Translations under genes and position numbers: made by a program | Notes under the pieces: model-generated | The model's input: the letters and a program-made list of their open reading frames with translations, nothing else | Databases searched by the model: none | Told to the model about the DNA's origin: nothing | Shown: one piece after another, positions 1 to 64,000 of the stretch | Layout: the number at the start of each line of letters is the position of its first letter | Numbering within the stretch: position 1 is the stretch's first letter | Assembly (NCBI RefSeq): GCF_016616235.1 | Contig: NZ_CP067100.1 | Location: 5,639,001 to 5,703,000, forward strand | DNA: 64,000 bases | Direction: 5' to 3' | Origin: Bradyrhizobium diazoefficiens | GTDB lineage: Bacteria > Pseudomonadota > Alphaproteobacteria > Rhizobiales > Xanthobacteraceae

Positions 1-946
1 TCTGCGCAACGTCCACAAGGCCCCATCGATCCTGATCGGCCACAGCCTCGGCGGCGCCGCGATCCTCGCGGCAGCCGGAAAAATTCCCGAAGCCAGGGCA
101 GTCGCGACCATCGCAGCGCCGTCCGATCCGGCGCACGTCACCGGTCTGTTCAAGGAGCATCTCGACAACATCCGGGCGCAGGGCGAGGTCGAGGTCTCGC
201 TCGCGGGCCGCCCGTTCCGGATCAAGCGCGAATTCCTCGACGACATCGTCGAGCACGAGCTGATGAAGGACATCACCGGCCTGCACAAGGCGCTGCTGGT
301 GATGCATTCGCCTGTCGACGACACCGTCGGCATCGACAATGCGACCAAGATCTTCGTTGCGGCGAAACATCCCAAGAGCTTCGTCTCGCTCGATCACGCC
401 GATCATCTCCTGAGCAAGCCCGCAGACGCGCTCTATGCGGCGGATGTGATCACCGCCTGGGCGAGCCGTTACATCGATACGGCAAAGCCCGCGAAGGTGA
501 TGGATCTGGCCGAAGAACCTCGCAAGGTGGTGGTTCAGGAAACCCGCAAGAGCAAGTTCAACCAGCTGGTCACCGTCGGGCCGCATCATCTCGTTGCGGA
601 CGAGCCGAAGGCTGCCGGCGGCGAAGATGCCGGCCCTGGCCCTTATGACTTCCTTCTGGCTGGCCTCGGCGCCTGCACGTCCATGACCATGCGCCTTTAT
701 GCCGACCGCAAGTCGCTGCCGCTCGATGGCGTCACCGTCACGCTGAAGCATTCAAAAATCTACGCCAAGGATTGCGCGGAGTGCGAAACGCGCGACGGCA
801 TGCTCGACCAGATCGAGCGCGACATCGCGATGGACGGCGCGCTCGATGCCGAGCAGCGCAAGAAGCTGATGGAGATCGCCGACAAGTGCCCGGTGCACCG
901 GACGCTGACCTCGGAGATCCGCATCGTGACCAAGGCCGTGGATTAG
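1..946 (+). CDS. Bifunctional alpha/beta hydrolase / OsmC family protein (5' end missing)
   Basis: The reading frame is open from the left edge (codons from position 2), so the start lies outside the window. The first part is the end of an alpha/beta-hydrolase domain: the nucleophile elbow GHSLGG is encoded near positions 38-55, and a late strand with acidic and histidine residues (VDDTVG, LDHADHLL) follows. The last 140 residues or so are an OsmC domain with the two redox cysteines of that family, one in GLGACTSMT and one in DKCPVHRTL. OsmC/Ohr proteins reduce organic peroxides through this cysteine pair. The hydrolase-OsmC fusion is a known architecture in proteobacteria; its substrate is not established. 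It converges on the MocR gene, with a palindrome between them. Confidence 0.9.
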   Translation, partial: LRNVHKAPSILIGHSLGGAAILAAAGKIPEARAVATIAAPSDPAHVTGLFKEHLDNIRAQGEVEVSLAGRPFRIKREFLDDIVEHELMKDITGLHKALLVMHSPVDDTVGIDNATKIFVAAKHPKSFVSLDHADHLLSKPADALYAADVITAWASRYIDTAKPAKVMDLAEEPRKVVVQETRKSKFNQLVTVGPHHLVADEPKAAGGEDAGPGPYDFLLAGLGACTSMTMRLYADRKSLPLDGVTVTLKHSKIYAKDCAECETRDGMLDQIERDIAMDGALDAEQRKKLMEIADKCPVHRTLTSEIRIVTKAVD

Positions 947-959
947 CGCCTTATCGTCT

Positions 960-1008
960 GAGCATGATCTCTTCGGAAAACCGCTTCACACTTTTCCGGA
1001 TCATGCTC
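960..1008. repeat. 49-bp palindromic intergenic element between convergent genes
   Basis: The outer arms GAGCATGATC (960-969) and GATCATGCTC (999-1008) are perfect complements. The inner arms CGGAAAA (974-980) and TTTTCCG (992-998) extend the stem. The element fills the gap between the OsmC fusion gene and the convergent MocR gene and could terminate both. I recall near-identical copies scattered through Bradyrhizobium genomes, but I could not check this here. Confidence 0.8.
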
Positions 1009-2420
1009 TAGAAGCACAACGCCATCGTCCGCACCGCCGCGCTGATCTCGCTCTCGCGCCAGGCGGCGAAGCCGAGCAGCAGGCCGTGATCGCGCGGCTG
1101 GCCCAGTGCCAGGCTGGATAGGGCTCGCGTCTCAACGCCCGCGGCAACCAGCCGCCTGACCGCGGCCTGATCGGCCGAACCGCGCTTGAGGCGCGCGATG
1201 AGCTGGATGCCGCCCGAGGGCACCTCGACCGAAAGCACCTCGCCGAGCTGGCGCTCCAGTCCCTCGACGAGGTGATCGCGGCGCGCGTGATAGAGCCGAC
1301 GCATTCGGCGCAGATGCGCCAGGAAATGTCCGTCGGCGATGAACTCGGCCAGTGCCTCCTGGATGTGGCTGGAGGCGATCAGCCCGATGTGCCGCTGTGC
1401 GATTTCCAGGATACTGACCAACGCGGGCGGCACGACGAGATAGCCGAGCCGGATATCCGAGGTCATCGCCTTCGCGAAGGTCCCGACATAGAAGACACGG
1501 CCATGGGCATCGAGCCCTTGCAGGGCCGGCACGGGGCGGCTGTCGTAGTGGAATTCGCCGTCGTAATCGTCCTCGACGATCCAGGTCTTGCCAGGCCGGC
1601 TTGCCCCAAGAAACGCGGTGCGGCGGGCCAGCGACATCAGCCGCCCCGTCGGGTGCTGATGCGATGGCGTCATGAAGATGAGCTTTGGCACCGCCAGTCC
1701 AGGCATCCGCCGCATGCCCTGCTCGTCCAGCCTGATACCGGTCACGCGCGCGCCGGAGGCGCGGAAGGCGGCCGCAGCGCCGGGATAGCCGGGGTCCTCG
1801 ACCCAGACCTCGTCACCAGGCGAGATCAGTGCAGCCGCGATCAGGGTCAGCGCGGCCTGCGCGCTCGGCAGGATCAGGATCTGGTCCGCCCTAGCGCGAA
1901 CGCCTCGGCTGGTCGCGAGGTAATGCGCCAGCGACTCGCGCAGGCGCGGCCGGTTGATCGATCCGAGCTCACGTCTGGCCGCACGCACGGCACTGCGGCG
2001 CAGGCAGCGGGCCCACACCTCGTTCGGAAACTCCCTGGCATCGCCGTGCCCCGGACGCAGCGGTTTCAGCGGCGCCTGATAGGACATCGGCCAGTCGGTC
2101 TGCTTGAGCTTTGAGGCCCACGGCGAGAGCCGCAGCTTGCCGGTGCGCGCACCCGCAGCATTCGCTGCTTCGCCGCGTTCGCCGCCGTCGACCGTGACCA
2201 CAGGACGGCGTCCGGGCGACGCCGCCAGATATCCCTCGGCGGCGAGCTGCTCGAACGCATAGGTGACAGTGTTGCGCGAGACGCCGAGATCGCTCGCAAG
2301 CGAGCGGCTCGACGGCAGCGCGCGACCTTTGCCGATACGGCCGCTCGCGATCAGCCTTCGGAGCTGGCTGGTGAGTTGCGCCATCAGCCCCTGCTCGTCG
2401 GCCCGATTCAGGTCGATCAT
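1008..2420 (-). CDS. MocR/PdxR-type transcriptional regulator (GntR wHTH + aminotransferase domain)
   Basis: The protein has about 470 residues. An N-terminal GntR-type winged helix (about residues 10-80, with LASDLGVSRNTVTYAFEQL as recognition region) is fused to a class I aminotransferase-like domain. The pyridoxal phosphate lysine lies in the region FAKAMTSDIRLGY. MocR proteins use the aminotransferase domain as an effector sensor and usually control a neighbouring amino-acid, amine or vitamin B6 gene. The frame extends upstream only to a TTG at 2465, so I chose the ATG at 2420, where family homology begins. It is divergent from an EamA exporter and the shared gap holds repeated TGGCAC boxes, so the exporter is the likely target along with its own gene. 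The effector is unknown. Confidence 0.92.
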   Translation of the reverse strand: MIDLNRADEQGLMAQLTSQLRRLIASGRIGKGRALPSSRSLASDLGVSRNTVTYAFEQLAAEGYLAASPGRRPVVTVDGGERGEAANAAGARTGKLRLSPWASKLKQTDWPMSYQAPLKPLRPGHGDAREFPNEVWARCLRRSAVRAARRELGSINRPRLRESLAHYLATSRGVRARADQILILPSAQAALTLIAAALISPGDEVWVEDPGYPGAAAAFRASGARVTGIRLDEQGMRRMPGLAVPKLIFMTPSHQHPTGRLMSLARRTAFLGASRPGKTWIVEDDYDGEFHYDSRPVPALQGLDAHGRVFYVGTFAKAMTSDIRLGYLVVPPALVSILEIAQRHIGLIASSHIQEALAEFIADGHFLAHLRRMRRLYHARRDHLVEGLERQLGEVLSVEVPSGGIQLIARLKRGSADQAAVRRLVAAGVETRALSSLALGQPRDHGLLLGFAAWRESEISAAVRTMALCF

Positions 2421-2444
2421 GGCGGAGATCACACCGTCTGAAAC

Positions 2445-2487
2445 TGGCACCTTGCTATTCTCCAATCTGGCACTTTTTCAGGTGCCA
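2445..2487. promoter_or_regulatory. Putative MocR operator: two direct TGGCAC boxes and one inverted copy
   Basis: TGGCAC occurs at 2445-2450 and again at 2468-2473, a 23-bp period of about two helical turns. The inverted copy GTGCCA is at 2482-2487. Direct repeats plus an inverted third half-site is the arrangement described for the MocR protein GabR. The boxes sit between the MocR start and the divergent EamA start, so one bound regulator could act on both promoters. This is inferred from pattern only. Confidence 0.5.
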
Positions 2488-2532
2488 GGCCGGATGCTAT
2501 GCGCCGCACTGGACTGCTTCAAGGATTTTGCG

Positions 2533-3447
2533 ATGAACTCCCTGTCACCCCGTGCAGCCATCGGCCTGTTCCTGATCGTCGTGCTGGCCTGGGGCGTGAA
2601 CTGGTCGGTGACGAAGCAGCTCGTCCAATTCTTTCCGCCGCTGTGGACGTCCGCGATCCGGAGCTGGATTGCGCTGGCCGGCTTGTTCGTGATCCTCGGG
2701 CTCAGCAACAATCTGGTGGTCCCGGAGCGGCGCGACATTCCGGTGGTGCTGAGCGTGGCGCTACTGCACATGACGGTGTTCTCGGTCCTGGTCGCGGCCG
2801 GTGTGCGCTTCCTGCCCGCGAGCAAGGCCATCGTGCTCGGCTACACCACGCCGCTCTGGGTCGCGATCGCTGCGCCCTTGCTGGGCAAGGACACGCTGAC
2901 CGCGCCGAAGCTCGCCGGCGCGCTGCTCGGGCTGATCGGCCTTGCCGTGATCCTGAACCCGACGTCCATCGACTGGACCAATACGAACGTCCTGCTCGGC
3001 GCCGGCATGGTCATCCTGGCCGCGATCTCCTGGGCCGCGAACATCATCTACATCCGCGCGCATCGCTGGATCGCCTCACCGCTCCAGCTCCTGATCTGGC
3101 AAGTGCTCGTGGCGACGATCGTGCTGTCAGTCAGCGCGACAATCGCGGACGGCCTACCTCACGTAAGGTGGTCGTGGAAGCTGGTGCTGCTGTTCCTGTA
3201 TTCCGGCCTGATCGGAACGGCGCTGGCCTATTGGGCGATGTCGATGGTCAACAGGAGCATCTCGGCGCTGACGACCTCGCTCGGCACCACCGGGACGCCG
3301 CTGGTCGGCATCGCCGCAGCCGCGATCCTGCTGGGCGAGCCGATCGACATCAGCCTTGCGATCGCGGCCGCACTGATCGTCACCGGCATCGCTCTGGCAA
3401 CACTCGGCGACCGGCTGCTGCGCGGTCAGGCCACCGCGAGCGGCTGA
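2533..3447 (+). CDS. EamA-family DMT transporter
   Basis: This 304-residue integral membrane protein has about ten hydrophobic segments arranged as two EamA repeats. The first covers roughly residues 5-140 and the second 150-290. Drug/metabolite transporters of this kind usually export amino acids or related metabolites. The frame stays open upstream into the MocR gene, but the ATG at 2533 has an AAGGA ribosome binding site 7 nt upstream and starts directly before the first membrane segment. It is divergent from a MocR regulator, a common pairing. Its last 22 bases overlap the end of the convergent YeeE/YedE gene. Confidence 0.9.
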   Translation: MNSLSPRAAIGLFLIVVLAWGVNWSVTKQLVQFFPPLWTSAIRSWIALAGLFVILGLSNNLVVPERRDIPVVLSVALLHMTVFSVLVAAGVRFLPASKAIVLGYTTPLWVAIAAPLLGKDTLTAPKLAGALLGLIGLAVILNPTSIDWTNTNVLLGAGMVILAAISWAANIIYIRAHRWIASPLQLLIWQVLVATIVLSVSATIADGLPHVRWSWKLVLLFLYSGLIGTALAYWAMSMVNRSISALTTSLGTTGTPLVGIAAAAILLGEPIDISLAIAAALIVTGIALATLGDRLLRGQATASG

Positions 3448-4481
3448 ACACGCAAGCGTCCGCGCAGGCCTGCCGCGGTGCCGAGCAGGATGCCGGCAAC
3501 GGCGACGAACGAGCCCAGCGCGAGCGTTGACAGGCCCGTGAGCCCCTGTCCGATCGAGCAGCCGAACGCCATCACGCCGCCGATGCCCATCAGCGCCGCG
3601 CCGCTGCCTGAGCGCAGCATGTGACGCGGCGAGGAATAGCCTTCCAGCTTGAAGCGGCCCGTTGCGAGCGCCGCGGCGAGGCTGCCGGTGAAGACACCTG
3701 CGACCGTCGCAATGCCAAAATTCAGCGTCAGCCCGGTCGAGAGCATCGCGTACTGCAGGCTATCCGCGATCGGCGCGACGAAGGTGAGCGAGGTCACCGG
3801 CACGGGATTGAAATCATCGGCGCCGAGATAGCCGGTGACGTACCAGCCGCCGGCGACGAGAAGTCCGACGATGACGCCAGCCGCAATCTGGCCCGGCGCG
3901 CGCCGGAACGCCGGATGCGCGAATGCGAACAGGACCAGCGCAAGAACGACCGCGGCTGCCGCCAGCGCGCGCGAAACAGCCTCAGCGACACCGAGCGTCG
4001 CCAACAGTGACGGCAGCGAGTTCCCGTTGACCGTGGTTTGCGAGGCCTGGACCAGCGCAATACGCGCCGGCGCAATCAGGCCCTTGAGCGTCATCTGCGC
4101 GGCGATGCCGAGCACGATCACGACGACGAAGGAGCGGAGATTGCCGCGGCCGAGCAGCACCAGCGCGCGCGAGCCGCAGCCGTTCGACAGCACCATGCCG
4201 TAGCCGAACAGCAGGCCGCCGAGGAACAGCACCGGCACCGAGAAGGTCGGTTGCAGATAGATCGACTTGCCAAGATCGACCATGCCGTAGCCGGCGAGGA
4301 ACTGGCTCACGCCGATCGCGACCGCAATCGCCAGCGCATAGGTCCGCACCAGCCGCCCGTCGCCCTCGGCCAGAAAGCCGCGCATGCTGCTCATGAGGCA
4401 GAACCCGCTGAGCAGGCCGACGGCGCCGTAGATAAGGCCGATGACGAGGCCGGCGAGGATGACGAGCTGAGTGGATTCCAT
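3426..4481 (-). CDS. YeeE/YedE family sulfur (thiosulfate-type) transporter
   Basis: This 351-residue polytopic membrane protein carries the conserved cysteine signatures of the YeeE/YedE (TsuA) family: SNGCGSRALVLLGRGNLRS around residue 100 and FGCSIGQGLTGLSTLALGS near the C-terminus. In characterised members, cysteines at these positions pass thiosulfate through the membrane. The length fits the one-chain form with both halves fused. The start lies 2 nt after the stop of the upstream oxidoreductase gene, so the two are probably cotranscribed. No TusA-like partner is next to it, so the exact sulfur substrate is open. Confidence 0.88.
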   Translation of the reverse strand: MESTQLVILAGLVIGLIYGAVGLLSGFCLMSSMRGFLAEGDGRLVRTYALAIAVAIGVSQFLAGYGMVDLGKSIYLQPTFSVPVLFLGGLLFGYGMVLSNGCGSRALVLLGRGNLRSFVVVIVLGIAAQMTLKGLIAPARIALVQASQTTVNGNSLPSLLATLGVAEAVSRALAAAAVVLALVLFAFAHPAFRRAPGQIAAGVIVGLLVAGGWYVTGYLGADDFNPVPVTSLTFVAPIADSLQYAMLSTGLTLNFGIATVAGVFTGSLAAALATGRFKLEGYSSPRHMLRSGSGAALMGIGGVMAFGCSIGQGLTGLSTLALGSFVAVAGILLGTAAGLRGRLRVQPLAVA

Positions 4482-4483
4482 GA

Positions 4484-5488
4484 TTACGGCTTCAGGACCA
4501 CGCGATCTCGCGACGAGCCGGCGACGGCAACGTACGCTTCCTTTGCGCGCTCCAGCGGATAGATCGCGCTTGCCTTGATCGGGAATGGTTTCAGGTGCCC
4601 GCTCGCAAAGCCGGGGCCGAGATCGCGCAGCACCGCGCCCGTCGCGGCCGAGGACAGGCCGAGCGTGTCGATGCCAACGTAAGTGTGCTGGCCGCGGTAG
4701 AATTCGAGGATGTTGAACTGCACGATGCGGTCGATCGCGGCGATCAGGATCTGACGGCCGCGCAAGGCCAGCGACTTGTGCGCCGCCTGGAAATAGGGAT
4801 CGCCCACGGTATTGAAGACGATGTCGGCGCCCTTGCCGTCGGTCAGTTCGCGCACGCGCGTGGCGACTTCAGTCGCAGAGGCATCGATCACCTCGATGGG
4901 GGCGTTGGCATGGCCTTCATAGCGCTCCGCCTTGCGGACCACGCCGATGACGCGCGCGCCCTGCCAGGTTGCGATTTGCACCGCGGCCTGACCGACCTTG
5001 CCGTTCACGCCGAACACCAGAACCGTCTCGCCGCTCTTCGGCACACCGGCGCGGCGAAAACCTTCCATCGCGGTGACGAAGGGCACGCCGATGCCGGCGG
5101 CCTCCTCCCAGGACACGGTCGTAGGCTTCTCCACAACCGCATCGGCCTCGACGACGAGATGGCTCGCATGGGTGCCGTCGCGGCGGATGCCGAGATCGCC
5201 GGACGAGCCGAACACCTCGCGGCCGACCGTTCCAGCCGGGCCGTCGATGACCACGCCGGCGTAATCCCGGCCCGGCGTGCGCGGGAACACGGCATAGGGC
5301 ATCAGTCCGGTCGCAGCCTTGACGTCGGACGGATTGACGGCAGCAGCCTTGACCTCGATCAGGAGATCGTTCGGACCGCGCGTGAGCGTGTGGCGCTCGA
5401 CCACCGGTGCGACCACGGTGGCGTTTTCGGCCTTGGCATTGAGGCGCACGCAACGCGCTTCAATGGTTCTGGGATCGTCTGACGACAT
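4484..5488 (-). CDS. NADPH:quinone oxidoreductase-like medium-chain dehydrogenase
   Basis: This 334-residue MDR-superfamily protein has an N-terminal GroES-like domain (RTPGRDYAGVV around residue 70). A Rossmann fold follows, with the nucleotide motif VFGVNGKVGQAAVQIA near residue 160. The cysteine/histidine zinc ligands of alcohol dehydrogenases are not evident, which points to the quinone oxidoreductase/zeta-crystallin side of the family. Such enzymes reduce quinones or activated double bonds with NADPH. The downstream YeeE/YedE gene follows after 2 nt. No clear Shine-Dalgarno precedes the ATG, and a terminator-like hairpin lies directly upstream. Confidence 0.85.
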   Translation of the reverse strand: MSSDDPRTIEARCVRLNAKAENATVVAPVVERHTLTRGPNDLLIEVKAAAVNPSDVKAATGLMPYAVFPRTPGRDYAGVVIDGPAGTVGREVFGSSGDLGIRRDGTHASHLVVEADAVVEKPTTVSWEEAAGIGVPFVTAMEGFRRAGVPKSGETVLVFGVNGKVGQAAVQIATWQGARVIGVVRKAERYEGHANAPIEVIDASATEVATRVRELTDGKGADIVFNTVGDPYFQAAHKSLALRGRQILIAAIDRIVQFNILEFYRGQHTYVGIDTLGLSSAATGAVLRDLGPGFASGHLKPFPIKASAIYPLERAKEAYVAVAGSSRDRVVLKP

Positions 5489-5513
5489 GGAAAGACCCGC
5501 GATTTCTCGCGGG
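5489..5513 (-). terminator. Hairpin after paaK, possible rho-independent terminator
   Basis: Arms CCCGCGA (5496-5502) and TCGCGGG (5507-5513) flank a 4-nt loop, read as GAAA on the minus strand. The transcript then reads TCTTTCC. The hairpin lies 26 nt past the paaK stop and just before the start of the next gene. The short T-run makes it a modest terminator, and it could instead act as a leader structure for the oxidoreductase gene. Confidence 0.55.
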
Positions 5514-5539
5514 CCTTGTCGCCTTTGGGGCCGGTCAAG

Positions 5540-6871
5540 TCAATCCTTCGGCCGCTTGTCATAGAGGCGCTTGGCCTTGCCGAGCGAGCGTTCCAGCGTG
5601 GCCGGCGCGACCACCTGAACCCTGGAGCTGATGCCGATGGTGTTCTTGATCTGGGTCGAGATTCGGTCGGCATGATCGACGAGACCCTGACCGTCCCAGA
5701 ACTCAGGGCGCGCCTCGGCGATAATGGTCAGCTCGTCCATGCGGCCTTCGCGGGTCAGCTCGAGGACAAAATGCCCGCCGCACCAGTCGGTCGCGAGCAG
5801 CACTTCCTCGATCTGCGTCGGAAACAGATTGACGCCGCGTAGGATGATCATGTCGTCGGAGCGGCCCGTCACCTTCTCCATGCGCCGCATGCCCGGCCGC
5901 GCCGTGCCCGGCAGCAGCCGCGTCAGGTCGCGGGTGCGATAGCGGATTACCGGAAACGCCTCCTTGGTCAGCGAGGTGAACACCAGCTCGCCCTTCTCGC
6001 CGTCAGGCAGCACCGCGCCGGTCTCGGGATCGATCACCTCCGGATAGAAATGATCCTCCCAGATATGCAGGCCGTCCTTGGTTTCGATGCATTCCTGCGC
6101 GACGCCCGGACCGATCACTTCGGAGAGGCCATAGATGTCGGTGGCATCCATGTCGAAAGCCTCTTCGATCTCGCGGCGCATCGCGTTGGTCCATGGCTCG
6201 GCGCCGAAGATGCCGACCTTGAGCGAGCACTGGCGCGGATCGAGCTTCTGGCGCTTGAACTCGTCCAGGATCGCCAGCATGTAGCTCGGCGTCACCGTGA
6301 TGATGTCAGGCCGGAAATCGTTGATGAGCTGCACCTGCCGCTCGGTCATGCCACCGGAGATCGGCACCACAGTGCAGCCGAGCCTTTCGGCGCCATAGTG
6401 CACTCCCAAGCCGCCGGTGAAGAGCCCATAGCCATAGGCGTTGTGGATGATCATGCCGGTGCGGCCGCCGGCGGCGCGGATCGAGCGCGCCATGACCTCC
6501 GACCAGGTGTCGATGTCGGCTCGCGTATAGCCGACCACGATCGGCTTGCCCGTCGTTCCGGAAGACGCATGCACGCGCACCAGCTTCTCACGCGGCACGG
6601 CGAACATGTTGAAGGGATAGTTGTCGCGAAGGTCCGTCTTCACCGTGAACGGAAATTTCGCGAGATCGGACAACTCGCGAAAATCGGAGGGATGCACGCC
6701 AGCCTTGTCGAAGGCCTTGCGATAGTGCGCGACATTGTCGTAAGCGTGCTTCAGCGACCAAGCCAGCCGCTGCGTCTGCAGCGCCATGATCTCGTCGCGT
6801 GACGCGCGCTCATGCGCGTCCATCTCGGCGCTATAGGCGTTGCCGCCTTCCTTGAGCCTCGTCTGAGCCAT
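5540..6871 (-). CDS. paaK: Phenylacetate-CoA ligase PaaK
   Basis: This 443-residue member of the adenylate-forming superfamily activates phenylacetate to phenylacetyl-CoA with ATP. The ATP-binding loop SSGTTGKP is at residues 103-110. The adenylation core AYGYGLFTGGLGVHYGAE and the late motifs YRTRDLTRLL and RSDDMIILRGVNLFPTQIEE match PaaK well. The length is normal for PaaK (about 435-440). It is the last gene of the paa run, 30 nt after paaI, followed by a hairpin. Its product is the substrate of the PaaABCE epoxidase encoded upstream. Confidence 0.96.
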   Translation of the reverse strand: MAQTRLKEGGNAYSAEMDAHERASRDEIMALQTQRLAWSLKHAYDNVAHYRKAFDKAGVHPSDFRELSDLAKFPFTVKTDLRDNYPFNMFAVPREKLVRVHASSGTTGKPIVVGYTRADIDTWSEVMARSIRAAGGRTGMIIHNAYGYGLFTGGLGVHYGAERLGCTVVPISGGMTERQVQLINDFRPDIITVTPSYMLAILDEFKRQKLDPRQCSLKVGIFGAEPWTNAMRREIEEAFDMDATDIYGLSEVIGPGVAQECIETKDGLHIWEDHFYPEVIDPETGAVLPDGEKGELVFTSLTKEAFPVIRYRTRDLTRLLPGTARPGMRRMEKVTGRSDDMIILRGVNLFPTQIEEVLLATDWCGGHFVLELTREGRMDELTIIAEARPEFWDGQGLVDHADRISTQIKNTIGISSRVQVVAPATLERSLGKAKRLYDKRPKD

Positions 6872-6901
6872 CCTCGTTTCCCCACATCGGTCCGTTCTTT
6901 T

Positions 6902-7351
6902 TTATTCGTCTTGCGTCGGCAGCCACGTGCCTGGAATGACACGCGAATGCCCGCGGAATTCCGCGATGACGGTGTCGCCTGTGGTGACGCGCACGTCGTA
7001 AATGCCGGAGCGGCCGCCGCGAGTGACTTCGCGCGCCTTCGCGACGAGGCGGTCGCCGAGCTTGCCCGGCTTGATGAAGGTGATCTGGCCCTGCGCTGCC
7101 ACGACGCGTTCGTTATGCGAGTTGCAGGCGAACGCGAAGGCAGAATCGGCGAGCGTGAAGATGAAGCCGCCATGGGCGATGCGCTGGCCGTTGACCATGT
7201 CCGGCCGCACCGTCATCGCCAAGGTCGCAAAGCCCGGGCCAATCTCGACGACCTCCATGCCGAGACCCTTGGAGGCATCGTCTTCCGCCCACATCGCATC
7301 GGCGCAGGCACGGGCAATATCCTCAGGCGACAGGGCGGCTTTGACGTTCAC
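6902..7351 (-). CDS. paaI: Hydroxyphenylacetyl-CoA thioesterase PaaI
   Basis: This hotdog-fold acyl-CoA thioesterase has about 149 residues. The core GQRIAHGGFIFTLADSAFAFACN is the PaaI signature, with the catalytic acidic residue in the central helix. In E. coli PaaI clears dead-end ring-hydroxylated CoA thioesters from the phenylacetate pathway and recycles CoA. The frame runs up to a GTG at 7378. I prefer the internal GTG at 7351 because GGGAG lies just upstream at normal spacing and the protein then matches the family's length of about 140 residues. It sits between paaE and paaK. Confidence 0.92.
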   Translation of the reverse strand: MNVKAALSPEDIARACADAMWAEDDASKGLGMEVVEIGPGFATLAMTVRPDMVNGQRIAHGGFIFTLADSAFAFACNSHNERVVAAQGQITFIKPGKLGDRLVAKAREVTRGGRSGIYDVRVTTGDTVIAEFRGHSRVIPGTWLPTQDE

Positions 7352-7406
7352 GCGCTTCTCCCGGACAAATGTTTGCACATGATGTTCTGCTGCCTGGCCA
7401 ATACTG

Positions 7407-8489
7407 TCAAACGTGGTCGTAATCGACCACGACCCGCTCCGAAGATGGCTTGGCCTGGCAGGTCAGGACAAAGCCGGCCTTCAGCTCCCAAGGCTCCAGC
7501 GAATAGTTGATGTCCATCGGCGCTTCACCCTCCACCAGTTTTGCCCGGCAGGTCGAGCACATGCCGCCCTTGCAGGCGAAGGGCAGATCGAGGCCGGCGC
7601 GCAGCGCGGCATCGAGAATCGCCTCGTCCTCGGCGACGGGCACGTCGCGGCGCTTGCCGTCGATAATCAGCGACGCGATCGCCTTCGGCGGCGCGTCGGG
7701 TGCGACGATCTTCTTCGGCCGCGGCTTGCCGCCGAACTCGGAGACGAAGCGCTCGACATGGATGCGCTCGTCGGCGATGCCGAGGTTGCGGCAGGTCGCC
7801 TCGACCTCCTCGCTCATTCCGGACGGACCGCAGATGAAAACATGATCGACGCTTGCCGCCGGCACCAGCGAGCGGAGGAGCACCCCCACCTTGTCGCCGT
7901 CGAGCCGGCCATGCAGGATCGGGATGTCCTGCTCCTCGCCCGAGATGACGTGGAAGATCGAGAAGCGGTCAATGAAGCGGTCCTTCAGCTCCTCGAGCGC
8001 CTCGAGGAACATGATATTGTCGGTCGCGCGGTTGCCGTAGAACAGGAAGAAGCGGCTGCCCGGCTCGCGCGCCAGAATGCCCTTGACGATCGACAGGATC
8101 GGCGTGATGCCGGAGCCTGCGGCAAAGCCGACATGGATGCGGCCGCTATCGGCCGGCGGGACCACGCCGAAGCGGCCGGTCGGCGTCATCACGTCGAGCT
8201 CGTCGCCCGATTTCAGCTCGTCCGCCGCCCAGCTCGAGAACGCACCGCCGTCGACCTTCTTCACCGCAATGCGAATCTCGCCGTCGTCGGGGCCGGAGCA
8301 GATCGAATAGGAGCGGCGAACCTCTTCGCCGTCCAGCATGGTGCGGAGGGTGAGATACTGGCCGGGCGTGAAGGCGTAGTCACCGGCAAGCTCGCCGGGA
8401 ATGGTGAAGGTCATTGAAACCGCATCCGACGCCTCGCGGCGGAGATCGGCGACGGCCAGGCGATGGAAGCGTGGTGCGGGCGCTGACAT
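7407..8489 (-). CDS. paaE: Phenylacetyl-CoA epoxidase reductase subunit PaaE
   Basis: This 360-residue NADPH-dependent reductase feeds electrons to the PaaA di-iron site. The FAD-binding motif RSYS is at residues 59-62. The nucleotide domain follows, with GSGITPILSI and CGPSGM. A plant-type 2Fe-2S ferredoxin domain closes the protein, with cysteines at about 306, 311, 314 and 344 (C-x4-C-x2-C...C). The frame is open 41 codons further upstream, but the ATG at 8489 lies 2 nt after the paaD stop and starts at the family boundary. It is the fifth gene of the epoxidase set. Confidence 0.96.
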   Translation of the reverse strand: MSAPAPRFHRLAVADLRREASDAVSMTFTIPGELAGDYAFTPGQYLTLRTMLDGEEVRRSYSICSGPDDGEIRIAVKKVDGGAFSSWAADELKSGDELDVMTPTGRFGVVPPADSGRIHVGFAAGSGITPILSIVKGILAREPGSRFFLFYGNRATDNIMFLEALEELKDRFIDRFSIFHVISGEEQDIPILHGRLDGDKVGVLLRSLVPAASVDHVFICGPSGMSEEVEATCRNLGIADERIHVERFVSEFGGKPRPKKIVAPDAPPKAIASLIIDGKRRDVPVAEDEAILDAALRAGLDLPFACKGGMCSTCRAKLVEGEAPMDINYSLEPWELKAGFVLTCQAKPSSERVVVDYDHV

Positions 8490-8491
8490 GG

Positions 8492-8995
8492 TCAATGACA
8501 CTTGAAGTAATCGAAGGGTTCGCGGCAGGCCCTGCAGCGCCAGAGCGCCTTGCAGGAGGTCGAGCCGAATTCCGATAGCAGCTCGGTGTTGTCCGAGCCG
8601 CATTGCGGACACGTGACGGCTTGTTCGCCGAACAGCGCACGACGCGAGTTTGACGCTTGCGGCGGCGCGATGCCGTAGGCGGTCAGCTTGCGGCGTCCCT
8701 CCTCACTCATCCAGTCGGTGGTCCAGGCCGGGAACAGCACCGTGCGCACCTTCGGACGATGGAAACCGGCGCGCTCCAGCGCGAGCTCGATCTCGAGCGC
8801 GATCATGTTCATGGCCGGGCAGCCGGAGTACGTCGGCGTGATCGCGACCTCGACATGATCGCCGTCGAGGACGATATCGCGGAGCACGCCGAGATCGGCG
8901 ATGGTCAGCACCGGAATTTCCGGATCGACCACGCTCGCCGCGGCATCCCAGGCACGCCGGCGCAGATCGCTGTCGCATTCAAGCACCGTCACCAT
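8492..8995 (-). CDS. paaD: Phenylacetyl-CoA epoxidase maturation protein PaaD
   Basis: This 167-residue protein has an N-terminal MIP18/DUF59-type domain (VVDPEIPVLTIADLGVLRDI) like those of Fe-S assembly factors. A C-terminal cysteine module follows, with CPQCGS, STSCKAL and RCRACREPFDYFKCH. PaaD is needed for an active epoxidase but is not part of the core complex, and a role in metal-centre assembly is inferred for the family. The ATG at 8995 overlaps the end of paaC by 7 nt, indicating translational coupling. The open frame continues 33 codons further upstream inside paaC without family similarity. Confidence 0.95.
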   Translation of the reverse strand: MVTVLECDSDLRRRAWDAAASVVDPEIPVLTIADLGVLRDIVLDGDHVEVAITPTYSGCPAMNMIALEIELALERAGFHRPKVRTVLFPAWTTDWMSEEGRRKLTAYGIAPPQASNSRRALFGEQAVTCPQCGSDNTELLSEFGSTSCKALWRCRACREPFDYFKCH

Positions 8996-9768
8996 GTCTG
9001 CCCCGGGAAAGTACGCTGCATCGATTGCAGCTCGGACAGGAGATGGCCGAGATGCTCGCTGTGCCGGCCGGCGCGGCCGCCCTGCTGCATCCAATCGTTC
9101 TGCGGCAAAGCGAGCGTCGACTCAGCGAGAACACCGGCCACCGTATTCAACCAGCGACCGCGCAAGCTCGCGGGATCGACCGCGATATCGGCATGGATCA
9201 GGGCGCGCTCGCCGTTATCGACCGCAAACATCTCGCCGGTGAAAGCCCAGAGATGATCGATCGCAGCCTGCGCGCGTCGATGACTCTCGTCCGTGCCATC
9301 GCCGAGCCGGATGATCCACTCCGAGGCATGGCGCAGATGATAGGCACTCTCTTTCTCCGACTTCGCGGCAATGGCCGCCAGCGTCGCATCGCGCGAAGCC
9401 ATCATCGCGCGCCAGTAGAGGTCGGCGAAGGCGGAATAGAAAAACTGCCGCACCAAGGTCTGGGCAAAGTCGCCATTCGGCTGCTCGACCAGCAGCAGAT
9501 TGCGGTATTGCCTGACGTCGCGCAGGTACGCGAGCTTGTCCTCGTCGTTGTCCTTGCCCTCGACCCTGGCCGCGTAGCTGTAGAGCTCGCGTGCTTGGCC
9601 AATGAGGTCGAGCGCAATATTGGACAGCGCCATGTCCTCTTCCAGCATCGGTGCATGTCCGCACCATTCCGACAGCCGATGGCCGAGGATCAGCGCATCG
9701 TCGGCGCGGCGCAGCGCGTAGAGCACCAGAGGCGTCTCGGAGACCTCGATGTTGGCGCAAGACATCAC
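8989..9768 (-). CDS. paaC: Phenylacetyl-CoA epoxidase structural subunit PaaC
   Basis: This 259-residue ferritin-like helical protein pairs with PaaA as the non-catalytic subunit of the oxygenase. Recognisable segments are LGHRLSEWCGHAP, EEDMALSNIALDLIGQAREL and YSAFADLYWRAMM. In the known complex PaaC lacks a functional di-iron site and scaffolds PaaA. Two adjacent ATG codons open the frame and I kept the first. The gene lies 9 nt downstream of paaB and overlaps paaD by 7 nt. Confidence 0.95.
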   Translation of the reverse strand: MMSCANIEVSETPLVLYALRRADDALILGHRLSEWCGHAPMLEEDMALSNIALDLIGQARELYSYAARVEGKDNDEDKLAYLRDVRQYRNLLLVEQPNGDFAQTLVRQFFYSAFADLYWRAMMASRDATLAAIAAKSEKESAYHLRHASEWIIRLGDGTDESHRRAQAAIDHLWAFTGEMFAVDNGERALIHADIAVDPASLRGRWLNTVAGVLAESTLALPQNDWMQQGGRAGRHSEHLGHLLSELQSMQRTFPGQTW

Positions 9769-9777
9769 GTCAACCCA

Positions 9778-10065
9778 TCACATATGCCCCACTTCGTCGG
9801 GCACTTCGTAGAATGTCGGATGCCGGTAGATCTTCGACTCCGCCGGCTCGAACATCATGCCTTTCTCGGCGGGATCGCTCGCGGTGATCGCAGTCGACGG
9901 CACGACCCAGATCGACAGGCCCTCGCCCCGGCGGGTGTAGATGTCGCGGGCGGCCTGAAGGGCCATGGTGGCATCGCTCGCGTGCAGCGATCCGACATGC
10001 TTGTGCGCAAGCCCATTGCGACTGCGAATGAAGACTTCCCACAGCGGCGTGTTCGGCGTGGCCAT
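9778..10065 (-). CDS. paaB: Phenylacetyl-CoA epoxidase subunit PaaB
   Basis: This 95-residue protein begins MATPNTPLWEVFIRSRNG and matches the PaaB family over its full length, including the GLAHKHVGSLHASD region. PaaB bridges PaaAC heterodimers in the epoxidase. The frame stays open upstream into paaA, but the ATG at 10065 has a clear AAGGAG ribosome binding site and follows the paaA stop by 10 nt. Confidence 0.95.
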   Translation of the reverse strand: MATPNTPLWEVFIRSRNGLAHKHVGSLHASDATMALQAARDIYTRRGEGLSIWVVPSTAITASDPAEKGMMFEPAESKIYRHPTFYEVPDEVGHM

Positions 10066-10075
10066 ATTGATCTCC

Positions 10076-11068
10076 TTACTCCGCGGCTTGCGCAGTCTGA
10101 CGCTGCGCGCGCTTCGCAGCATAAGCGGCAGCGGCCTCACGCACCCAGGCGCCGTCCTCATGCGCCTTGCGGCGCGCGGCGAGCCGATCGCGGTTGCACG
10201 GGCCGTTGCCGGCGAGCACCTGTTTGAATTCGGTCCAGTCGATCTCGCTGTAGCGCCAGTGGCCGTCGGCATCCTGGGTCATGCCGGGATCGGGAATGGT
10301 GAGGCCGAGATATTGTGCCTGCGGCACGGTGGCATCGACGAATTTCTGGCGCAGCTCGTCGTTGGAGAAGCGCTTGATCTTCCACTTGGTGGAGGCGTCA
10401 CTATGCTGGCTCGCAGCATCCGGCGGGCCGAACATCATCAGCACCGGCCACCACCAGCGGTTCAGTGCATCCTGCGCCATCGCTTTCTGCTCGTCGGAGC
10501 CGCGGCACAGCGTCAGCATGATCTCGTAGCCCTGGCGCTGGTGAAAGGACTCCTCCTTGCAGACGCGGATCATCGCGCGGGCATAGGGGCCGTAGGAACA
10601 GCGGCACAGCGGGATCTGGTTCATGATCGCGGCGCCGTCGACCAGCCAGCCGATGGTGCCGATGTCGGCCCAGGTCAGCGTCGGGTAGTTGAAGATGGAC
10701 GAATATTTGGCCTTGCCCGCGAGCATGGCGTCGACCAGCTCTTCGCGCGAGGTGCCGAGCGTCTCGGCGGCGGCGTAGAGATAAAGCCCATGGCCGCACT
10801 CGTCCTGCACCTTGGCGAGCAGCGCCGCCTTGCGGCGCAGCGTCGGCGCGCGTGTGATCCAGTTGCCTTCGGGCAGCATGCCGACGATTTCGGAATGGGC
10901 GTGCTGGGAGATCTGGCGGGTCAGCGTCTTGCGATACGCCGCCGGCATCCAGTCGTTCGGCTCGATGCGCTCTTCGGCATCGATGCGGGCCTGGAACTGC
11001 GCAGCCTTGGCGGCGTCCTCAAGACCGCGATCATCGGTCTCGGCCGTGTTCAGCGCCTGGGTATACAT
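10076..11068 (-). CDS. paaA: Phenylacetyl-CoA epoxidase catalytic subunit PaaA
   Basis: This 330-residue ferritin-like catalytic subunit converts phenylacetyl-CoA to its ring 1,2-epoxide. Carboxylate-histidine motifs expected to bind the two irons are visible: DECGH at 89-93 and KEESFH at 171-176. The length and sequence are typical of PaaA. The ATG at 11068 is preceded by a strong GGGAGG Shine-Dalgarno, which sits in an inverted repeat. It is the first structural gene of the operon and lies 76 nt downstream of paaX. Confidence 0.96.
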
Positions 11069-11074
11069 GCGCGT

Positions 11075-11123
11075 CCTCCCGTTTTATTGGGAGGTAATAT
11101 ATATCAAAAATTTCGTCATGCAA
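11075..11123 (-). promoter_or_regulatory. Candidate paaA promoter and RBS-overlapping dyad
   Basis: On the minus strand TTGCAT (11123-11118) and TATATT (11101-11096) form a -35/-10 pair with a 16-nt spacer in the AT-rich paaX-paaA gap. Directly downstream, CCTCCC (11094-11089 as read on the minus strand) is the perfect complement of the Shine-Dalgarno GGGAGG (11080-11075), with an 8-nt loop between. The dyad spans the predicted transcription start, so it could be an operator or a 5'-UTR hairpin hiding the ribosome binding site. It does not resemble the E. coli PaaX site. Confidence 0.45.
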
Positions 11124-11144
11124 GATATTTCTGTAACATATACG

Positions 11145-12011
11145 TCAAGTACCGAACCTCCTTTCCAGAAGCTTCCGTGCCGGCGGCAGCGGGCCCTTCT
11201 CATTGGTTCCATGGCGATCAAGCCATTGTTCGGACGGCGGAAGCAGGGCGCGATAGATCGCACCGCAGAGCGCGCGGGCGGCCCTGCCCGGCCAGTCCGC
11301 CGGCAGCAGGCTTTCGGGCAGCAGCGGGTCGCGCAGCACGACGCGGCGGTAGTAGTGGATCAGCAGGATGCGCGCCGTGAACGCATCAGCGTCGGATAAG
11401 TCCGTGCCGCGCGCGATCGCGGCGCGCAGCGGTTCGAACGTCTTCATGAATTTCAGATAAGCGTCGGCGGTGCGATCCAGCGGCCAGCTCGCGCTGAGGA
11501 GACGGCGGCCGCTGTCATCCTCGGCCGAGACTTCGAGACGGATGGCGCCCACGGCTTCGTCCGGCACCGGCACGCCTGATGGCGCGACCCACACGCCCGG
11601 CAGCGGACTGCCGAAGCCGGCATTGCGGAGCGCTTCGCGCGAAGCGTCGCGGTCCTCGCCATTACCGATTAGCAGCAGCTCGAAGCGGCCGCTCCAGTCC
11701 GACGGCGGAGGATCGTAGATGTGGCGCGTCGCGGCTTCGAAGGTCTGGCGACCCTTGTCAGCCAGACGATAAAAGCTGTTGCGGCCGACTTTTTCGCGCG
11801 TCAGCCAGCCGTCGGCGGCAAGGCGCGACATCGCGGTGCGCACGACGCCGCTGTCGATGTCCAGGCTCTCGAAGAATTCCAAGAGCGTGCCAAGCCACAC
11901 CACACCGCCGCGTGGCACGATGGCGTCGCCGAACAGCGTAATGACGATGGATCCGGTGCGCGACGGCTCGCGCTTGAGCTGGTCGATGATACGGGAGAGC
12001 GGATGCGCCAT
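11145..12011 (-). CDS. paaX: Phenylacetic acid degradation repressor PaaX
   Basis: This 288-residue member of the PaaX family has an N-terminal winged-helix segment (about residues 15-100, GSIVITLFGDAIVPRGGVVWLGTL then VVRTAMSRLAADGWL). The PaaX C-terminal domain follows. In E. coli PaaX represses paa promoters and is released by phenylacetyl-CoA. I chose the internal ATG at 12011 (MAHPLSRII) because similarity begins there; the longer frame starts at 12047. It lies on the same strand as paaABCDE and 76 nt upstream, so it may also be read together with them. Confidence 0.93.
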   Translation of the reverse strand: MAHPLSRIIDQLKREPSRTGSIVITLFGDAIVPRGGVVWLGTLLEFFESLDIDSGVVRTAMSRLAADGWLTREKVGRNSFYRLADKGRQTFEAATRHIYDPPPSDWSGRFELLLIGNGEDRDASREALRNAGFGSPLPGVWVAPSGVPVPDEAVGAIRLEVSAEDDSGRRLLSASWPLDRTADAYLKFMKTFEPLRAAIARGTDLSDADAFTARILLIHYYRRVVLRDPLLPESLLPADWPGRAARALCGAIYRALLPPSEQWLDRHGTNEKGPLPPARKLLERRFGT

Positions 12012-12082
12012 GCCCGAGGCATAGCGCGTTTGGTGCGGGTGGGACAACGGAGGCTAAAGCCACACGCCCCGCTGTGTCGTCT

Positions 12083-12214
12083 CCCTCTCCCCGTTCTTAC
12101 GGGGAGAGGGCGGGGTGAGGGGCTGCTTCCGCACATACGGTGGCAGTTGGACTCGCGGAGAGCCCCCTCACCCGATCGCTGCGCGATCGACCTCTCCCCG
12201 CAAGCGGGGCGAGG
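12083..12214. repeat. Intergenic palindromic repeat, CCTCTCCCC class (copy 1)
   Basis: Three hairpins lie in tandem: CCCTCTCCCC/GGGGAGAGGG at 12083-12110, CGATCG/CGATCG at 12173-12189, and CCTCTCCCCG/CGGGGCGAGG at 12191-12214 with a CAAG loop. The same modular design recurs at 62384-62525. The element fills the gap between the paaX start and the end of the next hydrolase gene and contains no gene. Confidence 0.8.
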
Positions 12215-12226
12215 TGAAGAAAGAAA

Positions 12227-12997
12227 TCACCGATGCGGATCGGGGTACACCAGGCTGCGCCAGCCGCCGCGGTCGAACGGCCGCCACTGACCTTCCTTCT
12301 GCGCGAGGCGGTCGGCGACGGCATAGACCGCGGCGGGATGATGGCCCATGCCGCAATGGCTGCTTTCGATCTCGATGCTCTCGGTCTCGGCGCCCGACTT
12401 CTCCATGCAGCCCTGCCAGGCGCAGACGCCGTCAGTGCGGCTGAAGATGGCGGTGGTCGGCACCGGCGGTGGATCGGCGAGATCGCCGCCGAACCGCGGA
12501 TCGACCTCGTCGGACTTCCGCCCGCTCGCCCATTCATAGACGCGCCAGGCATTGGTCGACCGGGGATCGCCGGCAAAGGGGCTGCCGAGCGTGATCACCT
12601 GGCGCACGCGCTCGGACATCATCTTGGCGAGCTGGCGCGCATAGAGGCCGCCGAGACTCCAGCCGACCAGGCTGATCTTGCGGCCATGGGTATCGCTGAG
12701 CTCCTGGACGAGGTCGACCATCGCATGCTGCACGCCCGGGCGCAGGCCGTAGTTGCGGCCCTGGCGCCAGCCGCTCACTGCATAGCCCTTGCTCGTCAGA
12801 AACGCGCGCAGCGCGCGCGTAGAGGCGTCCGAGGCCACGAGGCCGGGCAGCACCAGCACCGGATGTCCATCGCCGCGCGGCGCAAGGCTCAAGAGCGGCA
12901 GCGCGCCAAGGAATGCGCCGAACTCGTGGATCGCGCGTCCTTCCAGAAACATCAGGGTACGGGACGGCGGACGCAGCGTCTGGGCAGTGGCGGTCAT
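12227..12997 (-). CDS. Alpha/beta hydrolase (PGAP1/lipase-like), paralogue of the 25.2-kb gene
   Basis: This 256-residue serine hydrolase has the oxyanion-side strand GHPVLVLPGLVASD near residue 50 and the nucleophile elbow GWSLGG near residue 120. A histidine-rich late segment, SSHCGMGHHPAAVYAVADRLAQ, probably supplies the catalytic histidine. Its layout is almost the same as the hydrolase at 25175-25975, so the two are paralogues. The start was set at the ATG 12997 rather than the longer frame to 13120, because the extra residues are low-complexity and unlike the paralogue. The substrate is unknown; the paralogue's lipid-cluster setting hints at an ester or lipid. Confidence 0.85.
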   Translation of the reverse strand: MTATAQTLRPPSRTLMFLEGRAIHEFGAFLGALPLLSLAPRGDGHPVLVLPGLVASDASTRALRAFLTSKGYAVSGWRQGRNYGLRPGVQHAMVDLVQELSDTHGRKISLVGWSLGGLYARQLAKMMSERVRQVITLGSPFAGDPRSTNAWRVYEWASGRKSDEVDPRFGGDLADPPPVPTTAIFSRTDGVCAWQGCMEKSGAETESIEIESSHCGMGHHPAAVYAVADRLAQKEGQWRPFDRGGWRSLVYPDPHR

Positions 12998-13186
12998 CGA
13001 TTGTTTTCCTTGAGCAGGCGCCAGCCGCGATGCCGGCAAATGAGCATGAATTCCAATACGCCGGCTTCTCGAACGTTCCGCAGCGCAACATGAATCAGCT
13101 AGGCGGCCGGTTCCCGGCATTCAAGCCGGTGGAACACGAAGCGACAATAGGCCCGCGCGTTAATGCTAACGGGCGTGACGCAAAAG

Positions 13187-14473
13187 TCACAACAATCGGA
13201 GCAGGAATTCTACGGAGTAGAGCGCCAGCCCTGCCAGCCCGCCGATCAGCGAACCGTTGAAGCGGATGTATTGCAGGTCGCGCCCGATGTTGATTTCGAT
13301 CAGCGAAATCAGCTGCGTCATATTCCACGCCTTGACCTGGTCGGAAATGAAGGTCGAGACGCCGCTTTTCTGGTCAGCGACGAAGCTGCGCAAGACGGCT
13401 ACTAAGCCCTGATTGATCTCCCCGCGCAGGTCGGCATCGCCGGCAAGCGCTTCACCCGCGGCGACGAACATGCCGGCGAGGTGATGCTGGAGCACCTGCA
13501 TTTCACCGGATGCGCTGCGCTCGATGAAGGAGCGCGTGTTGGCCCAGACGGTGCGAGCAAGATCCGATAGCTCCGGCCTGGCCAGCAGATCGCGCTTCAG
13601 GCCGTCGATGCGGTCGATATAGGCCTGGTCGGAGCCGAGCCGGTCGACGAAGCTCAGCACCATGCGGTCGAACTCGCCACGAAACGGATGCTTGGGATCG
13701 CTGCGCACCTCATTGAAGAAAGCGGTGGCGGAGGCCACGATCTTGTTCACCAGAAACTTGTCCGCCCGATAGAGCCTGAGCAGGCTCGGCAACTCCGCGC
13801 GCACCTTCTCGCGGATCATCGCCATCGTCTCCTTCTGGTTCAGCGTCTCGTGCATGATGCGCAGGAGATCGTCGAACAGGATCTGGTGGCGTCCCTCCGC
13901 GACGAAGCCGCGCAGCGTGCCGGCGGCGAGCGGCGCCAGGTCGATCGCCTGGAGCTGCGAGGACATGCGGCGGATGATGAAGGTCATCAGGCCGGAGGTC
14001 TCGGTCGCGGAAAAAGCCTCGGGCAAGAGACGTAGCGCGAAGCGGGCGAGATCATCGCTGCGCTTGCGGTCACGCAGCCAGTCGGCAACGAACGAGCCGA
14101 AATCGATCTCCTTCAGCTTGGCCTCGACCGGGCCGGCCTCGAGGAAATGCACCTGGATGAACTCGCCGAGCTTGTCGGCGATGCGGGCCTGATTGCTCTG
14201 GATGATCGCGGTGTGCGGGATCGGCAGGCCGAGCGGGCGCTTGAACAGCGCGACCACGGCGTACCAGTCGGCAAGGCCGCCGATGGTCGCGGCTTCCGCG
14301 AAGGCGGCGATGAAGCCGAACACGGGGTGCACGGGCAAAAGCCATTTCGCGGCCACGAACAGCGCGAGTGTGGAAGCGAGCACCAGCGTCGCCAGCGCCT
14401 TGACTCGGCGCAGTTCGGCCGCTCGTTCGGTATCGCCGGGAGTGTCGAAGGAAAAAGCGGCGGGTGCGTTCAT
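13187..14473 (-). CDS. DUF445 domain-containing inner membrane protein
   Basis: This 428-residue protein matches the YjiN/DUF445 family. A hydrophobic segment near residues 28-60 (LATLVLASTLALFVAAKWLLP) is followed by the conserved GGLADWYAVVALFKRPLGLPIPHTAIIQSNQ block. Long helical regions follow, and a C-terminal membrane anchor (GGLAGLALYSVEFLLRLL). The function of the family is unknown. It stands alone between the hydrolase and phasin genes, with a repeat element upstream of its start. Confidence 0.9.
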   Translation of the reverse strand: MNAPAAFSFDTPGDTERAAELRRVKALATLVLASTLALFVAAKWLLPVHPVFGFIAAFAEAATIGGLADWYAVVALFKRPLGLPIPHTAIIQSNQARIADKLGEFIQVHFLEAGPVEAKLKEIDFGSFVADWLRDRKRSDDLARFALRLLPEAFSATETSGLMTFIIRRMSSQLQAIDLAPLAAGTLRGFVAEGRHQILFDDLLRIMHETLNQKETMAMIREKVRAELPSLLRLYRADKFLVNKIVASATAFFNEVRSDPKHPFRGEFDRMVLSFVDRLGSDQAYIDRIDGLKRDLLARPELSDLARTVWANTRSFIERSASGEMQVLQHHLAGMFVAAGEALAGDADLRGEINQGLVAVLRSFVADQKSGVSTFISDQVKAWNMTQLISLIEINIGRDLQYIRFNGSLIGGLAGLALYSVEFLLRLL

Positions 14474-14500
14474 TGTGAATACTTAGCGCGTCGCTCACGG

Positions 14501-14621
14501 TGTGTCCCGGACGCGGTGCAGCGCGCAGCGATGCTCCGCAGAGCCGGGACCCAGCATGGACCCCGGATCAGCAGTGCACCACGCCGCAAGCGCGGCGCGC
14601 TGCACGCATCCGGGGAACCCA
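14501..14621. repeat. Intergenic palindromic repeat, CCCGGACGCGGTGCA class
   Basis: A mostly self-complementary block begins TGTCCCGGACGCGGTGCAGC and ends near GCATCCGGGGAACCC, with nested pairs such as GCCGCAAGCGCGGC. It occupies the gap between the DUF445 start and the phasin terminator. I recall such elements as frequent in Bradyrhizobium, but only one copy of this class is in the window. Confidence 0.65.
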
Positions 14622-14652
14622 GGAAAAAACAAAGGCCCGCCGAAGCGGGCCT
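14622..14652 (-). terminator. Rho-independent terminator of the phasin gene
   Basis: AGGCCCGC (14633-14640) and GCGGGCCT (14645-14652) form a perfect 8-bp stem. On the minus strand the loop is the stable tetraloop TTCG and the stem is followed by TTGTTTTTTCC. It lies about 30 nt past the phasin stop. Confidence 0.88.
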
Positions 14653-14682
14653 CAAATTTCAGCTTGTACTCAGGGCGCCGGA

Positions 14683-15138
14683 TCAGGCGGTCTTGGTGTA
14701 GACCTTGGCAAAGTTATCCTGAGCGGCCTTGGCGCCATTGGCGGCGAGCTGGCCGAAATAGTCGGCGGTCGCCTTGGCGCGCGAGACGAACACTTCGCCG
14801 CGGGCGCGGAGCAGGCTCGACTGGATCTCGACGGCTTCGCTGATCGACTTGGCGGAGGCCAGCTTGTCGATGCCAGAGAAGAACGCCTCGGCGTCTTCGT
14901 AGATCGCCTGCTGGATGTTGCGGCTGATCTTGCCGGCTTCAGTGACGGACTCGGTCACCGCGTTTTCGACGGCGGCGGTCACGCGCTCGGAGCCAGCGAA
15001 CACCTCGGCAGCACGGTCCTTGGCGGTGTTGGCGGTCTTCTTGACGAACTCGCGGGCGGCCTCAGGAACTTCCAGATTCTGGATGTTCTTGAAAGCGTCC
15101 TTGAAGCCGTCGAAGGCGGTGTTGATTTCGGTGGTCAT
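14683..15138 (-). CDS. Phasin family protein
   Basis: This 151-residue, almost wholly helical protein has the phasin_2 pattern (EVPEAAREFVKKTANTAKDRAAEVFAGSERVTAAVENAV and FVSRAKATADYFGQLA). Phasins coat polyhydroxyalkanoate granules and set their size and number. It has no signal peptide or membrane segment, as expected. The PHA synthase genes phaE-like and phaC lie 1-2 kb away on the same strand. It is a single-gene unit with its own terminator and a TGC-rich palindrome over its promoter. Confidence 0.93.
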   Translation of the reverse strand: MTTEINTAFDGFKDAFKNIQNLEVPEAAREFVKKTANTAKDRAAEVFAGSERVTAAVENAVTESVTEAGKISRNIQQAIYEDAEAFFSGIDKLASAKSISEAVEIQSSLLRARGEVFVSRAKATADYFGQLAANGAKAAQDNFAKVYTKTA

Positions 15139-15227
15139 GGGGTTCTCTCCATCCTCATTGGGTTGAGCTATGGGCTCACCCCGTCCGCGTTGGCCCGGGG
15201 CACGGCTTATATGGCATAGTTAATTGT

Positions 15228-15253
15228 GCGATGCAATATCAATATTGCAGTGC
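15228..15253 (-). promoter_or_regulatory. TGC-rich palindrome upstream of the phasin gene (possible PhaR/AniA site)
   Basis: The sequence TGCAATATCAATATTGCA (15232-15249) has perfect 8-bp arms around a 2-bp centre and is bracketed by further TGCG words. Read toward the phasin gene, TTGCAT inside the dyad could serve as a -35 with ATATAA 18 nt downstream as -10, so a bound protein would block the promoter. PhaR repressors of PHA producers bind TGC-rich inverted sites at phasin promoters, which makes PhaR the natural candidate. The identity is inferred. Confidence 0.5.
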
Positions 15254-15359
15254 GATATCACGAAATAGTGAGCAGCCTTAACGATAGGCAACCTGCCGCT
15301 GTTGCCGCATGTCTACTTTGCATGGGGTTGAATTGCGCTTTTGTGCCGGGCGGCACTGC

Positions 15360-15953
15360 TCAGTGCTGAACCGCGTCCGGCAGCCCGTAGGCCTCCATCT
15401 GAGCCTGGACTTGCGCGATGTTATGGCCGAGCACGACGATGTCGTGGGTCTTGCCGTCGACGTCGCGGACATGGTCCCGCAGCAGCGCCTCGGCCTTGAA
15501 GCCGAGGCTCTCGAACAAGGCGATCGCCGCCTGCTGGTCGACCGTCATCTGCACCGAGAGCTTTTCCAGGCCGGCGCCGAGCGCGAGCGCGAAGGTCTCC
15601 TGCGACAACACCTTCCCCACCCCTTTACCGCGGACATCGGGCGAGATCACCATCCGGATCTCGCCCACATGAGGCGACCAGGAATGCGGGTCGCGCACCA
15701 GCGTGCCGCAGCCGACGACCGTGCCCTCTTTTACCGCGAGCAGGCTCTGAATCGCGCCGCGCTCGATCTCCTTGACCCAGGCCGACAGCACCTTCGGCTC
15801 ACTGATGTTGCGCGGCAGGAACAACAGGTCGTGGGTCGGCAGGCGCTTGCCGAACGCCAGCACCGCGGCTTCGTCCGCGGGCGACATCAGGCGGATCTCG
15901 ATATTGCCGGCATCGGTGCTGACCTGACGCGGATAGGAACGCTGCTCGCTCAT
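15360..15953 (-). CDS. GNAT family N-acetyltransferase
   Basis: This 197-residue protein has a GNAT fold. The acetyl-CoA pyrophosphate loop region reads PDVRGKGVGKVLSQETFALAL near residue 125, and the preceding strand contains VVGCGTLV and EIRMVISP. The ATG at 15953 overlaps the phaC stop as ATGA, so it is translationally coupled to the PHA synthase. The longer frame to 15992 is less likely. The acceptor substrate is unknown; its coupling to phaC is the only hint of a link to PHA metabolism. Confidence 0.85.
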   Translation of the reverse strand: MSEQRSYPRQVSTDAGNIEIRLMSPADEAAVLAFGKRLPTHDLLFLPRNISEPKVLSAWVKEIERGAIQSLLAVKEGTVVGCGTLVRDPHSWSPHVGEIRMVISPDVRGKGVGKVLSQETFALALGAGLEKLSVQMTVDQQAAIALFESLGFKAEALLRDHVRDVDGKTHDIVVLGHNIAQVQAQMEAYGLPDAVQH

Positions 15954-17032
15954 GTCGATCTCTTTCCCAGCCAGGAATCCAGTTTCGGCCACAGCCGCTT
16001 CACCGCATTGGCGCCGGCGACCAGCGAGACGTGACCGCCTTTCAGCACCACCTCTTCCTTGTCCTGCGACCCGATCTTGGCGATCAGGTGCTTTGCGGCA
16101 TCATAAGGCACGATGTGGTCGTGTTCGGCGACCGCATGCAGGATCGGCACCTTGATGTTCTCCAGCTTTGCCGCGCGGCCGCCGACCGACATGGTGTCGT
16201 TGAACAGCTTGTTGTCCCACATCAGGTCCTTGGTGATGGTGCGGAAATATTCGCCGGCGAGCGGCAGCGTGTCGGTCGCCCAGCGGTCGAACATCCGGTA
16301 CGACTTCACGAATTCGTCGTTCCAGATGTTCTCCCAGAGCTGGATCTGGCTCACCGTGCGCGAGGCGGGGCGCAGCATCTCGAACGAGGACAGGATCATC
16401 TCCGGCGGCACGTTGCCGACGCTGTCGACGAGGCGGTCGACGTCGAAATAGCGTCGATCGGAGAAGTTCGCGAACAGCTTCATCTCGCGGAAATCGATCG
16501 GCGTGGTGAAGCAGATCAGATTCTTCATCGGCCCATCCGGGAAGATCGAACCGTAGAGCAGCGAGAGTACGCCGCCGAAGCAATATCCGATGACGGAGAC
16601 GTCCTGCTCGCCGGAATCGGCCTGCACGCGGCGGACGCAATCCGGGATGAAGTCGAGGACATAGTCCTCCATGCGCAGGCTCTTCTCCTCCGGCCGTGGC
16701 GCACTCCAGTCGAGCATGTAGACGTCATAGCCGCGCCACAGCAGGAACTCGATAAAGCTCTGGCCGGGCACGAGGTCGAGGATGTAGCCGCGGTTGGTGG
16801 TCGCCATCACGATCAGCACTGGCACGCGGTAGATCTCGTCCGACATCGGCCGGTAATGATAGAGGCTCATGGTGCCGCGCGAATGCAGCACGTCCTTTGG
16901 CGTCGAGCCGAGCGTGGGTCCGGAGGTGGAGAAATATTCGACGCCCTTGATGCTGCGCATGATGGCGCGCTGCACTTCGGACTGGATGCGCTCCGGGATG
17001 GCCGCGAAATCAAGTCCCGTCGGCGCATTCAT
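15950..17032 (-). CDS. phaC: Class III/IV-type poly(3-hydroxyalkanoate) synthase catalytic subunit PhaC
   Basis: The 360-residue length matches short (class III/IV) synthases rather than the roughly 600-residue class I enzyme. The lipase-box variant GYCFGG places the catalytic cysteine at about residue 151. The catalytic aspartate is in AEHDHIVPY (about 305) and the histidine in KGGHVSLV (334). These enzymes polymerise hydroxyacyl-CoA into PHA at the granule surface and need a small partner subunit. The upstream gene encodes a plausible partner and overlaps this start by ATGA; the GNAT gene overlaps its end the same way. Confidence 0.93.
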   Translation of the reverse strand: MNAPTGLDFAAIPERIQSEVQRAIMRSIKGVEYFSTSGPTLGSTPKDVLHSRGTMSLYHYRPMSDEIYRVPVLIVMATTNRGYILDLVPGQSFIEFLLWRGYDVYMLDWSAPRPEEKSLRMEDYVLDFIPDCVRRVQADSGEQDVSVIGYCFGGVLSLLYGSIFPDGPMKNLICFTTPIDFREMKLFANFSDRRYFDVDRLVDSVGNVPPEMILSSFEMLRPASRTVSQIQLWENIWNDEFVKSYRMFDRWATDTLPLAGEYFRTITKDLMWDNKLFNDTMSVGGRAAKLENIKVPILHAVAEHDHIVPYDAAKHLIAKIGSQDKEEVVLKGGHVSLVAGANAVKRLWPKLDSWLGKRST

Positions 17033-17409
17033 TTTTGCTCTCCGCCTTCGGGCGGCGGACGCTTCGTGCGCGGCGGCCGCGGCGCCGCGCCAACCTGTTG
17101 CGTGCCCGGATTCGCCGACATCTGGCTCAGCATCGACTTGATCTCACCGAGCTGGCCTTCGATCGACTGAAGCCGCTCGGCGATACCGGTCATCTGCTCG
17201 CGGCTCGGCAGGTTCATGGAGAGCAGGTACTTCTCCATGAGATCGCCGAATTGCTTCTGAGCACCTGCAGCGACGCCGCCGGCGCGGTTCATGGCCTGCG
17301 AGAACTCAGGCGTCTCCATGGCCTTGGTGGCGAAGGCGTTGAACCCCTTCTCCATCTCGCCAACCATCTTCTGCCACAAGGCGACCGGATCGGTGATCTT
17401 GTCGGTCAT
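17029..17409 (-). CDS. Short PhaE/PhaR-like PHA synthase subunit
   Basis: This 126-residue helical protein ends in a charged proline-rich tail. The segment MNLPSREQMTGIAERLQSIEGQLGEIKSMLS is the characteristic end of the PHA synthase class III PhaE subunit (an LNLPTR-type motif followed by a coiled coil). Typical PhaE is far longer, so this is a reduced version in the size range of PhaR or below. The ATG at 17409 has GGGAGG upstream; the open frame to 17514 lacks similarity. It is coupled to phaC by a 4-nt overlap. The function is inferred from context and this motif. Confidence 0.8.
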   Translation of the reverse strand: MTDKITDPVALWQKMVGEMEKGFNAFATKAMETPEFSQAMNRAGGVAAGAQKQFGDLMEKYLLSMNLPSREQMTGIAERLQSIEGQLGEIKSMLSQMSANPGTQQVGAAPRPPRTKRPPPEGGEQK

Positions 17410-17455
17410 CAGCGTCCTCCCAATGTGGAAGGCTTTGCGCCCTTCTTTTCCCGCC

Positions 17456-17484
17456 ATACCACACCGTTGCGCAGTGCCGGTCAA
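17456..17484 (-). promoter_or_regulatory. Candidate promoter for the phaE-like/phaC/GNAT operon
   Basis: On the minus strand TTGACC (17484-17479) and TGGTAT (17461-17456) are separated by 17 nt, and lie about 50 nt upstream of the phaE-like ATG. The -35 is good and the -10 is weak, so this is only a plausible promoter in the 170-nt divergent gap. Confidence 0.35.
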
Positions 17485-17579
17485 CCGGCAAGCAGCGATC
17501 GCGGTGTCGCGCATACGGCTTCTTCGCGGAACGAAACCGTGCGATACAGCGCCGATCAGTAGCCCGAGGGAACACGCCC

Positions 17580-18500
17580 GTGAACGCCTCCGCCCACCAG
17601 CCGCCGCAGACCGTCCGTGCCAACGGCATCGACATCTGTTACGAGATTTTTGGCAACGACAATGCCGAGCCGCTGCTGCTGATCATGGGGCTCGGGGCGC
17701 AGATGATCCATTGGGATGATGGCTTCTGCGAGCAGCTCGCCGCGCACGGCTTCCGCGTGATCCGCTTCGACAATCGCGACATCGGCAAGTCGAGCCACCT
17801 CACCGGCGGCAAGCGCCTGACCCCGCTCGAGCTGCTGAAGCTGCGCTTCCTCAGGATTCCCGTCGCCGCGCCCTACAAGCTGATCGACATGGCCAGGGAC
17901 ACGGTCGGGCTGATGGACGCGCTCGGCATCAAATCGGCGCATCTGGTCGGGGCCTCCATGGGCGGCATGATCGCCCAGGAGGTGACGCTGTCGTTTCCCC
18001 AGCGCGTGCGCTCGCTGACCTCGATCATGTCGACCACGGGCAATCCGCGCGTGCCGCCGCCGACACGCGAGGCCGCCGCCATGCTGATGGCGCCGCCGCC
18101 GAAGAGCAAGGAGGAGTTCATCGTCCGCTACGGCGAGACTTGGAGGGTGCTCCGCGCCGGCTCGTTTCCGGAAGAGGAAGCGCTCGACCCCGGCCGTGCC
18201 GAGCGCGTGTTCGCGCGCGGGCTCAATCCGGCCGGCGTCGGCCGCCAGCTGCGCGCCGTGCTCGCCTCCGGCAGCCGCAGGGAGCGACTGCATGCGGTCA
18301 AGACACCGACGCTGGTGATCCACGGCACGGTCGATCCGCTGGTGCGCCCCGAAGGCGGCAAGGACACGGCGGAGTCCATTCCAGGAGCAAAGCTGTTGAT
18401 GATCGAAGGCATGGGTCACGCCTTGCCGAGGCGGTTCTGGCCGCAGATCATCGACGCCATCGCCAAGCACGCCCATGGCGCGGCGGCGCAGGCAGCTTAA
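17580..18500 (+). CDS. Alpha/beta fold hydrolase
   Basis: This 306-residue protein has the canonical fold: an N-terminal LLLIMGLGAQMIHW strand, RFDNRDIGKSS, the nucleophile elbow GASMGG near residue 120, and a late GMGHALPRRFW with the catalytic histidine. It resembles the group annotated as 3-oxoadipate enol-lactonase-like or esterase, but no pathway partner supports a precise function. The start is a GTG at 17580, as no in-frame ATG precedes the conserved region. It is divergent from the PHA synthase operon and its last 4 bases overlap the convergent methyltransferase gene. Confidence 0.87.
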   Translation: MNASAHQPPQTVRANGIDICYEIFGNDNAEPLLLIMGLGAQMIHWDDGFCEQLAAHGFRVIRFDNRDIGKSSHLTGGKRLTPLELLKLRFLRIPVAAPYKLIDMARDTVGLMDALGIKSAHLVGASMGGMIAQEVTLSFPQRVRSLTSIMSTTGNPRVPPPTREAAAMLMAPPPKSKEEFIVRYGETWRVLRAGSFPEEEALDPGRAERVFARGLNPAGVGRQLRAVLASGSRRERLHAVKTPTLVIHGTVDPLVRPEGGKDTAESIPGAKLLMIEGMGHALPRRFWPQIIDAIAKHAHGAAAQAA

Positions 18501-19171
18501 GCTTTCCTCGCGATCCAGATCACGTGGCGCGCGCCGCCGCCTCGGCCGGTAGCACGGACAGCGACTTCGTTGACATCGAACCCGGCGCGCCCAAGTCGCT
18601 TGGTGAATGCAGGGTTAGGTCCGGATGACCAGACAGCGAGCACACCGCCCGATCGCAGCGCCGTCTTCGCTGCCGTCAACCCGCTCGCATTGTAGAGCGC
18701 GTCGTTGCCCTTTCTGGTCAGCCCCTCCGGCCCGTTGTCGACGTCGAGGAGAATCGCGTCAAAGGCCGAGCGCTGCGTGCGGATGATTTCGCCAACGTCG
18801 GTTTCCCTGATTTTCACCCTGACATCATCGAGACTATCTCCGAAGACCTCTGCCATCGGGCCGCGCGCCCAGGCGACCACCGCAGGCACCAGTTCGGCGA
18901 CCACCACCTTCGCCTTGCTTCCCAGCACGGCGAGCGCCGCACGCAGCGTAAACCCCATGCCGAGGCCGCCGATGAGGATGACAGGCTTGGCGACCTTCTC
19001 GATTTGCTTCGCTGCAAGCGTCGCGAGCGCGGCTTCGGAGCCTGACAGGCGGTTGTTCATCAGCTCATTGGTGCCGAGCTTGATCGAGAACTCCTTGCCC
19101 CGCCGCATCAGGCGGAGCTCTTCATCGGAACCGGGGATTTTGGCGGTGTCGATCTTTTCCCAGGGAATCAT
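18497..19171 (-). CDS. Spermidine-synthase-like SAM-dependent methyltransferase fold protein
   Basis: This 224-residue Rossmann-like protein has the nucleotide loop LIGGLGMGFTLRAAL near residue 68, the acidic strand end VVVAELVPAVVAWA and DAILLDVDNGPEGL near residue 140. This pattern is shared by spermidine synthases and small SAM methyltransferases. No N-terminal beta domain of a true spermidine synthase is evident beyond a short segment, so the reaction is uncertain. It lies 29 nt downstream of the CYP102 gene on the same strand and may be cotranscribed with it. Confidence 0.8.
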   Translation of the reverse strand: MIPWEKIDTAKIPGSDEELRLMRRGKEFSIKLGTNELMNNRLSGSEAALATLAAKQIEKVAKPVILIGGLGMGFTLRAALAVLGSKAKVVVAELVPAVVAWARGPMAEVFGDSLDDVRVKIRETDVGEIIRTQRSAFDAILLDVDNGPEGLTRKGNDALYNASGLTAAKTALRSGGVLAVWSSGPNPAFTKRLGRAGFDVNEVAVRATGRGGGARHVIWIARKA

Positions 19172-19200
19172 GCGAGAGGTTTAGCACGATCGGACGAACA

Positions 19201-22200
19201 TCACCCTCCCGCCCAGACATCCAGCACATACCGGTTCTTTGCGCCCATCTCCTCGATCCAGCGCGCCGCCGTGGCGGCATCGCTGCCGCTCTTCTCGCAA
19301 TGGATCGCAACCAGCGCCGCCTTCACGTCGGGCTCCATCTTGCCGCCGTCGCCGCAGACATAGATGATCGCGCCCTGCTCGATCATCAGCCAGACCTTGT
19401 CCTTCTGCGCACCGAGCATGTGCTGCACATAAGTCTTCGGTCCGTCCGCGCGCGAGAACGCCGTGAACAGCTCGGTAATGCCGTCGGCCGCCAGCGCGTT
19501 TAGCTCCTCCGCATAGAGAAAATCCTGGTCGGGATGACGGCAGCCGAAGAACAGCATGGCCGGGCCGAGCGCGGCACCTTTCGCCTTGCGCGCGGCGCGC
19601 TCCTGGAGGAAGCCGCGGAACGGCGCAAGGCCCGTGCCGGGGCCGATCATGATGATCGGCACGGATGAATCATCCGGCAGCCGGAAGCCGGCCTTGGTCT
19701 CGCGCACGGTGGCGTAGATCGCATCGCCGGCGCGACGGTTGGCAAGATAGTTCGAGCAGATGCCCTTGTAGACGCCGCGGCCCGAAGCGGCCGGCCCTTC
19801 GACCACGCCGACGGTGACGCTACAACGCGCCGGGTCGACTGATGGCGAGGACGAAATCGAGTAATAACGTGGCGCCAGCAGCGAGAGCATTTCCAGATAA
19901 ACGTGGAACGGCAATTCGCAGGCCGGATATTCGAGCAGCAGGTCGAACACCGATTTGCGCTTCGCCAAGATCTCGGTCCGGTAGCGCTCGAGCGTTTCAG
20001 GCTCTTCGCCAACACAGGCGAGCAGCTTCGGCTTTGTCACGGGGCACCGGGTGTGCTCGGCGATGATCTGGATCTGCTTGCGCGTCGCCACCTGCTGCAG
20101 TTCGACGAACTCGCTGAGGAGGCGTCCAACCGACACGGCTTCGCCGACCGGCAATTGGGCGCGGCGGCCCTCGGCGACCTGAAGCCTGATCTGGTCGGCC
20201 GGCAGGAAGCCGAAGCGGCGGGCTACCGAATCCACCAGGGCCGGATCGTTGCGCGGGACAACGCTTAAGTGATCGCCGACGCGGTAGGTGATGTTGGACG
20301 GCAGTTGCACCTCGATATGGCGCGTCGAGCGCTCCGAGGGATTGGACCCACTCTTGTTCTGAAGCTCGTCATTGACCAGCACCTTCATCGCCACCGCGCC
20401 GCCCTGGGCGACGACGGTGTTGACGGCGGTTACCGCGACCGGCTCGATCGCGTAGAGCGGATCGTCCTCGGCGGTGCGGGTGAAATTCCAGTCGATGCCG
20501 AATTCCTTGGTCGCGACCTGGGCCGCCGCCGGGAACCATTTCTGGAACTGGCCGTCGAGATCGCTGCGCGCATCGCCCTCGCCACGCGGATAGACCGCGC
20601 GGGCGCCATGCCCGGACAATTGCTCGTCGATGAAACGCGGCACCGATTGATAGGTCGCCGCCCAATCGCTGTTACCGCAGCCGAACACGGCATAGCGTAC
20701 GCCGGCGAAGGCATCCTTCGGCAGGTCGTCGCCGAGCCATTTGACGAACTGCGTCGCATTGTCAGGCGGCGCGCCGTTATAGGAGGCACAGATGATCAGC
20801 ACGCCGCCCTCCTGCGGCAGCTTGCCGACGTAGTCGTCCAGCGGGCCGAGATGCACGGCAAAGCCGTTGATCTCGGCACGATCGGCCATGCGCGTCGCGA
20901 GTTCCTCGGCGGTGCCGAGGTTGGAGCCGTACAGCACCAGCATCGGCGTGTTGTGGCCGGGACGCGCCGTCGGCTGACGCGGCGCCTTCGGCACCGATGC
21001 TGTTGCGGCAATCGGCCCGCCATAGGCGCCGCGCTCGGGGTCGGCCCGCGGCCGCACCTTGATCTTGAAGCCCTCAGGCTTCATCGTCAGCGTCTCCTTC
21101 AGATGCATCTGATAGCGCTGGTGGTCGATCAGCTTGAAGCGCTGGAGGATCATGCCGAGCGCGAGCGCCGCCTCGTGCATGGCAAAGCCGCGGCCGATGC
21201 AGGCGCGCTGGCCATTGCCGAACGGTTTCCAGGCATTGACCGGCCGTTTTGCTTCCGCCTCGCGGCTGAAGTTCTCGGGATCGAAGGCATCGGGGTTCGG
21301 ACCCCAGACCGAGGGATCGCGGTGCAGCGCCGTCACCAGGATGGTGGTGAACGTGCCCTTCCGGAGCTTGTACTTGCCGCGGCCGATGGTCTCGTCATTG
21401 AGCGGCGAGATGCCATAGGCCGGCGCCGGCGGCCACAGCCGCAGCGCCTCTTTCAGGATCTGCGTGATGTAGGTGAGCTGCGTCACCTGCTGGTAGGTCG
21501 GCTTCGCATTGAGGTCAGGGCCGAGAACGCGATCGACCTCGTCATAGGCCTTCTTGAGCATGTCGGGGTGCTTGAGCAGCGCATAGATCGTGCACGACAG
21601 CAGGCCGCTGGTGGTCTCGTGGCCCGCGATCAAAAACGTGTTGATCTGATAGCGGATGTTGACGTCGTCGAGCTGCTCGCCGGTCGAGCGGTCGACACCG
21701 GTCATCATCGCCGCGAGCATGTCCTTCTTGTCGTCGGTTCCCTCCGCACTCTTGCGGCGTTCGGCGATGATCTCGTCGACCATCTTGTTCATGAATGCGA
21801 CGTCTTCAGTGAGCGTCTTGCGGCGCTTCTGCATCCAGAGCTGCTCGAACGGCAGGCCGCGCGTCATCATGATGGTTTCGAGCGAGCGCACCAGCGATTC
21901 GACAAAGGGATGGTAGTCACCCCGGTAGAACGAATTGAAACGGTAGTCGAAGCCGCACAGGCCGATCGTATCCAGCGTCAGTGCGGTCATGTCGTGGACG
22001 ACGTCGATCTCGTCGTCGGCGTTGAGCCGCTCCCATTTCTGCACGAGCTGCTCGGCAATATCGACCATGCTCGGGTGATAGGATTGCATCGCGCGGTTGC
22101 CGAACGGCTGGAGCAGGATGTTGTGCGCCTTGCTCCAGTTTGGCTCCCTGGTGTCTGCCGTGAACAGGCCGTCGCCGCCGACCGCGCGCACACGCCGCAG

Positions 22201-22437
22201 CGCGCCGCGCACCGTCTTGTCGAAACGCTTCTCGTCCGAGAGCTCGTCGACGAGATCGTGGCCGGAGACGACGACGATCGGCGAGCCCATCATGTCGAGC
22301 CAGAAGATCGGGCCGAGCTCCTTGGCAAGCCGTGTCAGGTGCTGCACCGGTGCGGCCGAATCCAGCGACAGCATGTTGCCGACCACCGGCCTGGCCGGCG
22401 GCTGCGGAATCGGGTCCAGACGGTTCTTGGATGACAT
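19201..22437 (-). CDS. Self-sufficient cytochrome P450/NADPH-P450 reductase (CYP102 type)
   Basis: This 1078-residue fusion resembles P450 BM3. The P450 domain (about 1-465) has the oxygen-activation helix AGHETTS (271-277), EALR in the K helix and the heme loop FGNGQRACIGR with the cysteine ligand near 413. GDGLFTA at 89-95 places a phenylalanine where BM3 has Phe87. The flavodoxin domain starts near 498 (LVLYGSNLGTAEELA). FAD/NADPH domains follow, with RYYSISSSP and GPGTGLAPFRGFLQER, and the C-terminus RYVLDVWAGG keeps the terminal tryptophan. CYP102 enzymes hydroxylate or epoxidise fatty acids. The start at 22437 fits the family; the longer frame runs through a repeat element. Confidence 0.95.
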   Translation of the reverse strand: MSSKNRLDPIPQPPARPVVGNMLSLDSAAPVQHLTRLAKELGPIFWLDMMGSPIVVVSGHDLVDELSDEKRFDKTVRGALRRVRAVGGDGLFTADTREPNWSKAHNILLQPFGNRAMQSYHPSMVDIAEQLVQKWERLNADDEIDVVHDMTALTLDTIGLCGFDYRFNSFYRGDYHPFVESLVRSLETIMMTRGLPFEQLWMQKRRKTLTEDVAFMNKMVDEIIAERRKSAEGTDDKKDMLAAMMTGVDRSTGEQLDDVNIRYQINTFLIAGHETTSGLLSCTIYALLKHPDMLKKAYDEVDRVLGPDLNAKPTYQQVTQLTYITQILKEALRLWPPAPAYGISPLNDETIGRGKYKLRKGTFTTILVTALHRDPSVWGPNPDAFDPENFSREAEAKRPVNAWKPFGNGQRACIGRGFAMHEAALALGMILQRFKLIDHQRYQMHLKETLTMKPEGFKIKVRPRADPERGAYGGPIAATASVPKAPRQPTARPGHNTPMLVLYGSNLGTAEELATRMADRAEINGFAVHLGPLDDYVGKLPQEGGVLIICASYNGAPPDNATQFVKWLGDDLPKDAFAGVRYAVFGCGNSDWAATYQSVPRFIDEQLSGHGARAVYPRGEGDARSDLDGQFQKWFPAAAQVATKEFGIDWNFTRTAEDDPLYAIEPVAVTAVNTVVAQGGAVAMKVLVNDELQNKSGSNPSERSTRHIEVQLPSNITYRVGDHLSVVPRNDPALVDSVARRFGFLPADQIRLQVAEGRRAQLPVGEAVSVGRLLSEFVELQQVATRKQIQIIAEHTRCPVTKPKLLACVGEEPETLERYRTEILAKRKSVFDLLLEYPACELPFHVYLEMLSLLAPRYYSISSSPSVDPARCSVTVGVVEGPAASGRGVYKGICSNYLANRRAGDAIYATVRETKAGFRLPDDSSVPIIMIGPGTGLAPFRGFLQERAARKAKGAALGPAMLFFGCRHPDQDFLYAEELNALAADGITELFTAFSRADGPKTYVQHMLGAQKDKVWLMIEQGAIIYVCGDGGKMEPDVKAALVAIHCEKSGSDAATAARWIEEMGAKNRYVLDVWAGG

Positions 22438-22470
22438 TAAGTGCGCCTCCCCCTGCCTCAGTATCAACAT

Positions 22471-22558
22471 CGTCATTGGGAGCGAAGCGAGGCAATCCAG
22501 AAATGCATCCGCGGTGACAGATCTGGATTGGTTCGTCGCTTCGCGCCCCGCAATGACG
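22471..22558. repeat. 88-bp palindromic repeat, CGTCATTGCGAGCGAAGC class (copy 1)
   Basis: The ends CGTCATTG and CAATGACG are perfect complements. The inner parts AGCGAAGCGA...GGATTGGTTCGTCGCTTCG continue an imperfect long stem. A second copy at 59663-59748 is about 85% identical. This copy separates the epoxide hydrolase gene from the CYP102 gene, so it would lie in the 5' region of the CYP102 message. Confidence 0.85.
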
Positions 22559-22573
22559 AGCTTCAATGACGAA

Positions 22574-23572
22574 TTAGCCAAACCGCCTTCTACGCCATTC
22601 GATCAGCTTGGCGCTGACCTCGTCCGGCTTCTCCTGCTGCGTCCAATGGCCGCTGTCGCGGACCAGATATTTCTCCAGATCGGGGATCAGCTTGTCCATG
22701 CCATCGGCGGAAGACGGCGGCAGCACCGCGTCGTTCTCGGCCATGATCATCAGCGAGGGCACCCGCACGGTGTGATCGAGGCCTTCCGAGCGCGTCCAGT
22801 TGCGCGACATGTTGCGGTACCAATTGATACCGCCGGTGAAGCCGGTCCTTGTAAAGGTGTCGACGAACACCTTCTTCTCTTCCGGCGACAGGATCGGCGT
22901 ACGCGGATCGTGCTTCGCATCATAGCCGGCGATCATCTGCGGAAACGCCAGATTGAGCCGCGGCGAGGCGCCGACACCGGCAACAACCTCCTCCGGCGGC
23001 GCGTCGGCCGCGCGCGGCACCGGCTTGCGCATGAAAGCGTCAAATGTCTGCTCGACACGGCTGCCGAAAATCCTGTCGGGCTCGCGCGCCGGATCCTGGA
23101 ACTGCACGATATACATCTGATCGCCGAAGCGCGCGCGCAACAGCTCGATCGGATCGGCCCAGGCGCGATTGGTATGGGGCGTGTTGATGCCGACCACGCC
23201 GGCGACGCGGTCGATGTGCCGCAGCGGCATCTGCCAGACGACGAAGCCGCCCCAATCGTGACCGACGAAGATGGCCTTGTCGATCTCCAGATGATCGAGC
23301 AGCCCGACGAGGTCGCCGGTCAGATTTTCGATGTCGTAGGCCTCGACCGGCTCGGGCCGGTCGGTCGCACCATAGCCGCGCTGGTCTGGCGCGATTACGC
23401 GGATGCCGGCCTCGCTCAGCGCCTTGATCTGGTGGCGCCAGGAGAACGCGAACTCGGGCCAGCCGTGGCACAGCACGATCGGCGGGGTGTCCGTGGCCGG
23501 ACCTGCCTCGTAATAGCCCATGCGGATTCCGTTCGTCTGGACGAACTTGAGCGGCGGCATTTCAATCATCAT
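22574..23572 (-). CDS. Epoxide hydrolase family alpha/beta hydrolase
   Basis: This 332-residue soluble epoxide hydrolase-like protein has the oxyanion motif HGWP at 36-39, PDQRGYGATDRP near 62-73, the nucleophile aspartate in GHDWGG (about residue 106) and a late histidine in DSGHWTQQEKP. An aspartate nucleophile followed by tryptophan is typical of epoxide hydrolases, which open epoxides to vicinal diols. It lies 5 nt downstream of the WS/DGAT gene and upstream of a CYP102 enzyme of a type able to epoxidise unsaturated fatty acids, so a fatty epoxide is a reasonable substrate guess. Confidence 0.88.
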   Translation of the reverse strand: MMIEMPPLKFVQTNGIRMGYYEAGPATDTPPIVLCHGWPEFAFSWRHQIKALSEAGIRVIAPDQRGYGATDRPEPVEAYDIENLTGDLVGLLDHLEIDKAIFVGHDWGGFVVWQMPLRHIDRVAGVVGINTPHTNRAWADPIELLRARFGDQMYIVQFQDPAREPDRIFGSRVEQTFDAFMRKPVPRAADAPPEEVVAGVGASPRLNLAFPQMIAGYDAKHDPRTPILSPEEKKVFVDTFTRTGFTGGINWYRNMSRNWTRSEGLDHTVRVPSLMIMAENDAVLPPSSADGMDKLIPDLEKYLVRDSGHWTQQEKPDEVSAKLIEWRRRRFG

Positions 23573-23577
23573 GACTC

Positions 23578-25128
23578 CTATTCAGCGGCGCCCTTGATGT
23601 TGGCCGCCGGCGGCGCGTAGGCCGCCTCCAGCGCGGCGAACTCCTCCGGCAGCATGTCGCACATCACCTGCACATGCGGGATGATGTTGGCGCCGACGAT
23701 GAAGCCGAAATCGAGCTGGTCGCGATAGCTCTGCACGGTGATGTTGAGCGCCTGCCCGTGCGTCGCGATCGACACCGGGAAGATGTGCAAGAGCTCGGCG
23801 CCGGCGGCATAGAGCGTCTGCCGCGGCCCCGGCACGTTGGACACCGTGATGTTGGCAGCCGGCGGCAGCACATCCGACAGGTTGGAACGGCTGTAGAGCA
23901 GCGCCAGGATCTGCACCATGATCGGCGCGCCCAGCATCGAGATGTTGGAGACCTGCGGCATCAGCGCGCGCAGCGGGTGCGACATCTCCTTGGACTTGGT
24001 CGATTGCGCGATGATCGCTTCCAGCCGCGCCTTGGGATCGTCGATGTTGGTCGCGATCGCGCAGATCATGCCGAACACCTGGTTGTTGGCCTCGGTGTTG
24101 CCCTCCTCGCGCAGCGAGATCGGCACGGCGGCGGTCAAGGATTTCGCCGGCAGCGTGCCGTATTGCAGGAGGTAGCGCCGGACCACGCCGGAGGCGAGCG
24201 CCAGCACGACGTCGTTGAGCTTGCCACCGGCCTGCTTGGCCAGCGCCTTGGATCGTGACAGCGAGATCGACACGCCGGCGAAGCTCCGCTCCGAGGAAAT
24301 CGTCTTGTTGAGCATGGTCGGCGGCGACACCATGCTGGCGAGGCTCTCGCGCGACTTGGGATCGGCGACCTTGCCGAGCACCTCGGAGACGCTCTTGAGC
24401 ACGGTCGGGATGTTGCCGGCGAAGCGCACTGCGCTTTCGATCTGGTACATCGCATTGTCGAACAGGATCGAGCCGATGTCGCTTTTTCCCGTACGCGGCA
24501 GTTGCAGATTCTTCGCCGCGGCCGACGCGTCGAGAGGTTGGGTGAACAGCTGCTGATAGGAATCGAGCAGGTTCGCCGCGATGTCGCGCGGCTCCTGTCC
24601 GGGCTTCGACTCGCCCGTCGGCGGGTCGACCTGCCGCGGGATCGGCGAGATGTCGTAGATCATGTTGGTCAAGGCCGCTCCGGCGCCACCGTCGATCGCG
24701 GCATGGTGCATCTTGGAGTAAAGCCCGACCTCGTTGTCCTTCATGCCCTCGAACACATAGAACTCCCAGAGCGGGCGGGCGCGGTTCAGGAGCTTGGCAT
24801 GCATCCAGCCGACGATCCGTTCGAGCGTGGCGCGGTCGCGCGGCTGCGGCAGGCTGGCGCGGAAGATGTGGCGGTCGATGTCGAACTGGTCGTCCTCGAC
24901 CCAGGAGGGATGGTCGATGTCGAGTGGCGTCTTCTCCAGGCGTGCTTTCAGGATCGGCGCGATGTGCAGGCGCGAGACGATCATCGCCTTGAAGTCTTCG
25001 AAGAAGTCACCCTTGTAGTCGTCGGGCAGGCGAAAGATCGCCATGCTCCCGACATGCATCGGCATTTCAGGCGTTTCCAGATAGAGAAACGATGCGTCCA
25101 GCGACGACAGCTTCTTCCCGTCAGCCAT
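23578..25128 (-). CDS. Wax ester synthase/diacylglycerol acyltransferase (WS/DGAT)
   Basis: This 516-residue acyltransferase carries the catalytic motif HHAAIDG at 141-147 (HHxxxDG) and the PLW motif (RARPLWEFYVFEG) near 116-128. The C-terminal NISMLGAPIMV and NVPGPRQTLY segments of the family are also present. WS/DGAT enzymes esterify fatty alcohols or diacylglycerol with acyl-CoA, making storage wax esters or triacylglycerol at the membrane. The ATG at 25128 was chosen because MADGKKLSSLDASFLYLE is the family start and a GGAGG-like site precedes it. It is followed 5 nt later by the epoxide hydrolase gene. Confidence 0.93.
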   Translation of the reverse strand: MADGKKLSSLDASFLYLETPEMPMHVGSMAIFRLPDDYKGDFFEDFKAMIVSRLHIAPILKARLEKTPLDIDHPSWVEDDQFDIDRHIFRASLPQPRDRATLERIVGWMHAKLLNRARPLWEFYVFEGMKDNEVGLYSKMHHAAIDGGAGAALTNMIYDISPIPRQVDPPTGESKPGQEPRDIAANLLDSYQQLFTQPLDASAAAKNLQLPRTGKSDIGSILFDNAMYQIESAVRFAGNIPTVLKSVSEVLGKVADPKSRESLASMVSPPTMLNKTISSERSFAGVSISLSRSKALAKQAGGKLNDVVLALASGVVRRYLLQYGTLPAKSLTAAVPISLREEGNTEANNQVFGMICAIATNIDDPKARLEAIIAQSTKSKEMSHPLRALMPQVSNISMLGAPIMVQILALLYSRSNLSDVLPPAANITVSNVPGPRQTLYAAGAELLHIFPVSIATHGQALNITVQSYRDQLDFGFIVGANIIPHVQVMCDMLPEEFAALEAAYAPPAANIKGAAE

Positions 25129-25174
25129 GATTCCCTCCGAATTCTTGACGGGCGCCCTTGGGCAGCGCTTCTCG

Positions 25175-25975
25175 TCAGGCCGATACTGCCTGTTCCGGCG
25201 GGGCATATGCAATGGCAAACGGGCCTGCCCGGTCAAATGGCCAGAATTCCCCCTCCGGTTGTGCCAGCCGGTCCGCCACGGCCCATAGTGCGGCGGGGTT
25301 CACTCCGAGGCCGACATGGCTCGCAAGGTGCACCTCGATGTTCTCGGCGCGGTCGGAGGGACGCAACAAGCAGGTTCGCCAGTTCACGATGCCGTCGCTG
25401 CGCGAATAGATCGAGTTCGTCGGCACCGGCAGGTCGCCCGCGATCGCATTGCTCTGATCGGCGTAGTCCTCGACTCGCTCGCCGGACAGCGCCTCGTAGA
25501 GCCGGGTGGCGTGGGTGGCCCGTACGTCGTTGGCAAAGGGACTGCCGAGCGTGACGACGTAGCGGACCATCTCGGGCGCCCACAGCGCGAGATCGCGGGC
25601 ATAGACGCCGCCCAGGCTCCATCCGACTAGGCTGACCTTGCGCTTCGTCGCGGCATGGATTTCGGCGAGACGAGCGCGCAGCGAATCCCGCATCCGCGTC
25701 AGGCCGCCGAGATTGCGCCCCATCCGCCAGGCATGTGCCTCATAGCCGAGCTCGCTGAGATAGCGCCGCATCGGTACCATCGAGAGATCGCTGGCGAGAA
25801 AGCCCGGCAGCGCCAGCACCGGGTGGCCGTCGCCCCTTGGCGCGCGCATCAGGACGGGCGACAGTAACAGGCTCGCATTCAATTCGAACAGCCCGCGGGC
25901 TTCGGCCAGCAACAGGCCAAGGCTCGGCGGACGAAGCCGGTCTGTCTCCAGCATCCCGTTCCGCTCGGGCGACAC
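25175..25975 (-). CDS. Alpha/beta hydrolase (lipase-like), paralogue of the 12.2-kb gene
   Basis: This hydrolase of up to 266 residues has GDGHPVLALPGFLASD near residue 50, the nucleophile elbow GWSLGG near 120, TLGSPFANDVRATHATRLYE and a late SHVGLGVNPAALWAVADRLAQPEG. Every one of these blocks has a close match in the hydrolase at 12227-12997. The GTG start at 25975 overlaps the preceding stop by one base (TAGTG); an internal ATG 21 nt later is the alternative. It sits inside the lipid cluster, so a lipid ester is a likely but unproven substrate. Confidence 0.85.
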   Translation of the reverse strand: MSPERNGMLETDRLRPPSLGLLLAEARGLFELNASLLLSPVLMRAPRGDGHPVLALPGFLASDLSMVPMRRYLSELGYEAHAWRMGRNLGGLTRMRDSLRARLAEIHAATKRKVSLVGWSLGGVYARDLALWAPEMVRYVVTLGSPFANDVRATHATRLYEALSGERVEDYADQSNAIAGDLPVPTNSIYSRSDGIVNWRTCLLRPSDRAENIEVHLASHVGLGVNPAALWAVADRLAQPEGEFWPFDRAGPFAIAYAPPEQAVSA

Positions 25976-26232
25976 TATTTCTTCTTGTCGCTACTGCGCG
26001 GGCTGCCGAGGCCGGCCATGGTGACGAACATGTCCTGAAACCGCTCGGCGATCTTCGGATCGAAGGTGAACCAGCTCTGGATCAGCGATTCCGGCGAGAC
26101 CTTGTCGATGTTGCTCAGAACCTGCTGCTGCAGCTTCTCCATCACCGCCGTCTGCATCGGCGCCACGTCGGGCAATCCGAAGAACTGGCGGGCCTCGAGG
26201 GGGGTGCAGTCGATTTCGATGTTAACCTTCAT
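25975..26232 (-). CDS. Small conserved protein (DUF6489-like)
   Basis: This 85-residue soluble protein begins MKVNIEIDCTPLEARQFFGL and ends in a basic tail SSDKKK. It resembles the short proteins now grouped as DUF6489, for which no function is known to me. A strong GGAGGGG site precedes the ATG at 26232; the longer open frame to 26451 is unlikely. It opens the lipid cluster and its stop overlaps the next gene's GTG. Its small size and LPDVAPMQTAVMEKLQQQV helix suggest an accessory rather than an enzymatic role. Confidence 0.75.
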   Translation of the reverse strand: MKVNIEIDCTPLEARQFFGLPDVAPMQTAVMEKLQQQVLSNIDKVSPESLIQSWFTFDPKIAERFQDMFVTMAGLGSPRSSDKKK

Positions 26233-26536
26233 GTCCCCTCCGGATTGAGATTCGAGCAGCCTGTCGGAGTATCGCCGCGAGTTGTGGTGCGACGCAAGCG
26301 ACCTGATGCCGACGCCAGATGGCTCGGCTGGCAATCGGCCGGTATAGTCAACCAAAGTCGAAAGCCGCAGTCCTCCATGCCAGACGGCACGACCAGCATT
26401 GCTGCACAGCGGTGCAACTTGGCGCGTTCCTTGCTGGAAAGGCGCTTGCACGGGTCGAGAACTCTGGGCAACATGGATCGATCAGCCCTGCCGAACAAGC
26501 AAAAATCACGGTGTGGGCGAGTGGAGAGGGTCAAGA
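26233..26536. other. Divergent promoter gap between lipid and peptide-importer clusters
   Basis: This 304-nt stretch holds no convincing gene. It separates the minus-strand lipid cluster from the plus-strand importer cluster. The right half carries a sigma-54 promoter match (see its own entry). Toward the lipid cluster I see only weak sigma-70-like boxes and the GGAGGGG ribosome binding site. Confidence 0.7.
26419..26435 (+). promoter_or_regulatory. Candidate sigma-54 (RpoN) promoter for the peptide importer operon
   Basis: TTGGCGCGTTCCTTGCT matches the -24/-12 consensus TGGCACG-N4-TTGCW with one mismatch. GG (26421-26422) and GC (26433-26434) are separated by exactly 10 nt. The predicted start of transcription is near 26446, about 90 nt before the ATG of the binding-protein gene. 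RpoN promoters typically serve nitrogen acquisition in rhizobia, which fits a peptide-uptake operon. Enhancer sites were not identified. Confidence 0.55.
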
Positions 26537-28135
26537 ATGTCAGTCGGACGAAATCTGTTTGCGGCGACGCTCGCCGGTGTGCTTGCGTTGGCGGTCTCGC
26601 CGGCGTCGAGCCAGACGCTGCGCTACGCCAACCAGGGTGAGCTGAAATCGCTCGACCCCTACACCCTGAACGAGTCGACGACCAGTGCGCATCTCGGCCA
26701 TGTCTATGAGGGCCTGGTTGCCCGTGGGAAGGACCTGAAGATCATTCCGGCGCTCGCCGAAAGCTGGGAGACGCCGGAGCCGACGCGCTGGCGCTTTCAC
26801 CTGCGCAAGGGCGTGAAATTCCACAATGGCGATCCCTTCACGGCTGATGACGTCGTATTCTCGGCCGACCGCGTGCGGGCGAAAGGCTCGAATTTCCAGA
26901 GTCGCGTTCCCGCCGATGCCAAGGTCGTCAAGGTCGACGATTATACCGTCGATTTCATCCTGACCTCGCCCAATCCCATCCTGACGGCGCTGTGGGCGAC
27001 CTGGTACATCATGGACAAAAAATGGGCAGAGGCGAACGATGCGGTGGCACCGACGCCGGCCGCCGCGACGACGCCGAGCTATGCCTCGCTCCATGAAAAC
27101 GGCACCGGCGCCTTTACCATCGAGAGCCATCAGCCAGGCGTGAAGACCGTCTTCAAGGCCAATCCGAACTGGTGGCGCAAGCCGGAGCATAATCTGAAGG
27201 AGATCGTCTTCACGCCGATCGCAAACCCGGCCACGCGTGTCGCGGCGCTGTTATCGGGCGAGGTCGACGTGATCGAGCCGGTTCCGGTCCAGGACATCGA
27301 GCGGGTCAAAGCGAGCCCCAACGCCACCGTGCTGACGGGACCCGAGCTCCGCACCATCTTCGTTGGCATGGATCAGGCGCGCGACGAGCTCCTCTATTCC
27401 AACGTCAAGGGCAAGAACCCGTTCAAGGACGTTCGCGTCCGCGAAGCCGTCTACCGGGCGATCGACGTCGACCTGATCAAGAATCGCGTGATGCGCGGAC
27501 TGTCCACGCCGTCCGCATTGATGGTCGCACCAGAGATCTTTTCCTCGAAGGATTTCACCCGGCCGAAGTTCGATCCCGATGCCGCCAAGAAGCTCCTCGC
27601 CGACGCCGGCTATGCCGACGGCTTCGAAGTGACGATGGACTGTCCGAACGATCGTTACGTCAATGACGCCGCAATCTGTCAGGCCATCGTCGGGATGCTC
27701 GCCCGCATCAACATCAAGGTAGACCTGCTGGCGCAACCCAAGGCCCAGTATTTCGCCAAGGTGCTGAAGCCCGGCGGCTACAAGACCTCGCTGTTCATGT
27801 TGGGCTGGACCCCGGATACGCTCGACTCCCAGAACGTGCTCCACGACATCATGGGCTGCCGGGACGACCCCAAGGATCCCAACCGCGGTGAAGCCAATCT
27901 CGCCGGGTATTGCAACAAGCAGTTCGACGAGCTCGCCGACAAGGTTCTGGTGGAATCCGATACGACCAAGCGCGATCAGCTGATCAAGCAGGCTTTCGAG
28001 ATCTCGATGAAGGACTGGGCCTATGTCCCGCTGCACCAGCAGGCGCTCGCTTGGGGCGTGTCGAAGAAGGTGAAGCTGACCCAGCGAGCGGACAACATGG
28101 TCATGCTCTACTGGGCGACCAAGCAAGACGAGTAG
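26537..28135 (+). CDS. Peptide/family 5 ABC transporter substrate-binding protein (importer 1)
   Basis: This 532-residue periplasmic protein has a signal peptide ending near ...LAVSPASSQ (about residue 26). The mature part is a Dpp/Opp-type binding protein (LKSLDPYTLNESTTSAHLGHVYEGL, RWRFHLRKGVKFHNGDPFTADDV). Two cysteines in the C-terminal half (DIMGCRDDP and LAGYCNKQF) fit a short disulfide loop seen in family members. The ATG at 26537 was preferred to the longer frame because the signal peptide begins there. It heads an operon with two permeases and two ATPases. The ligand is likely a di- or oligopeptide or a gamma-glutamyl compound, judged from the GGT-like gene downstream. Confidence 0.92.
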   Translation: MSVGRNLFAATLAGVLALAVSPASSQTLRYANQGELKSLDPYTLNESTTSAHLGHVYEGLVARGKDLKIIPALAESWETPEPTRWRFHLRKGVKFHNGDPFTADDVVFSADRVRAKGSNFQSRVPADAKVVKVDDYTVDFILTSPNPILTALWATWYIMDKKWAEANDAVAPTPAAATTPSYASLHENGTGAFTIESHQPGVKTVFKANPNWWRKPEHNLKEIVFTPIANPATRVAALLSGEVDVIEPVPVQDIERVKASPNATVLTGPELRTIFVGMDQARDELLYSNVKGKNPFKDVRVREAVYRAIDVDLIKNRVMRGLSTPSALMVAPEIFSSKDFTRPKFDPDAAKKLLADAGYADGFEVTMDCPNDRYVNDAAICQAIVGMLARINIKVDLLAQPKAQYFAKVLKPGGYKTSLFMLGWTPDTLDSQNVLHDIMGCRDDPKDPNRGEANLAGYCNKQFDELADKVLVESDTTKRDQLIKQAFEISMKDWAYVPLHQQALAWGVSKKVKLTQRADNMVMLYWATKQDE

Positions 28136-28151
28136 GTGTCGACATCTTGTG

Positions 28152-28195
28152 AAGTCCCGGAAGCCATCGCTTTCAATATCTGGCTTCCGGGACTT
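28152..28195 (+). other. Perfect 15-bp stem-loop between binding-protein and permease genes
   Basis: AAGTCCCGGAAGCCA (28152-28166) and TGGCTTCCGGGACTT (28181-28195) are perfect complements around a 14-nt loop. There is no downstream T-run. In operons of binding-protein importers such a structure after the first gene commonly protects its message or limits read-through, raising binding protein over membrane subunits. Confidence 0.75.
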
Positions 28196-28250
28196 GCTGT
28201 TTCGGGCTAACGCGATGATGCGTGCTGCTGAAGAGATGTGAAAGGAACAG

Positions 28251-29231
28251 ATGCTCGCTTTCACACTGCGCCGGGCCATTCAGGCCGTCGGCGTCATGAT
28301 CGCCGTCGGAGTCATCGCGTTCTCGATGTTCCGCTTTGCCGGCGATCCCGTGAACCAGATGGTCGGAATGGATACGTCGGGCGCCGAACGCGCCGCGATC
28401 CGCAAATCGCTCGGCCTCGACGATCCCGTCATCGTGCAGTTCGGCCGTTATGTCGGCAATGCTGCGCAGTTCAAGTTCGGCGTGTCCTACCAGTTCCGCC
28501 TCCCTGTCACCAATCTTCTGATGGAGCGGATGCCGGCGACGCTGGAACTCGCGATCTGTGCCACCATCTTCGCGATGATCTGTGGCATCCTGATGGGCGT
28601 CTACTCGGCGCTGCGCCGTGACAGCTGGCTCACGCACATATTCCAGGCCGTCTCCTTGATCGGTATCTCGCTGCCGACCTTCCTGATCGGCATTCTCATG
28701 ATCTACCTGTTCTCGGTGACGCTCGGCTGGCTGCCCTCCTTCGGTCGGGGCGATGTCGTGCATATCGGCTGGTGGACGACGGGGCTCCTGACGCTGTCCG
28801 GCCTGAAGGCGCTGATCATGCCATCGATCACGCTCGGCCTGTTCCAGATGACACTGATCATGCGGCTGGTCCGCGCGGAGATGCTGGAGGTGATGCGCAC
28901 TGACTATATCCGCTTCGCCCGCGCGCGCGGGCTCACCACACGGGCGATCCATTTCGGCCACGCGCTGCGCAACACACTGGTTCCCGTGATCACCGTGGCC
29001 GGCCTGCAATTCGGCTCGGTCATTGCTTTCGCGATCATCACCGAGACCGTGTTTCAGTGGCCGGGCATGGGGCTCCTGTTCGTGCAGGCCGTTCAGAACG
29101 TCGATATCCCGATCATGGCGGCATATCTCATGATGGTCTCCCTGATCTTCGTCACCATCAATCTCCTGGTGGATATCCTCTACACCATCGTCGATCCGCG
29201 GCTGCGCTCGACGGTCAGCCGGGCACATTGA
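28251..29231 (+). CDS. ABC transporter permease, DppB type (importer 1)
   Basis: This 326-residue inner membrane permease has the DppB/OppB pattern. The first membrane helix lies at the N-terminus (RAIQAVGVMIAVGVIAFSMF). The EAA coupling loop reads EVMRTDYIRFARARGLTTRAIHFGHALRNTLVPV. AAGGA lies 5 nt before the ATG. It follows the binding-protein gene after a 115-nt gap with a stem-loop and is followed after 1 nt by the second permease. Confidence 0.94.
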   Translation: MLAFTLRRAIQAVGVMIAVGVIAFSMFRFAGDPVNQMVGMDTSGAERAAIRKSLGLDDPVIVQFGRYVGNAAQFKFGVSYQFRLPVTNLLMERMPATLELAICATIFAMICGILMGVYSALRRDSWLTHIFQAVSLIGISLPTFLIGILMIYLFSVTLGWLPSFGRGDVVHIGWWTTGLLTLSGLKALIMPSITLGLFQMTLIMRLVRAEMLEVMRTDYIRFARARGLTTRAIHFGHALRNTLVPVITVAGLQFGSVIAFAIITETVFQWPGMGLLFVQAVQNVDIPIMAAYLMMVSLIFVTINLLVDILYTIVDPRLRSTVSRAH

Positions 29232-29232
29232 G

Positions 29233-30192
29233 ATGAGCGAGACCATCATTCCGCACGTCACCGAGAAGCCCGCCGCCGCACCGGGCTGGTTCGGGCGCGC
29301 GATCGATAGCGACCTGTTCTATTCGTTCCGCCGCTCCAAAATCACCATGATCGCGGCTGTGGTGACGCTCCTGTTCTTCCTGATCGCGATCTTCGCCTCG
29401 GTGTTGTCGGTGCAGAATCCGTTCGACCCGGCGCAGCTCCAGCTGATGAATTCGCGCATCTCCCCGCTCTGGACCGCCGATGGACAGAGCCCGTTCCTGC
29501 TCGGCACCGACGAGCAGGGCCGCGACGTACTGTCCGCGATCCTCTACGGTCTGCGTATCTCGCTGCTCGTCGGCGTGCTCGGCGTGGTCCTGTCCGGCGC
29601 AATCGGCATCCTGCTCGGGCTGACGGCCGGCTATTTCGGCGGCGCCGTCGACGGGCTGATCATGCGCATCGCCGACGTGCAGCTTTCGTTTCCGGCCATC
29701 CTGATTGCGCTCTTGATCAACGGTATCGCCAAATCGGTCTTTGGCAACAAGCTCGACGAGATGAGCATGCTGGCCGTCCTGGTCTTTGCAATCGGGCTGA
29801 GTTTTTGGGTGCAGTATGCGCGCACGGTGCGCGGCTCAGTCCTAGTCGAGAAGAACAAGGATTATGTCGCAGCCGCCCAATTGATCGGCCTGCCCGCCCC
29901 GGTGATCATGCTGCGCCACGTGCTGCCGAACACCACAGGACCGATCCTCGTGATCGCCACCATCAACCTCGCGCTCGCCATCATCACCGAGGCAACGTTG
30001 TCGTTCCTCGGCTCGGGCATGCCCGAGACCATGCCGTCGCTCGGCACGCTGATCCGTATCGGCAACGGCTATCTCTTCGCAGGCGAATGGTGGATCGTCG
30101 CCTTCCCCGGGTTTGCGCTTGCCGCCCTGATCCTGTCCATCAACCTGCTGGGCGACTGGCTGCGCGATGCGCTCAACCCGAAACTGCGATGA
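29233..30192 (+). CDS. ABC transporter permease, DppC type (importer 1)
   Basis: This 319-residue permease begins with the DppC-specific N-terminal extension and a first helix (ITMIAAVVTLLFFLIAIFAS). The family segment LLGTDEQGRDVLSAILYGLRISLLVGV follows, then a coupling loop LVEKNKDYVAAAQLIGLPAPVIMLRHVLPNT. It forms the translocation pore with the DppB-type subunit. The ATG is one base after the upstream stop, and the ATPase gene starts 13 nt after this stop. Confidence 0.94.
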   Translation: MSETIIPHVTEKPAAAPGWFGRAIDSDLFYSFRRSKITMIAAVVTLLFFLIAIFASVLSVQNPFDPAQLQLMNSRISPLWTADGQSPFLLGTDEQGRDVLSAILYGLRISLLVGVLGVVLSGAIGILLGLTAGYFGGAVDGLIMRIADVQLSFPAILIALLINGIAKSVFGNKLDEMSMLAVLVFAIGLSFWVQYARTVRGSVLVEKNKDYVAAAQLIGLPAPVIMLRHVLPNTTGPILVIATINLALAIITEATLSFLGSGMPETMPSLGTLIRIGNGYLFAGEWWIVAFPGFALAALILSINLLGDWLRDALNPKLR

Positions 30193-30205
30193 GTATGCGT
30201 TGCCC

Positions 30206-31192
30206 ATGACCGAACCCGTTCTCTCCGTACGCGACCTTCACGTGGAATTCGCGTCCCGCCGCGGCACGCTCCGCGCCATCGACGGCGTCTCCTTCGACAT
30301 CGCCAAAGGCGAGGTGCTGGGCGTGGTCGGGGAATCCGGCGCCGGCAAATCGGTCACCGGCCTCGCAGTGATCGGCCTGATCGATCCCCCCGGCCGCATC
30401 GCCGGCGGCGAGATCCGTCTCGGCGGTCTGCGCATCGACAATCTGCCGCCCGAGGAGATGCGCCGCATCAGGGGCAAGCGCATCGGCATGATCTTCCAGG
30501 ATCCCCTCACCTCGCTCAATCCGCTGTACAAGGTCGGCGATCAGATCATCGAGACGATCCGGACCCATCTCAATCTGTCCGAGACGGCCGCACGCCGCCG
30601 CGCCATCGACCTGCTCGCCGAAGTCGGCATTCCCGCGCCGGAAAAGCGCATCGACGGCTATCCGCACGAATTCTCCGGCGGCATGCGCCAGCGCGTTGTG
30701 ATTGCGCTGGCGATCTGCGCCGAGCCGGAGCTGATCATCGCGGACGAGCCGACCACCGCGCTCGACGTCTCCGTGCAGGCGCAGATCATCTCGTTGATCA
30801 AGCGGCTCGGCCGCGACCACGGCACCGCCGTGATGCTGGTGACGCACGACATGGGCGTGATCGCGGAGACCTCGGACCGTGTCGCCGTGATGTATGCCGG
30901 CCGCGTCGCCGAGATCGGCCCGGTGCAGGACGTCGTCAGGAATCCGCTACATCCTTACGCCAAGGGCCTGATGGGCGCGATCCCGACGCTTGCGGGTGAG
31001 GACAAGCGCCTGGTGCAGATTCCGGGCTCCATGCCGCGCCTGTCGGCGATCCCGCGCGGCTGCTCGTTCAATCCGCGCTGTGCGTTCGCGTTCGATCGCT
31101 GTCGTATCGAACGGCCGGAGCCACTGCCGCGCGGCGCGCAAGCGGTCGCGTGCCATCTCTATGACACCGTGACGGCGGAGAGCGCGGCATGA
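30206..31192 (+). CDS. ABC transporter ATP-binding protein, DppD type (importer 1)
   Basis: This 328-residue ATPase has Walker A GESGAGKS, signature [14 protein letters not shown] and Walker [14 protein letters not shown]. The C-terminal oligopeptide-transporter extension contains the cysteine-bearing [16 protein letters not shown], typical of DppD/OppD Fe-S-like tails. The ATG at 30206 was chosen over an earlier in-frame codon inside the permease gene. Its end overlaps the next ATPase as ATGA. Confidence 0.94.
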
Positions 31193-32178
31193 GCGCGCCT
31201 TTCGTCCAGGCCAGAAATCTACGCCGCGTCTTTGACGTCTCGAAGCCCTGGCTCAACCGCATGCTCGAAGGCGGGCATCTCGAATATCTCAAGGCTGTCG
31301 ATCACGTCACCTTCGACATCAGGAAGGGCGAGACCTTTGCGCTCGTCGGCGAATCCGGCTCGGGCAAGACCACGGTGGCGCGGATGGTCGTCGGCCTGCT
31401 GCCGCCGAGCTCCGGCGACGTGCTGATCGACGGCGTCTCGATGACCGACCCGCGGCAGGCCCAGGCGCGCCGAAAGCTGCGCCGCCGCATCCAGATGATC
31501 TTCCAGGATCCCTATGCGAGCCTGAACCCGCGATTCCGGGTCGATGCCATCATCTCCGAGCCGATCCGCGCCTTCGACCTGATCCAGGGCGAACGCGACA
31601 TCCAGGCGCGCGTCGGCGAACTCTTGAGCCTCGTCGGCCTGCATCCCGACGACCGGCTGAAGTTTCCGCACGAATTCTCCGGCGGCCAGCGCCAACGCAT
31701 CGCGATCGCCCGGGCGCTCGCCTCCGATGCCGAGTTCATCGTCTGCGACGAGCCGACCTCGGCGCTCGACGTCTCCGTGCAGGCGCAGATCCTGAACCTG
31801 ATGCGCGACCTCCAGGACAAGTTCGGCCTGACCTACATGTTCATCAGCCATAACCTCGCCGTGGTCCGCCACATGGCAAGCCGCGTCGGCGTGATGTATC
31901 TTGGCCGCATCGTCGAGATCGCGGAGGGGCGCGAGCTGTTCGCCCGGCCGCGCATGCCCTACACAAAAATGCTGCTGGGCGCGGTGCCTGATCTCGCGAT
32001 GTCCGGCCGCCAGCGCATTCCGGTGAAGGGCGAGATCCCGAACCCGATCAATCCGCCTTCCGGCTGCGCCTTCAATCCGCGCTGTCCGCTGGCGTTCGAC
32101 CTTTGCCGCAAGGAGGTTCCGGAACTGATTGACGGCGTCGCCTGTCACGCGGTGAACACCGCACCGGTCCCGGCGTGA
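31189..32178 (+). CDS. ABC transporter ATP-binding protein, DppF type (importer 1)
   Basis: This 329-residue ATPase has Walker A GESGSGKT, signature [15 protein letters not shown] and Walker B EFIVCDEPTSALDVS. The C-terminal family extension has SGCAFNPRCPLAFDLC. It pairs with the DppD-type subunit as the heterodimeric motor. The ATG overlaps the previous stop by 4 nt. An 81-nt gap separates it from the GGT-like gene, the largest gap in this half of the operon apart from the stem-loop region. Confidence 0.94.
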   Translation: MSAPFVQARNLRRVFDVSKPWLNRMLEGGHLEYLKAVDHVTFDIRKGETFALVGESGSGKTTVARMVVGLLPPSSGDVLIDGVSMTDPRQAQARRKLRRRIQMIFQDPYASLNPRFRVDAIISEPIRAFDLIQGERDIQARVGELLSLVGLHPDDRLKFPHEFSGGQRQRIAIARALASDAEFIVCDEPTSALDVSVQAQILNLMRDLQDKFGLTYMFISHNLAVVRHMASRVGVMYLGRIVEIAEGRELFARPRMPYTKMLLGAVPDLAMSGRQRIPVKGEIPNPINPPSGCAFNPRCPLAFDLCRKEVPELIDGVACHAVNTAPVPA

Positions 32179-32259
32179 CGCGCGCGTGCCATGCCAGCAG
32201 CGCATTGGCGGCACGGCATCGCCTGTGATCAAGTGCGCGCGCCGCAAATGAGGTAGCCC

Positions 32260-34065
32260 ATGGCCAGCAACATCAATCCCGATCCGTTCACGACGCGCCC
32301 CGAAATCGAGGGCACGTTCGGGGTCGTCGCCAGCACGCACTGGATTGCGACCGCCGTCGGCATGGGCATCCTGGAGAAGGGCGGCAATGCCTTCGATGCC
32401 GGCGTCGCCACCGCCTTCACCCTCCAGGTGGTCGAGCCGCATCTGAACGGCCCCGGCGGCGATGTGCCGATCATCGTCCACGACGTGAAGCGCGGCCGCA
32501 CCGAGGTGATCTGCGGCCAGGGCCCGGCACCGGCCCGCGCGACCATCGCGCATTACAGAAGCGAAGGCCTCGACATGGTGCCCGGCACCGGCCTGCTTGC
32601 GGCCTGCGTCCCCGGCACGTTCGAATCCTGGATGATGCTGCTGCGCGACTACGGCACCATGCGCCTGCGCGATGTGCTGGAGCCGGCGATCTCTTATGCG
32701 CGCGACGGCTATCCGCTGGTCGAGCGAGCCTGCGCCACGATCCAGACCGTCGAGCAATTGTTCCGCAAGCATTGGCCGACCTCTGCCGCGGTCTACCTGC
32801 CCAATGGTGAAGTGCCGCGACCCGGCACGCTCTTCACCAACAAGACGCTGGCCGCAACATACACCCGCATCCTGAGCGAAGCCGAGAGCGGCGGTGGCGG
32901 CCGCGATGCCGAAATCGAGCGCGCGCGCAAATCGTGGTCGCGAGGTTTCGTCGCCGAAGCGACCGACAATTTCTGCCGGACCCAGGAAGTCATGGACGTC
33001 AGCGGCTCGCCGCATCGCGGGGTCCTGTCGGCCGACGACATGGCGCGCTGGCAGCCGACGGTCGAGGCTCCCCTCACCTACGACTACGGCCGCTACACCG
33101 TCTGCAAGGCCGGCGTCTGGAGCCAGGGCCCGGTGACGCTGCAGCAGCTTGCGCTGCTAAAGGGCTTTGCGCTCGACGGGCTCGACCCGACCGGACCGGA
33201 GTTCATCCATCTTCAGATCGAATGCGCAAAGCTCGCCTTCGCTGACCGCGAAAAATTCTACGGTGATCCCAAGTTCAGCGAGATCCCGATCGCGACGCTG
33301 CTATCGGACGCCTACAACGACGAACGTCGCAAGTTGGTGACCGAGAAGGCTTCGCTCGATCTGCGGCCCGGCGCGGTCGAGGGCTTTGGCGGCGTGGTCA
33401 GGCTGCGCCGCGCTGAAGGCCAACGCGAGGCCGTCGGCGCGCTCGGCGCCGGCGAGCCAACCGTCGGCCGCTTCGGCGAGGTGCGCGGCGACACCGTGCA
33501 TTTCGATATCATCGACAAGGCCGGCAACATGGTGTCCTCGACGCCGTCGGGAGGCTGGCTGCAATCCTCGCCTGTCATTCCCGAGCTGGGTTTCTGCCTC
33601 GGCAGCCGCGCACAAATGTTCGATTTGGAGGAGAACCAACCGAGCTCGCTCGCGCCGGGCAAGCGGCCGCGCACCACGCTGTCGCCGACCATGGCGCTGC
33701 GCGACGGCGAGCCGTATCTGGCCTGGGGATCGCCCGGCGGCGACCAGCAGGATCAGTGGATCACGCAATTCTTCCTGCGCCACGTCCATTGCAACCTCAA
33801 TCTCCAGGAGGCGATCGACGCGCCGGCGTGGCATTCCGAGCACTTTCCGATCTCGTTCTGGCCCCGCACCGCAAGGCCCGGCGTGCTCGTGATCGAGAAC
33901 CGCGTGCCGAAGGCGACGATCGAGAACCTGCGCGAGCGCGGACATGTCGTCGAGGTCGGGCCGGACTGGTCGGAAGGCCGCCTCACTGCGGCCTCGCGCG
34001 TCGGTTCGCGCCGCCGCGCCGCCGCCAATCCGCGCGGCATGCAGGGCTACGCCGCAGGGCGCTGA
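32260..34065 (+). CDS. Gamma-glutamyltransferase-like Ntn hydrolase, apparently cytosolic
   Basis: This 601-residue GGT-family protein has the N-terminal GMGILEKGGNAFDAGVATAFTL block and LNGPGGDVPIIV. The autocleavage and nucleophile region is GDTVHFDIIDKAGNMVSSTPSGG, placing the nucleophile threonine near 412. No signal peptide is visible, unlike periplasmic GGT. The motif D-x-R-E-x-A-P, whose arginine holds the glutamyl carboxylate in classical GGT, is replaced by CGQGPAPARAT. That suggests an altered acyl substrate and resembles GGT-like or acylase-like relatives. It sits between two peptide importers and 9 nt upstream of a DUF1028 gene, so it probably processes imported amides. Confidence 0.9.
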   Translation: MASNINPDPFTTRPEIEGTFGVVASTHWIATAVGMGILEKGGNAFDAGVATAFTLQVVEPHLNGPGGDVPIIVHDVKRGRTEVICGQGPAPARATIAHYRSEGLDMVPGTGLLAACVPGTFESWMMLLRDYGTMRLRDVLEPAISYARDGYPLVERACATIQTVEQLFRKHWPTSAAVYLPNGEVPRPGTLFTNKTLAATYTRILSEAESGGGGRDAEIERARKSWSRGFVAEATDNFCRTQEVMDVSGSPHRGVLSADDMARWQPTVEAPLTYDYGRYTVCKAGVWSQGPVTLQQLALLKGFALDGLDPTGPEFIHLQIECAKLAFADREKFYGDPKFSEIPIATLLSDAYNDERRKLVTEKASLDLRPGAVEGFGGVVRLRRAEGQREAVGALGAGEPTVGRFGEVRGDTVHFDIIDKAGNMVSSTPSGGWLQSSPVIPELGFCLGSRAQMFDLEENQPSSLAPGKRPRTTLSPTMALRDGEPYLAWGSPGGDQQDQWITQFFLRHVHCNLNLQEAIDAPAWHSEHFPISFWPRTARPGVLVIENRVPKATIENLRERGHVVEVGPDWSEGRLTAASRVGSRRRAAANPRGMQGYAAGR

Positions 34066-34074
34066 AGGCATCTT

Positions 34075-34785
34075 ATGACCTGGTCGATCATCGCGCGAGA
34101 CCCTGTCACCGGCCAGTTCGGCATTGCGGTCGCGAGCCGCTTCTTCGCCGTCGGTGCTCGCGTGCCCTATATCGCGGCCGGCCTCGGCGCGATCGCGACG
34201 CAGGCCTTCGTCAATCCCTATTACGGCATCGACGGCATCAAACTGCTGCGCGAGGGCCTGAACGCGCATGACGTGCTCGCCCCCCTGCTCGCGATCGATG
34301 ACGGCCGCGAGAGCCGTCAGCTTCATATCATGGACGCGAGCGGCGAGATCGCCGCGCATACCGGCCGCGACTGCGTCGACTGGTGCGGGCACGTCGCGGG
34401 CAGCGGCTTCTCGATCGCCGGCAACATGCTCACCGGCGCCGACGTGCTTGACGAGACGGCCAAGACCTACATCACCAATGACAGCCTGCCCTTTCCGCGC
34501 CGCCTGCTCGCCGCCATGCGCGCGGGCGAGGCTGCGGGCGGCGACAAGCGCGGCAAGCAGTCCGCGGCACTGCTGATCCACGGCGAAGAGGAATGGCCGG
34601 CGCTGGACATCCGCGCCGACGACCATTCCGATCCGCTCGGCGAACTCGAACGGCTCGAACGCATCAGCCAGGAGCTCTGGGTGCACTTCCGCAGCTCGCT
34701 GCCGACGCGGCAGAACCCGGCCGGCAACACCGATCGCAGCGTCATCGACGCCAGCATCAAAGCAGCGCGCGCAAGGCTGTCATGA
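34075..34785 (+). CDS. DUF1028 domain-containing protein
   Basis: This 236-residue protein starts MTWSIIARDPVTGQFGIAVAS, the conserved opening of DUF1028, and continues with AAGLGAIATQAFVNPYYG and GNMLTGADVL. A structure of this family (SPO2555-like) is classed in the Ntn-hydrolase fold, so the threonine after the initiator methionine is a possible nucleophile. No reaction is assigned to my knowledge. It lies 9 nt after the GGT-like gene and overlaps the next ATPase start as ATGA. Two Ntn-type enzymes between peptide importers suggest stepwise hydrolysis of an imported amide. Confidence 0.9.
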   Translation: MTWSIIARDPVTGQFGIAVASRFFAVGARVPYIAAGLGAIATQAFVNPYYGIDGIKLLREGLNAHDVLAPLLAIDDGRESRQLHIMDASGEIAAHTGRDCVDWCGHVAGSGFSIAGNMLTGADVLDETAKTYITNDSLPFPRRLLAAMRAGEAAGGDKRGKQSAALLIHGEEEWPALDIRADDHSDPLGELERLERISQELWVHFRSSLPTRQNPAGNTDRSVIDASIKAARARLS

Positions 34786-35770
34786 GCGCGAGCCCTCTCA
34801 TCGAGATCGAGGGCCTGCGCATCCGTTTCCACGGCGACGACGGCCGCGTCACCCATGCGGTCGACAGCGTCGATCTCAGCGTCGCCAACGGCGCCACGCT
34901 CGGCCTCGTCGGCGAATCCGGCTGCGGCAAGAGCGTAACGTCGCTGGCGATCATGGGCTTGCTGCCGAAGCAGAGCGCGGAAATATCAGGCGCAATCCGC
35001 TTCGACGGTTTTGACCTGCTGCATACGTCCGACCAGACGCTGCGCGACCTCCGCGGTAACCGGCTCGCGATGATCTTCCAGGAGCCGATGACCTCGCTCA
35101 ACCCGAGCTTCACCATCGGCGACCAGATCATCGAGACCATTTTGCGCCATCGCGGCGGCTCGCGGAAGAGCGCGCGCCAGCGGGCTGTCGAGCTGCTGCG
35201 CCGTGTCCACATCCCCTCGCCCGAGCGACGGATCGACGAATATCCGCACAAGCTCTCCGGCGGCATGCGCCAGCGCGTCATGATCGCGATGGCGCTGGCC
35301 TGCGATCCGCAGCTCCTGATCGCAGACGAGCCGACCACTGCGCTCGACGTCACCCTGCAGGCGCAGATTTTGGAGCTGATGCGCGAGCTGAAGGCGGCAA
35401 GCGGCGCCGCGATCATCCTGATCACCCACGATCTCGGCGTCGTCGCCGAAGTCTGCGACGAGGTCGCGGTGATGTATGCCGGCGAGATCGTCGAGCGCGC
35501 GCCAGTCGATGAACTGTTTTCCGCGCCTCAGCATCCCTACACGGTCGGGCTGCTCGGCTCGATCCCGCGGCTCGATCATCGCGCCGAACAGCTTGCCACG
35601 ATCGAGGGCATGGTGCCGAACATGGCGCAGCCGCCCGCCGGCTGCCGCTTCGCCGCGCGCTGCCCCTTCGTGCTGGACGCCTGCACCAGGGCGCCGCCGC
35701 CGCTGGTGGAAGTCGGCCCCGGTCACCTGTCGCGCTGCATCCGCGCGCCGCTCGAACGCCTGGTGTCGTG

Positions 35771-35771
<1 letters not shown>
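34782..35771 (+). CDS. ABC transporter ATP-binding protein, DppD type (importer 2)
   Basis: This 329-residue ATPase has Walker A GESGCGKS, signature [15 protein letters not shown] and Walker [16 protein letters not shown]. The DppD-type cysteine tail reads [15 protein letters not shown]. The ATG at 34782 overlaps the DUF1028 stop; the open frame runs further upstream as an antiphase continuation. It belongs to a second complete importer whose gene order is inverted (ATPases first, binding protein later) relative to importer 1. Confidence 0.93.
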
Positions 35772-36877
<1,106 letters not shown>

Positions 36878-36900
36878 GCCGCAGCAATGGGGATTGTCCG

Positions 36901-38409
36901 ATGAAGATATTTCGTCTGGCCGCAACGGCCGCCGCTGTCCTGCTGTCGCTTGGAGCCGCTCAGGCCCAGACCACCCTGCGCGTCGGTCTTGCCGAGGATC
37001 CTGACATCCTCGATCCGACCATGGCGCGCACCTATGTCGGCCGCATCGTGTTCTCGGCGTTCTGCGACAAGCTGTTCGACATCGACGAGAAGCTGAACAT
37101 CGTGCCGCAGCTCGCGCTGTCGAGCGAGACCGTCGATGACGGCAAGGGTCTCGTGATAAAGCTCCGGCCAGGCGTGAAATTCCACGACGGCGAGCCGTTC
37201 GATGCGGAGGCCGCCAAATTCTCGCTGGAGCGCCATCTGACCTTCCCCGGCTCGTTCCGCAAGCCGGAGCTGGCCTCGGTCGACCACATCGACATCGTCG
37301 ATCCCCTCACCATCAAGCTGGTACTGAAGGCGCCGTTCTCGCCCCTGCTTGCCCAGCTCACCGACCGCGCCGGCATGATGATGTCGCCGAAGGCGGCGAA
37401 GGAATCCGGCGACAAGTTCGGCCTGCATCCCGTCTGCGCCGGTCCGTACAAATTCATCGAGCGCGTGCAGCAGGACCGCATCGTGTTCGAGAAGTTCGCC
37501 GACTACTGGAACAAGGACAACGTCTTCATCGACCGCATCGTGTTCCAGCCGATCGTGGACGCCACGGTGCGGCTGGCGAACCTGAAATCCGGCGGCCTCG
37601 ATCTGATCGAGCGCGTGCTCGCCACCGACCTCAAGGACGTACGCGCGGATTCACGGCTGAAGGTCGCGACCGCGATCGAGCTCGGCTATCAGGGCATCAC
37701 GCTCAACATCGGCAAGGACAAGGCCAAGGGACCGCTCAGCCAGTCCGCCAAGGTGCGGCAGGCGCTCGACCTTGCGATCGACCGCGAGGCGATCAACCAG
37801 GTCGTGTTCAACGGCGAGTTCCAGCCCGGCAATCAATGGGTCAATCCCGATCATCCCTACTATCAAAAGTCCCTTCCGATCCGGCCCCGCAACGTGGAGA
37901 AGGCCAAGGCGCTGCTGAAGGAGGCCGGCGTGACGCCGCCGGTCAGCGTCGATTTCCTTGTGCCGAAGGGCGCGGAGACCGAGACGCCGGCGCAGGTGAT
38001 CCAGTCGATGGCGGCGGAAGCCGGGTTCGACATGAAGATCCGCCTCACCGAATTCGCGACCGGATTGAAGCAGGCCGAGGCCGGCGACTATCAGGCCTAT
38101 ATGCTCGCCTGGAGCGGCCGCGTCGATCCCGACGGCAACACCTTCGTCTTCCTGCACAGTGGCGCGCCGCAGAACTACGGCGCCTGGAACAATCCGCAGG
38201 CCGACAAGGCGCTGGAGGACGCGCGTCTCGTCACCGATCCCGTCAAGCGCAAGGCGAGCTATGAGGTCCTGGCGAAGCTGGTCCAGGATGAGGAGCCGCT
38301 GCTCTACCTCTACCACCGCCGCATCATCATCGCGCACACGACCAAGCTCGAAGGCTACCGGCAGATGCCCGACGGTCTCGTGCGCGTCATTGGCCTCAAG
38401 CTGAAGTGA
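36901..38409 (+). CDS. Peptide/family 5 ABC transporter substrate-binding protein (importer 2)
   Basis: This 502-residue periplasmic protein has a clear signal peptide (MKIFRLAATAAAVLLSLGAA, cleavage near AQA-Q, residue 23). The mature part is Dpp/Opp-type (AEDPDILDPTMARTYVGRIVFSAFCDKLF, VIKLRPGVKFHDGEPFDAEAAKFSLERH). It is clearly distinct from the binding protein of importer 1, so the two importers probably take up different ligands. Permeases follow after 10 nt. Confidence 0.93.
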   Translation: MKIFRLAATAAAVLLSLGAAQAQTTLRVGLAEDPDILDPTMARTYVGRIVFSAFCDKLFDIDEKLNIVPQLALSSETVDDGKGLVIKLRPGVKFHDGEPFDAEAAKFSLERHLTFPGSFRKPELASVDHIDIVDPLTIKLVLKAPFSPLLAQLTDRAGMMMSPKAAKESGDKFGLHPVCAGPYKFIERVQQDRIVFEKFADYWNKDNVFIDRIVFQPIVDATVRLANLKSGGLDLIERVLATDLKDVRADSRLKVATAIELGYQGITLNIGKDKAKGPLSQSAKVRQALDLAIDREAINQVVFNGEFQPGNQWVNPDHPYYQKSLPIRPRNVEKAKALLKEAGVTPPVSVDFLVPKGAETETPAQVIQSMAAEAGFDMKIRLTEFATGLKQAEAGDYQAYMLAWSGRVDPDGNTFVFLHSGAPQNYGAWNNPQADKALEDARLVTDPVKRKASYEVLAKLVQDEEPLLYLYHRRIIIAHTTKLEGYRQMPDGLVRVIGLKLK

Positions 38410-38419
38410 CGTTGCAAGG

Positions 38420-39361
38420 ATGCTGAACTTCCTCGCCCGCCGCCTTGCGCAGATCGTGCCGACGCTGTTCTTCGTCTCGGTGCTGATCTTCTCGCTGCAG
38501 CAATTGCTGCCGGGCGATCCCGCGCTGGTGATGGCGGGCGAAGAGCGCGATCCGGCCGTGATCGAACAGATCCGGCACCAGTACCGGCTCGATCAGCCCG
38601 TCCCGGTGCAGTACGCCTATTGGATCAAGGGCGTACTGTCGGGCGATTTCGGCGAGTCCCTGCGCAACAAGATGCCGGTGCGCGAATTGATCGCGCAGAA
38701 GCTGCCGGTGACGCTCCAGCTGGGCTCGATGGCGATCATCATCGCCTTCCTGATCGGCATTCCCGCCGGCATCGTCGCCGCCGTCAAGAAGGGCTCCGCC
38801 TGGGATTATGGCGCCAATTTGTTCGCGCTGTGGGGCATCTCGACGCCGAACTTCTGGCTCGGCATCATGCTGATCTTCCTGTTCTCGATCGAGCTCGGAT
38901 GGTTGCCGGCCTCCGGTTACGTTCCGCTCACCGAGAGCTGGCGCGCGAGTCTCGCTGCCACCATCATGCCCGCCTTCGTGCTCGGCAACGCCATCGCTGC
39001 GGTCCTGATGCGGCACACGCGTAGCGCCATGCTCCAGGTGCTGGAAAGTGACTATGTCCGCACCGCGCGCGCCAAGGGACTCTTGGAGCGCTCGGTGATC
39101 CTCAAGCACGCCATGCGTAACGCGCTGACCCCAGTGATCACCTTGGGCGCACTCGAGCTCGGCACGCTGCTGTCGGGCGCCGTACTGACCGAGCAGATCT
39201 TCTCCATCCCCGGCTTCGGCAAGCTGATCGTCGATGCCGTCTTCAACCGCGATTACGCCGTCGTGCAGGGCGTCGTGCTGGTGACGGCGACGATCTACAT
39301 CACGCTCAACCTGATCGCTGACATCGCCTACATCCTCGTCAATCCCAGGCTGAGGGGCTAG
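38420..39361 (+). CDS. ABC transporter permease, DppB/GsiC type (importer 2)
   Basis: This 313-residue permease has an N-terminal helix RLAQIVPTLFFVSVLIFSLQQLLPGDPA and the coupling loop VLESDYVRTARAKGLLERSVILKHAMRNALTPV. The layout is that of the DppB/GsiC family. It sits 10 nt after the binding-protein gene and 3 nt before the partner permease. Confidence 0.94.
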   Translation: MLNFLARRLAQIVPTLFFVSVLIFSLQQLLPGDPALVMAGEERDPAVIEQIRHQYRLDQPVPVQYAYWIKGVLSGDFGESLRNKMPVRELIAQKLPVTLQLGSMAIIIAFLIGIPAGIVAAVKKGSAWDYGANLFALWGISTPNFWLGIMLIFLFSIELGWLPASGYVPLTESWRASLAATIMPAFVLGNAIAAVLMRHTRSAMLQVLESDYVRTARAKGLLERSVILKHAMRNALTPVITLGALELGTLLSGAVLTEQIFSIPGFGKLIVDAVFNRDYAVVQGVVLVTATIYITLNLIADIAYILVNPRLRG

Positions 39362-39364
39362 GCC

Positions 39365-40252
39365 ATGACCGACGCTGTGCTCGCAGCCAATCCCGTCGCC
39401 GATGCCGGTGAGCTGGACAGCCCGGCGCGCCGGGCGCGGCGCCGGCTGTTCAAGCGCAAGGCGGCGGTTGCGGGCCTCGTGGTGCTCGTCGTGTTCATCC
39501 TGCTCGCGCTGCTGGCCCCTCTGATCGTGCCCTACGATCCCATCGCGACGAGCTGGAGCCTGGTCCGCAAGCCACCGACGGCGGCACACTGGTTCGGCAC
39601 CGACGAGCTCGGCCGCGATATCTTCAGCCGCGTCGTCTACGGCGCGCGCGCCTCGCTGCTCGCCGGCCTGATCTCGGTCGCGATTGCGCTCGGCATCGGC
39701 GTGCCACTCGGCCTGCTCGCCGGCTATCGCGGCGGATTCGTCGATGCGCTGATCAGCCGGATCACCGATGCCATGCTGGCCTGCCCGTTCCTGATCCTGG
39801 CGATCGCGCTCGCGGCATTTCTCGGCCCGAGCCTCGGCAACGCCATGATCGCGATCGGCATCTCGGCAACCCCGATCTTCATCCGCCTGACCCGCGGCCA
39901 GGTGCTGAGCGTCAAGGCCGAGGACTATGTCGAGGCCGCCCGCGCGCTCGGCAACCCGCCGTGGCGGATCGCATTCTCGCACATCCTGCCGAACATCCTG
40001 CCGGCGCTGCTGGTGCAGGCTACGCTGTCGATCGCCGCCGCCATCATCGCCGAAGCCGCGCTGTCCTTCCTCGGCCTCGGCCAGCAGCCGCCGGCTCCGT
40101 CCTGGGGCAGCATGCTCAATGCGGCACAACGGTTCCTGACCCAGGCGCCCTGGATGGCAATCTGGCCGGGACTTGCCATCTTCCTGGTCGTGCTGTCGCT
40201 GAACCTGCTCGGCGACGGGCTGCGCGACGCGCTCGATCCAAGGCAGCGTTAG
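39365..40252 (+). CDS. ABC transporter permease, DppC/GsiD type (importer 2)
   Basis: This 295-residue permease has the DppC-type WFGTDELGRDIFSRVVYGARASLLAG segment and a coupling loop KAEDYVEAARALGNPPWRIAFSHILPNI. It is the last gene of the plus-strand cluster. Only 22 nt separate it from the convergent RidA-like gene, and I see no clear terminator there. Confidence 0.94.
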   Translation: MTDAVLAANPVADAGELDSPARRARRRLFKRKAAVAGLVVLVVFILLALLAPLIVPYDPIATSWSLVRKPPTAAHWFGTDELGRDIFSRVVYGARASLLAGLISVAIALGIGVPLGLLAGYRGGFVDALISRITDAMLACPFLILAIALAAFLGPSLGNAMIAIGISATPIFIRLTRGQVLSVKAEDYVEAARALGNPPWRIAFSHILPNILPALLVQATLSIAAAIIAEAALSFLGLGQQPPAPSWGSMLNAAQRFLTQAPWMAIWPGLAIFLVVLSLNLLGDGLRDALDPRQR

Positions 40253-40274
40253 ATTAAACTAGCGGGTCGAGCGA

Positions 40275-41021
40275 TCAGATCACCACCTCCCGCATCACCC
40301 GGCGGCAATCCATCTCGTATTCGAGATCGACCACCGGCGGCCGGGCGAAATGCCAGGTCAAGCCGGAGCGCAGCGCGCCGCGGCGGACCAGTTCGTCGAC
40401 CAGCGCGTGGTGGAAGTCGTGCACCGAATAGGCCTGCACACCGGTCGTGTCCTTCCAACCGAAACCGAACGCGGTCATCCGGTTTTCCATCTGCGAGGTC
40501 GTGGTGAACCGCACCTTCTCGCGAAGACCCTCCCGGCTGAGGTCGCGGTATCGTACCGTGCGCTCGACATAGCTGCCGCTGCCTTCGCGCGCCTCGGCGC
40601 CGCCGGCGATCACGAAGGACGGCGCCTTCGATGTCGTCGGGCGCGTGAAGGAGAAGGCGTAGAAGCACGGCTCGGACGGCGGATCGATCTCGGGACAGAC
40701 ATTGCTGCGCGCCACCGGATTGGTGGTGCCGTCGAAGATACCCCATTCCGACAGCGTCTTCACATAGTGCAGGTTGAAGGCGCGAAAGCCCTCCTCGCTG
40801 AAGGCTGCCGGCGAGCGGAGCTCGCAGGCGCAGAATGCGGTGAGCGGCCGGCCTGCCTCCTGGATGTACTTTGCCGCCAGCGCAAATCCCTCGGCGAGCG
40901 GCACCAGGCGGTCGAACCGGACGCGCTCGATCTCATAGCCGTCGTCCGCGGCCGCGCCGGCCGAATACTGGAACACGGACGGGATGAAGCGATAATTGCC
41001 GGCGGAGAAATCACTGACCAT
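40275..41021 (-). CDS. Conserved hypothetical protein, possible tandem RidA/YjgF-like fold
   Basis: This 248-residue soluble protein has no assigned function. The first half (PLAEGFALAAKYIQEAGRPLTAFCACELRSPAAFSEEGFRAFNLHYVKTL...NPVARSNVCP) follows the RidA layout: a helix, a strand, a D/P-x-x-F-x-x-x-N-x-x-Y helix and then the arginine-bearing segment. The second half (SFVIAGGAEAREG...SYVERTVRYRDLS...REKVRFTTTSQMENRMTAFGF) could be a diverged second copy. RidA proteins hydrolyse reactive enamine/imine intermediates of amino-acid metabolism. The assignment rests on pattern only. It is convergent with the peptide-importer operon. Confidence 0.65.
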   Translation of the reverse strand: MVSDFSAGNYRFIPSVFQYSAGAAADDGYEIERVRFDRLVPLAEGFALAAKYIQEAGRPLTAFCACELRSPAAFSEEGFRAFNLHYVKTLSEWGIFDGTTNPVARSNVCPEIDPPSEPCFYAFSFTRPTTSKAPSFVIAGGAEAREGSGSYVERTVRYRDLSREGLREKVRFTTTSQMENRMTAFGFGWKDTTGVQAYSVHDFHHALVDELVRRGALRSGLTWHFARPPVVDLEYEMDCRRVMREVVI

Positions 41022-41030
41022 GTCGAGCTC

Positions 41031-42281
41031 CTAATCCAGTTGCATGCGGCTACCCTTGGCCCCATTGAGCAGGCGCTTCAGATGGAAGCTGGCCAGCGCA
41101 TCCTCGGCATGCATCCCCACCAGCGCGGCAAAGGCCGGCATGGCAGCGAGATCGCCAGCCTCCATCTTGGCAAAGGCCTCGGAATAGAGCGCAGTCTCCG
41201 GCGCTTCGAATTTGGCTTGCGCCAGCGGCTCGAACGCGCGCAACGGCTCGCTGCGTCCGCGCAGCATCAGCTCGCCGACAGGGCGGCCCTGGAAATTCTC
41301 GGCCGCCTTGGCGACGCTGGCACTGACGCAGATGCGCGTGCCCAGATGCTTGTTGGCGGCTTCCAGCCGCGCCGCGATGTTGATGGAGTCGCCATAAGCG
41401 GTGTAGTCGAAGAAGCGGTTGCCGCCGAAATTGCCGACCAGCGCCGGCCCGGCATGAATGCCGATGCGGGTGGCGCCGAAACGCACACCCTTGGCACTTT
41501 GGCGGACACAGAAATCCTGCGCCCAGGCATCGAGATCGTGGGCGCAGGCGACCGCCCGCGTCGCATAGTCAGGCTGATCGCCCGGCGCATTGAACAGCAC
41601 CTGGAGCGCATCGCCGATGATCTTCGCGACCGTCCCCTCATGTTCGAACACGATCTCGGTCATTCCGCCGACATATTCGTTGAGGAGCTCGCCCAGCGTC
41701 TCCGGCGGCGCAGTCTCGACCAGCGAGGTGAAACCTGTGATGTCGGTGAAGATCGTGGCGACGTCGCGCCACTGCACTTCGATCCCCTCGCCCTCGCCGC
41801 TTGCTGCCAGACGCTTGGCAAGCTCGGGCGAAAAATGACGCGACAACGCGGCATGGGCCCGCTCCGCCACCATCTGGCGGCGCCGCACCTCGCGCAGCAT
41901 CTCGATGTGGCGGATGGTCTTGTCGATCGTGGCTTGCAGGTCGGAAAAGTCGATCGGCTTGGTCAGGAAGTCGAACGCGCCGCGGTTCATCGCGGTGCGG
42001 ATGTTGCTCATGTCGCCATAGGCCGAGACGATGATGGTCGACTTCTTGTCCTCGGCGTCCTGGAGCTTTTGCAGCAGCGACAGCCCGTCCATGCGCGGCA
42101 TGTTGATGTCCGAGACCACCATGTCGACATGCGGATTCTCTTCGAGCGATTGCAGCGCCTCGAGGCCATCGCGGGCGAACATGATGGCGAGCAGCCCGTC
42201 GCGAATCTGCCTGCGGAATTTCTGCAGGACCAGGGCCTCGAGATCCGGCTCGTCGTCGACGAAGAGGATGGTCGCAGTCAT
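41031..42281 (-). CDS. Response regulator with class III adenylate/guanylate cyclase output domain
   Basis: This 416-residue protein has a receiver domain (about 1-125) with acidic pocket VDDEPD, phospho-acceptor aspartate 58 in [12 protein letters not shown] and lysine 108 in LTKPIDF. A helical linker is followed by a class III cyclase domain. Metal-binding aspartates are in FTDITGF (about 180) and IIGDAL (about 224), and the transition-state region reads [19 protein letters not shown]. It probably makes cAMP on phosphorylation of the receiver. Its ATG overlaps the stop of the single-domain regulator by 4 nt, completing a kinase-regulator-cyclase operon. Confidence 0.92.
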
Positions 42282-42667
42282 GCGGCTTGCTCGAGCCTCG
42301 TGTCGATCTCCTGCCGCAGCAGCGCAAAGTCGATCGGCTTGGTCAGGAGGGCAACGGCGCCGCGCTCGATCGCCTTGCGGCGCGTCTCGGCATCGCCATA
42401 GGCCGTGATCATGATGACGGGAACGTCGGGATGCTCGGCACGCACCTTGGGCAACATGTCGAGCCCGCTCATGCCGGGCATGTTGATGTCGGACAGGATC
42501 AGGATCAACGAGGGATCTCGAACCTCGGCGGCAAGCTTCAGCGCATCGGGTGCGGACGGCGCGAATTCCATCTGGAAACGGCCGGCGCGCAGGTCGCGCC
42601 GGAACTGCTGCCGGAACAGCGCCTCGACGTCGGGCTCGTCATCGACGACCAGGATGTAAACGTTCAA
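42278..42667 (-). CDS. Single-domain response regulator (CheY-like)
   Basis: This 129-residue receiver-only protein has the acidic pair VVDDEPD, phospho-acceptor aspartate 60 in [11 protein letters not shown], the conserved serine/threonine region MITAYGD and lysine in LLTKPIDF. It lacks an output domain, so it could act as a phosphate sink or shuttle. It overlaps the kinase stop and the cyclase start by ATGA on both sides, and its receiver resembles that of the cyclase, suggesting duplication. Confidence 0.92.
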
Positions 42668-45600
42668 CTCTTGCCTCCGGAAGTGCCGCCCGCCGCCATC
42701 GTGCGCGGCAGGGTGATGATGAATTCGGTGAATACACCGGGTTCGGTGTTCACGTCGATCGTGCCGCCGTGCTGTTTCACGACGATGTCATGGCTCATGG
42801 ACAGGCCGAGCCCGGTGCCCTCGCCGGCCGGCTTGGTGGTGAAGAAGGGATTGAACATCTTCTGTTTCACCTCGTCCGGAATTCCAGTGCCGTTGTCGCG
42901 GATCCGGATCTCGACCCCGCCGCCGAGATTTTTCGTGACCGCGCTTAAAGTGGGCTCGAAGCCGTCCCGCGCGCTCTCGTTGCGCTTGGCGGACGCATAG
43001 AATCCGTTCGAGATCAGATTGAGGAGGACGCGGGTGATCTCCTGCGGATAGACATCGATCATGCCGGCGGCGGGATCGAAATCGCGCTTCAGCGTGATGT
43101 TGAAGGCCGGCTTTTCGGCGCGCGCGCCGTGATAGGCGAGATTGAGGCTTTCCTCCACGATCGCATTGATGTCGCTCGGGCGATGCTCGCCGGAGCCCTC
43201 GCGCGAATGCAGCAGCATGTTCCTGACGATGGAATCGGCGCGCTTGCCGTGCTGCACCACCTTCTCGAGATTGCTCCTGAGCATGCCGGTCAGCTCGTCG
43301 ACTTCCTCCCGGGTCTTGCCGTCGAGCGAGGCCGCCTGCAGGGCCTCGTTGAGCTCGTCGATCAGCTCGGTCGACACGGAGGAGAAATTGTTGACGAAGT
43401 TGAGTGGGTTCTTGATCTCGTGCGCGATCCCGGCGGTGAGCTGGCCGAGCGAGGCAAGCTTCTCGGTCTGGATCAGGCGATCCTGCGCGGCGCGCAGATC
43501 GTCGAGCGACCGCGACAGCTCCCTGGTGCGATCCTGGACTTCTTCGAACAACCGGACATTCTCGATCGCGATAAGGGCCTGGTCTGCAAAGCTGGTGGCG
43601 AGCTCGATCTGCTTTGCGCTGAAGGGACGCACGACATGCCGCGTCAGGACGAACACGCCGATGGGCGTCCCCTCCCGAAGCAAAGGCACACCGAGCATCG
43701 TACGAACGTTGGAGCCTCTTCGCGCAGACGAAGGCGCGTATTCAGGATCCCCCTGCACGTCAGGGACATGGATCGTCTTCCCCTCCAGCAGGGTCCGGCC
43801 GACGACACTTCCACGCTCCGGCACGGTCGTAAATGTGGCGAGGTGGTTTTTCTGAGGCTCTGCAAGTCCGTGGCTTGCAGCCAACCGATAGCCATCATCC
43901 ATGGGACGAAAAATCGTCCCCTCGTCGGCGTCGCACAGGCGCGCCGCGGATTCCACGAGCGTGTCGAGTACAGCCTGTAAGTCGAACGCCGAACGACTGA
44001 TCACCTTCAAGACCTCGGCGGTCGCGGTCTGTTGTTGCAGTGATTCGCTGAGATCGTCGGTGCGCCGGCGCAATTCCCTTAGCAACCGCGTATTCTCGAT
44101 GGCGATCACGGCCTGGTTTGCAAAATTCGTCACCAGCTCGATCTGTTTCTCCGTAAACGGATGGACCTGTTGGTGAAAGATACCGATTGCGCCGATGACC
44201 TCTGTCTCCTTGAGCAAGGGCACCGCAAGGATGGTGCGCGCTCCGGCAAGATCGGCATTCGCGCGGCGGACCGGATCGCCTTCGACGTAAGCACGTTCGG
44301 CCTTCGAGTCGATGACATGAACCGCCTGCTTGGTGAGGAGCAGCCGGCCCATCGCAGTATCCGGGCCAGGACGAAACAGCGGCTCACGCCGCCGCAGTTC
44401 GGCGAACGCCTCCGGTGCATTGTGAAGAGCCACGCATCGGGCGGAATCGCCCTCGACCAACAGCATCATTCCAAATTTTGCCCCACAGATCCGCGTCGCG
44501 TTCGCGAGCATCACGTCAAAGACGGGCTGCAGGTCGCCCGAGGAGTTGCTGATCGCCCGCAGCACCTCGGCGGTCGCGGTCTGCTGCTGCAGCGATTCAC
44601 TCAATTCCGCCGTGCGCTGCTCGACCTTGTTCTCGAGGTCGGCATAGGATTCCTGCAACCGCGCGCCCATGTCGTTGAATTGATTGGCGAGACCTTCGAG
44701 CTCGTCGCCAGTCCCGATCGAGATGCGCTGGGAGAAATCGCCGCCGCCGATCCGCTCGGCGCCGCTGCGCAGCGCCTGGATCGGCCCGACCATGCGGCGC
44801 GCGAGGAAGATTCCCGCAAGCACCGCGAAGATCGATGCTGCGAGCAGCACGATCGCCAGCCGCTGCAACGCGGCGTAGAGCGCGGCATAAGCCTCCTCGA
44901 CCGGCAACTCGACGAACATGGTCCAATGCAGCGGTGCGATCGGCGCCGATGCCGTCAGCACTTCCTGCCCCTGGATGTTGCGCGATTCCGATAATGCTTC
45001 AGGCATCGCGCCGCCGGCGGCCTGCGCCGCTCGCACTTGCGCGAGCCCCGACATATCGGTGTTGCGCAGCACGAGGCTGATGTCGGGATGCGCGATCAGT
45101 CGCCCCTCAGGGCCGACCACATAAGCATGTCCGTGCTCGCCGACCTTGATCTGGGACACGACGTCCCAGATCAGCTTGAGATTGACCTCGGCGATACTGA
45201 CGCCGGCATCCTTGCGCGCGCCGGCCAGCGCCAGCGTCATATAAGGCTCTGAGTCCCTGCGGAAATAGACCGGCCCATAATAGACCTTGTGCGCCACCGC
45301 CTCGGTGAACTTCGGGTCCGCCGACAGGTCGATCCCGCTGTCGATCGCGTCCATCGCGAGCCGGGAGACCCGTAACCGCTCTTTGCCGGTCGCATCGACC
45401 TGGGCGAGCTCGGTGATTGCGGGCACTTGACGCAGCAGCCGCAGCGCGTCGAATCGGCGCTGCTCGACCGAAGCCGCCGACCAGGGCAGCTGCGTGGTCC
45501 AGCCGAGCTGGCTCTCGATCTCCTTGACGAACTGGCCGATCTTGGCCGCCGCCGCCTCGGCCTGCTCATGCTGGACCCGGATCAGCGCGGCCTTGTGCTC

Positions 45601-45798
45601 ACGATAGTAAAAGAAGACCTCGAACAGCCCGTTGGCCAGCAGCGCGATGGCGACGACGGCCACGAACAGCGCGACATATTTGGTGAACAGACGGGTCCGG
45701 ATCCCCCGCCCAGCCGTCGCGCCAGAGCCAACGCCGTCCGAGACCGCGCTCGGCAGCGTCCTGGCTTGCGGGGTGTCGGGATGGAGTGAGAGGGTCAT
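42664..45798 (-). CDS. Sensor histidine kinase: Cache-type sensor, HAMP, two GAF, HisKA, HATPase
   Basis: This 1044-residue membrane kinase has helices near 42-64 and 313-335 bracketing an extracytoplasmic sensor of the Cache type (PVYFRRDSEPYMTLALAG, HAYVVGPEGRLIAHPD). HAMP follows (336-390). Two GAF domains lie near 420-572 and 604-752, each preceded by a copy of SESLQQQTATAEVL. The phospho-acceptor histidine is about 793 in GIAHEIKNPLNFVNNF. ATP-binding boxes are LLNLISNGFYAS, RIRDNGTGIP and GEGTGLGLSMSHDIV. It heads the operon with two receivers, each coupled by ATGA. The ligand is unknown. Confidence 0.93.
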   Translation of the reverse strand: MTLSLHPDTPQARTLPSAVSDGVGSGATAGRGIRTRLFTKYVALFVAVVAIALLANGLFEVFFYYREHKAALIRVQHEQAEAAAAKIGQFVKEIESQLGWTTQLPWSAASVEQRRFDALRLLRQVPAITELAQVDATGKERLRVSRLAMDAIDSGIDLSADPKFTEAVAHKVYYGPVYFRRDSEPYMTLALAGARKDAGVSIAEVNLKLIWDVVSQIKVGEHGHAYVVGPEGRLIAHPDISLVLRNTDMSGLAQVRAAQAAGGAMPEALSESRNIQGQEVLTASAPIAPLHWTMFVELPVEEAYAALYAALQRLAIVLLAASIFAVLAGIFLARRMVGPIQALRSGAERIGGGDFSQRISIGTGDELEGLANQFNDMGARLQESYADLENKVEQRTAELSESLQQQTATAEVLRAISNSSGDLQPVFDVMLANATRICGAKFGMMLLVEGDSARCVALHNAPEAFAELRRREPLFRPGPDTAMGRLLLTKQAVHVIDSKAERAYVEGDPVRRANADLAGARTILAVPLLKETEVIGAIGIFHQQVHPFTEKQIELVTNFANQAVIAIENTRLLRELRRRTDDLSESLQQQTATAEVLKVISRSAFDLQAVLDTLVESAARLCDADEGTIFRPMDDGYRLAASHGLAEPQKNHLATFTTVPERGSVVGRTLLEGKTIHVPDVQGDPEYAPSSARRGSNVRTMLGVPLLREGTPIGVFVLTRHVVRPFSAKQIELATSFADQALIAIENVRLFEEVQDRTRELSRSLDDLRAAQDRLIQTEKLASLGQLTAGIAHEIKNPLNFVNNFSSVSTELIDELNEALQAASLDGKTREEVDELTGMLRSNLEKVVQHGKRADSIVRNMLLHSREGSGEHRPSDINAIVEESLNLAYHGARAEKPAFNITLKRDFDPAAGMIDVYPQEITRVLLNLISNGFYASAKRNESARDGFEPTLSAVTKNLGGGVEIRIRDNGTGIPDEVKQKMFNPFFTTKPAGEGTGLGLSMSHDIVVKQHGGTIDVNTEPGVFTEFIITLPRTMAAGGTSGGKS

Positions 45799-45881
45799 AT
45801 CCGGCCGAACCTAGCAAGAAGGCCCGGCCTTGTCTCTCATGCTCGCCCTAAGCCTTACGGCGGACGCGGGCACCCCGGCAC

Positions 45882-45914
45882 AAAAAAGGCGGCAGCGGAT
45901 TGGCCGCTGCCGCC
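45882..45914 (-). terminator. Rho-independent terminator of the RND efflux operon
   Basis: GGCGGCAGCGG (45888-45898) and CCGCTGCCGCC (45904-45914) form a perfect 11-bp stem with a 5-nt loop. On the minus strand it is followed by TTTTTTG. It lies 30 nt past the RND transporter stop and upstream of the kinase operon. Confidence 0.88.
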
Positions 45915-45943
45915 CTTCTCTTTTCGTTCGATTGTCCGCCGCC

Positions 45944-48900
45944 TCAGGTCGGCCGCAGCGCCTTGGCATCGAGGTCGAGCTCGTTGACCTGCTTGTTCCG
46001 CTCGGAATCGGCCGCCGCGCGGTGGTCGGTCGCCAGCACCACGTAGACGGCGGGCAGCACGAACAGCGTGAACAGCGTGCCGATCGACATGCCGGCGACG
46101 ACGACCAGGCCGATCGAGAAGCGGCTGGCCGCGCCCGCACCGGACGCGGTCAGGAGCGGGATCAGGCCCGTCACCATGGCGGCCGTGGTCATCAGGATCG
46201 GCCGGAGGCGGATACGGGCCGACATCTCGATCGCGGAGCGGCGGTCGAGCCGCTCCTTGACCTGGAGCTCGTTGGCGAACTCCACCATCAGGATGCCGTG
46301 CTTGGTGATCAGGCCGACCAGGGTCAGAAGACCGACCTGGGTGTAGATGTTCATGGTCGCCACGCCGAAGAACAGCGGGATCAGCGCGCCGACGATCGCC
46401 ATCGGCACCGAGATCATGATCACGAACGGGTCGCGCAGGCTCTCGAACTGCGCCGCCAGCACCAGGAAGATGATGATCAGCGCGAAGCCGAAGGTGATCG
46501 CGAGCTGGTTGCCTTCCTGCACGTACTGGCGCGAGTCCGCCAGATAATCATGGCTGAAGCCCTGCGGCAGCTTCTTGGCCTCGCCTTCGAGGAAGTCGAC
46601 CGCCGCGCCGACCGTCACGCCGGGCATCGGCACGGCCGAGAACGTCGCCGAATTGAGCTGATTGTAGTGTGTCAGCGAATTCGGTTGAGTCGTGGTCTCG
46701 ATCGAAACCACCGTCGACAGCGGCAATTGCTGGCCGGTATTGGTGGAAACGTAATATCCGCCGAGCGATTCCGGTGAGAGCCGCTTGCCGCGCGGCACCT
46801 GCGGAATGACCTGATAGGAGCGTCCCTCCAGATTGAAGCGGTTGATGTAGTTGCCACCGAGCAGCACCGCCAGCGCGCTGCCGACGTTCTGCATGTTAAC
46901 GCCGAGATCCTGAGCCTTGGTGCGATCGATGTTCACCTTCACGGTCGGCTGGTTGAAGGCGAGATCGCTGTCGGAGACGATGAACATGCCACTCTTGCGC
47001 GCGGCGTCCTTCAGCTTCTCCATCTGCTCATAGACGGTCTGGAAGCTCGCGGTCGAATTGATCACCATCTGCACCGGCAGACCGCCGGGGCCGCCGGGCA
47101 GCGGCGGCAGATTGAACGCAAAGGCCTGCACGCCCTCGATCTTGGAGAGCTCGGCCTGCACCAGCGGCTTCAGCGCGATCGAGGAACGCTTGCGCTCGTC
47201 CCAGGGCTTGAGCAGCATGCCGGCGATACCGCCCTGCGGCCCGTTGATGCCGTTCAGCACGAAGCGCAGGTCGGTCTCGGGGAAGCTTTGGAATTTCTCG
47301 TCGAGCTTTTCGCCGTAGAAATCGAGATAGTCGATGTTGGCGTATTTCGGCGCCTTGGTCACCGCGAACACGATGCCCTGATCTTCCTCGGGGGCCAGCT
47401 CCTTTGAAGTATGCATGTAGAGGAAGCCGACGAGCCCGAGGATCGTCACCGCGAACAGCCCGGTGATGGCCTTGTAGTCGAGCGAACGGTCGAGCCTGCG
47501 GCCATACCAGCGCGTCACCGCACCGAAGACCCTGTTGACGAGCTTGGCGAAGCGGCCCTCTTCGGTGTTCTTGAGCAGCACAGAGCACATCATCGGCGAC
47601 AGCGTCAGCGCGATCACGCCCGACACGATCACCGAGCCCGCAAGCGTGAAGGCGAATTCGCGGAACAGCGAGCCGGTGAGGCCGCCGAGGAAGCCGATCG
47701 GCGCGTACACGGCGGCGAGCGTGATGGTCATCGAGACGACGGGACCGACGATCTCGCGTGCGCCTTGCAGCGAGGCCTGGACCGGTGTCTTGCCCTCCTC
47801 CAGATGGCGGTGAATGTTCTCCACCACGACGATGGCGTCGTCGACCACGAGGCCGATCGCGAGCACCATCGCCAGCAGCGTCAGCAGGTTAAAGCTGAAG
47901 CCCAGCGCCAGCATCAGGGTGCAGACCCCGATCATCGACAGCGGAATGGTGACGACCGGGATGATGACCGAGCGCAGCGAGGCCAGGAACAGGAAGATGA
48001 CCACGATCACGATGATCACGGCTTCACCGAGCGTCTTCTCCACCTCGTCGATCGAGGATTGGATGAATTTGGTCGAATCGTAGGCGACCTTCATCTTCAT
48101 CGATGGTGGCAGGTTGCGTTCCAGTTCGGGGAACAGCGCGCGCACGCCCTTGACCAGCGTCAGCGGGTTACCCTGCGGCGTTGCCTGCACGCCGATGAAG
48201 ATCGCGTGCTCGCCGTTGAAGGCGACGCTCGCATCCGTGCTCTGGGCGGCAAGCTCGACGGTGGCGATGTCCTCCATCCGCACGAAACCGCCGTCCTTGG
48301 CCTTGACGATCATCTTCTTGAACTGGTTGACGTCGGTCAGGCCGGTATTCGTCGAGATGTTCGAGACGATGAGATAGCCCTTGGTCTGGCCCGCAGCGGA
48401 CTGGAAGTTGTTGGCGGCGATCGCCGCCGAGATGTCCGCGGGCGAAACATTGCGGCCGGCCATCTTCACCGGATCAAGCCAGAGCCGCATCGCAAAGGTC
48501 TGGCCGCCGAGGATGTCGGCGGACGCCACGCCGTCGACGGTTGACAGCACCGGCTGCACCACGCGCGTCAAATAGTCTGAAATCGCCGAGCCCGACAGCT
48601 CCTCGGACGAGAAACCCAGATACATCACGGCCGTGGTCTGGCCCGTGGTCTTGGTGACGATCGGGTCGTTGGATTCCTTCGGGATCAGGTATTTGACCGA
48701 GTTCGTCTTGGCCAGCACCTCGGTGAGCGCCTGGTTTGGGTCGAAGTTCAGCTTGATGTAGACCTGGATCGTCGAGGTGCCGAGCACCGAAGACGAGGTG
48801 ATGTAGTCGACGCCCTCGGCGGAGGCGACGGCCTGCTCGATCGGCGTCGTGATGAAGCCCTGGATCAGGTCCGCGGACGCGCCGGGATAGACGGTCGTGA

Positions 48901-49039
48901 TGTTGATGACCGTGTTCGACAGCTTCGGATATTGCCGGATCGGCAGCACCATCGCCGCGCGTAGGCCAATCAGCAGGATCAGCAGGCTGACGACAACCGA
49001 CAGGACCGGGCGCTTGATGAAAATATCAGTAAAGGCCAT
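45944..49039 (-). CDS. RND multidrug efflux transporter permease (HAE1/MexB-like)
   Basis: This 1031-residue inner membrane protein has twelve membrane helices and two large periplasmic loops. It starts MAFTDIFIKRPVLSVVVSLLI, the usual RND opening. The proton-relay aspartate pair lies in GLVVDDAIVVVENIHRH in TM4. Family motifs GASADLIQGFITTPIEQAV and FGVATMNIYTQVGLLTLVGLI are present. It expels hydrophobic compounds by proton antiport together with the adaptor encoded upstream. No outer membrane TolC-type gene is in the operon, so a shared one is expected. The longer frame to 49096 runs through a stem-loop and was rejected. Confidence 0.95.
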   Translation of the reverse strand: MAFTDIFIKRPVLSVVVSLLILLIGLRAAMVLPIRQYPKLSNTVINITTVYPGASADLIQGFITTPIEQAVASAEGVDYITSSSVLGTSTIQVYIKLNFDPNQALTEVLAKTNSVKYLIPKESNDPIVTKTTGQTTAVMYLGFSSEELSGSAISDYLTRVVQPVLSTVDGVASADILGGQTFAMRLWLDPVKMAGRNVSPADISAAIAANNFQSAAGQTKGYLIVSNISTNTGLTDVNQFKKMIVKAKDGGFVRMEDIATVELAAQSTDASVAFNGEHAIFIGVQATPQGNPLTLVKGVRALFPELERNLPPSMKMKVAYDSTKFIQSSIDEVEKTLGEAVIIVIVVIFLFLASLRSVIIPVVTIPLSMIGVCTLMLALGFSFNLLTLLAMVLAIGLVVDDAIVVVENIHRHLEEGKTPVQASLQGAREIVGPVVSMTITLAAVYAPIGFLGGLTGSLFREFAFTLAGSVIVSGVIALTLSPMMCSVLLKNTEEGRFAKLVNRVFGAVTRWYGRRLDRSLDYKAITGLFAVTILGLVGFLYMHTSKELAPEEDQGIVFAVTKAPKYANIDYLDFYGEKLDEKFQSFPETDLRFVLNGINGPQGGIAGMLLKPWDERKRSSIALKPLVQAELSKIEGVQAFAFNLPPLPGGPGGLPVQMVINSTASFQTVYEQMEKLKDAARKSGMFIVSDSDLAFNQPTVKVNIDRTKAQDLGVNMQNVGSALAVLLGGNYINRFNLEGRSYQVIPQVPRGKRLSPESLGGYYVSTNTGQQLPLSTVVSIETTTQPNSLTHYNQLNSATFSAVPMPGVTVGAAVDFLEGEAKKLPQGFSHDYLADSRQYVQEGNQLAITFGFALIIIFLVLAAQFESLRDPFVIMISVPMAIVGALIPLFFGVATMNIYTQVGLLTLVGLITKHGILMVEFANELQVKERLDRRSAIEMSARIRLRPILMTTAAMVTGLIPLLTASGAGAASRFSIGLVVVAGMSIGTLFTLFVLPAVYVVLATDHRAAADSERNKQVNELDLDAKALRPT

Positions 49040-49070
49040 CGCGGCAATCTCGATTTCTTTTGTCTCAAGA

Positions 49071-49099
49071 AACGTGATCCGGCGAGGCCGGATCACGTT
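49071..49099 (-). other. Perfect 13-bp stem-loop between adaptor and RND genes
   Basis: AACGTGATCCGGC (49071-49083) and GCCGGATCACGTT (49087-49099) are perfect complements around a 3-nt loop. Only TTTCTTG follows on the minus strand, so it is a weak terminator at best. It may set the adaptor:pump ratio or stabilise the upstream message. Confidence 0.7.
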
Positions 49100-49109
49100 G
49101 GGGATGTTG

Positions 49110-50303
49110 TCAGTAGCGCGGCGGCTGCGCCGGGATCTGCGGAGCCGGGTCGGTCGAAATCGAGACCGCCGCGCCCGATGGCAGTTTGATCTGGCCGACG
49201 GCGACGACCTTGTCCCCCGGCTTCAAACCTTTCAAAATCTCTGCGCGTCCCTCGACGCGGTTGCCGGTCTGCACGAAGGTGCGCACCGCCGAGAGGCTGG
49301 TCTTGCCGTCCTCTTCCTTCTTCTCGGTGATCACGAACACCGAGTCGCCATATAGCGTATAGTCGACCGCCGTCTCGGGCACGGTGATCACCGGCGGCTT
49401 GTCCGGCAGCACCACCGTGGTGGTCACGAACATGCCGGGCTTGAGGATCCTCTCCGGATTGGCGATCGTCGCCTGCACGCGGATATTGCGGGTGTCGGAG
49501 GCAATCTGCGGCTCGATCGTGGTGATCTTGCCCTCGAAGACGCGGCCCGGATAGGCGTCGACCTTGAGTCGGACCGTCTGGCCGACCTTGAGGCTGCCGG
49601 AATCCTTTTCCGTCACCGTGAAGTTGGCCCACAGCTCCGACAGATCGGTTAGCGACACGATCGCGGTGCCGGCGGTCAGATACTGGCCGACCTCGACCTT
49701 GCGGACGCCGAGATCGCCTGCGAACGGCGCGCGCACCAGCTTCTGCGAGATCAGCGCCTCGGTCTTGGCGATGCCGGCCAACGCCTGGTCATAGGCCGCC
49801 TGCGCGGTATCGACGGTTGCCTGCGGACCGAATTGACGCGACGCCAATTGCTTGGCGCGATCGAGCGATAGCTGCGCGACGGTCGCCTGCGCCTTGTAAT
49901 TGGCGAGGTCACCCTGCTCCGGCGCGTCGAACAGCTGCACCAGCGGCGTGCCAGCTTCGACATGGGCGCCCGGCTCGAACTTGATCTCGGTGACGCGGCC
50001 GTTGACGTCGGCGCTGACGTTGACCTGGTGCACGGCGACGAGTTCGCCGACCGCCGTCAACAGGTTCGGGATCACTTCGGATTTCGCCTCGGCCGCGCTG
50101 ACCGCAGTCGGCGGCGGCTTGTTGTTGGCGAAGAACTGCTTGATCATCTGGCCGCGGAAGTAATTGAACCAGACGAGGCCACCGACGAGCGCGCCGAGAA
50201 GCGTGCCGACGATGATGAACCAGAGCACCGGCCGGACCGGACGCTTGGGAGCCTTGTTATCGATCGGTTCGCCCGAAATTTTGTGTTCGGCTACGATGTT
50301 CAT
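49110..50303 (-). CDS. RND efflux periplasmic adaptor (membrane fusion protein)
   Basis: This 397-residue protein is anchored by one N-terminal helix (about 27-47). It has the split lipoyl motifs VNGRVTEIKFEPGAHVEAGTPLVQL and VRAPFAGDLGVRKVEVGQYL, a helical hairpin between them (LDRAKQLASRQFGPQATVDTAQAAYDQAL) and a beta-barrel domain. It links the RND pump to an outer membrane channel. It begins one base after the TetR stop, so it is coupled to its regulator. A proline-rich tail ends the protein. Confidence 0.94.
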   Translation of the reverse strand: MNIVAEHKISGEPIDNKAPKRPVRPVLWFIIVGTLLGALVGGLVWFNYFRGQMIKQFFANNKPPPTAVSAAEAKSEVIPNLLTAVGELVAVHQVNVSADVNGRVTEIKFEPGAHVEAGTPLVQLFDAPEQGDLANYKAQATVAQLSLDRAKQLASRQFGPQATVDTAQAAYDQALAGIAKTEALISQKLVRAPFAGDLGVRKVEVGQYLTAGTAIVSLTDLSELWANFTVTEKDSGSLKVGQTVRLKVDAYPGRVFEGKITTIEPQIASDTRNIRVQATIANPERILKPGMFVTTTVVLPDKPPVITVPETAVDYTLYGDSVFVITEKKEEDGKTSLSAVRTFVQTGNRVEGRAEILKGLKPGDKVVAVGQIKLPSGAAVSISTDPAPQIPAQPPRY

Positions 50304-50304
50304 G

Positions 50305-51006
50305 TCATGCACTTTCTGCAATCGCCGTCTTGCCGGCATCCGTGGCCTGATCGCGGCCCAGATGCGAAGCAATTGCGGCGTCGTTAAGTCCGATACCCCT
50401 CAGGAGAAACTCACAGAGCTGGCGCTCGAGGTCGTCAGCCTTGCCGTAAGCGAGACACGGCGTGACCGGCAGCCTGGTCAGCGCCGCCGTCATCACGGTG
50501 TGATGCGCGAACCAGAACAGGTTGAGCGGATCGCCGCCGAATGGCCGCGCGTCCCCGGCGGCCACCGCGCGCCCGAGCGAGGCGACGAAGGCCGGCCCGA
50601 TCAGCGTCTCGATCTTGGCATATAGCAAACGGGCGAATTCGCCATCATCCAAATGGCTCGTGGCCATCAGTCGCAGGCGCTGCGCCTCTTCCTGGTCGGG
50701 CCCGTCGGCGATCTCGAGGAAATGCTCCACCATGCCGCGGATCAGCTCGACCAGGGTGGCCGTCGACGGCTCCCGTTCGAGCAGCTCGACGAAAGCCGGG
50801 TCGGCCTCGCATTCGTCGCTGAGGATTTCAGCGTAGAGCGCCGCCTTGGACGGGAAATGCTTGAACAGCAGTGCCTCGGAAATGGCAGCGGCGGCCGCCA
50901 CGCTCTTGGTTGTGGTGCCCGTATACCCGTGTCGCGCAAAGCAGCGTTTTGCGGCGCCGAGGATCAATTGACGCCTCAGGTCGCTCGTCATTCGCAATGA
51001 GCTCAT
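50305..51006 (-). CDS. TetR/AcrR family regulator of the efflux operon
   Basis: This regulator has about 233 residues. The TetR HTH (GYTGTTTKSVAAAAAISEALLFKHFPSKAALYAEIL) lies near 28-62, and a variable helical ligand domain follows. It is the first gene of the operon and directly precedes adaptor and pump, the usual local-repressor arrangement. The start is uncertain. I chose the ATG at 51006, 5 nt downstream of a perfect palindrome; ATG 50991 or the frame start 51060 are alternatives. No good Shine-Dalgarno precedes 51006, so the message may be leaderless or start at 50991. Confidence 0.9.
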   Translation of the reverse strand: MSSLRMTSDLRRQLILGAAKRCFARHGYTGTTTKSVAAAAAISEALLFKHFPSKAALYAEILSDECEADPAFVELLEREPSTATLVELIRGMVEHFLEIADGPDQEEAQRLRLMATSHLDDGEFARLLYAKIETLIGPAFVASLGRAVAAGDARPFGGDPLNLFWFAHHTVMTAALTRLPVTPCLAYGKADDLERQLCEFLLRGIGLNDAAIASHLGRDQATDAGKTAIAESA

Positions 51007-51010
51007 GGGA

Positions 51011-51026
51011 GTGAGTAAGCACTCAC
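51011..51026. promoter_or_regulatory. Perfect palindromic operator GTGAGTAAGCACTCAC upstream of the TetR gene
   Basis: Arms GTGAGT and ACTCAC are perfect complements around a 4-bp centre. It lies directly in front of the TetR start codon, where a bound dimer would block the promoter or the first ribosome contact. TetR-family operators commonly have this size and symmetry, and autoregulation of the whole efflux operon is the simplest reading. Confidence 0.6.
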
Positions 51027-51072
51027 CCACGCAAAAGTCAAGCCAAATGGTGCGATGCAACCTACACGAGGT

Positions 51073-51663
51073 CTAGATCGGCTGGAAGCCGAGATCGCTA
51101 CGGATCCGGTTGACGATGTAAGTCCCGTCCCGGCTAGGCAAAATCCGCTCCAGATTGGCGCTGTCGATCTTCACATTGGCAAAACGCGGGCCGCCGGAGA
51201 GGTCGTGGACGGCTTTGGCGAAGGCCTCGACCTCGGCCATAGTCGTCACAGCCCGGCTGTCCCGGATGCCGCAGGACCTAGCGACACCGACGAGGTCGGC
51301 GGCCGCGGAGGTGTGGCTGGTCTGGCCGCCGGTCTCGCCATAGGCCTCATTGTCGAGGACGACGATCGAGAGGTTGGACGGTTTTTGCAGGCCGATGGTG
51401 GCAAGGCTGCCCATGCCCATCAGCATCTCGCCGTCGCCGGTGATCACCAGCACCGGCAGCTTTGGCTGCGCCAGAGCAAGACCCAGCCCGATCATGGCGG
51501 CGCCGCCCATGCCGCCCCAGAGATAGAAATTGCGGGCGTGGTCGCCGGCCGCGCAGATGTCATTGGTGGAGGCGCCCAAGCCGCCGATCGCGACGACGTC
51601 GTTGCGGTCAGCAAGCAGCGCGGAGACCACCTGACGGCGATCGAGGAGATTGGCTTTGCTCAT
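51073..51663 (-). CDS. ThDP-dependent decarboxylase, beta (cofactor-binding) subunit
   Basis: This 196-residue protein matches the C-terminal half of two-subunit ThDP decarboxylases such as sulfopyruvate/phosphonopyruvate decarboxylase. The cofactor motif is visible as GDGEMLMGMGSLATIG followed by NLSIVVLDNEAYG. LWGGMGGAAMIGLGLALAQP precedes it. The ATG at 51663 overlaps the alpha-subunit stop as ATGA. The 2-oxo acid substrate is unknown: no coenzyme M, phosphonate or taurine genes are nearby. Confidence 0.85.
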   Translation of the reverse strand: MSKANLLDRRQVVSALLADRNDVVAIGGLGASTNDICAAGDHARNFYLWGGMGGAAMIGLGLALAQPKLPVLVITGDGEMLMGMGSLATIGLQKPSNLSIVVLDNEAYGETGGQTSHTSAAADLVGVARSCGIRDSRAVTTMAEVEAFAKAVHDLSGGPRFANVKIDSANLERILPSRDGTYIVNRIRSDLGFQPI

Positions 51664-52202
51664 TTGGTGAAAACCTTGGCGCCGATCAGGCGCTGCGACA
51701 GCAGAACGGCAGTGGGCGTGAGCGCATTGTAGGCCTGGGCTGCGGCGGCCTCCAGCACGGCCAGCACCTCCGCCGCGTTGGAGGCGCGCAGCACCTTGAC
51801 GCCTGACAGTTCTAACACGCCCTGCGTGGTCGATCCCATCGGCACCTGCCACGGATTGAACTCGCCCCACTCGCCGCGCATGGTCACGAGCGTCAGGAAG
51901 GGAAAGCGCAGGATCGGGATCAGCGAGAGCATGTTGATGCAATTGCCGACGCCGCTCGACTGCATCAGCAGCACGCCACGCTGGCCGCCGGCCCAGGCGC
52001 CGGCGAGCAGCGCCACGCCCTCCTCCTCCGTCGTCAGCGGAATGCCGCGCATCGTCGACGAGCCCAGCACGCGCTGGATCAGTTTTGAATGGCCGGCATC
52101 GGGCACGTAGGGCACCTGCCTGACGTCGAAGCGTTGCAGGGTCGCGAATATATCGTCCGGCCAGGTCGGGGCCGTGTCGGCAGCGTCAGCGCGGGCGTGC
52201 AT
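51660..52202 (-). CDS. ThDP-dependent decarboxylase, alpha subunit
   Basis: This 180-residue protein matches the N-terminal (pyrimidine-binding) half of the same enzyme type. It has PDAGHSKLIQRVL and the conserved glutamate in IPLTTEEEGVALLAGAWAGG. The sequence GVLLMQSSGVGNCINML follows. Alpha and beta subunits are coupled by a 4-nt overlap and should form one active site together. It is divergent from a P450 gene with a 106-nt gap, which may mean shared control. Confidence 0.85.
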   Translation of the reverse strand: MHARADAADTAPTWPDDIFATLQRFDVRQVPYVPDAGHSKLIQRVLGSSTMRGIPLTTEEEGVALLAGAWAGGQRGVLLMQSSGVGNCINMLSLIPILRFPFLTLVTMRGEWGEFNPWQVPMGSTTQGVLELSGVKVLRASNAAEVLAVLEAAAAQAYNALTPTAVLLSQRLIGAKVFTK

Positions 52203-52308
52203 TTTCCGGTCCGGTCGTCTTGCAAATCACGGCGCGACTGTAGACGGTGATCGGAGCCGCTCGAAAGAGCGAAAACAGCATAACGGTCTCAACCGGCGAG
52301 TATGGCGG

Positions 52309-53529
52309 ATGAACGCAGATGCGAAAGAACTGGCGGCCAGTTTCGATCTGGAGAAGCTGACGCCGGAATTCTACGCCGATCCCTACCCGACCTATCGTGC
52401 ACTGCGGGAGAACGAGCCGGTCAAGCGGCTGCCGAACGGCACCGTGTTCCTGACCCGCTATGACGATCTCGTCACCACCTATAAGAACACCAAATCGTTC
52501 AGTTCGGACAAGAAGCGCGAGTTCGCGCCGAAATACGGCGACACCCCGCTCTACGAGCACCACACCACCAGCCTCGTCTTCAACGATCCCCCGGCGCATA
52601 CCCGTGTGCGGCGCCTGATCATGGGCGCGCTGTCGCCGCGCGCGATCGCGGGAATGGAGAGCGATCTGGTCAAGCTCGTCGACCGCCTGCTCGATGCGAT
52701 CGCCGCCAAAGGTCATTGCGAGCTGATCGAGGATTTCGCGGCCTCCATTCCCATCGAGGTCATCGGCAATCTGCTCGACGTGCCCCATCACGAACGCGCG
52801 CCGCTGCGCGACTGGTCGCTGGCGATCCTCGGCGCGCTCGAACCCGTGGTGTCGCCTGACGTGGCCGCACGCGGCAACAAGGCGGTGACGGATTTTCTCG
52901 ATTACCTCCGGACGCTGGTCGCGCGGCGGCGCGAGAAGCCGGGTAATCCGGAGCGCGACGTGCTGACGCGTCTCATCCAGGGCGAGGACAGCGGCGAGCG
53001 GCTGACCGAGAAGGAGCTGCTGCACAATTGCATCTTCCTGCTCAATGCCGGCCACGAGACCACGACCAACCTGATCGGCAACGGCCTGGTCGCCCTCGAC
53101 CGCAATCCGGATCAGAAGCAGCGGCTGATCGACAATCCCGATCTCATCAAGACGGCCGTCGAGGAGATGCTGCGCTACGAGAGCTCCAACCAGCTCGGCA
53201 ACCGCATGACGACGGAGCGGGTCGAGCTTGGCGGCATCATGCTCGAAGCCGGCACATCGGTGACGCTGTGCATTGGCGCTGCCAACCGCGACCCTGCGCA
53301 GTTTCCCGACCCCGAACGCTTCGACATCGCGCGGACGCCGAACCGGCATCTCGCCTTCGCCACTGGCGCACATCAATGCGCCGGCATGGCGCTGGCGCGG
53401 CTCGAAGGCGCGATTGCGGTCTCACGCTTTCTGGCGCGCTTCCCGAACTATGCCCTGAGCGGCCAACCGGTGCGGGGTGGACGGGTGCGGTTTCGCGGCT
53501 TCCTGAGCGTGCCCTGCGCGATCGGCTGA
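52309..53529 (+). CDS. Cytochrome P450 (class I, standalone)
   Basis: This 406-residue bacterial P450 has no reductase domain. It has the oxygen-binding helix AGHETTT (247-253), the K-helix EEMLRYE, GAANRDPAQFPDPERFDI and the heme loop FATGAHQCAGMALARLE with the cysteine ligand near 357. It needs separate ferredoxin and reductase partners, not encoded nearby. The substrate is unknown. The start at 52309 fits the length of soluble P450s; the frame is open upstream to 52174 without similarity. Confidence 0.93.
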   Translation: MNADAKELAASFDLEKLTPEFYADPYPTYRALRENEPVKRLPNGTVFLTRYDDLVTTYKNTKSFSSDKKREFAPKYGDTPLYEHHTTSLVFNDPPAHTRVRRLIMGALSPRAIAGMESDLVKLVDRLLDAIAAKGHCELIEDFAASIPIEVIGNLLDVPHHERAPLRDWSLAILGALEPVVSPDVAARGNKAVTDFLDYLRTLVARRREKPGNPERDVLTRLIQGEDSGERLTEKELLHNCIFLLNAGHETTTNLIGNGLVALDRNPDQKQRLIDNPDLIKTAVEEMLRYESSNQLGNRMTTERVELGGIMLEAGTSVTLCIGAANRDPAQFPDPERFDIARTPNRHLAFATGAHQCAGMALARLEGAIAVSRFLARFPNYALSGQPVRGGRVRFRGFLSVPCAIG

Positions 53530-53755
53530 GGCCTCAAAACAAAAATGGCGAAAACAACCCCATGCACAGTAGCGGGTCGGTCGGCGAAGGATGCCCTGTG
53601 GTCGCGCAGAACCATCTGACATTTCGGGCAAATCAGGTCGCGCCATGCGATCGGGCGCGTCAAGGCTTCCGAGCGGGCAGGCTGCTACCCACATCAGCTT
53701 GAGCGCGGCCGGCGCAGTCGGTTGACGCCGGCGCGCAGCAATGGAGTGACGACAG

Positions 53756-54970
53756 ATGAGCTCGTCGGTCATCGATTTCATCGCAGCGGAAGCACGCTTT
53801 GGGGCTCGTAATTACGAGCCGATCGGGGTCGTCCTGTCGCGCGGCGAAGGCGTCTGGGTCTGGGATACCGCAGGCAACCGCTATCTCGACTGCCTCTCGG
53901 CCTATTCGGCGGTCAGCCAGGGCCACTGCCACCCCAAGATCCTGGCAGCGATGGTCGAACAGGCGCACAGGCTGACGCTGACTTCGCGGGCCTTCCACAA
54001 CGACCAGCTCGCCTTGTTCTACGAAGAGATCGCGGCGCTCACCGGTTCCCACAAGGTGCTGCCGATGAACAGCGGCGCGGAGGCGGTCGAAAGCGCGATC
54101 AAGTCGGTGCGCAAATGGGGCTATGAGGTGAAGGGCGTGCCGGACGGCCAGGCCGAGGTCATCGTCTGCGCCAACAATTTCCACGGACGCACGCTGGGCA
54201 TCGTCGGCTTTTCAACCGACCCCGAGACACGCACACATTTCGGACCGTTCGCGCCGGGCTTCAGGATCATCCCGTTCGGCGACACTGCTGCGCTGGAGGA
54301 GGCAATCACCCCAAACACGGTCGCCTTTCTTGTCGAGCCTATCCAGGGCGAAGCCGGTGTCGTCATTCCTCCAGCCGGCTATTTCACGAAGGTGCGGGAG
54401 CTCTGCACCGCCAACAACGTGATGCTGGTGCTCGACGAGATCCAGACCGGGCTCGGCCGCACCGGCAAGCTGCTCGCGGAGCAGCACGAGGGAATCGAGG
54501 CGGACGTGACCCTGCTCGGCAAGGCCCTGTCCGGCGGCTTCTATCCGGTCTCGGCCGTGCTCTCGAACAACGACGTGCTCGGGACGCTGAGGCCCGGGCA
54601 GCATGGTTCGACCTTCGGCGGCAACCCACTCGCCTGCGCGGTGGCGCGCGCGGCGATGCGCGTGCTGGTCGAGGAAGGCATGATCGAGAACGCGGCCAGG
54701 CAGGGCGTGCGCTTTCTGGAAGGCTTGAAGGACATTCGTGCCAATACGATCCGCGAGGTGCGCGGGCGCGGCTTGATGCTGGCAGTCGAGTTGCATCCCG
54801 AGGCGGGCCGCGCTCGCCGCTACTGCGAGGCGCTTCAGGGCAAGGGCATCCTCGCCAAGGATACCCATGAGCAAACGATCCGCATCGCCCCGCCGCTGGT
54901 GATCACCAGTGACCAGGTCGACTGGGCGCTGGAGCGGCTCGCCACCACTCTGACGCAGGATTTCTCCTGA
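53756..54970 (+). CDS. rocD: Ornithine--oxo-acid aminotransferase
   Basis: This 404-residue class III aminotransferase has the ornithine aminotransferase pattern ([49 protein letters not shown]). The cofactor aspartate is in [12 protein letters not shown] and the pyridoxal phosphate lysine in [15 protein letters not shown]. It converts ornithine and 2-oxoglutarate to glutamate semialdehyde and glutamate in arginine/ornithine breakdown. GGAG precedes the ATG. No rocF or putA lies next to it, so it is a single-gene unit. Confidence 0.93.
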
Positions 54971-55077
54971 GACTGCCTGCGTCGGAAGATCGCAATGCCG
55001 GCCATGGCCAAACAACGAACGATTCCGCCAGCTGCGCGTTGAATGTCGTGGGCGATTATGAGCTGGCGGCTACGATC

Positions 55078-56916
55078 ATGCTTCCGCGTGGCGTTTGCCT
55101 TACTAGTTTAGTGGTTGTCTCGATGCTGGCGGCGAGCGCCGGCGCGTTGGCTCAAGGACCTGGCCAGGGACATGGCAGGGGCGGGCCACCCGGCCCAGCC
55201 GCAGCGCCGGCAGCACCACCGGCCATGGCCCGTCCGGCGGCGCCGCCAGCCATGGCACGTCCGGCCGCGCCGGCATTCCATCCCCCGGCCATGCCGCAGC
55301 GACCGGCCATGGCGCCACATTCTGCGCCGCACATTGCCTCACCGCCACCGCGCCCGACCCCGCATTTCGCTGCACCGCCGCCGCGGGCGGCCCCGCACGT
55401 GGCGGCGCCGCGGCCTGAATTCCATCGGGCGCCGGGCCCACCGCAGCGCCCGGCCATGGCACCCCGGCCGACGCCACACATCGCCGCCCCCTCGCGGCCC
55501 AGCGGACCGCCGGCCGCGAGCGAGCGGCTGTCGCGGCGGGATCAGATCGAACAGCGCGCGCAACAGCGCCAACAGCAGATCCAGCAGCGCCAGCAGATGG
55601 TGCAGCAGCGCCAGCGCGAGATGCTGTCGCGCCAGACGACGGAACGCCAGACCCGCATCGATCGCCTGCAGCAGCGCGTGCAACAACTCCAGTCGCAGAA
55701 GCCGGAAGGCGCGCGCGCGTTGCGCGAGCAGCAACGAACGCTCCAGACGCAGAACCGTTTGCTTCAGCGTGAGCAGCGCGCGCAGCAAAGCGACCTGGCG
55801 CGCCAACAGCGGCTTGGACTACAAGCTCCGGCCGCGCGGGCCCCAGCTGCTGCCGCCACGGCCCAGGCCGCCGAGCGCGGGCGGTTTGCGGAGCGCTTCC
55901 GCGAGCAGGTCCCTGCGCAAGCGCAGGCGGCGCTCACCATCCGCCAGAGCGGCTGGGCTCCCCGGCAGGCCTGGCGCCACCGCCATCCCGCGGTATTCGT
56001 GGCTTGGCTTGGTCCCGTGTTCTGGCCTTATGCCTATTCCGACATTTTCGACTATACGTTCTGGTCCTATGCCTACGAGCCCGGCTATTGGGCGTACGCG
56101 TATGACGACTTCGTCGACACCGTGTTCTGGGGTGGTGACGGCCCCTATTCCGCCTATGCCAGCATCAGCCCGTATGATTACCCACAAGCCGGCGGCGGCG
56201 GCCGCGTTCGCCAGCGCGCCAGCGTGAGGCCGCGAACGCTACAGCAATTGTGCGGCACACCGGACAAGGGCCTGACGGCCTGGCCGCTTGGCGATATCGC
56301 CCGGGCGGTGCGGCCCACGCCCGAGCAGCGCGCGCTGCTCGACGAGTTGAAGGCTGCGGCCGCAAGAGCTGCCGATGTATTCAAGGATTCCTGTTCGGAG
56401 ACCTATGCCCTGACTCCCCCTGGCCGATTGCGGGCGATGATGAACCGCATCAGCGCGACGCTTGAAGCCGTCAAGATCGTGCGACCGGCACTGGAGAATT
56501 TCTACAACTCGCTCAGTGACGAGCAGCAGGCCAGCTTCAACGCGCTCGGTCCGAATGTCGGCGAGCGCTCGCCGCAACAGCAAGCCAGTGCCGAGGGCTG
56601 TGGCGATCCGAAATCCGGCCTGACGCAGTTGCCGATCCAAAGGATCGAGGCTGTGCTCCACCCCGCCGGCAAGCAGAAGGAGGCACTCGACCGCCTCAGT
56701 GAGGCGACAGCCAAGGGCGTTGAAGGCCTGCAGGCGGCCTGCCCGAACGATGTGCCGCTGACGCCGGTCGGACGGCTGGAAGCGATGCAGCACCGGCTCG
56801 AGGCCATGCTGGCCGCCGCCAAGCTGGTCGAGCCTGCCCTGGAGGAGTTCTATGCCATGCTGAGCAGCGAGCAGAAGGCGCGCTTCAACACGCTGCAACA
56901 GGTCGCAGGCCAATGA
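55078..56916 (+). CDS. Exported Spy/CpxP (LTXXQ)-like protein with duplicated C-terminal domain
   Basis: This 612-residue exported protein has a signal peptide (about 1-23, ending GALAQ). An alanine/proline-rich region with imperfect repeats such as PAMARPAAP follows, then a long glutamine/arginine-rich coiled coil and a tyrosine/tryptophan-rich segment (PVFWPYAYSDIFDYTFWSYAYEPGYWAYAYDD). Two tandem Spy-like domains close it. The first begins CGTPDKGLTAWPLGDI and the second CGDPKSGLTQLPIQRI; each ends with an F-N-x-L box after a conserved LxPxGRLxAM-type block. Spy proteins are periplasmic chaperones, but the role here is unknown. I chose ATG 55078 over a TTG at 55039 because the signal peptide starts there. 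Confidence 0.82.
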   Translation: MLPRGVCLTSLVVVSMLAASAGALAQGPGQGHGRGGPPGPAAAPAAPPAMARPAAPPAMARPAAPAFHPPAMPQRPAMAPHSAPHIASPPPRPTPHFAAPPPRAAPHVAAPRPEFHRAPGPPQRPAMAPRPTPHIAAPSRPSGPPAASERLSRRDQIEQRAQQRQQQIQQRQQMVQQRQREMLSRQTTERQTRIDRLQQRVQQLQSQKPEGARALREQQRTLQTQNRLLQREQRAQQSDLARQQRLGLQAPAARAPAAAATAQAAERGRFAERFREQVPAQAQAALTIRQSGWAPRQAWRHRHPAVFVAWLGPVFWPYAYSDIFDYTFWSYAYEPGYWAYAYDDFVDTVFWGGDGPYSAYASISPYDYPQAGGGGRVRQRASVRPRTLQQLCGTPDKGLTAWPLGDIARAVRPTPEQRALLDELKAAAARAADVFKDSCSETYALTPPGRLRAMMNRISATLEAVKIVRPALENFYNSLSDEQQASFNALGPNVGERSPQQQASAEGCGDPKSGLTQLPIQRIEAVLHPAGKQKEALDRLSEATAKGVEGLQAACPNDVPLTPVGRLEAMQHRLEAMLAAAKLVEPALEEFYAMLSSEQKARFNTLQQVAGQ

Positions 56917-57140
56917 GGGCGGCGGCGCGTTCTCGCGTTGCAATTTGCGCAGCGTCCAAACAACGCGGGGCGACGTAATCATCCTGCTTCAAAGCGCGAC
57001 GACACTAAGAATGGCACCGCTGCAGCCTCTGTGAGAGCGCAGTGGCACGGAACGCAAACGACAGCCTCGTTCTGACCTCACGCGGAGATGGTCTTCCGCC
57101 AGCATCATTCGTGTTGGCGATCGCTTGAGGCCGCTCTATC

Positions 57141-57329
57141 TCATTCGAGCCAATGGGGTTGCGTTGTCGTAAGTGAGTTGCATTGCTGGAAGTGAGAAGA
57201 CAATTCGAGCTCGGCCAGATGGTCCCAGTATTCTGCTTCTGCAAGCAGCTTCCATTTGTTCATGCTGTTGTACGCGGCCTGTTGCCGGCACAATGAGCTC
57301 ATCGCACGCAAACGCTGCACTCTCTCCAC
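57141..57329 (-). CDS. Small conserved hypothetical protein (62 aa)
   Basis: The frame starts at a GTG (57329) preceded at 6 nt by the very strong ribosome binding site GGAGGGAGG (57336-57344). The product (VERVQRLRAMSSLCRQQAAY, then helical KWKLLAEAEYWDHLAELELSSHFQQCN) is amphipathic, with a single potential helix pair and two cysteines. It resembles small Bradyrhizobium proteins I recall with an RLRAMxSLCRQQAAY start, but that memory is unverified. No function is known. It lies in an otherwise gene-poor, less GC-rich stretch. Confidence 0.6.
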   Translation of the reverse strand: MERVQRLRAMSSLCRQQAAYNSMNKWKLLAEAEYWDHLAELELSSHFQQCNSLTTTQPHWLE

Positions 57330-57490
57330 TGCGAACCTCCCTCCGCGCTTGCTTGCCTGCAAGCGCTTTTGTGTTGTCACAGCTTTGCAGATTGAATTGG
57401 TGAGCGATAGCCCGGTGTTTGACGGTGAAAATCGATGATAGCGCAATCGTTTGACTTTTCAGTCAGCTCCCATGCTGACGGCGCCCGGCC

Positions 57491-57571
57491 GGTCGACCGC
57501 CCTGGAGGAGGTCTACGCCACGCCGACCAGCGAGCAGAAGGGGCGCTTCAACACGCTGCAACAGGTCGCAA
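57491..57571 (+). pseudogene. Decayed duplicate of the 3' end of the LTXXQ-like gene
   Basis: About 80 bp match 56826-56906 at roughly 85% identity (shared stretch GCGCTTCAACACGCTGCAAC). In frame it reads ALEEVYATPTSEQKGRFNTL against ALEEFYAMLSSEQKARFNTL of the intact gene. The reading frame has no start and runs on without the parental stop. It is a duplicated gene end about 660 bp downstream of the parent. Confidence 0.75.
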
Positions 57572-57591
57572 AGGCCGTCGGGCCGCACTCT

Positions 57592-58455
57592 CTACACCAC
57601 CGTCTTGTGCCGCGCGATGCAGGTACGTAGCACCTCATCTATCGGCTTGCCCCACCAGTCATTCGAGAAGATTTCGATCTCCGAATAACTGGCAAAGCCC
57701 TGCGCCTCAACCGCTTCGCGCACCGATTTGATGTCGATGACGCCATCGCCCATCATGCCGCGATCGTTGAGGATGTCCCTGGTCGGCACCAGCCAGTCGC
57801 AGACATGGAAGGCAAGCAGGCGGTCCTTGCCGGCGCGGGCGATCTGGCCCATCAGCTCCGGGTCCCACCAGATGTGATAGACGTCGAGCGCGACGCCCAG
57901 CATGCCGCTGCGGCCGGGGTCGAGCCGGTCGCAGATGTCGAGCGCCTGCTTTGTGGTGTTCACGCAGGCGCGGTCGGCCGCGTAAGCCGGATGCAGCGGC
58001 TCGATCGCCAGCGGCAAATTTGCCTGTCTGGCGTAGTCGAGCATATCGGCAAGGGCTTCCTCGACCTGCCCGCGCGCGGCCACGATGTCCTTCGAAGGCT
58101 CGCTGCCCGGCCGCGAATATTGCGGCAGGCCGCCGACGACGAGGACGATGCAGGGCGCGCCCAGCGTCTTGGCTTCGTCCACGCAGCGCCGATTGTCGTC
58201 ACGCACCTCGCCCCGGCGCAAGGTATCAGAGGTGAACATGCCGCCGCGGCAATAGCCTGACAGATCGAGACCGGCGTCGCGCACGGCGCGCGCGGCGCGA
58301 TCGAGCCCGACGGCCGCAACCTGGTCGCGCCAGGGATCGATGGCGCGGATGTCGTGTCTGGCGCAGGCATCAACGATCTGAACAAGATCACCCTGCTTGC
58401 GGACGGTCGCCGTGTTCAGCGACAGCCAGCGATGGTCGGACGAAAAATCGCGCAT
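57592..58455 (-). CDS. Sugar phosphate isomerase/epimerase (TIM barrel)
   Basis: This 287-residue AP-endonuclease-2-type TIM barrel has metal-ligand style segments AIEPLHP, GVALDVYHIWW, AFHVCDW and YSEIEIF. Such proteins isomerise or epimerise sugars or inositol-like substrates. It overlaps the end of the DUF993 gene by one base and is the last gene of the catabolic operon. Its exact substrate cannot be read from sequence. Confidence 0.87.
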   Translation of the reverse strand: MRDFSSDHRWLSLNTATVRKQGDLVQIVDACARHDIRAIDPWRDQVAAVGLDRAARAVRDAGLDLSGYCRGGMFTSDTLRRGEVRDDNRRCVDEAKTLGAPCIVLVVGGLPQYSRPGSEPSKDIVAARGQVEEALADMLDYARQANLPLAIEPLHPAYAADRACVNTTKQALDICDRLDPGRSGMLGVALDVYHIWWDPELMGQIARAGKDRLLAFHVCDWLVPTRDILNDRGMMGDGVIDIKSVREAVEAQGFASYSEIEIFSNDWWGKPIDEVLRTCIARHKTVV

Positions 58456-59645
58456 CAGGATTCGATACCGTGGGTGGCGAGCACGGTCTTCATCCGCTGC
58501 GTCGCGAGTTCAGGATTGGCGAGCAAGCCGGCCTGATCGGCCAGACGGAACAGCTCGGCCAGATGCAGCGTGGAGCGCGTGCTCTCCTGGCCGCCGACCA
58601 TGGTGAAATGATCCTGGTGACCATTGAGATAGGCCATGAACACCACGCCGGTCTTGTAGAAACGTGTCGGCGCCTTGAAGATGTGACGCGACAGCGGCAC
58701 CGTCGGCCCGAGCACGTCGTGGAAGCCGGCCTCATCGCCTGCCGCGAGCCGCGACAGCGCGTAGGACGCCGCCGGCGCAATCGCATCGAAGATGCCGAGC
58801 AGCGCGTGCGAAAAGCCTTCGCCGTCGCCGGCGATCAGTTCGGCATAGTTGAAATCGTCGCCGGTATACATCTTGATGCGCTTGTCGAGGCGGCGGCGCA
58901 TGTCGATCTCGCGCTGCTTGTCGAGCAGCGAGACTTTCACGCCGTCGACCTTGGCGGCGTTGCCGTTGATGATCGCGACAGCCGTGTCCATCGCCTGGTC
59001 GAGATCTCTGCTGCCCCAATAGCCCGCCAGCGCCGGATCGAACATATCGCCGAGCCAGTGGATGATCACGGGCTGCGCTACCCCCGACAGCACGCGGTCA
59101 TAGACCTTGGCGTAATCGTCCGCGTTGCGGCCGAGCTTTGCGAGTGCGCGCGAGGCCATCAGGATGATGCGGCCGCCGACCTTCTCGACTGCCGAGATCT
59201 GCTCCTCGTAAGCGCGGATCACATCGTCGAGGCTCCTGGCGTCTTCCACCGCGAGATGGTCGGTGCCCGCACCGGAGAACACCAGCGCATTGCGGCGCTT
59301 GGCGGCCGACACCGAACGCTTGATCAGCTCCAGCGAAGTCGGCCAGTCCAGCCCCATGCCGCGCTGCGCGGTGTCCATCGCTTCGGCAACGCCGAGGCCG
59401 AGGTCCCAGACGTGCTCGCGGAAGGCGATGGTCTTGTCCCAGTCGACGGCCACCGACAACCAGGGATCGTTGTCCGCGAAGGGATCGGCGACCGTATGGA
59501 CCGCAGAGAACGCGATGCGGTTCAGCGGCCCCTCGAGCTTTGCGGGGAACGAGCGCGAGGCCGCGAGCCGATAGGTCTCGATCGAGCGGTCGGCCTTCGG
59601 CAGCTTCAGCGACAATGACGATATGGGCTGGACGGGTTTGTTCAT
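58455..59645 (-). CDS. DUF993/dihydrodipicolinate synthase-like aldolase
   Basis: This 396-residue TIM-barrel protein belongs to the DUF993 group, a branch of class I aldolases and dehydratases related to DapA. The conserved strand DGVKVSLLD (about 234-242) places a lysine where DapA has its Schiff-base lysine. HWLGDMFDPALAGYWGS and the N-terminal FSGAGTDHL are also characteristic. It probably cleaves or dehydrates a keto-sugar-like substrate. The start at 59645 excludes a repeat-derived extension to 59708. Confidence 0.85.
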   Translation of the reverse strand: MNKPVQPISSLSLKLPKADRSIETYRLAASRSFPAKLEGPLNRIAFSAVHTVADPFADNDPWLSVAVDWDKTIAFREHVWDLGLGVAEAMDTAQRGMGLDWPTSLELIKRSVSAAKRRNALVFSGAGTDHLAVEDARSLDDVIRAYEEQISAVEKVGGRIILMASRALAKLGRNADDYAKVYDRVLSGVAQPVIIHWLGDMFDPALAGYWGSRDLDQAMDTAVAIINGNAAKVDGVKVSLLDKQREIDMRRRLDKRIKMYTGDDFNYAELIAGDGEGFSHALLGIFDAIAPAASYALSRLAAGDEAGFHDVLGPTVPLSRHIFKAPTRFYKTGVVFMAYLNGHQDHFTMVGGQESTRSTLHLAELFRLADQAGLLANPELATQRMKTVLATHGIES

Positions 59646-59662
59646 GATTTCGAACCTCTCCC

Positions 59663-59748
59663 CGTCATTGCGAGCGAAGCGAAGCAATCCAGAATGCCTC
59701 CGCGGCAACGGTCTGGATTGCTTCGTTGCTTCGCTCCTCGCAATGACG
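59663..59748. repeat. 86-bp palindromic repeat, CGTCATTGCGAGCGAAGC class (copy 2)
   Basis: The ends CGTCATTG and CAATGACG are perfect complements, and the interior continues a near-perfect long stem. It matches the copy at 22471-22558. It lies between the Gfo/Idh/MocA and DUF993 genes, inside an operon. Confidence 0.85.
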
Positions 59749-59781
59749 GCTTGGCAAACATCAGGGCTTATCCAATCAACT

Positions 59782-60933
59782 TCAGGCCTTGATCGGGGCG
59801 ACGTCGATCCAGCGCCGCTCCTTCCAGCTCTTCAGCGCGCATTCGGCGAGCTGCACGCCCTTTGCGCCTTCGAGCAGCGTGAACTTGTAGGGCGCATCCT
59901 CGTAGACGTGGCGGATGAACATCTCCCACTGCTCCTTGAAGCCGTTATCGTAGCTGACGTTGTCGGGCATCTTCTGCCAGTCGCCGTAGAAGTCGTGCAG
60001 CCGCTTCTCGTCAGGATTCCACACCGGACGAGGCGTTGCCTGCCGCGCCTGGATCATGCAGTCGGTGAGGCCCGCGACCGCCGAGCCGAGCGTGCCGTCG
60101 ACCTGGAAAGTGACGAGGTCGTCGCGATAGACGCGCGTCACCCAGGACATGTTGATGTGGGCGATGACGCCACCTTCGAGCTGGAACGTTGCGTAAGCCG
60201 AGTCGTCCGCGGTCGCCTTGTACTTCTTGCCCTGCTCGTCAAAACGCTCGGGGATGTCGGTGTTGCCGATGCAGACCACGCTCTGGACGTTGCCGAACAG
60301 GTTGTCGAGCACGTAGCGCCAGTGGCAGACCATGTCCAGAATGATGCCGCCGCCGTCCTCTTCGCGGTAATTCCAGGACGGCCGCTGCGCTTCCTGCCAG
60401 CCGCCTTCGAACACCCAATAGCCGAACTCGCCGCGCACCGAGAGGATGCGGCCAAAGAAGCCGGAATCGCGCAGGAAGGCGATCTTCTTCAGGCCGGGCA
60501 GGAACAGCTTGTCCTGCACCGTGCCGTGCTTGACGCCCTTGGCGTTGGCGAGCTTGACGACCTCCAGCGCCTCTTCAAAGCTGGTCGCGATCGGCTTCTC
60601 GCAATAGACGTGCTTGCCGGCATTGATAGCCTGGGTCAGAAGGCCCGGCCGCGCCTGCGTTGTGGCGGCGTCGAAGAACATGGTGTCGTTCTGGTCGGCG
60701 AGCGCTGCGTCGAGATCGGTGGTCCAGCGCGTGATGTTGTAGCGCTTCGCGAGCGCCTCGACCTTGTCGGCGCTGCGGCCGACCAGGATCGGATCGGGCA
60801 TGATGCGGTCGCCGTTGTTCAGGCGGACGCCACCCTGGTCGCGGATCGCGACGATCGAGCGGATCAGATGCTGGTTGAGCCCCATGCGGCCGGTGACGCC
60901 GTTCATGATGAGGCCGAGGCGTTGGGTGGTCAT
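59782..60933 (-). CDS. Gfo/Idh/MocA family oxidoreductase
   Basis: This 383-residue NAD(P)-dependent oxidoreductase has an N-terminal Rossmann fold (GLIMNGVTGRMG) and the family signature EKPIATS at 112-118. The C-terminal domain contains SYDNGFKEQWEMFIRHV. Such enzymes oxidise sugars or polyols. It overlaps the end of the enolase-superfamily gene by 4 nt and is followed by the DUF993 gene after a repeat element. A ribosome binding site is present before the ATG. Confidence 0.9.
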   Translation of the reverse strand: MTTQRLGLIMNGVTGRMGLNQHLIRSIVAIRDQGGVRLNNGDRIMPDPILVGRSADKVEALAKRYNITRWTTDLDAALADQNDTMFFDAATTQARPGLLTQAINAGKHVYCEKPIATSFEEALEVVKLANAKGVKHGTVQDKLFLPGLKKIAFLRDSGFFGRILSVRGEFGYWVFEGGWQEAQRPSWNYREEDGGGIILDMVCHWRYVLDNLFGNVQSVVCIGNTDIPERFDEQGKKYKATADDSAYATFQLEGGVIAHINMSWVTRVYRDDLVTFQVDGTLGSAVAGLTDCMIQARQATPRPVWNPDEKRLHDFYGDWQKMPDNVSYDNGFKEQWEMFIRHVYEDAPYKFTLLEGAKGVQLAECALKSWKERRWIDVAPIKA

Positions 60934-62327
60934 GTCAACTGCTCCTGAAGTGATGTTGGCTGTTCGAGCGGGCGGAGCGCCGACCAGTCCGGATGGACCG
61001 ACGTCGCAAAGCCCCCTGTGTGAAGCGATCCCGTCAGGAGATCGCCGTCGTGAATGCTAAGACGGACGCCCTGCCCGGCATCGGTATAGAGATCGGGATG
61101 CGCGGCGGCGAAGGCCTGAGCTTCCCCGGCGGGCGTGTCGCCGAAACCGTCGACATAATGGTGGCCGTTGCGCTCGGCATGGATGACGCCGATGAAGGCG
61201 CCGAGCGCGAGATCCTGCTGCACGCCGAGACCCGCCTGGCAGGTCAGGTCCTCGCCGGTGACGAAGAACTTCTCGCCGCCCGCGCTCCATTTCGCAGCGC
61301 GCGTCGCGTTGACGATGGACTTGTAGAGCCCCTTGCACGATTTCGAGGAAATACCGCGATAGCCCAGCGCCCGCGCCGCGGGGAAAGCGTCGTAGGACTC
61401 GTCGGCCTCATCGATGATGAAGCCGCGCGCGGCCAGCGAGCCGAGCGGCGATTGCCTGGTGATATCGCGCGGCATCGGCTGCTCGACATAGAGCAGGCGC
61501 GAGGCGATCGTGCGCAGGGCGGAATCGCGATCGAGCCGGTCCATCAGCTCCTGCAGTGCGGCCAGATCGGCGTATTGCTCGTTCGCGTCGAGCGTCACCT
61601 TGTACTGGCGCCCCAGCGTATCGAGCTCCTTGCCGATGCGGGCCAGCCGTGACGCATCGGACGCGGGATCGCCCGACAGTTTCAGCTTGAAATAGTTCGC
61701 ACCGGCATTCTCGCGTGTATCGGCAACACCGCCCTTGCCTTCGACGGTATCGTCGAGGCCCACGGTATGCCTGATGGCGACGCGCGGCAGCGGCTTGCGG
61801 CCGCTGAGAAAAGCGGTGATGTCCGCGTCCTTCAGATCAGGCGAAAGCCGCGCGTCGATGCCGGCGATGTTGCCGGCCATCCCGTCGAAGAAGCTGGCCG
61901 CAACGCCGCGCAGCAGCGCATCGAGGATAGCCTTGTCGATCTCGGCCGGACCATAGGCCGCAGCAAGCGCCGGAATGTTCTTTGTCGCACAGGTCGCAAC
62001 CTGCGCGCCGATGCAGGAGGCATGCAGATCGAACGCCGTCAAAAATCCGGTCCGCGCCAGATAAAGTCCGCGCGCGATCTCCAGCGAGCGGCGCAAGCCG
62101 TCGATCGTCTGCACCGGCGACAGCTCCGGCCGCTTGTCGAACCATTTTGGCACCAGCAGCTCGGCGCTGGCGCCGACCGCGGTGCCCTTGCCCTCGACCT
62201 CGATCTCGACGCGCACGAACAGCTGCGGCGTCGCGTTGATGGTGATTGCGCCGAAGCGGAACGGCCGTGCGAAATGCACGGGACGTTCGAAGAAGGCGAT
62301 GTCTCGCAGCTTCAGGCGCGGGGACAT
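60930..62327 (-). CDS. Enolase-superfamily (mandelate racemase/dehydratase-like) protein
   Basis: This 465-residue protein has the enolase-superfamily layout. Candidate catalytic lysines are in NYFKLKLSG (214/216) and ISSKSCKGL (about 329). Metal ligands are suggested in LDANEQY (Asp 247), YVEQPMP (Glu 282) and IIDEADESYD (Asp 306). Members dehydrate, epimerise or racemise acid sugars. Its ATGA overlap with the Gfo/Idh/MocA gene supports a common pathway. The length is above the usual 370-400 residues, with an unusually long N-terminal domain. Confidence 0.8.
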   Translation of the reverse strand: MSPRLKLRDIAFFERPVHFARPFRFGAITINATPQLFVRVEIEVEGKGTAVGASAELLVPKWFDKRPELSPVQTIDGLRRSLEIARGLYLARTGFLTAFDLHASCIGAQVATCATKNIPALAAAYGPAEIDKAILDALLRGVAASFFDGMAGNIAGIDARLSPDLKDADITAFLSGRKPLPRVAIRHTVGLDDTVEGKGGVADTRENAGANYFKLKLSGDPASDASRLARIGKELDTLGRQYKVTLDANEQYADLAALQELMDRLDRDSALRTIASRLLYVEQPMPRDITRQSPLGSLAARGFIIDEADESYDAFPAARALGYRGISSKSCKGLYKSIVNATRAAKWSAGGEKFFVTGEDLTCQAGLGVQQDLALGAFIGVIHAERNGHHYVDGFGDTPAGEAQAFAAAHPDLYTDAGQGVRLSIHDGDLLTGSLHTGGFATSVHPDWSALRPLEQPTSLQEQLT

Positions 62328-62383
62328 GATCTTGCAACGAAACGAGGTACACTTGATGGGACCGGTGTGGCCGCGGGCGACTC

Positions 62384-62525
62384 ACCTCTCCCGCTTGCGG
62401 GAGAGGTCGGCACGTTCCGGGCGATGCGAAGCATCGTCCCGTGCCGGGTGAGGGTTCTCTCCTGTTGGGGGGTCTCGCAAGTGGAGGCACCCTCTCCCCA
62501 GCCCTCCCCCGCAAGCGGGGGAGGG
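62384..62525. repeat. Intergenic palindromic repeat, CCTCTCCCC class (copy 2)
   Basis: Hairpins are CCTCTCCCGC/GCGGGAGAGG (62385-62406), CGATGC/GCATCG (62422-62436) and CCCTCCCCC/GGGGGAGGG (62502-62525, CAAG core). This is the same modular build as 12083-12214. It fills most of the 241-nt gap between the ABC ATPase and the enolase-superfamily gene. Confidence 0.8.
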
Positions 62526-62568
62526 AGCGCACTGTCCGTGCGGTTGCCAGAGGTGACTCTCATCAACA

Positions 62569-63414
62569 CTAATCCAATGCACCCTGCGAGAAGAAATGCT
62601 TGCGGATGCGCTGCACGAGTTCCGTAAACACCGGGTCGGCCATCACGTCGAGCGAGCGCGGACGCGGCAGCGGCACGTCGTAGATCGCGGCGACCGCACC
62701 GGGGCGCTCGGTCATGACCAGCACGCGGTCCGCGAGGAACACGGCTTCCGGAATCGAATGCGTGATCAGCAGCACCGTCTTCCTGGTCTCGCGCTGGATC
62801 CGCATCAGCTCGACATTCATGCGCTCGCGCGTCAGCGCATCGAGCGCGCCGAACGGCTCGTCCATCAGCATGATTTTGGGGTCGTGCACCAGGGCGCGGC
62901 AGATCGAGGCGCGCTGCTGCATGCCGCCGGAAAGTTGCCAGGGCAGCTTCTTCTCGAACCCTTCGAGCCCGACCAGCTTCAACAGCGCCTTGGCACGCTC
63001 GAGATATTGCTGCCGCGGCAGCCGCTTCATGTCGATCGGCAGCATCACGTTGTTGAGGATATTGCGCCACGGCAGCAGCAGCGCGTTTTGGAAAACGATG
63101 CCGACATTGCCGTGCGGCGTCGTCACCTTCTCGCCTTCGACCAGGATCTCGCCCGATGTCGGCGGCAGCAATCCCGAGATCAGCTTGAGCAGCGTGGACT
63201 TGCCGCAGCCCGATGGGCCGACCACGACGAAGAACTCGCCGTCATTGATGTGGAAATCGAGCGGCCGCAGCGACGGCACGTCGCCGTCGCGCGTCCGATA
63301 GGTCTTCGACACGCCTGACAGCTTGATGCCCGACGTATCGCCGGCAGCCCGGTCACTCACCAGCCTCAGATGCGCGGCCGGCTGGACATCGATTGGTTTG
63401 GTCGCAGGGTTCAT
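62569..63414 (-). CDS. ABC transporter ATP-binding protein, NitT/TauT (SsuB/TauB-like) family
   Basis: This 281-residue ATPase has Walker A GPSGCGKSTLLKLISG, signature LSGGMQQRASICRAL and Walker B KIMLMDEPFGALD. The close match is to ATPases of nitrate, taurine, sulfonate and related importers. Its partners are the binding protein that runs off the right edge and a permease not present in the window. It heads toward the catabolic genes on the same strand, separated by a repeat. Confidence 0.92.
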   Translation of the reverse strand: MNPATKPIDVQPAAHLRLVSDRAAGDTSGIKLSGVSKTYRTRDGDVPSLRPLDFHINDGEFFVVVGPSGCGKSTLLKLISGLLPPTSGEILVEGEKVTTPHGNVGIVFQNALLLPWRNILNNVMLPIDMKRLPRQQYLERAKALLKLVGLEGFEKKLPWQLSGGMQQRASICRALVHDPKIMLMDEPFGALDALTRERMNVELMRIQRETRKTVLLITHSIPEAVFLADRVLVMTERPGAVAAIYDVPLPRPRSLDVMADPVFTELVQRIRKHFFSQGALD

Positions 63415-63429
63415 CGCAGCCCTCTACTC

Positions 63430-63547
63430 GTCGTCCCTGCGAACGCAGGGACCCATACGCCGTGCCGATGCGTTCGGGCACGCGGGTAGAGACCTTCCGT
63501 AACCATCAAGGCCGGTAGTGATGGGTCCCTGCTTTCGCAGGGGCGAC
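63430..63547. repeat. Palindromic repeat, CGTCCCTGCGAACGCAGGGAC class
   Basis: Two hairpins, GTCCCTGC/GCAGGGAC (63433-63452) and GTCCCTGC/GCAGGGG (63525-63543), bound a 72-nt middle. It fills the 149-nt gap between the binding-protein and ATPase genes. I recall this repeat as widespread in Bradyrhizobium. Confidence 0.8.
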
Positions 63548-63563
63548 AGGGGATATGTGTGGT

Positions 63564-64000
63564 TCACGAGCCGCTCTTCGGCAGGTAGTCGTTGGTGTAG
63601 AAGGCCTTCGGGTTCTCCTTGGCCTTGGCGTCGAGTCCGCCATATTCGACCATCAGATTGACGGAGTCCGTCATGTTCTGGTCGGTGACCTGGAACGGCC
63701 GCTTGCTCTTGGTCTCCGCGGTCCGGTAGAGCGGAATGGTCAGCTCAAAGCCCTGCGTCAGCGTGTCGATCTTGCCGCCCTTCGGGTTGGCATCGAGGAT
63801 CGACTGCGCCGCCGCCTTCGGCTCCTTCTCGGCGGCTTCGACCGCCTTTGTCGTCGCCGACATGAAGCGGCGGACGAGGTCGGCATTGGCCTTCACGTAG
63901 TCGGAGTTGGCGATGATGCCCGAGGAAACCATGTTGATGCCGTAGTCGGCGAACTTGATCGGATAGACGTCCTTGCCGGTGGCGTCCTTGATCTTCATGG
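63564..64000 (-). CDS. ABC transporter substrate-binding protein, NMT1/SsuA-like (partial)
   Basis: The frame is open to the right edge, so the N-terminus and signal peptide are missing. The 145 residues present are the C-terminal lobe of a NitT/TauT-type binding protein (PIKFADYGINMVSSGIIANSDYVKANADLVRRFMSATTKAVEAAEKEPKAA, LNPKGG-like segment). It lies upstream of the ATPase gene on the same strand, so the importer supplies the downstream catabolic genes. The ligand is unknown. Confidence 0.85.
   Translation of the reverse strand, partial: MKIKDATGKDVYPIKFADYGINMVSSGIIANSDYVKANADLVRRFMSATTKAVEAAEKEPKAAAQSILDANPKGGKIDTLTQGFELTIPLYRTAETKSKRPFQVTDQNMTDSVNLMVEYGGLDAKAKENPKAFYTNDYLPKSGS

Follow-up and report, generated by a model that had tools for sequence, protein, structure and literature searches.

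A cluster of twelve plus-strand genes in the window, by which we mean the whole analysed stretch of 64,000 nucleotides from Bradyrhizobium diazoefficiens (NZ_CP067100.1, positions 5,639,001 to 5,703,000), probably has a conserved uptake-and-hydrolysis module as its core, consisting of the ABC importer T2 and an Ntn hydrolase of the LmbA2991 type, joined at some loci by a DUF1028 protein. The genes are ordered SBP1, PermA1, PermB1, ATP1a, ATP1b, GGT-like, DUF1028, ATP2a, ATP2b, SBP2, PermA2 and PermB2, as the first-pass annotation had described, and all reading frames are open. Ten genes were searched against Pfam, and each matched the expected family; for PermA2 and PermB2, the search was restricted to NCBIfam. 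The features are as follows, all on the plus strand.

26537..28135, plus: SBP1, SBP_bac_5 solute-binding protein of importer T1, 532 aa (PF00496, 294 bits)
28152..28195, plus: conserved RNA hairpin between SBP1 and PermA1, tested as a 14-pair stem
28251..29231, plus: PermA1, permease of T1 (PF00528/PF19300)
29233..30192, plus: PermB1, permease of T1 (PF00528/PF12911)
30206..31192, plus: ATP1a, ATPase of T1 (PF00005/PF08352)
31189..32178, plus: ATP1b, ATPase of T1 (PF00005/PF08352)
32260..34065, plus: LmbA2991-type GGT homologue, 601 aa, signal peptide absent by reading
33490..33495, plus: predicted autocleavage site Asp411-Thr412 of the GGT homologue, Thr412 being the predicted nucleophile
34075..34785, plus: DUF1028 Ntn-fold protein, 236 aa (PF06267, 250 bits)
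34078..34080, plus: Thr2 of the DUF1028 protein, predicted N-terminal nucleophile after Met removal
34782..35771, plus: ATP2a, ATPase of importer T2 (PF00005/PF08352)
35768..36877, plus: ATP2b, ATPase of T2, start at GTG or the next ATG (PF00005/PF08352)
36901..38409, plus: SBP2, solute-binding protein of T2 (PF00496, 284 bits)
38420..39361, plus: PermA2, permease of T2 (NCBIfam Opp2B 321 bits, GsiC 293 bits, both under cut-off)
39365..40252, plus: PermB2, permease of T2 (NCBIfam Opp4C 313 bits, GsiD 296 bits, both under cut-off)

The DUF1028 gene overlaps ATP2a by 4 nt, as had been noted before, and overlaps of the same length join ATP1a to ATP1b and ATP2a to ATP2b. The tight spacing claimed for the cluster does not hold throughout, as SBP1 and PermA1 are 115 bp apart and ATP1b and GGT-like 81 bp. 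Between positions 26000 and 41100, two promoter-like sites were found where 2.0 were expected, as well as seven terminator-like sites against 7.4 expected; since both numbers are at chance level, the scan speaks neither for nor against a single transcript.

The lack of a conserved neighbourhood had been named beforehand as one of the results that would refute the proposal, and the twelve-gene order was indeed found to be kept in related genomes. Among the best 80 of at least 585 confirmed stretches, 46 loci show the exact order; in 4 more the order is kept but one or two genes are each represented by two matches, and several of the loci lacking the full order are cut by contig ends. Thus, the cluster is more than a chance arrangement. 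A further protein search covered 7999 of 8000 scored candidates, and the 120 matches listed were all close. Against the module speaks that 10 of the best 80 loci carry the LmbA-type gene without any of the other eleven genes; in 4 more, it is accompanied by a distant ATPase match alone.

In other lineages, the enzyme genes occur together with T2 in permuted orders, namely in 5 of 20 loci centred on GGT and 8 of 20 centred on DUF1028, all of which were chosen and not drawn at random. The same combination was seen in 6 of 16 phylum-sample loci (the 16 include L265, a second Bradyrhizobium copy, and L257, which is cut near the gene) and in 13 of 17 annotated plasmid loci; one Nonomuraea locus shows it at lower identity. 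A DUF1028 gene lies directly downstream on the same strand, at a distance of 9-141 bp, for 6 of 55 LmbA-type genes, a set from which five matches at 35-38% identity were kept apart and two fragments of genome G330 were dropped. DUF1028 also occurs in 40 of the 52 genomes that carry an LmbA-type gene, versus 32 of the 236 that lack one, a difference for which the Fisher tests ignore relatedness. The class-sample count, with coordinates entered by hand, comprises 34 DUF1028 places and 18 dgcN places, a selection made by eye so that those on GGT-bearing contigs are covered; 8 genomes with weak PF07755 matches were dropped from the genome lists. Many LmbA-type loci lack DUF1028, which is present in 5 of the 17 annotated plasmid loci and in 3 of the 16 from the phylum sample. 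In addition, 57 of 105 loci, some of them cut, have none of the labels searched; both points argue against the module. The labels for T2 and for DUF1028 each require at least 12 changes on the enzyme tree, so both links formed or broke repeatedly. Gene calling in the neighbourhoods was crude and missed the GGT loci L166, L213, L215 and L221; names given there to genes with no Pfam or NCBIfam match are readings by eye.

The GGT homologue has the PF01019 fold (396 bits) and the catalytic Thr, and reached 281.3 bits against NCBIfam TIGR00066, thus missing the cut-off of 357.85. T412 aligns to T391 of E. coli GGT, so that Asp411/Thr412 takes the place of Q390/T391, and both D411 and T412 are invariant across 34 aligned sequences. 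With canonical gamma-glutamyltranspeptidase, the enzyme shares the fold, the catalytic Thr and the glycine pair G483/G484, but it has not kept the substrate pocket or the lid loop. The E. coli residues R114, N411, Q430, D433, S462 and S463, which hold the gamma-glutamyl group, are replaced by Q87, G432, R450, M453, T472 and T473, and the lid loop is absent from the alignment (own_L004 was left out of this residue comparison). Q87 and R450 are likewise invariant across the 34 sequences; one relative, L103, keeps the Ser at the S462 position. By contrast, L002, another GGT locus of the same genome, has retained the pocket residues and the lid loop except for Q430, which is Glu.

The closest structure is LmbA2991 of Streptomyces lincolnensis (PDB 6J3A/6J3I) at 56% identity. 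The Asp-Thr site is the same in both and corresponds to D420/T421 of LmbA2991 (PMC5519988), and autocleavage is predicted for the window enzyme as well. LmbA2991 has in-vitro C-C cleavage on record, whereas the window enzyme is known from sequence and structure comparison. PMC5519988 describes LmbA2991 as tested on a lincomycin/anthramycin-type precursor and calls its own role unclear; that the activity on record there is C-C cleavage and not amide hydrolysis counts against the module. After the residue check and the structure match, a glutathione or gamma-glutamyl role was dropped as the leading reading, and judging from these residues the substrate is unlikely to be a gamma-L-glutamyl compound. 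This suggests that the label "gamma-glutamyltransferase family" is misleading on substrate for the LmbA2991-type clade. A gamma-glutamyltranspeptidase locus, bll8231, is named for Bradyrhizobium in PMC8632152, and no tie between it and the present cluster was found.

With 250 bits, the DUF1028 protein exceeds the curated Pfam cut-off of 26.2 bits for PF06267. Its structure model (pLDDT 94.6) was compared with the PDB by Foldseek, whereby 2IMH was the best match (E 1.1e-19, TM 0.85), followed by proteasome-type and HslV chains at E of about 2e-4 and above. 2IMH, which is SPO2555 by its PDB title, is the sole DUF1028 member among the search matches; it shares the fold with the window protein at 32% identity and is itself uncharacterised. 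The review PMC9140057 places SPO2555 in the Thr-nucleophile class and lists this only solved DUF1028 member as a seventh Ntn-hydrolase subfamily that is without peer-reviewed data; it also doubts DUF1028 as a discrete subfamily, given the resemblance to proteasome subunits. A full-text search of the available papers found no word beginning DUF1028. Thr2 is present in 45 of 45 DUF1028 sequences after clustering at 85% and is the predicted N-terminal nucleophile.

Both importers expected from the first-pass annotation are present, but they are not two equal ancestral halves: the importer near the enzymes in other lineages is T2, and close T1 genes were seen in Bradyrhizobium kin only. Compared gene by gene, T1 and T2 are 27-53% identical and are old paralogues; a recent duplication of one importer was rejected on these values. 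SBP1 and SBP2 have secretion signals by reading, and the best PDB relative of both is 5U4O, followed for SBP2 by YliB (1UQW). They also match AgaA and AccA, less well than their top matches, and opine uptake is not favoured. The genome has 14 PF00496 matches in the Pfam profile search. T2 subunits are related to GsiB, GsiC and GsiD but stay under the Gsi equivalog cut-offs, with 196.8 of 594, 293.1 of 463 and 295.9 of 484 bits, respectively. GsiA is a single gene with two ATPase domains, whereas T2 has two ATPase genes. In E. coli iaaA-gsiABCD, an Ntn hydrolase gene likewise overlaps an ATPase gene and is followed by solute-binding protein, permease and permease; this parallel counts for the module, although the Ntn enzyme there is the isoaspartyl peptidase IaaA and not DUF1028.

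In the proposed mechanism, the Gsi/Dpp-type importer T2 would take up a small compound of amide- or peptide-like nature. Once in the cytoplasm, this compound would be hydrolysed by the LmbA-type enzyme via Thr412, after self-cleavage at Asp411-Thr412, and by the DUF1028 protein via Thr2. T1, which stands in front of the module in Bradyrhizobium kin, probably widens the intake. We infer that the enzymes act jointly in one pathway and in the cytoplasm, and that T1 shares this pathway. Two Ntn-fold enzymes inside the cell had been proposed before; both proteins match Ntn folds and neither N-terminus reads as a signal peptide. The earlier interpretation therefore survives as an uptake and intracellular hydrolysis module, but not in its gamma-glutamyl/glutathione chemistry; the isopeptide or isoaspartyl amides it also named may be substrates. 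Two further substrate classes are hinted at, namely derivatives of acidic D-amino acids and compounds with an oxalyl group.

For the first class, imported peptides, for example the stem peptides of peptidoglycan, would be cleaved by the enzymes to give D-glutamate, D-aspartate or the corresponding amides, with racemisation taking place elsewhere. We regard this as possible but rather unlikely. In the class sample, dgcN lies divergently within 10 kb of 13 of the 55 LmbA-type genes, 12 times within 2.1 kb, and PMC12363236 describes a pathway for acidic D-amino acids and the corresponding amides in which it is the key gene. When 131 of 245 neighbours (those within two genes and of 130-460 aa) were scanned, the families met most often were DUF1611 (9) and MR_MLE (7); the neighbours were listed from an alignment that joins unrelated proteins and had no other use. 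One pair reached the NCBIfam DgcN and DgcA cut-offs. However, by the labels on the enzyme tree dgcN and T2 never share a locus, the window genome has no PF07755 match, which sets it apart from the DgcN-DgcA D-glutamate pathway, and dgcN was found at none of the 16 phylum-sample loci and none of the 17 annotated plasmid loci. These points count against the module as well.

For the second class, the LmbA-type enzyme would remove, as oxalate and by C-C-bond hydrolysis, an alpha-keto (oxalyl) side chain that the imported compound either has from the start or gains later, as with Ant6 and LmbA2991, which we consider unlikely. In favour are the identity to LmbA2991 and the identical Asp-Thr site; according to PMC5519988, LmbA2991 also cleaves the C-C bond of a pyrroline in vitro, as Ant6 does, and oxalic acid was identified as co-product of the Ant6 reaction. 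Moreover, TauE/SafE-type exporters adjoin the gene in 3 of the 17 annotated plasmid loci and, judging by eye, at the Nonomuraea locus, and CnbZ of the chloroaminomuconate-deaminase family flanks the window cluster. The CnbZ gene is convergent, though, and may be positional only; peptide-type importers and DUF1028 fit poorly with ring-cleavage products, and LmbA2991 worked at about 37% of Ant6 efficiency in a pathway that is not its dedicated one (PMC5519988). Both substrate proposals refine the module rather than contradict it.

It could also be that two unrelated peptide importers and two hydrolases are co-located by chance in Bradyrhizobium. At 5 of the best 80 of at least 585 loci, one of them cut, T1 and the GGT-like gene occur while both DUF1028 and T2 are missing, and no single promoter was seen in the chance-level scan, but enzyme-T2 units recur across other lineages in permuted order, and we judge such a coincidence distinctly improbable. 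Import of glutathione or gamma-glutamyl peptides by a Gsi-like system followed by gamma-glutamyltransferase cleavage draws on the PF01019 match, the good GsiC/GsiD scores of the T2 permeases, the closeness of SBP2 to YliB and the iaaA-gsiABCD-like gene order, but is very improbable given the six replaced residues, the absent lid loop, the TIGR00066 score (281 vs 358 bits), LmbA2991 as closest enzyme, the nearly canonical L002 and the report, in the abstract of PMC6085292, that the LmbA2991 relatives LmbA and Ant6 are without gamma-glutamyl activity.

Taking the module further, LmbA2991-type and DUF1028 Ntn hydrolases might form a new catabolic pathway in soil and marine bacteria, in which T2 imports a peptide or amide with an acidic D-amino acid or oxalyl group and the enzymes release that part in sequence, while other species racemise it via DgcN-DgcA or export it via a TauE-like carrier. 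We put this forward as a speculative proposal with a rather low chance of being right. If true, DUF1028 would receive its first function and LmbA2991 its native role; the cluster sets both enzymes beside an importer with purifiable, screenable binding proteins, which makes these two open questions directly testable.

A minor observation concerns the hairpin between SBP1 and PermA1. Its alignment left out 2 of 60 relatives (L072 and L092); across 59 sequences, 89.9% of the stem cells are paired, with 2 of the 14 pairs mostly unpaired. The covariation score of 0.173 compares with 0.129 in shuffles and 0.061-0.138 when the stem is slid by one column, although a slide by -1 gives 7 pairs changed on both sides versus 6 for the hairpin itself, which speaks against the count of two-sided changes as a measure. 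The 135-nt stretch containing the hairpin folds with a z of -3.5.

All twelve genes of the cluster that the first-pass annotation had described were found, in the same order, in the window (5639001-5703000), whose host genome comprises 7.67 Mb on a single contig and has Bradyrhizobium as its nearest named relatives. They encode a first peptide ABC importer (T1: binding protein SBP1, permeases PermA1 and PermB1, two ATPases), a GGT-like enzyme of the LmbA type, a DUF1028 protein and a second importer (T2: two ATPases, SBP2, PermA2, PermB2). Gene-by-gene comparison yielded 27-53% identity between the paired importer genes. Among the best 80 of at least 585 confirmed relatives from a locus search, the exact twelve-gene order was present in 46 loci, and four had the identical order with genes split into two matches. 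T2 was missing from four loci which kept T1, the GGT-like and the DUF1028 gene; five (among them L075, which is cut) showed T1 and the GGT-like gene alone. The GGT-like gene occurred without any of the other eleven in ten loci and with a distant ATPase match only in four, several of these loci being cut. The Bradyrhizobium cluster also occurs, with 96% identity, in a record titled Frankia sp. RB7 (L049), which is probably mislabelled.

The other lineages that were sampled yielded no more than distant matches to T1 genes (SBP1 at 23-30% identity), whereas T2 and both enzymes were found there at 45-79%. Twenty GGT-centred and 20 DUF1028-centred loci were chosen for comparison, the first six for adjacency. 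These contained GGT-DUF1028-T2 units (L150, L152, L153), a permuted T2-GGT-DUF1028 unit (L155) and a GGT-T2 unit (L157), and T2 genes lay directly behind DUF1028 in 8 of the 20 chosen DUF1028-centred loci. In a phylum sample of 16 further loci, T2 adjoined the enzyme gene in six and DUF1028 was present in three, while dgcN, a gene of the D-glutamate pathway, was present in none. From 91 plasmid records with a relative, 17 annotated and two unannotated loci were examined. By annotation and tblastn check, a T2-type importer adjoined the enzyme gene in 13 of the 17 annotated plasmid loci and dgcN was found in none of them; 16 harbored a GntR/FadR/FCD regulator, five DUF1028, three a TauE/SafE exporter and three an acetamidase/formamidase within 8 kb. 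A Nonomuraea locus, read after tblastn, has the order regulator-SBP-permeases-ATPases-enzyme-TauE-like. Thus, the unit extends beyond rhizobia, and its core consists of the T2 half together with the LmbA-type enzyme.

In a class sample of 289 genomes, 55 LmbA-type genes (51-78% identity) were detected in 52 genomes, the own genome excluded. DUF1028 was present in 40 of these 52 genomes compared to 32 of the 236 others (Fisher p 7e-19, relatedness ignored), and dgcN in 36 of 52 compared to 38 of 236. Directly 3' of the LmbA-type gene, on the same strand and with 9-141 bp between match ends, DUF1028 was located in 6 of 55 cases; for 13 of the 55, dgcN lay no more than 10 kb away, always divergently and in 12 cases within 2.1 kb. 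DUF1611 (9) and MR_MLE (7) were the commonest Pfam families among 131 nearby proteins, and one pair exceeded the NCBIfam DgcN and DgcA cut-offs. On an enzyme tree of 109 sequences, whose deep branches are weakly supported, at least 12 changes were needed for T2, at least 12 for DUF1028 and at least eight for dgcN, fewer than in every one of 500 shuffles; the labels therefore follow the tree, yet have been gained or lost repeatedly. No tip carried both T2 and dgcN, and 57 of the 105 loci on the tree had none of the labels.

The structure model of the DUF1028 protein (pLDDT 94.6) matched SPO2555 (PDB 2IMH), the solved structure of the family, best. Proteasome-type and HslV chains came next, and the match to E. 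coli asparaginase EcAIII was weaker (E 0.04). Thr2, the predicted nucleophile, was present in all 45 DUF1028 sequences left after clustering at 85%; a direct Met-Thr start occurred in 109 of 114 sequences, the other five having a short extension or a different start. In an Ntn review, SPO2555 figures as a seventh subfamily that has a Thr nucleophile and lacks peer-reviewed data, and its standing as a discrete subfamily is questioned (PMC9140057). Distant DUF1028 genes have RidA on one side and an ArgE/M20 hydrolase directly behind them in three loci, from Burkholderia, Arthrobacter and an E. coli plasmid (L285, L286, L287), adjoin RidA in Aminobacter (L290) and adjoin ABC importers in Deinococcus and Devosia; such neighbors point to amide or amino-acid chemistry. 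A further locus (L170:8945-11123) has a diverged peptide-type importer followed by three tandem DUF1028 genes.

Most likely, the substrate would be taken up through T2, in Bradyrhizobium also through T1, and then be hydrolyzed in the cytoplasm by both Ntn enzymes. E. coli iaaA-gsiABCD shows a parallel arrangement. An importer with an intracellular Ntn hydrolase is a known type, assembled here from two enzymes that have no established native role. This part of the earlier interpretation is supported; its proposal of gamma-L-glutamyl substrates appears unlikely, since the residue changes in the GGT-like enzyme argue against them. The link to dgcN, a gene that two papers tie to acidic D-amino acids (PMC12363236, PMC10845958), hints at these as substrate class, while the activity of LmbA2991, the structurally closest enzyme, and the TauE-like neighbors hint that the product may be an oxalyl compound or another anion. 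The two hints diverge, and both come from related loci and enzymes rather than from the window cluster.

Among 30 Bradyrhizobium loci, SBP1 (with PermA1/PermB1, window 26537-30192) and SBP2 (window 35768-38409) each fell into high and low identity classes, split at 90 and 88%, respectively. All four combinations were present (10, 8, 7, and 5 loci), with GGT-like genes 94-97% identical, which looks like an exchange of ligand-binding alleles inside a stable operon. An RNA hairpin in the SBP1-PermA1 gap (28152-28195) persists across 59 aligned Bradyrhizobium-type sequences, in which some of the changes are compensatory; it may raise SBP1 levels above those of the permeases. The convergent flank gene (40275-41021, minus strand) belongs to the CnbZ 2-amino-5-chloromuconate deaminase family (384 bits, cut-off 220) and is present in 58 of the best 80 of at least 585 related loci. 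In L159, L160, and L168, a large gene that by eye reads like lptD lies directly downstream of the LmbA-type gene.
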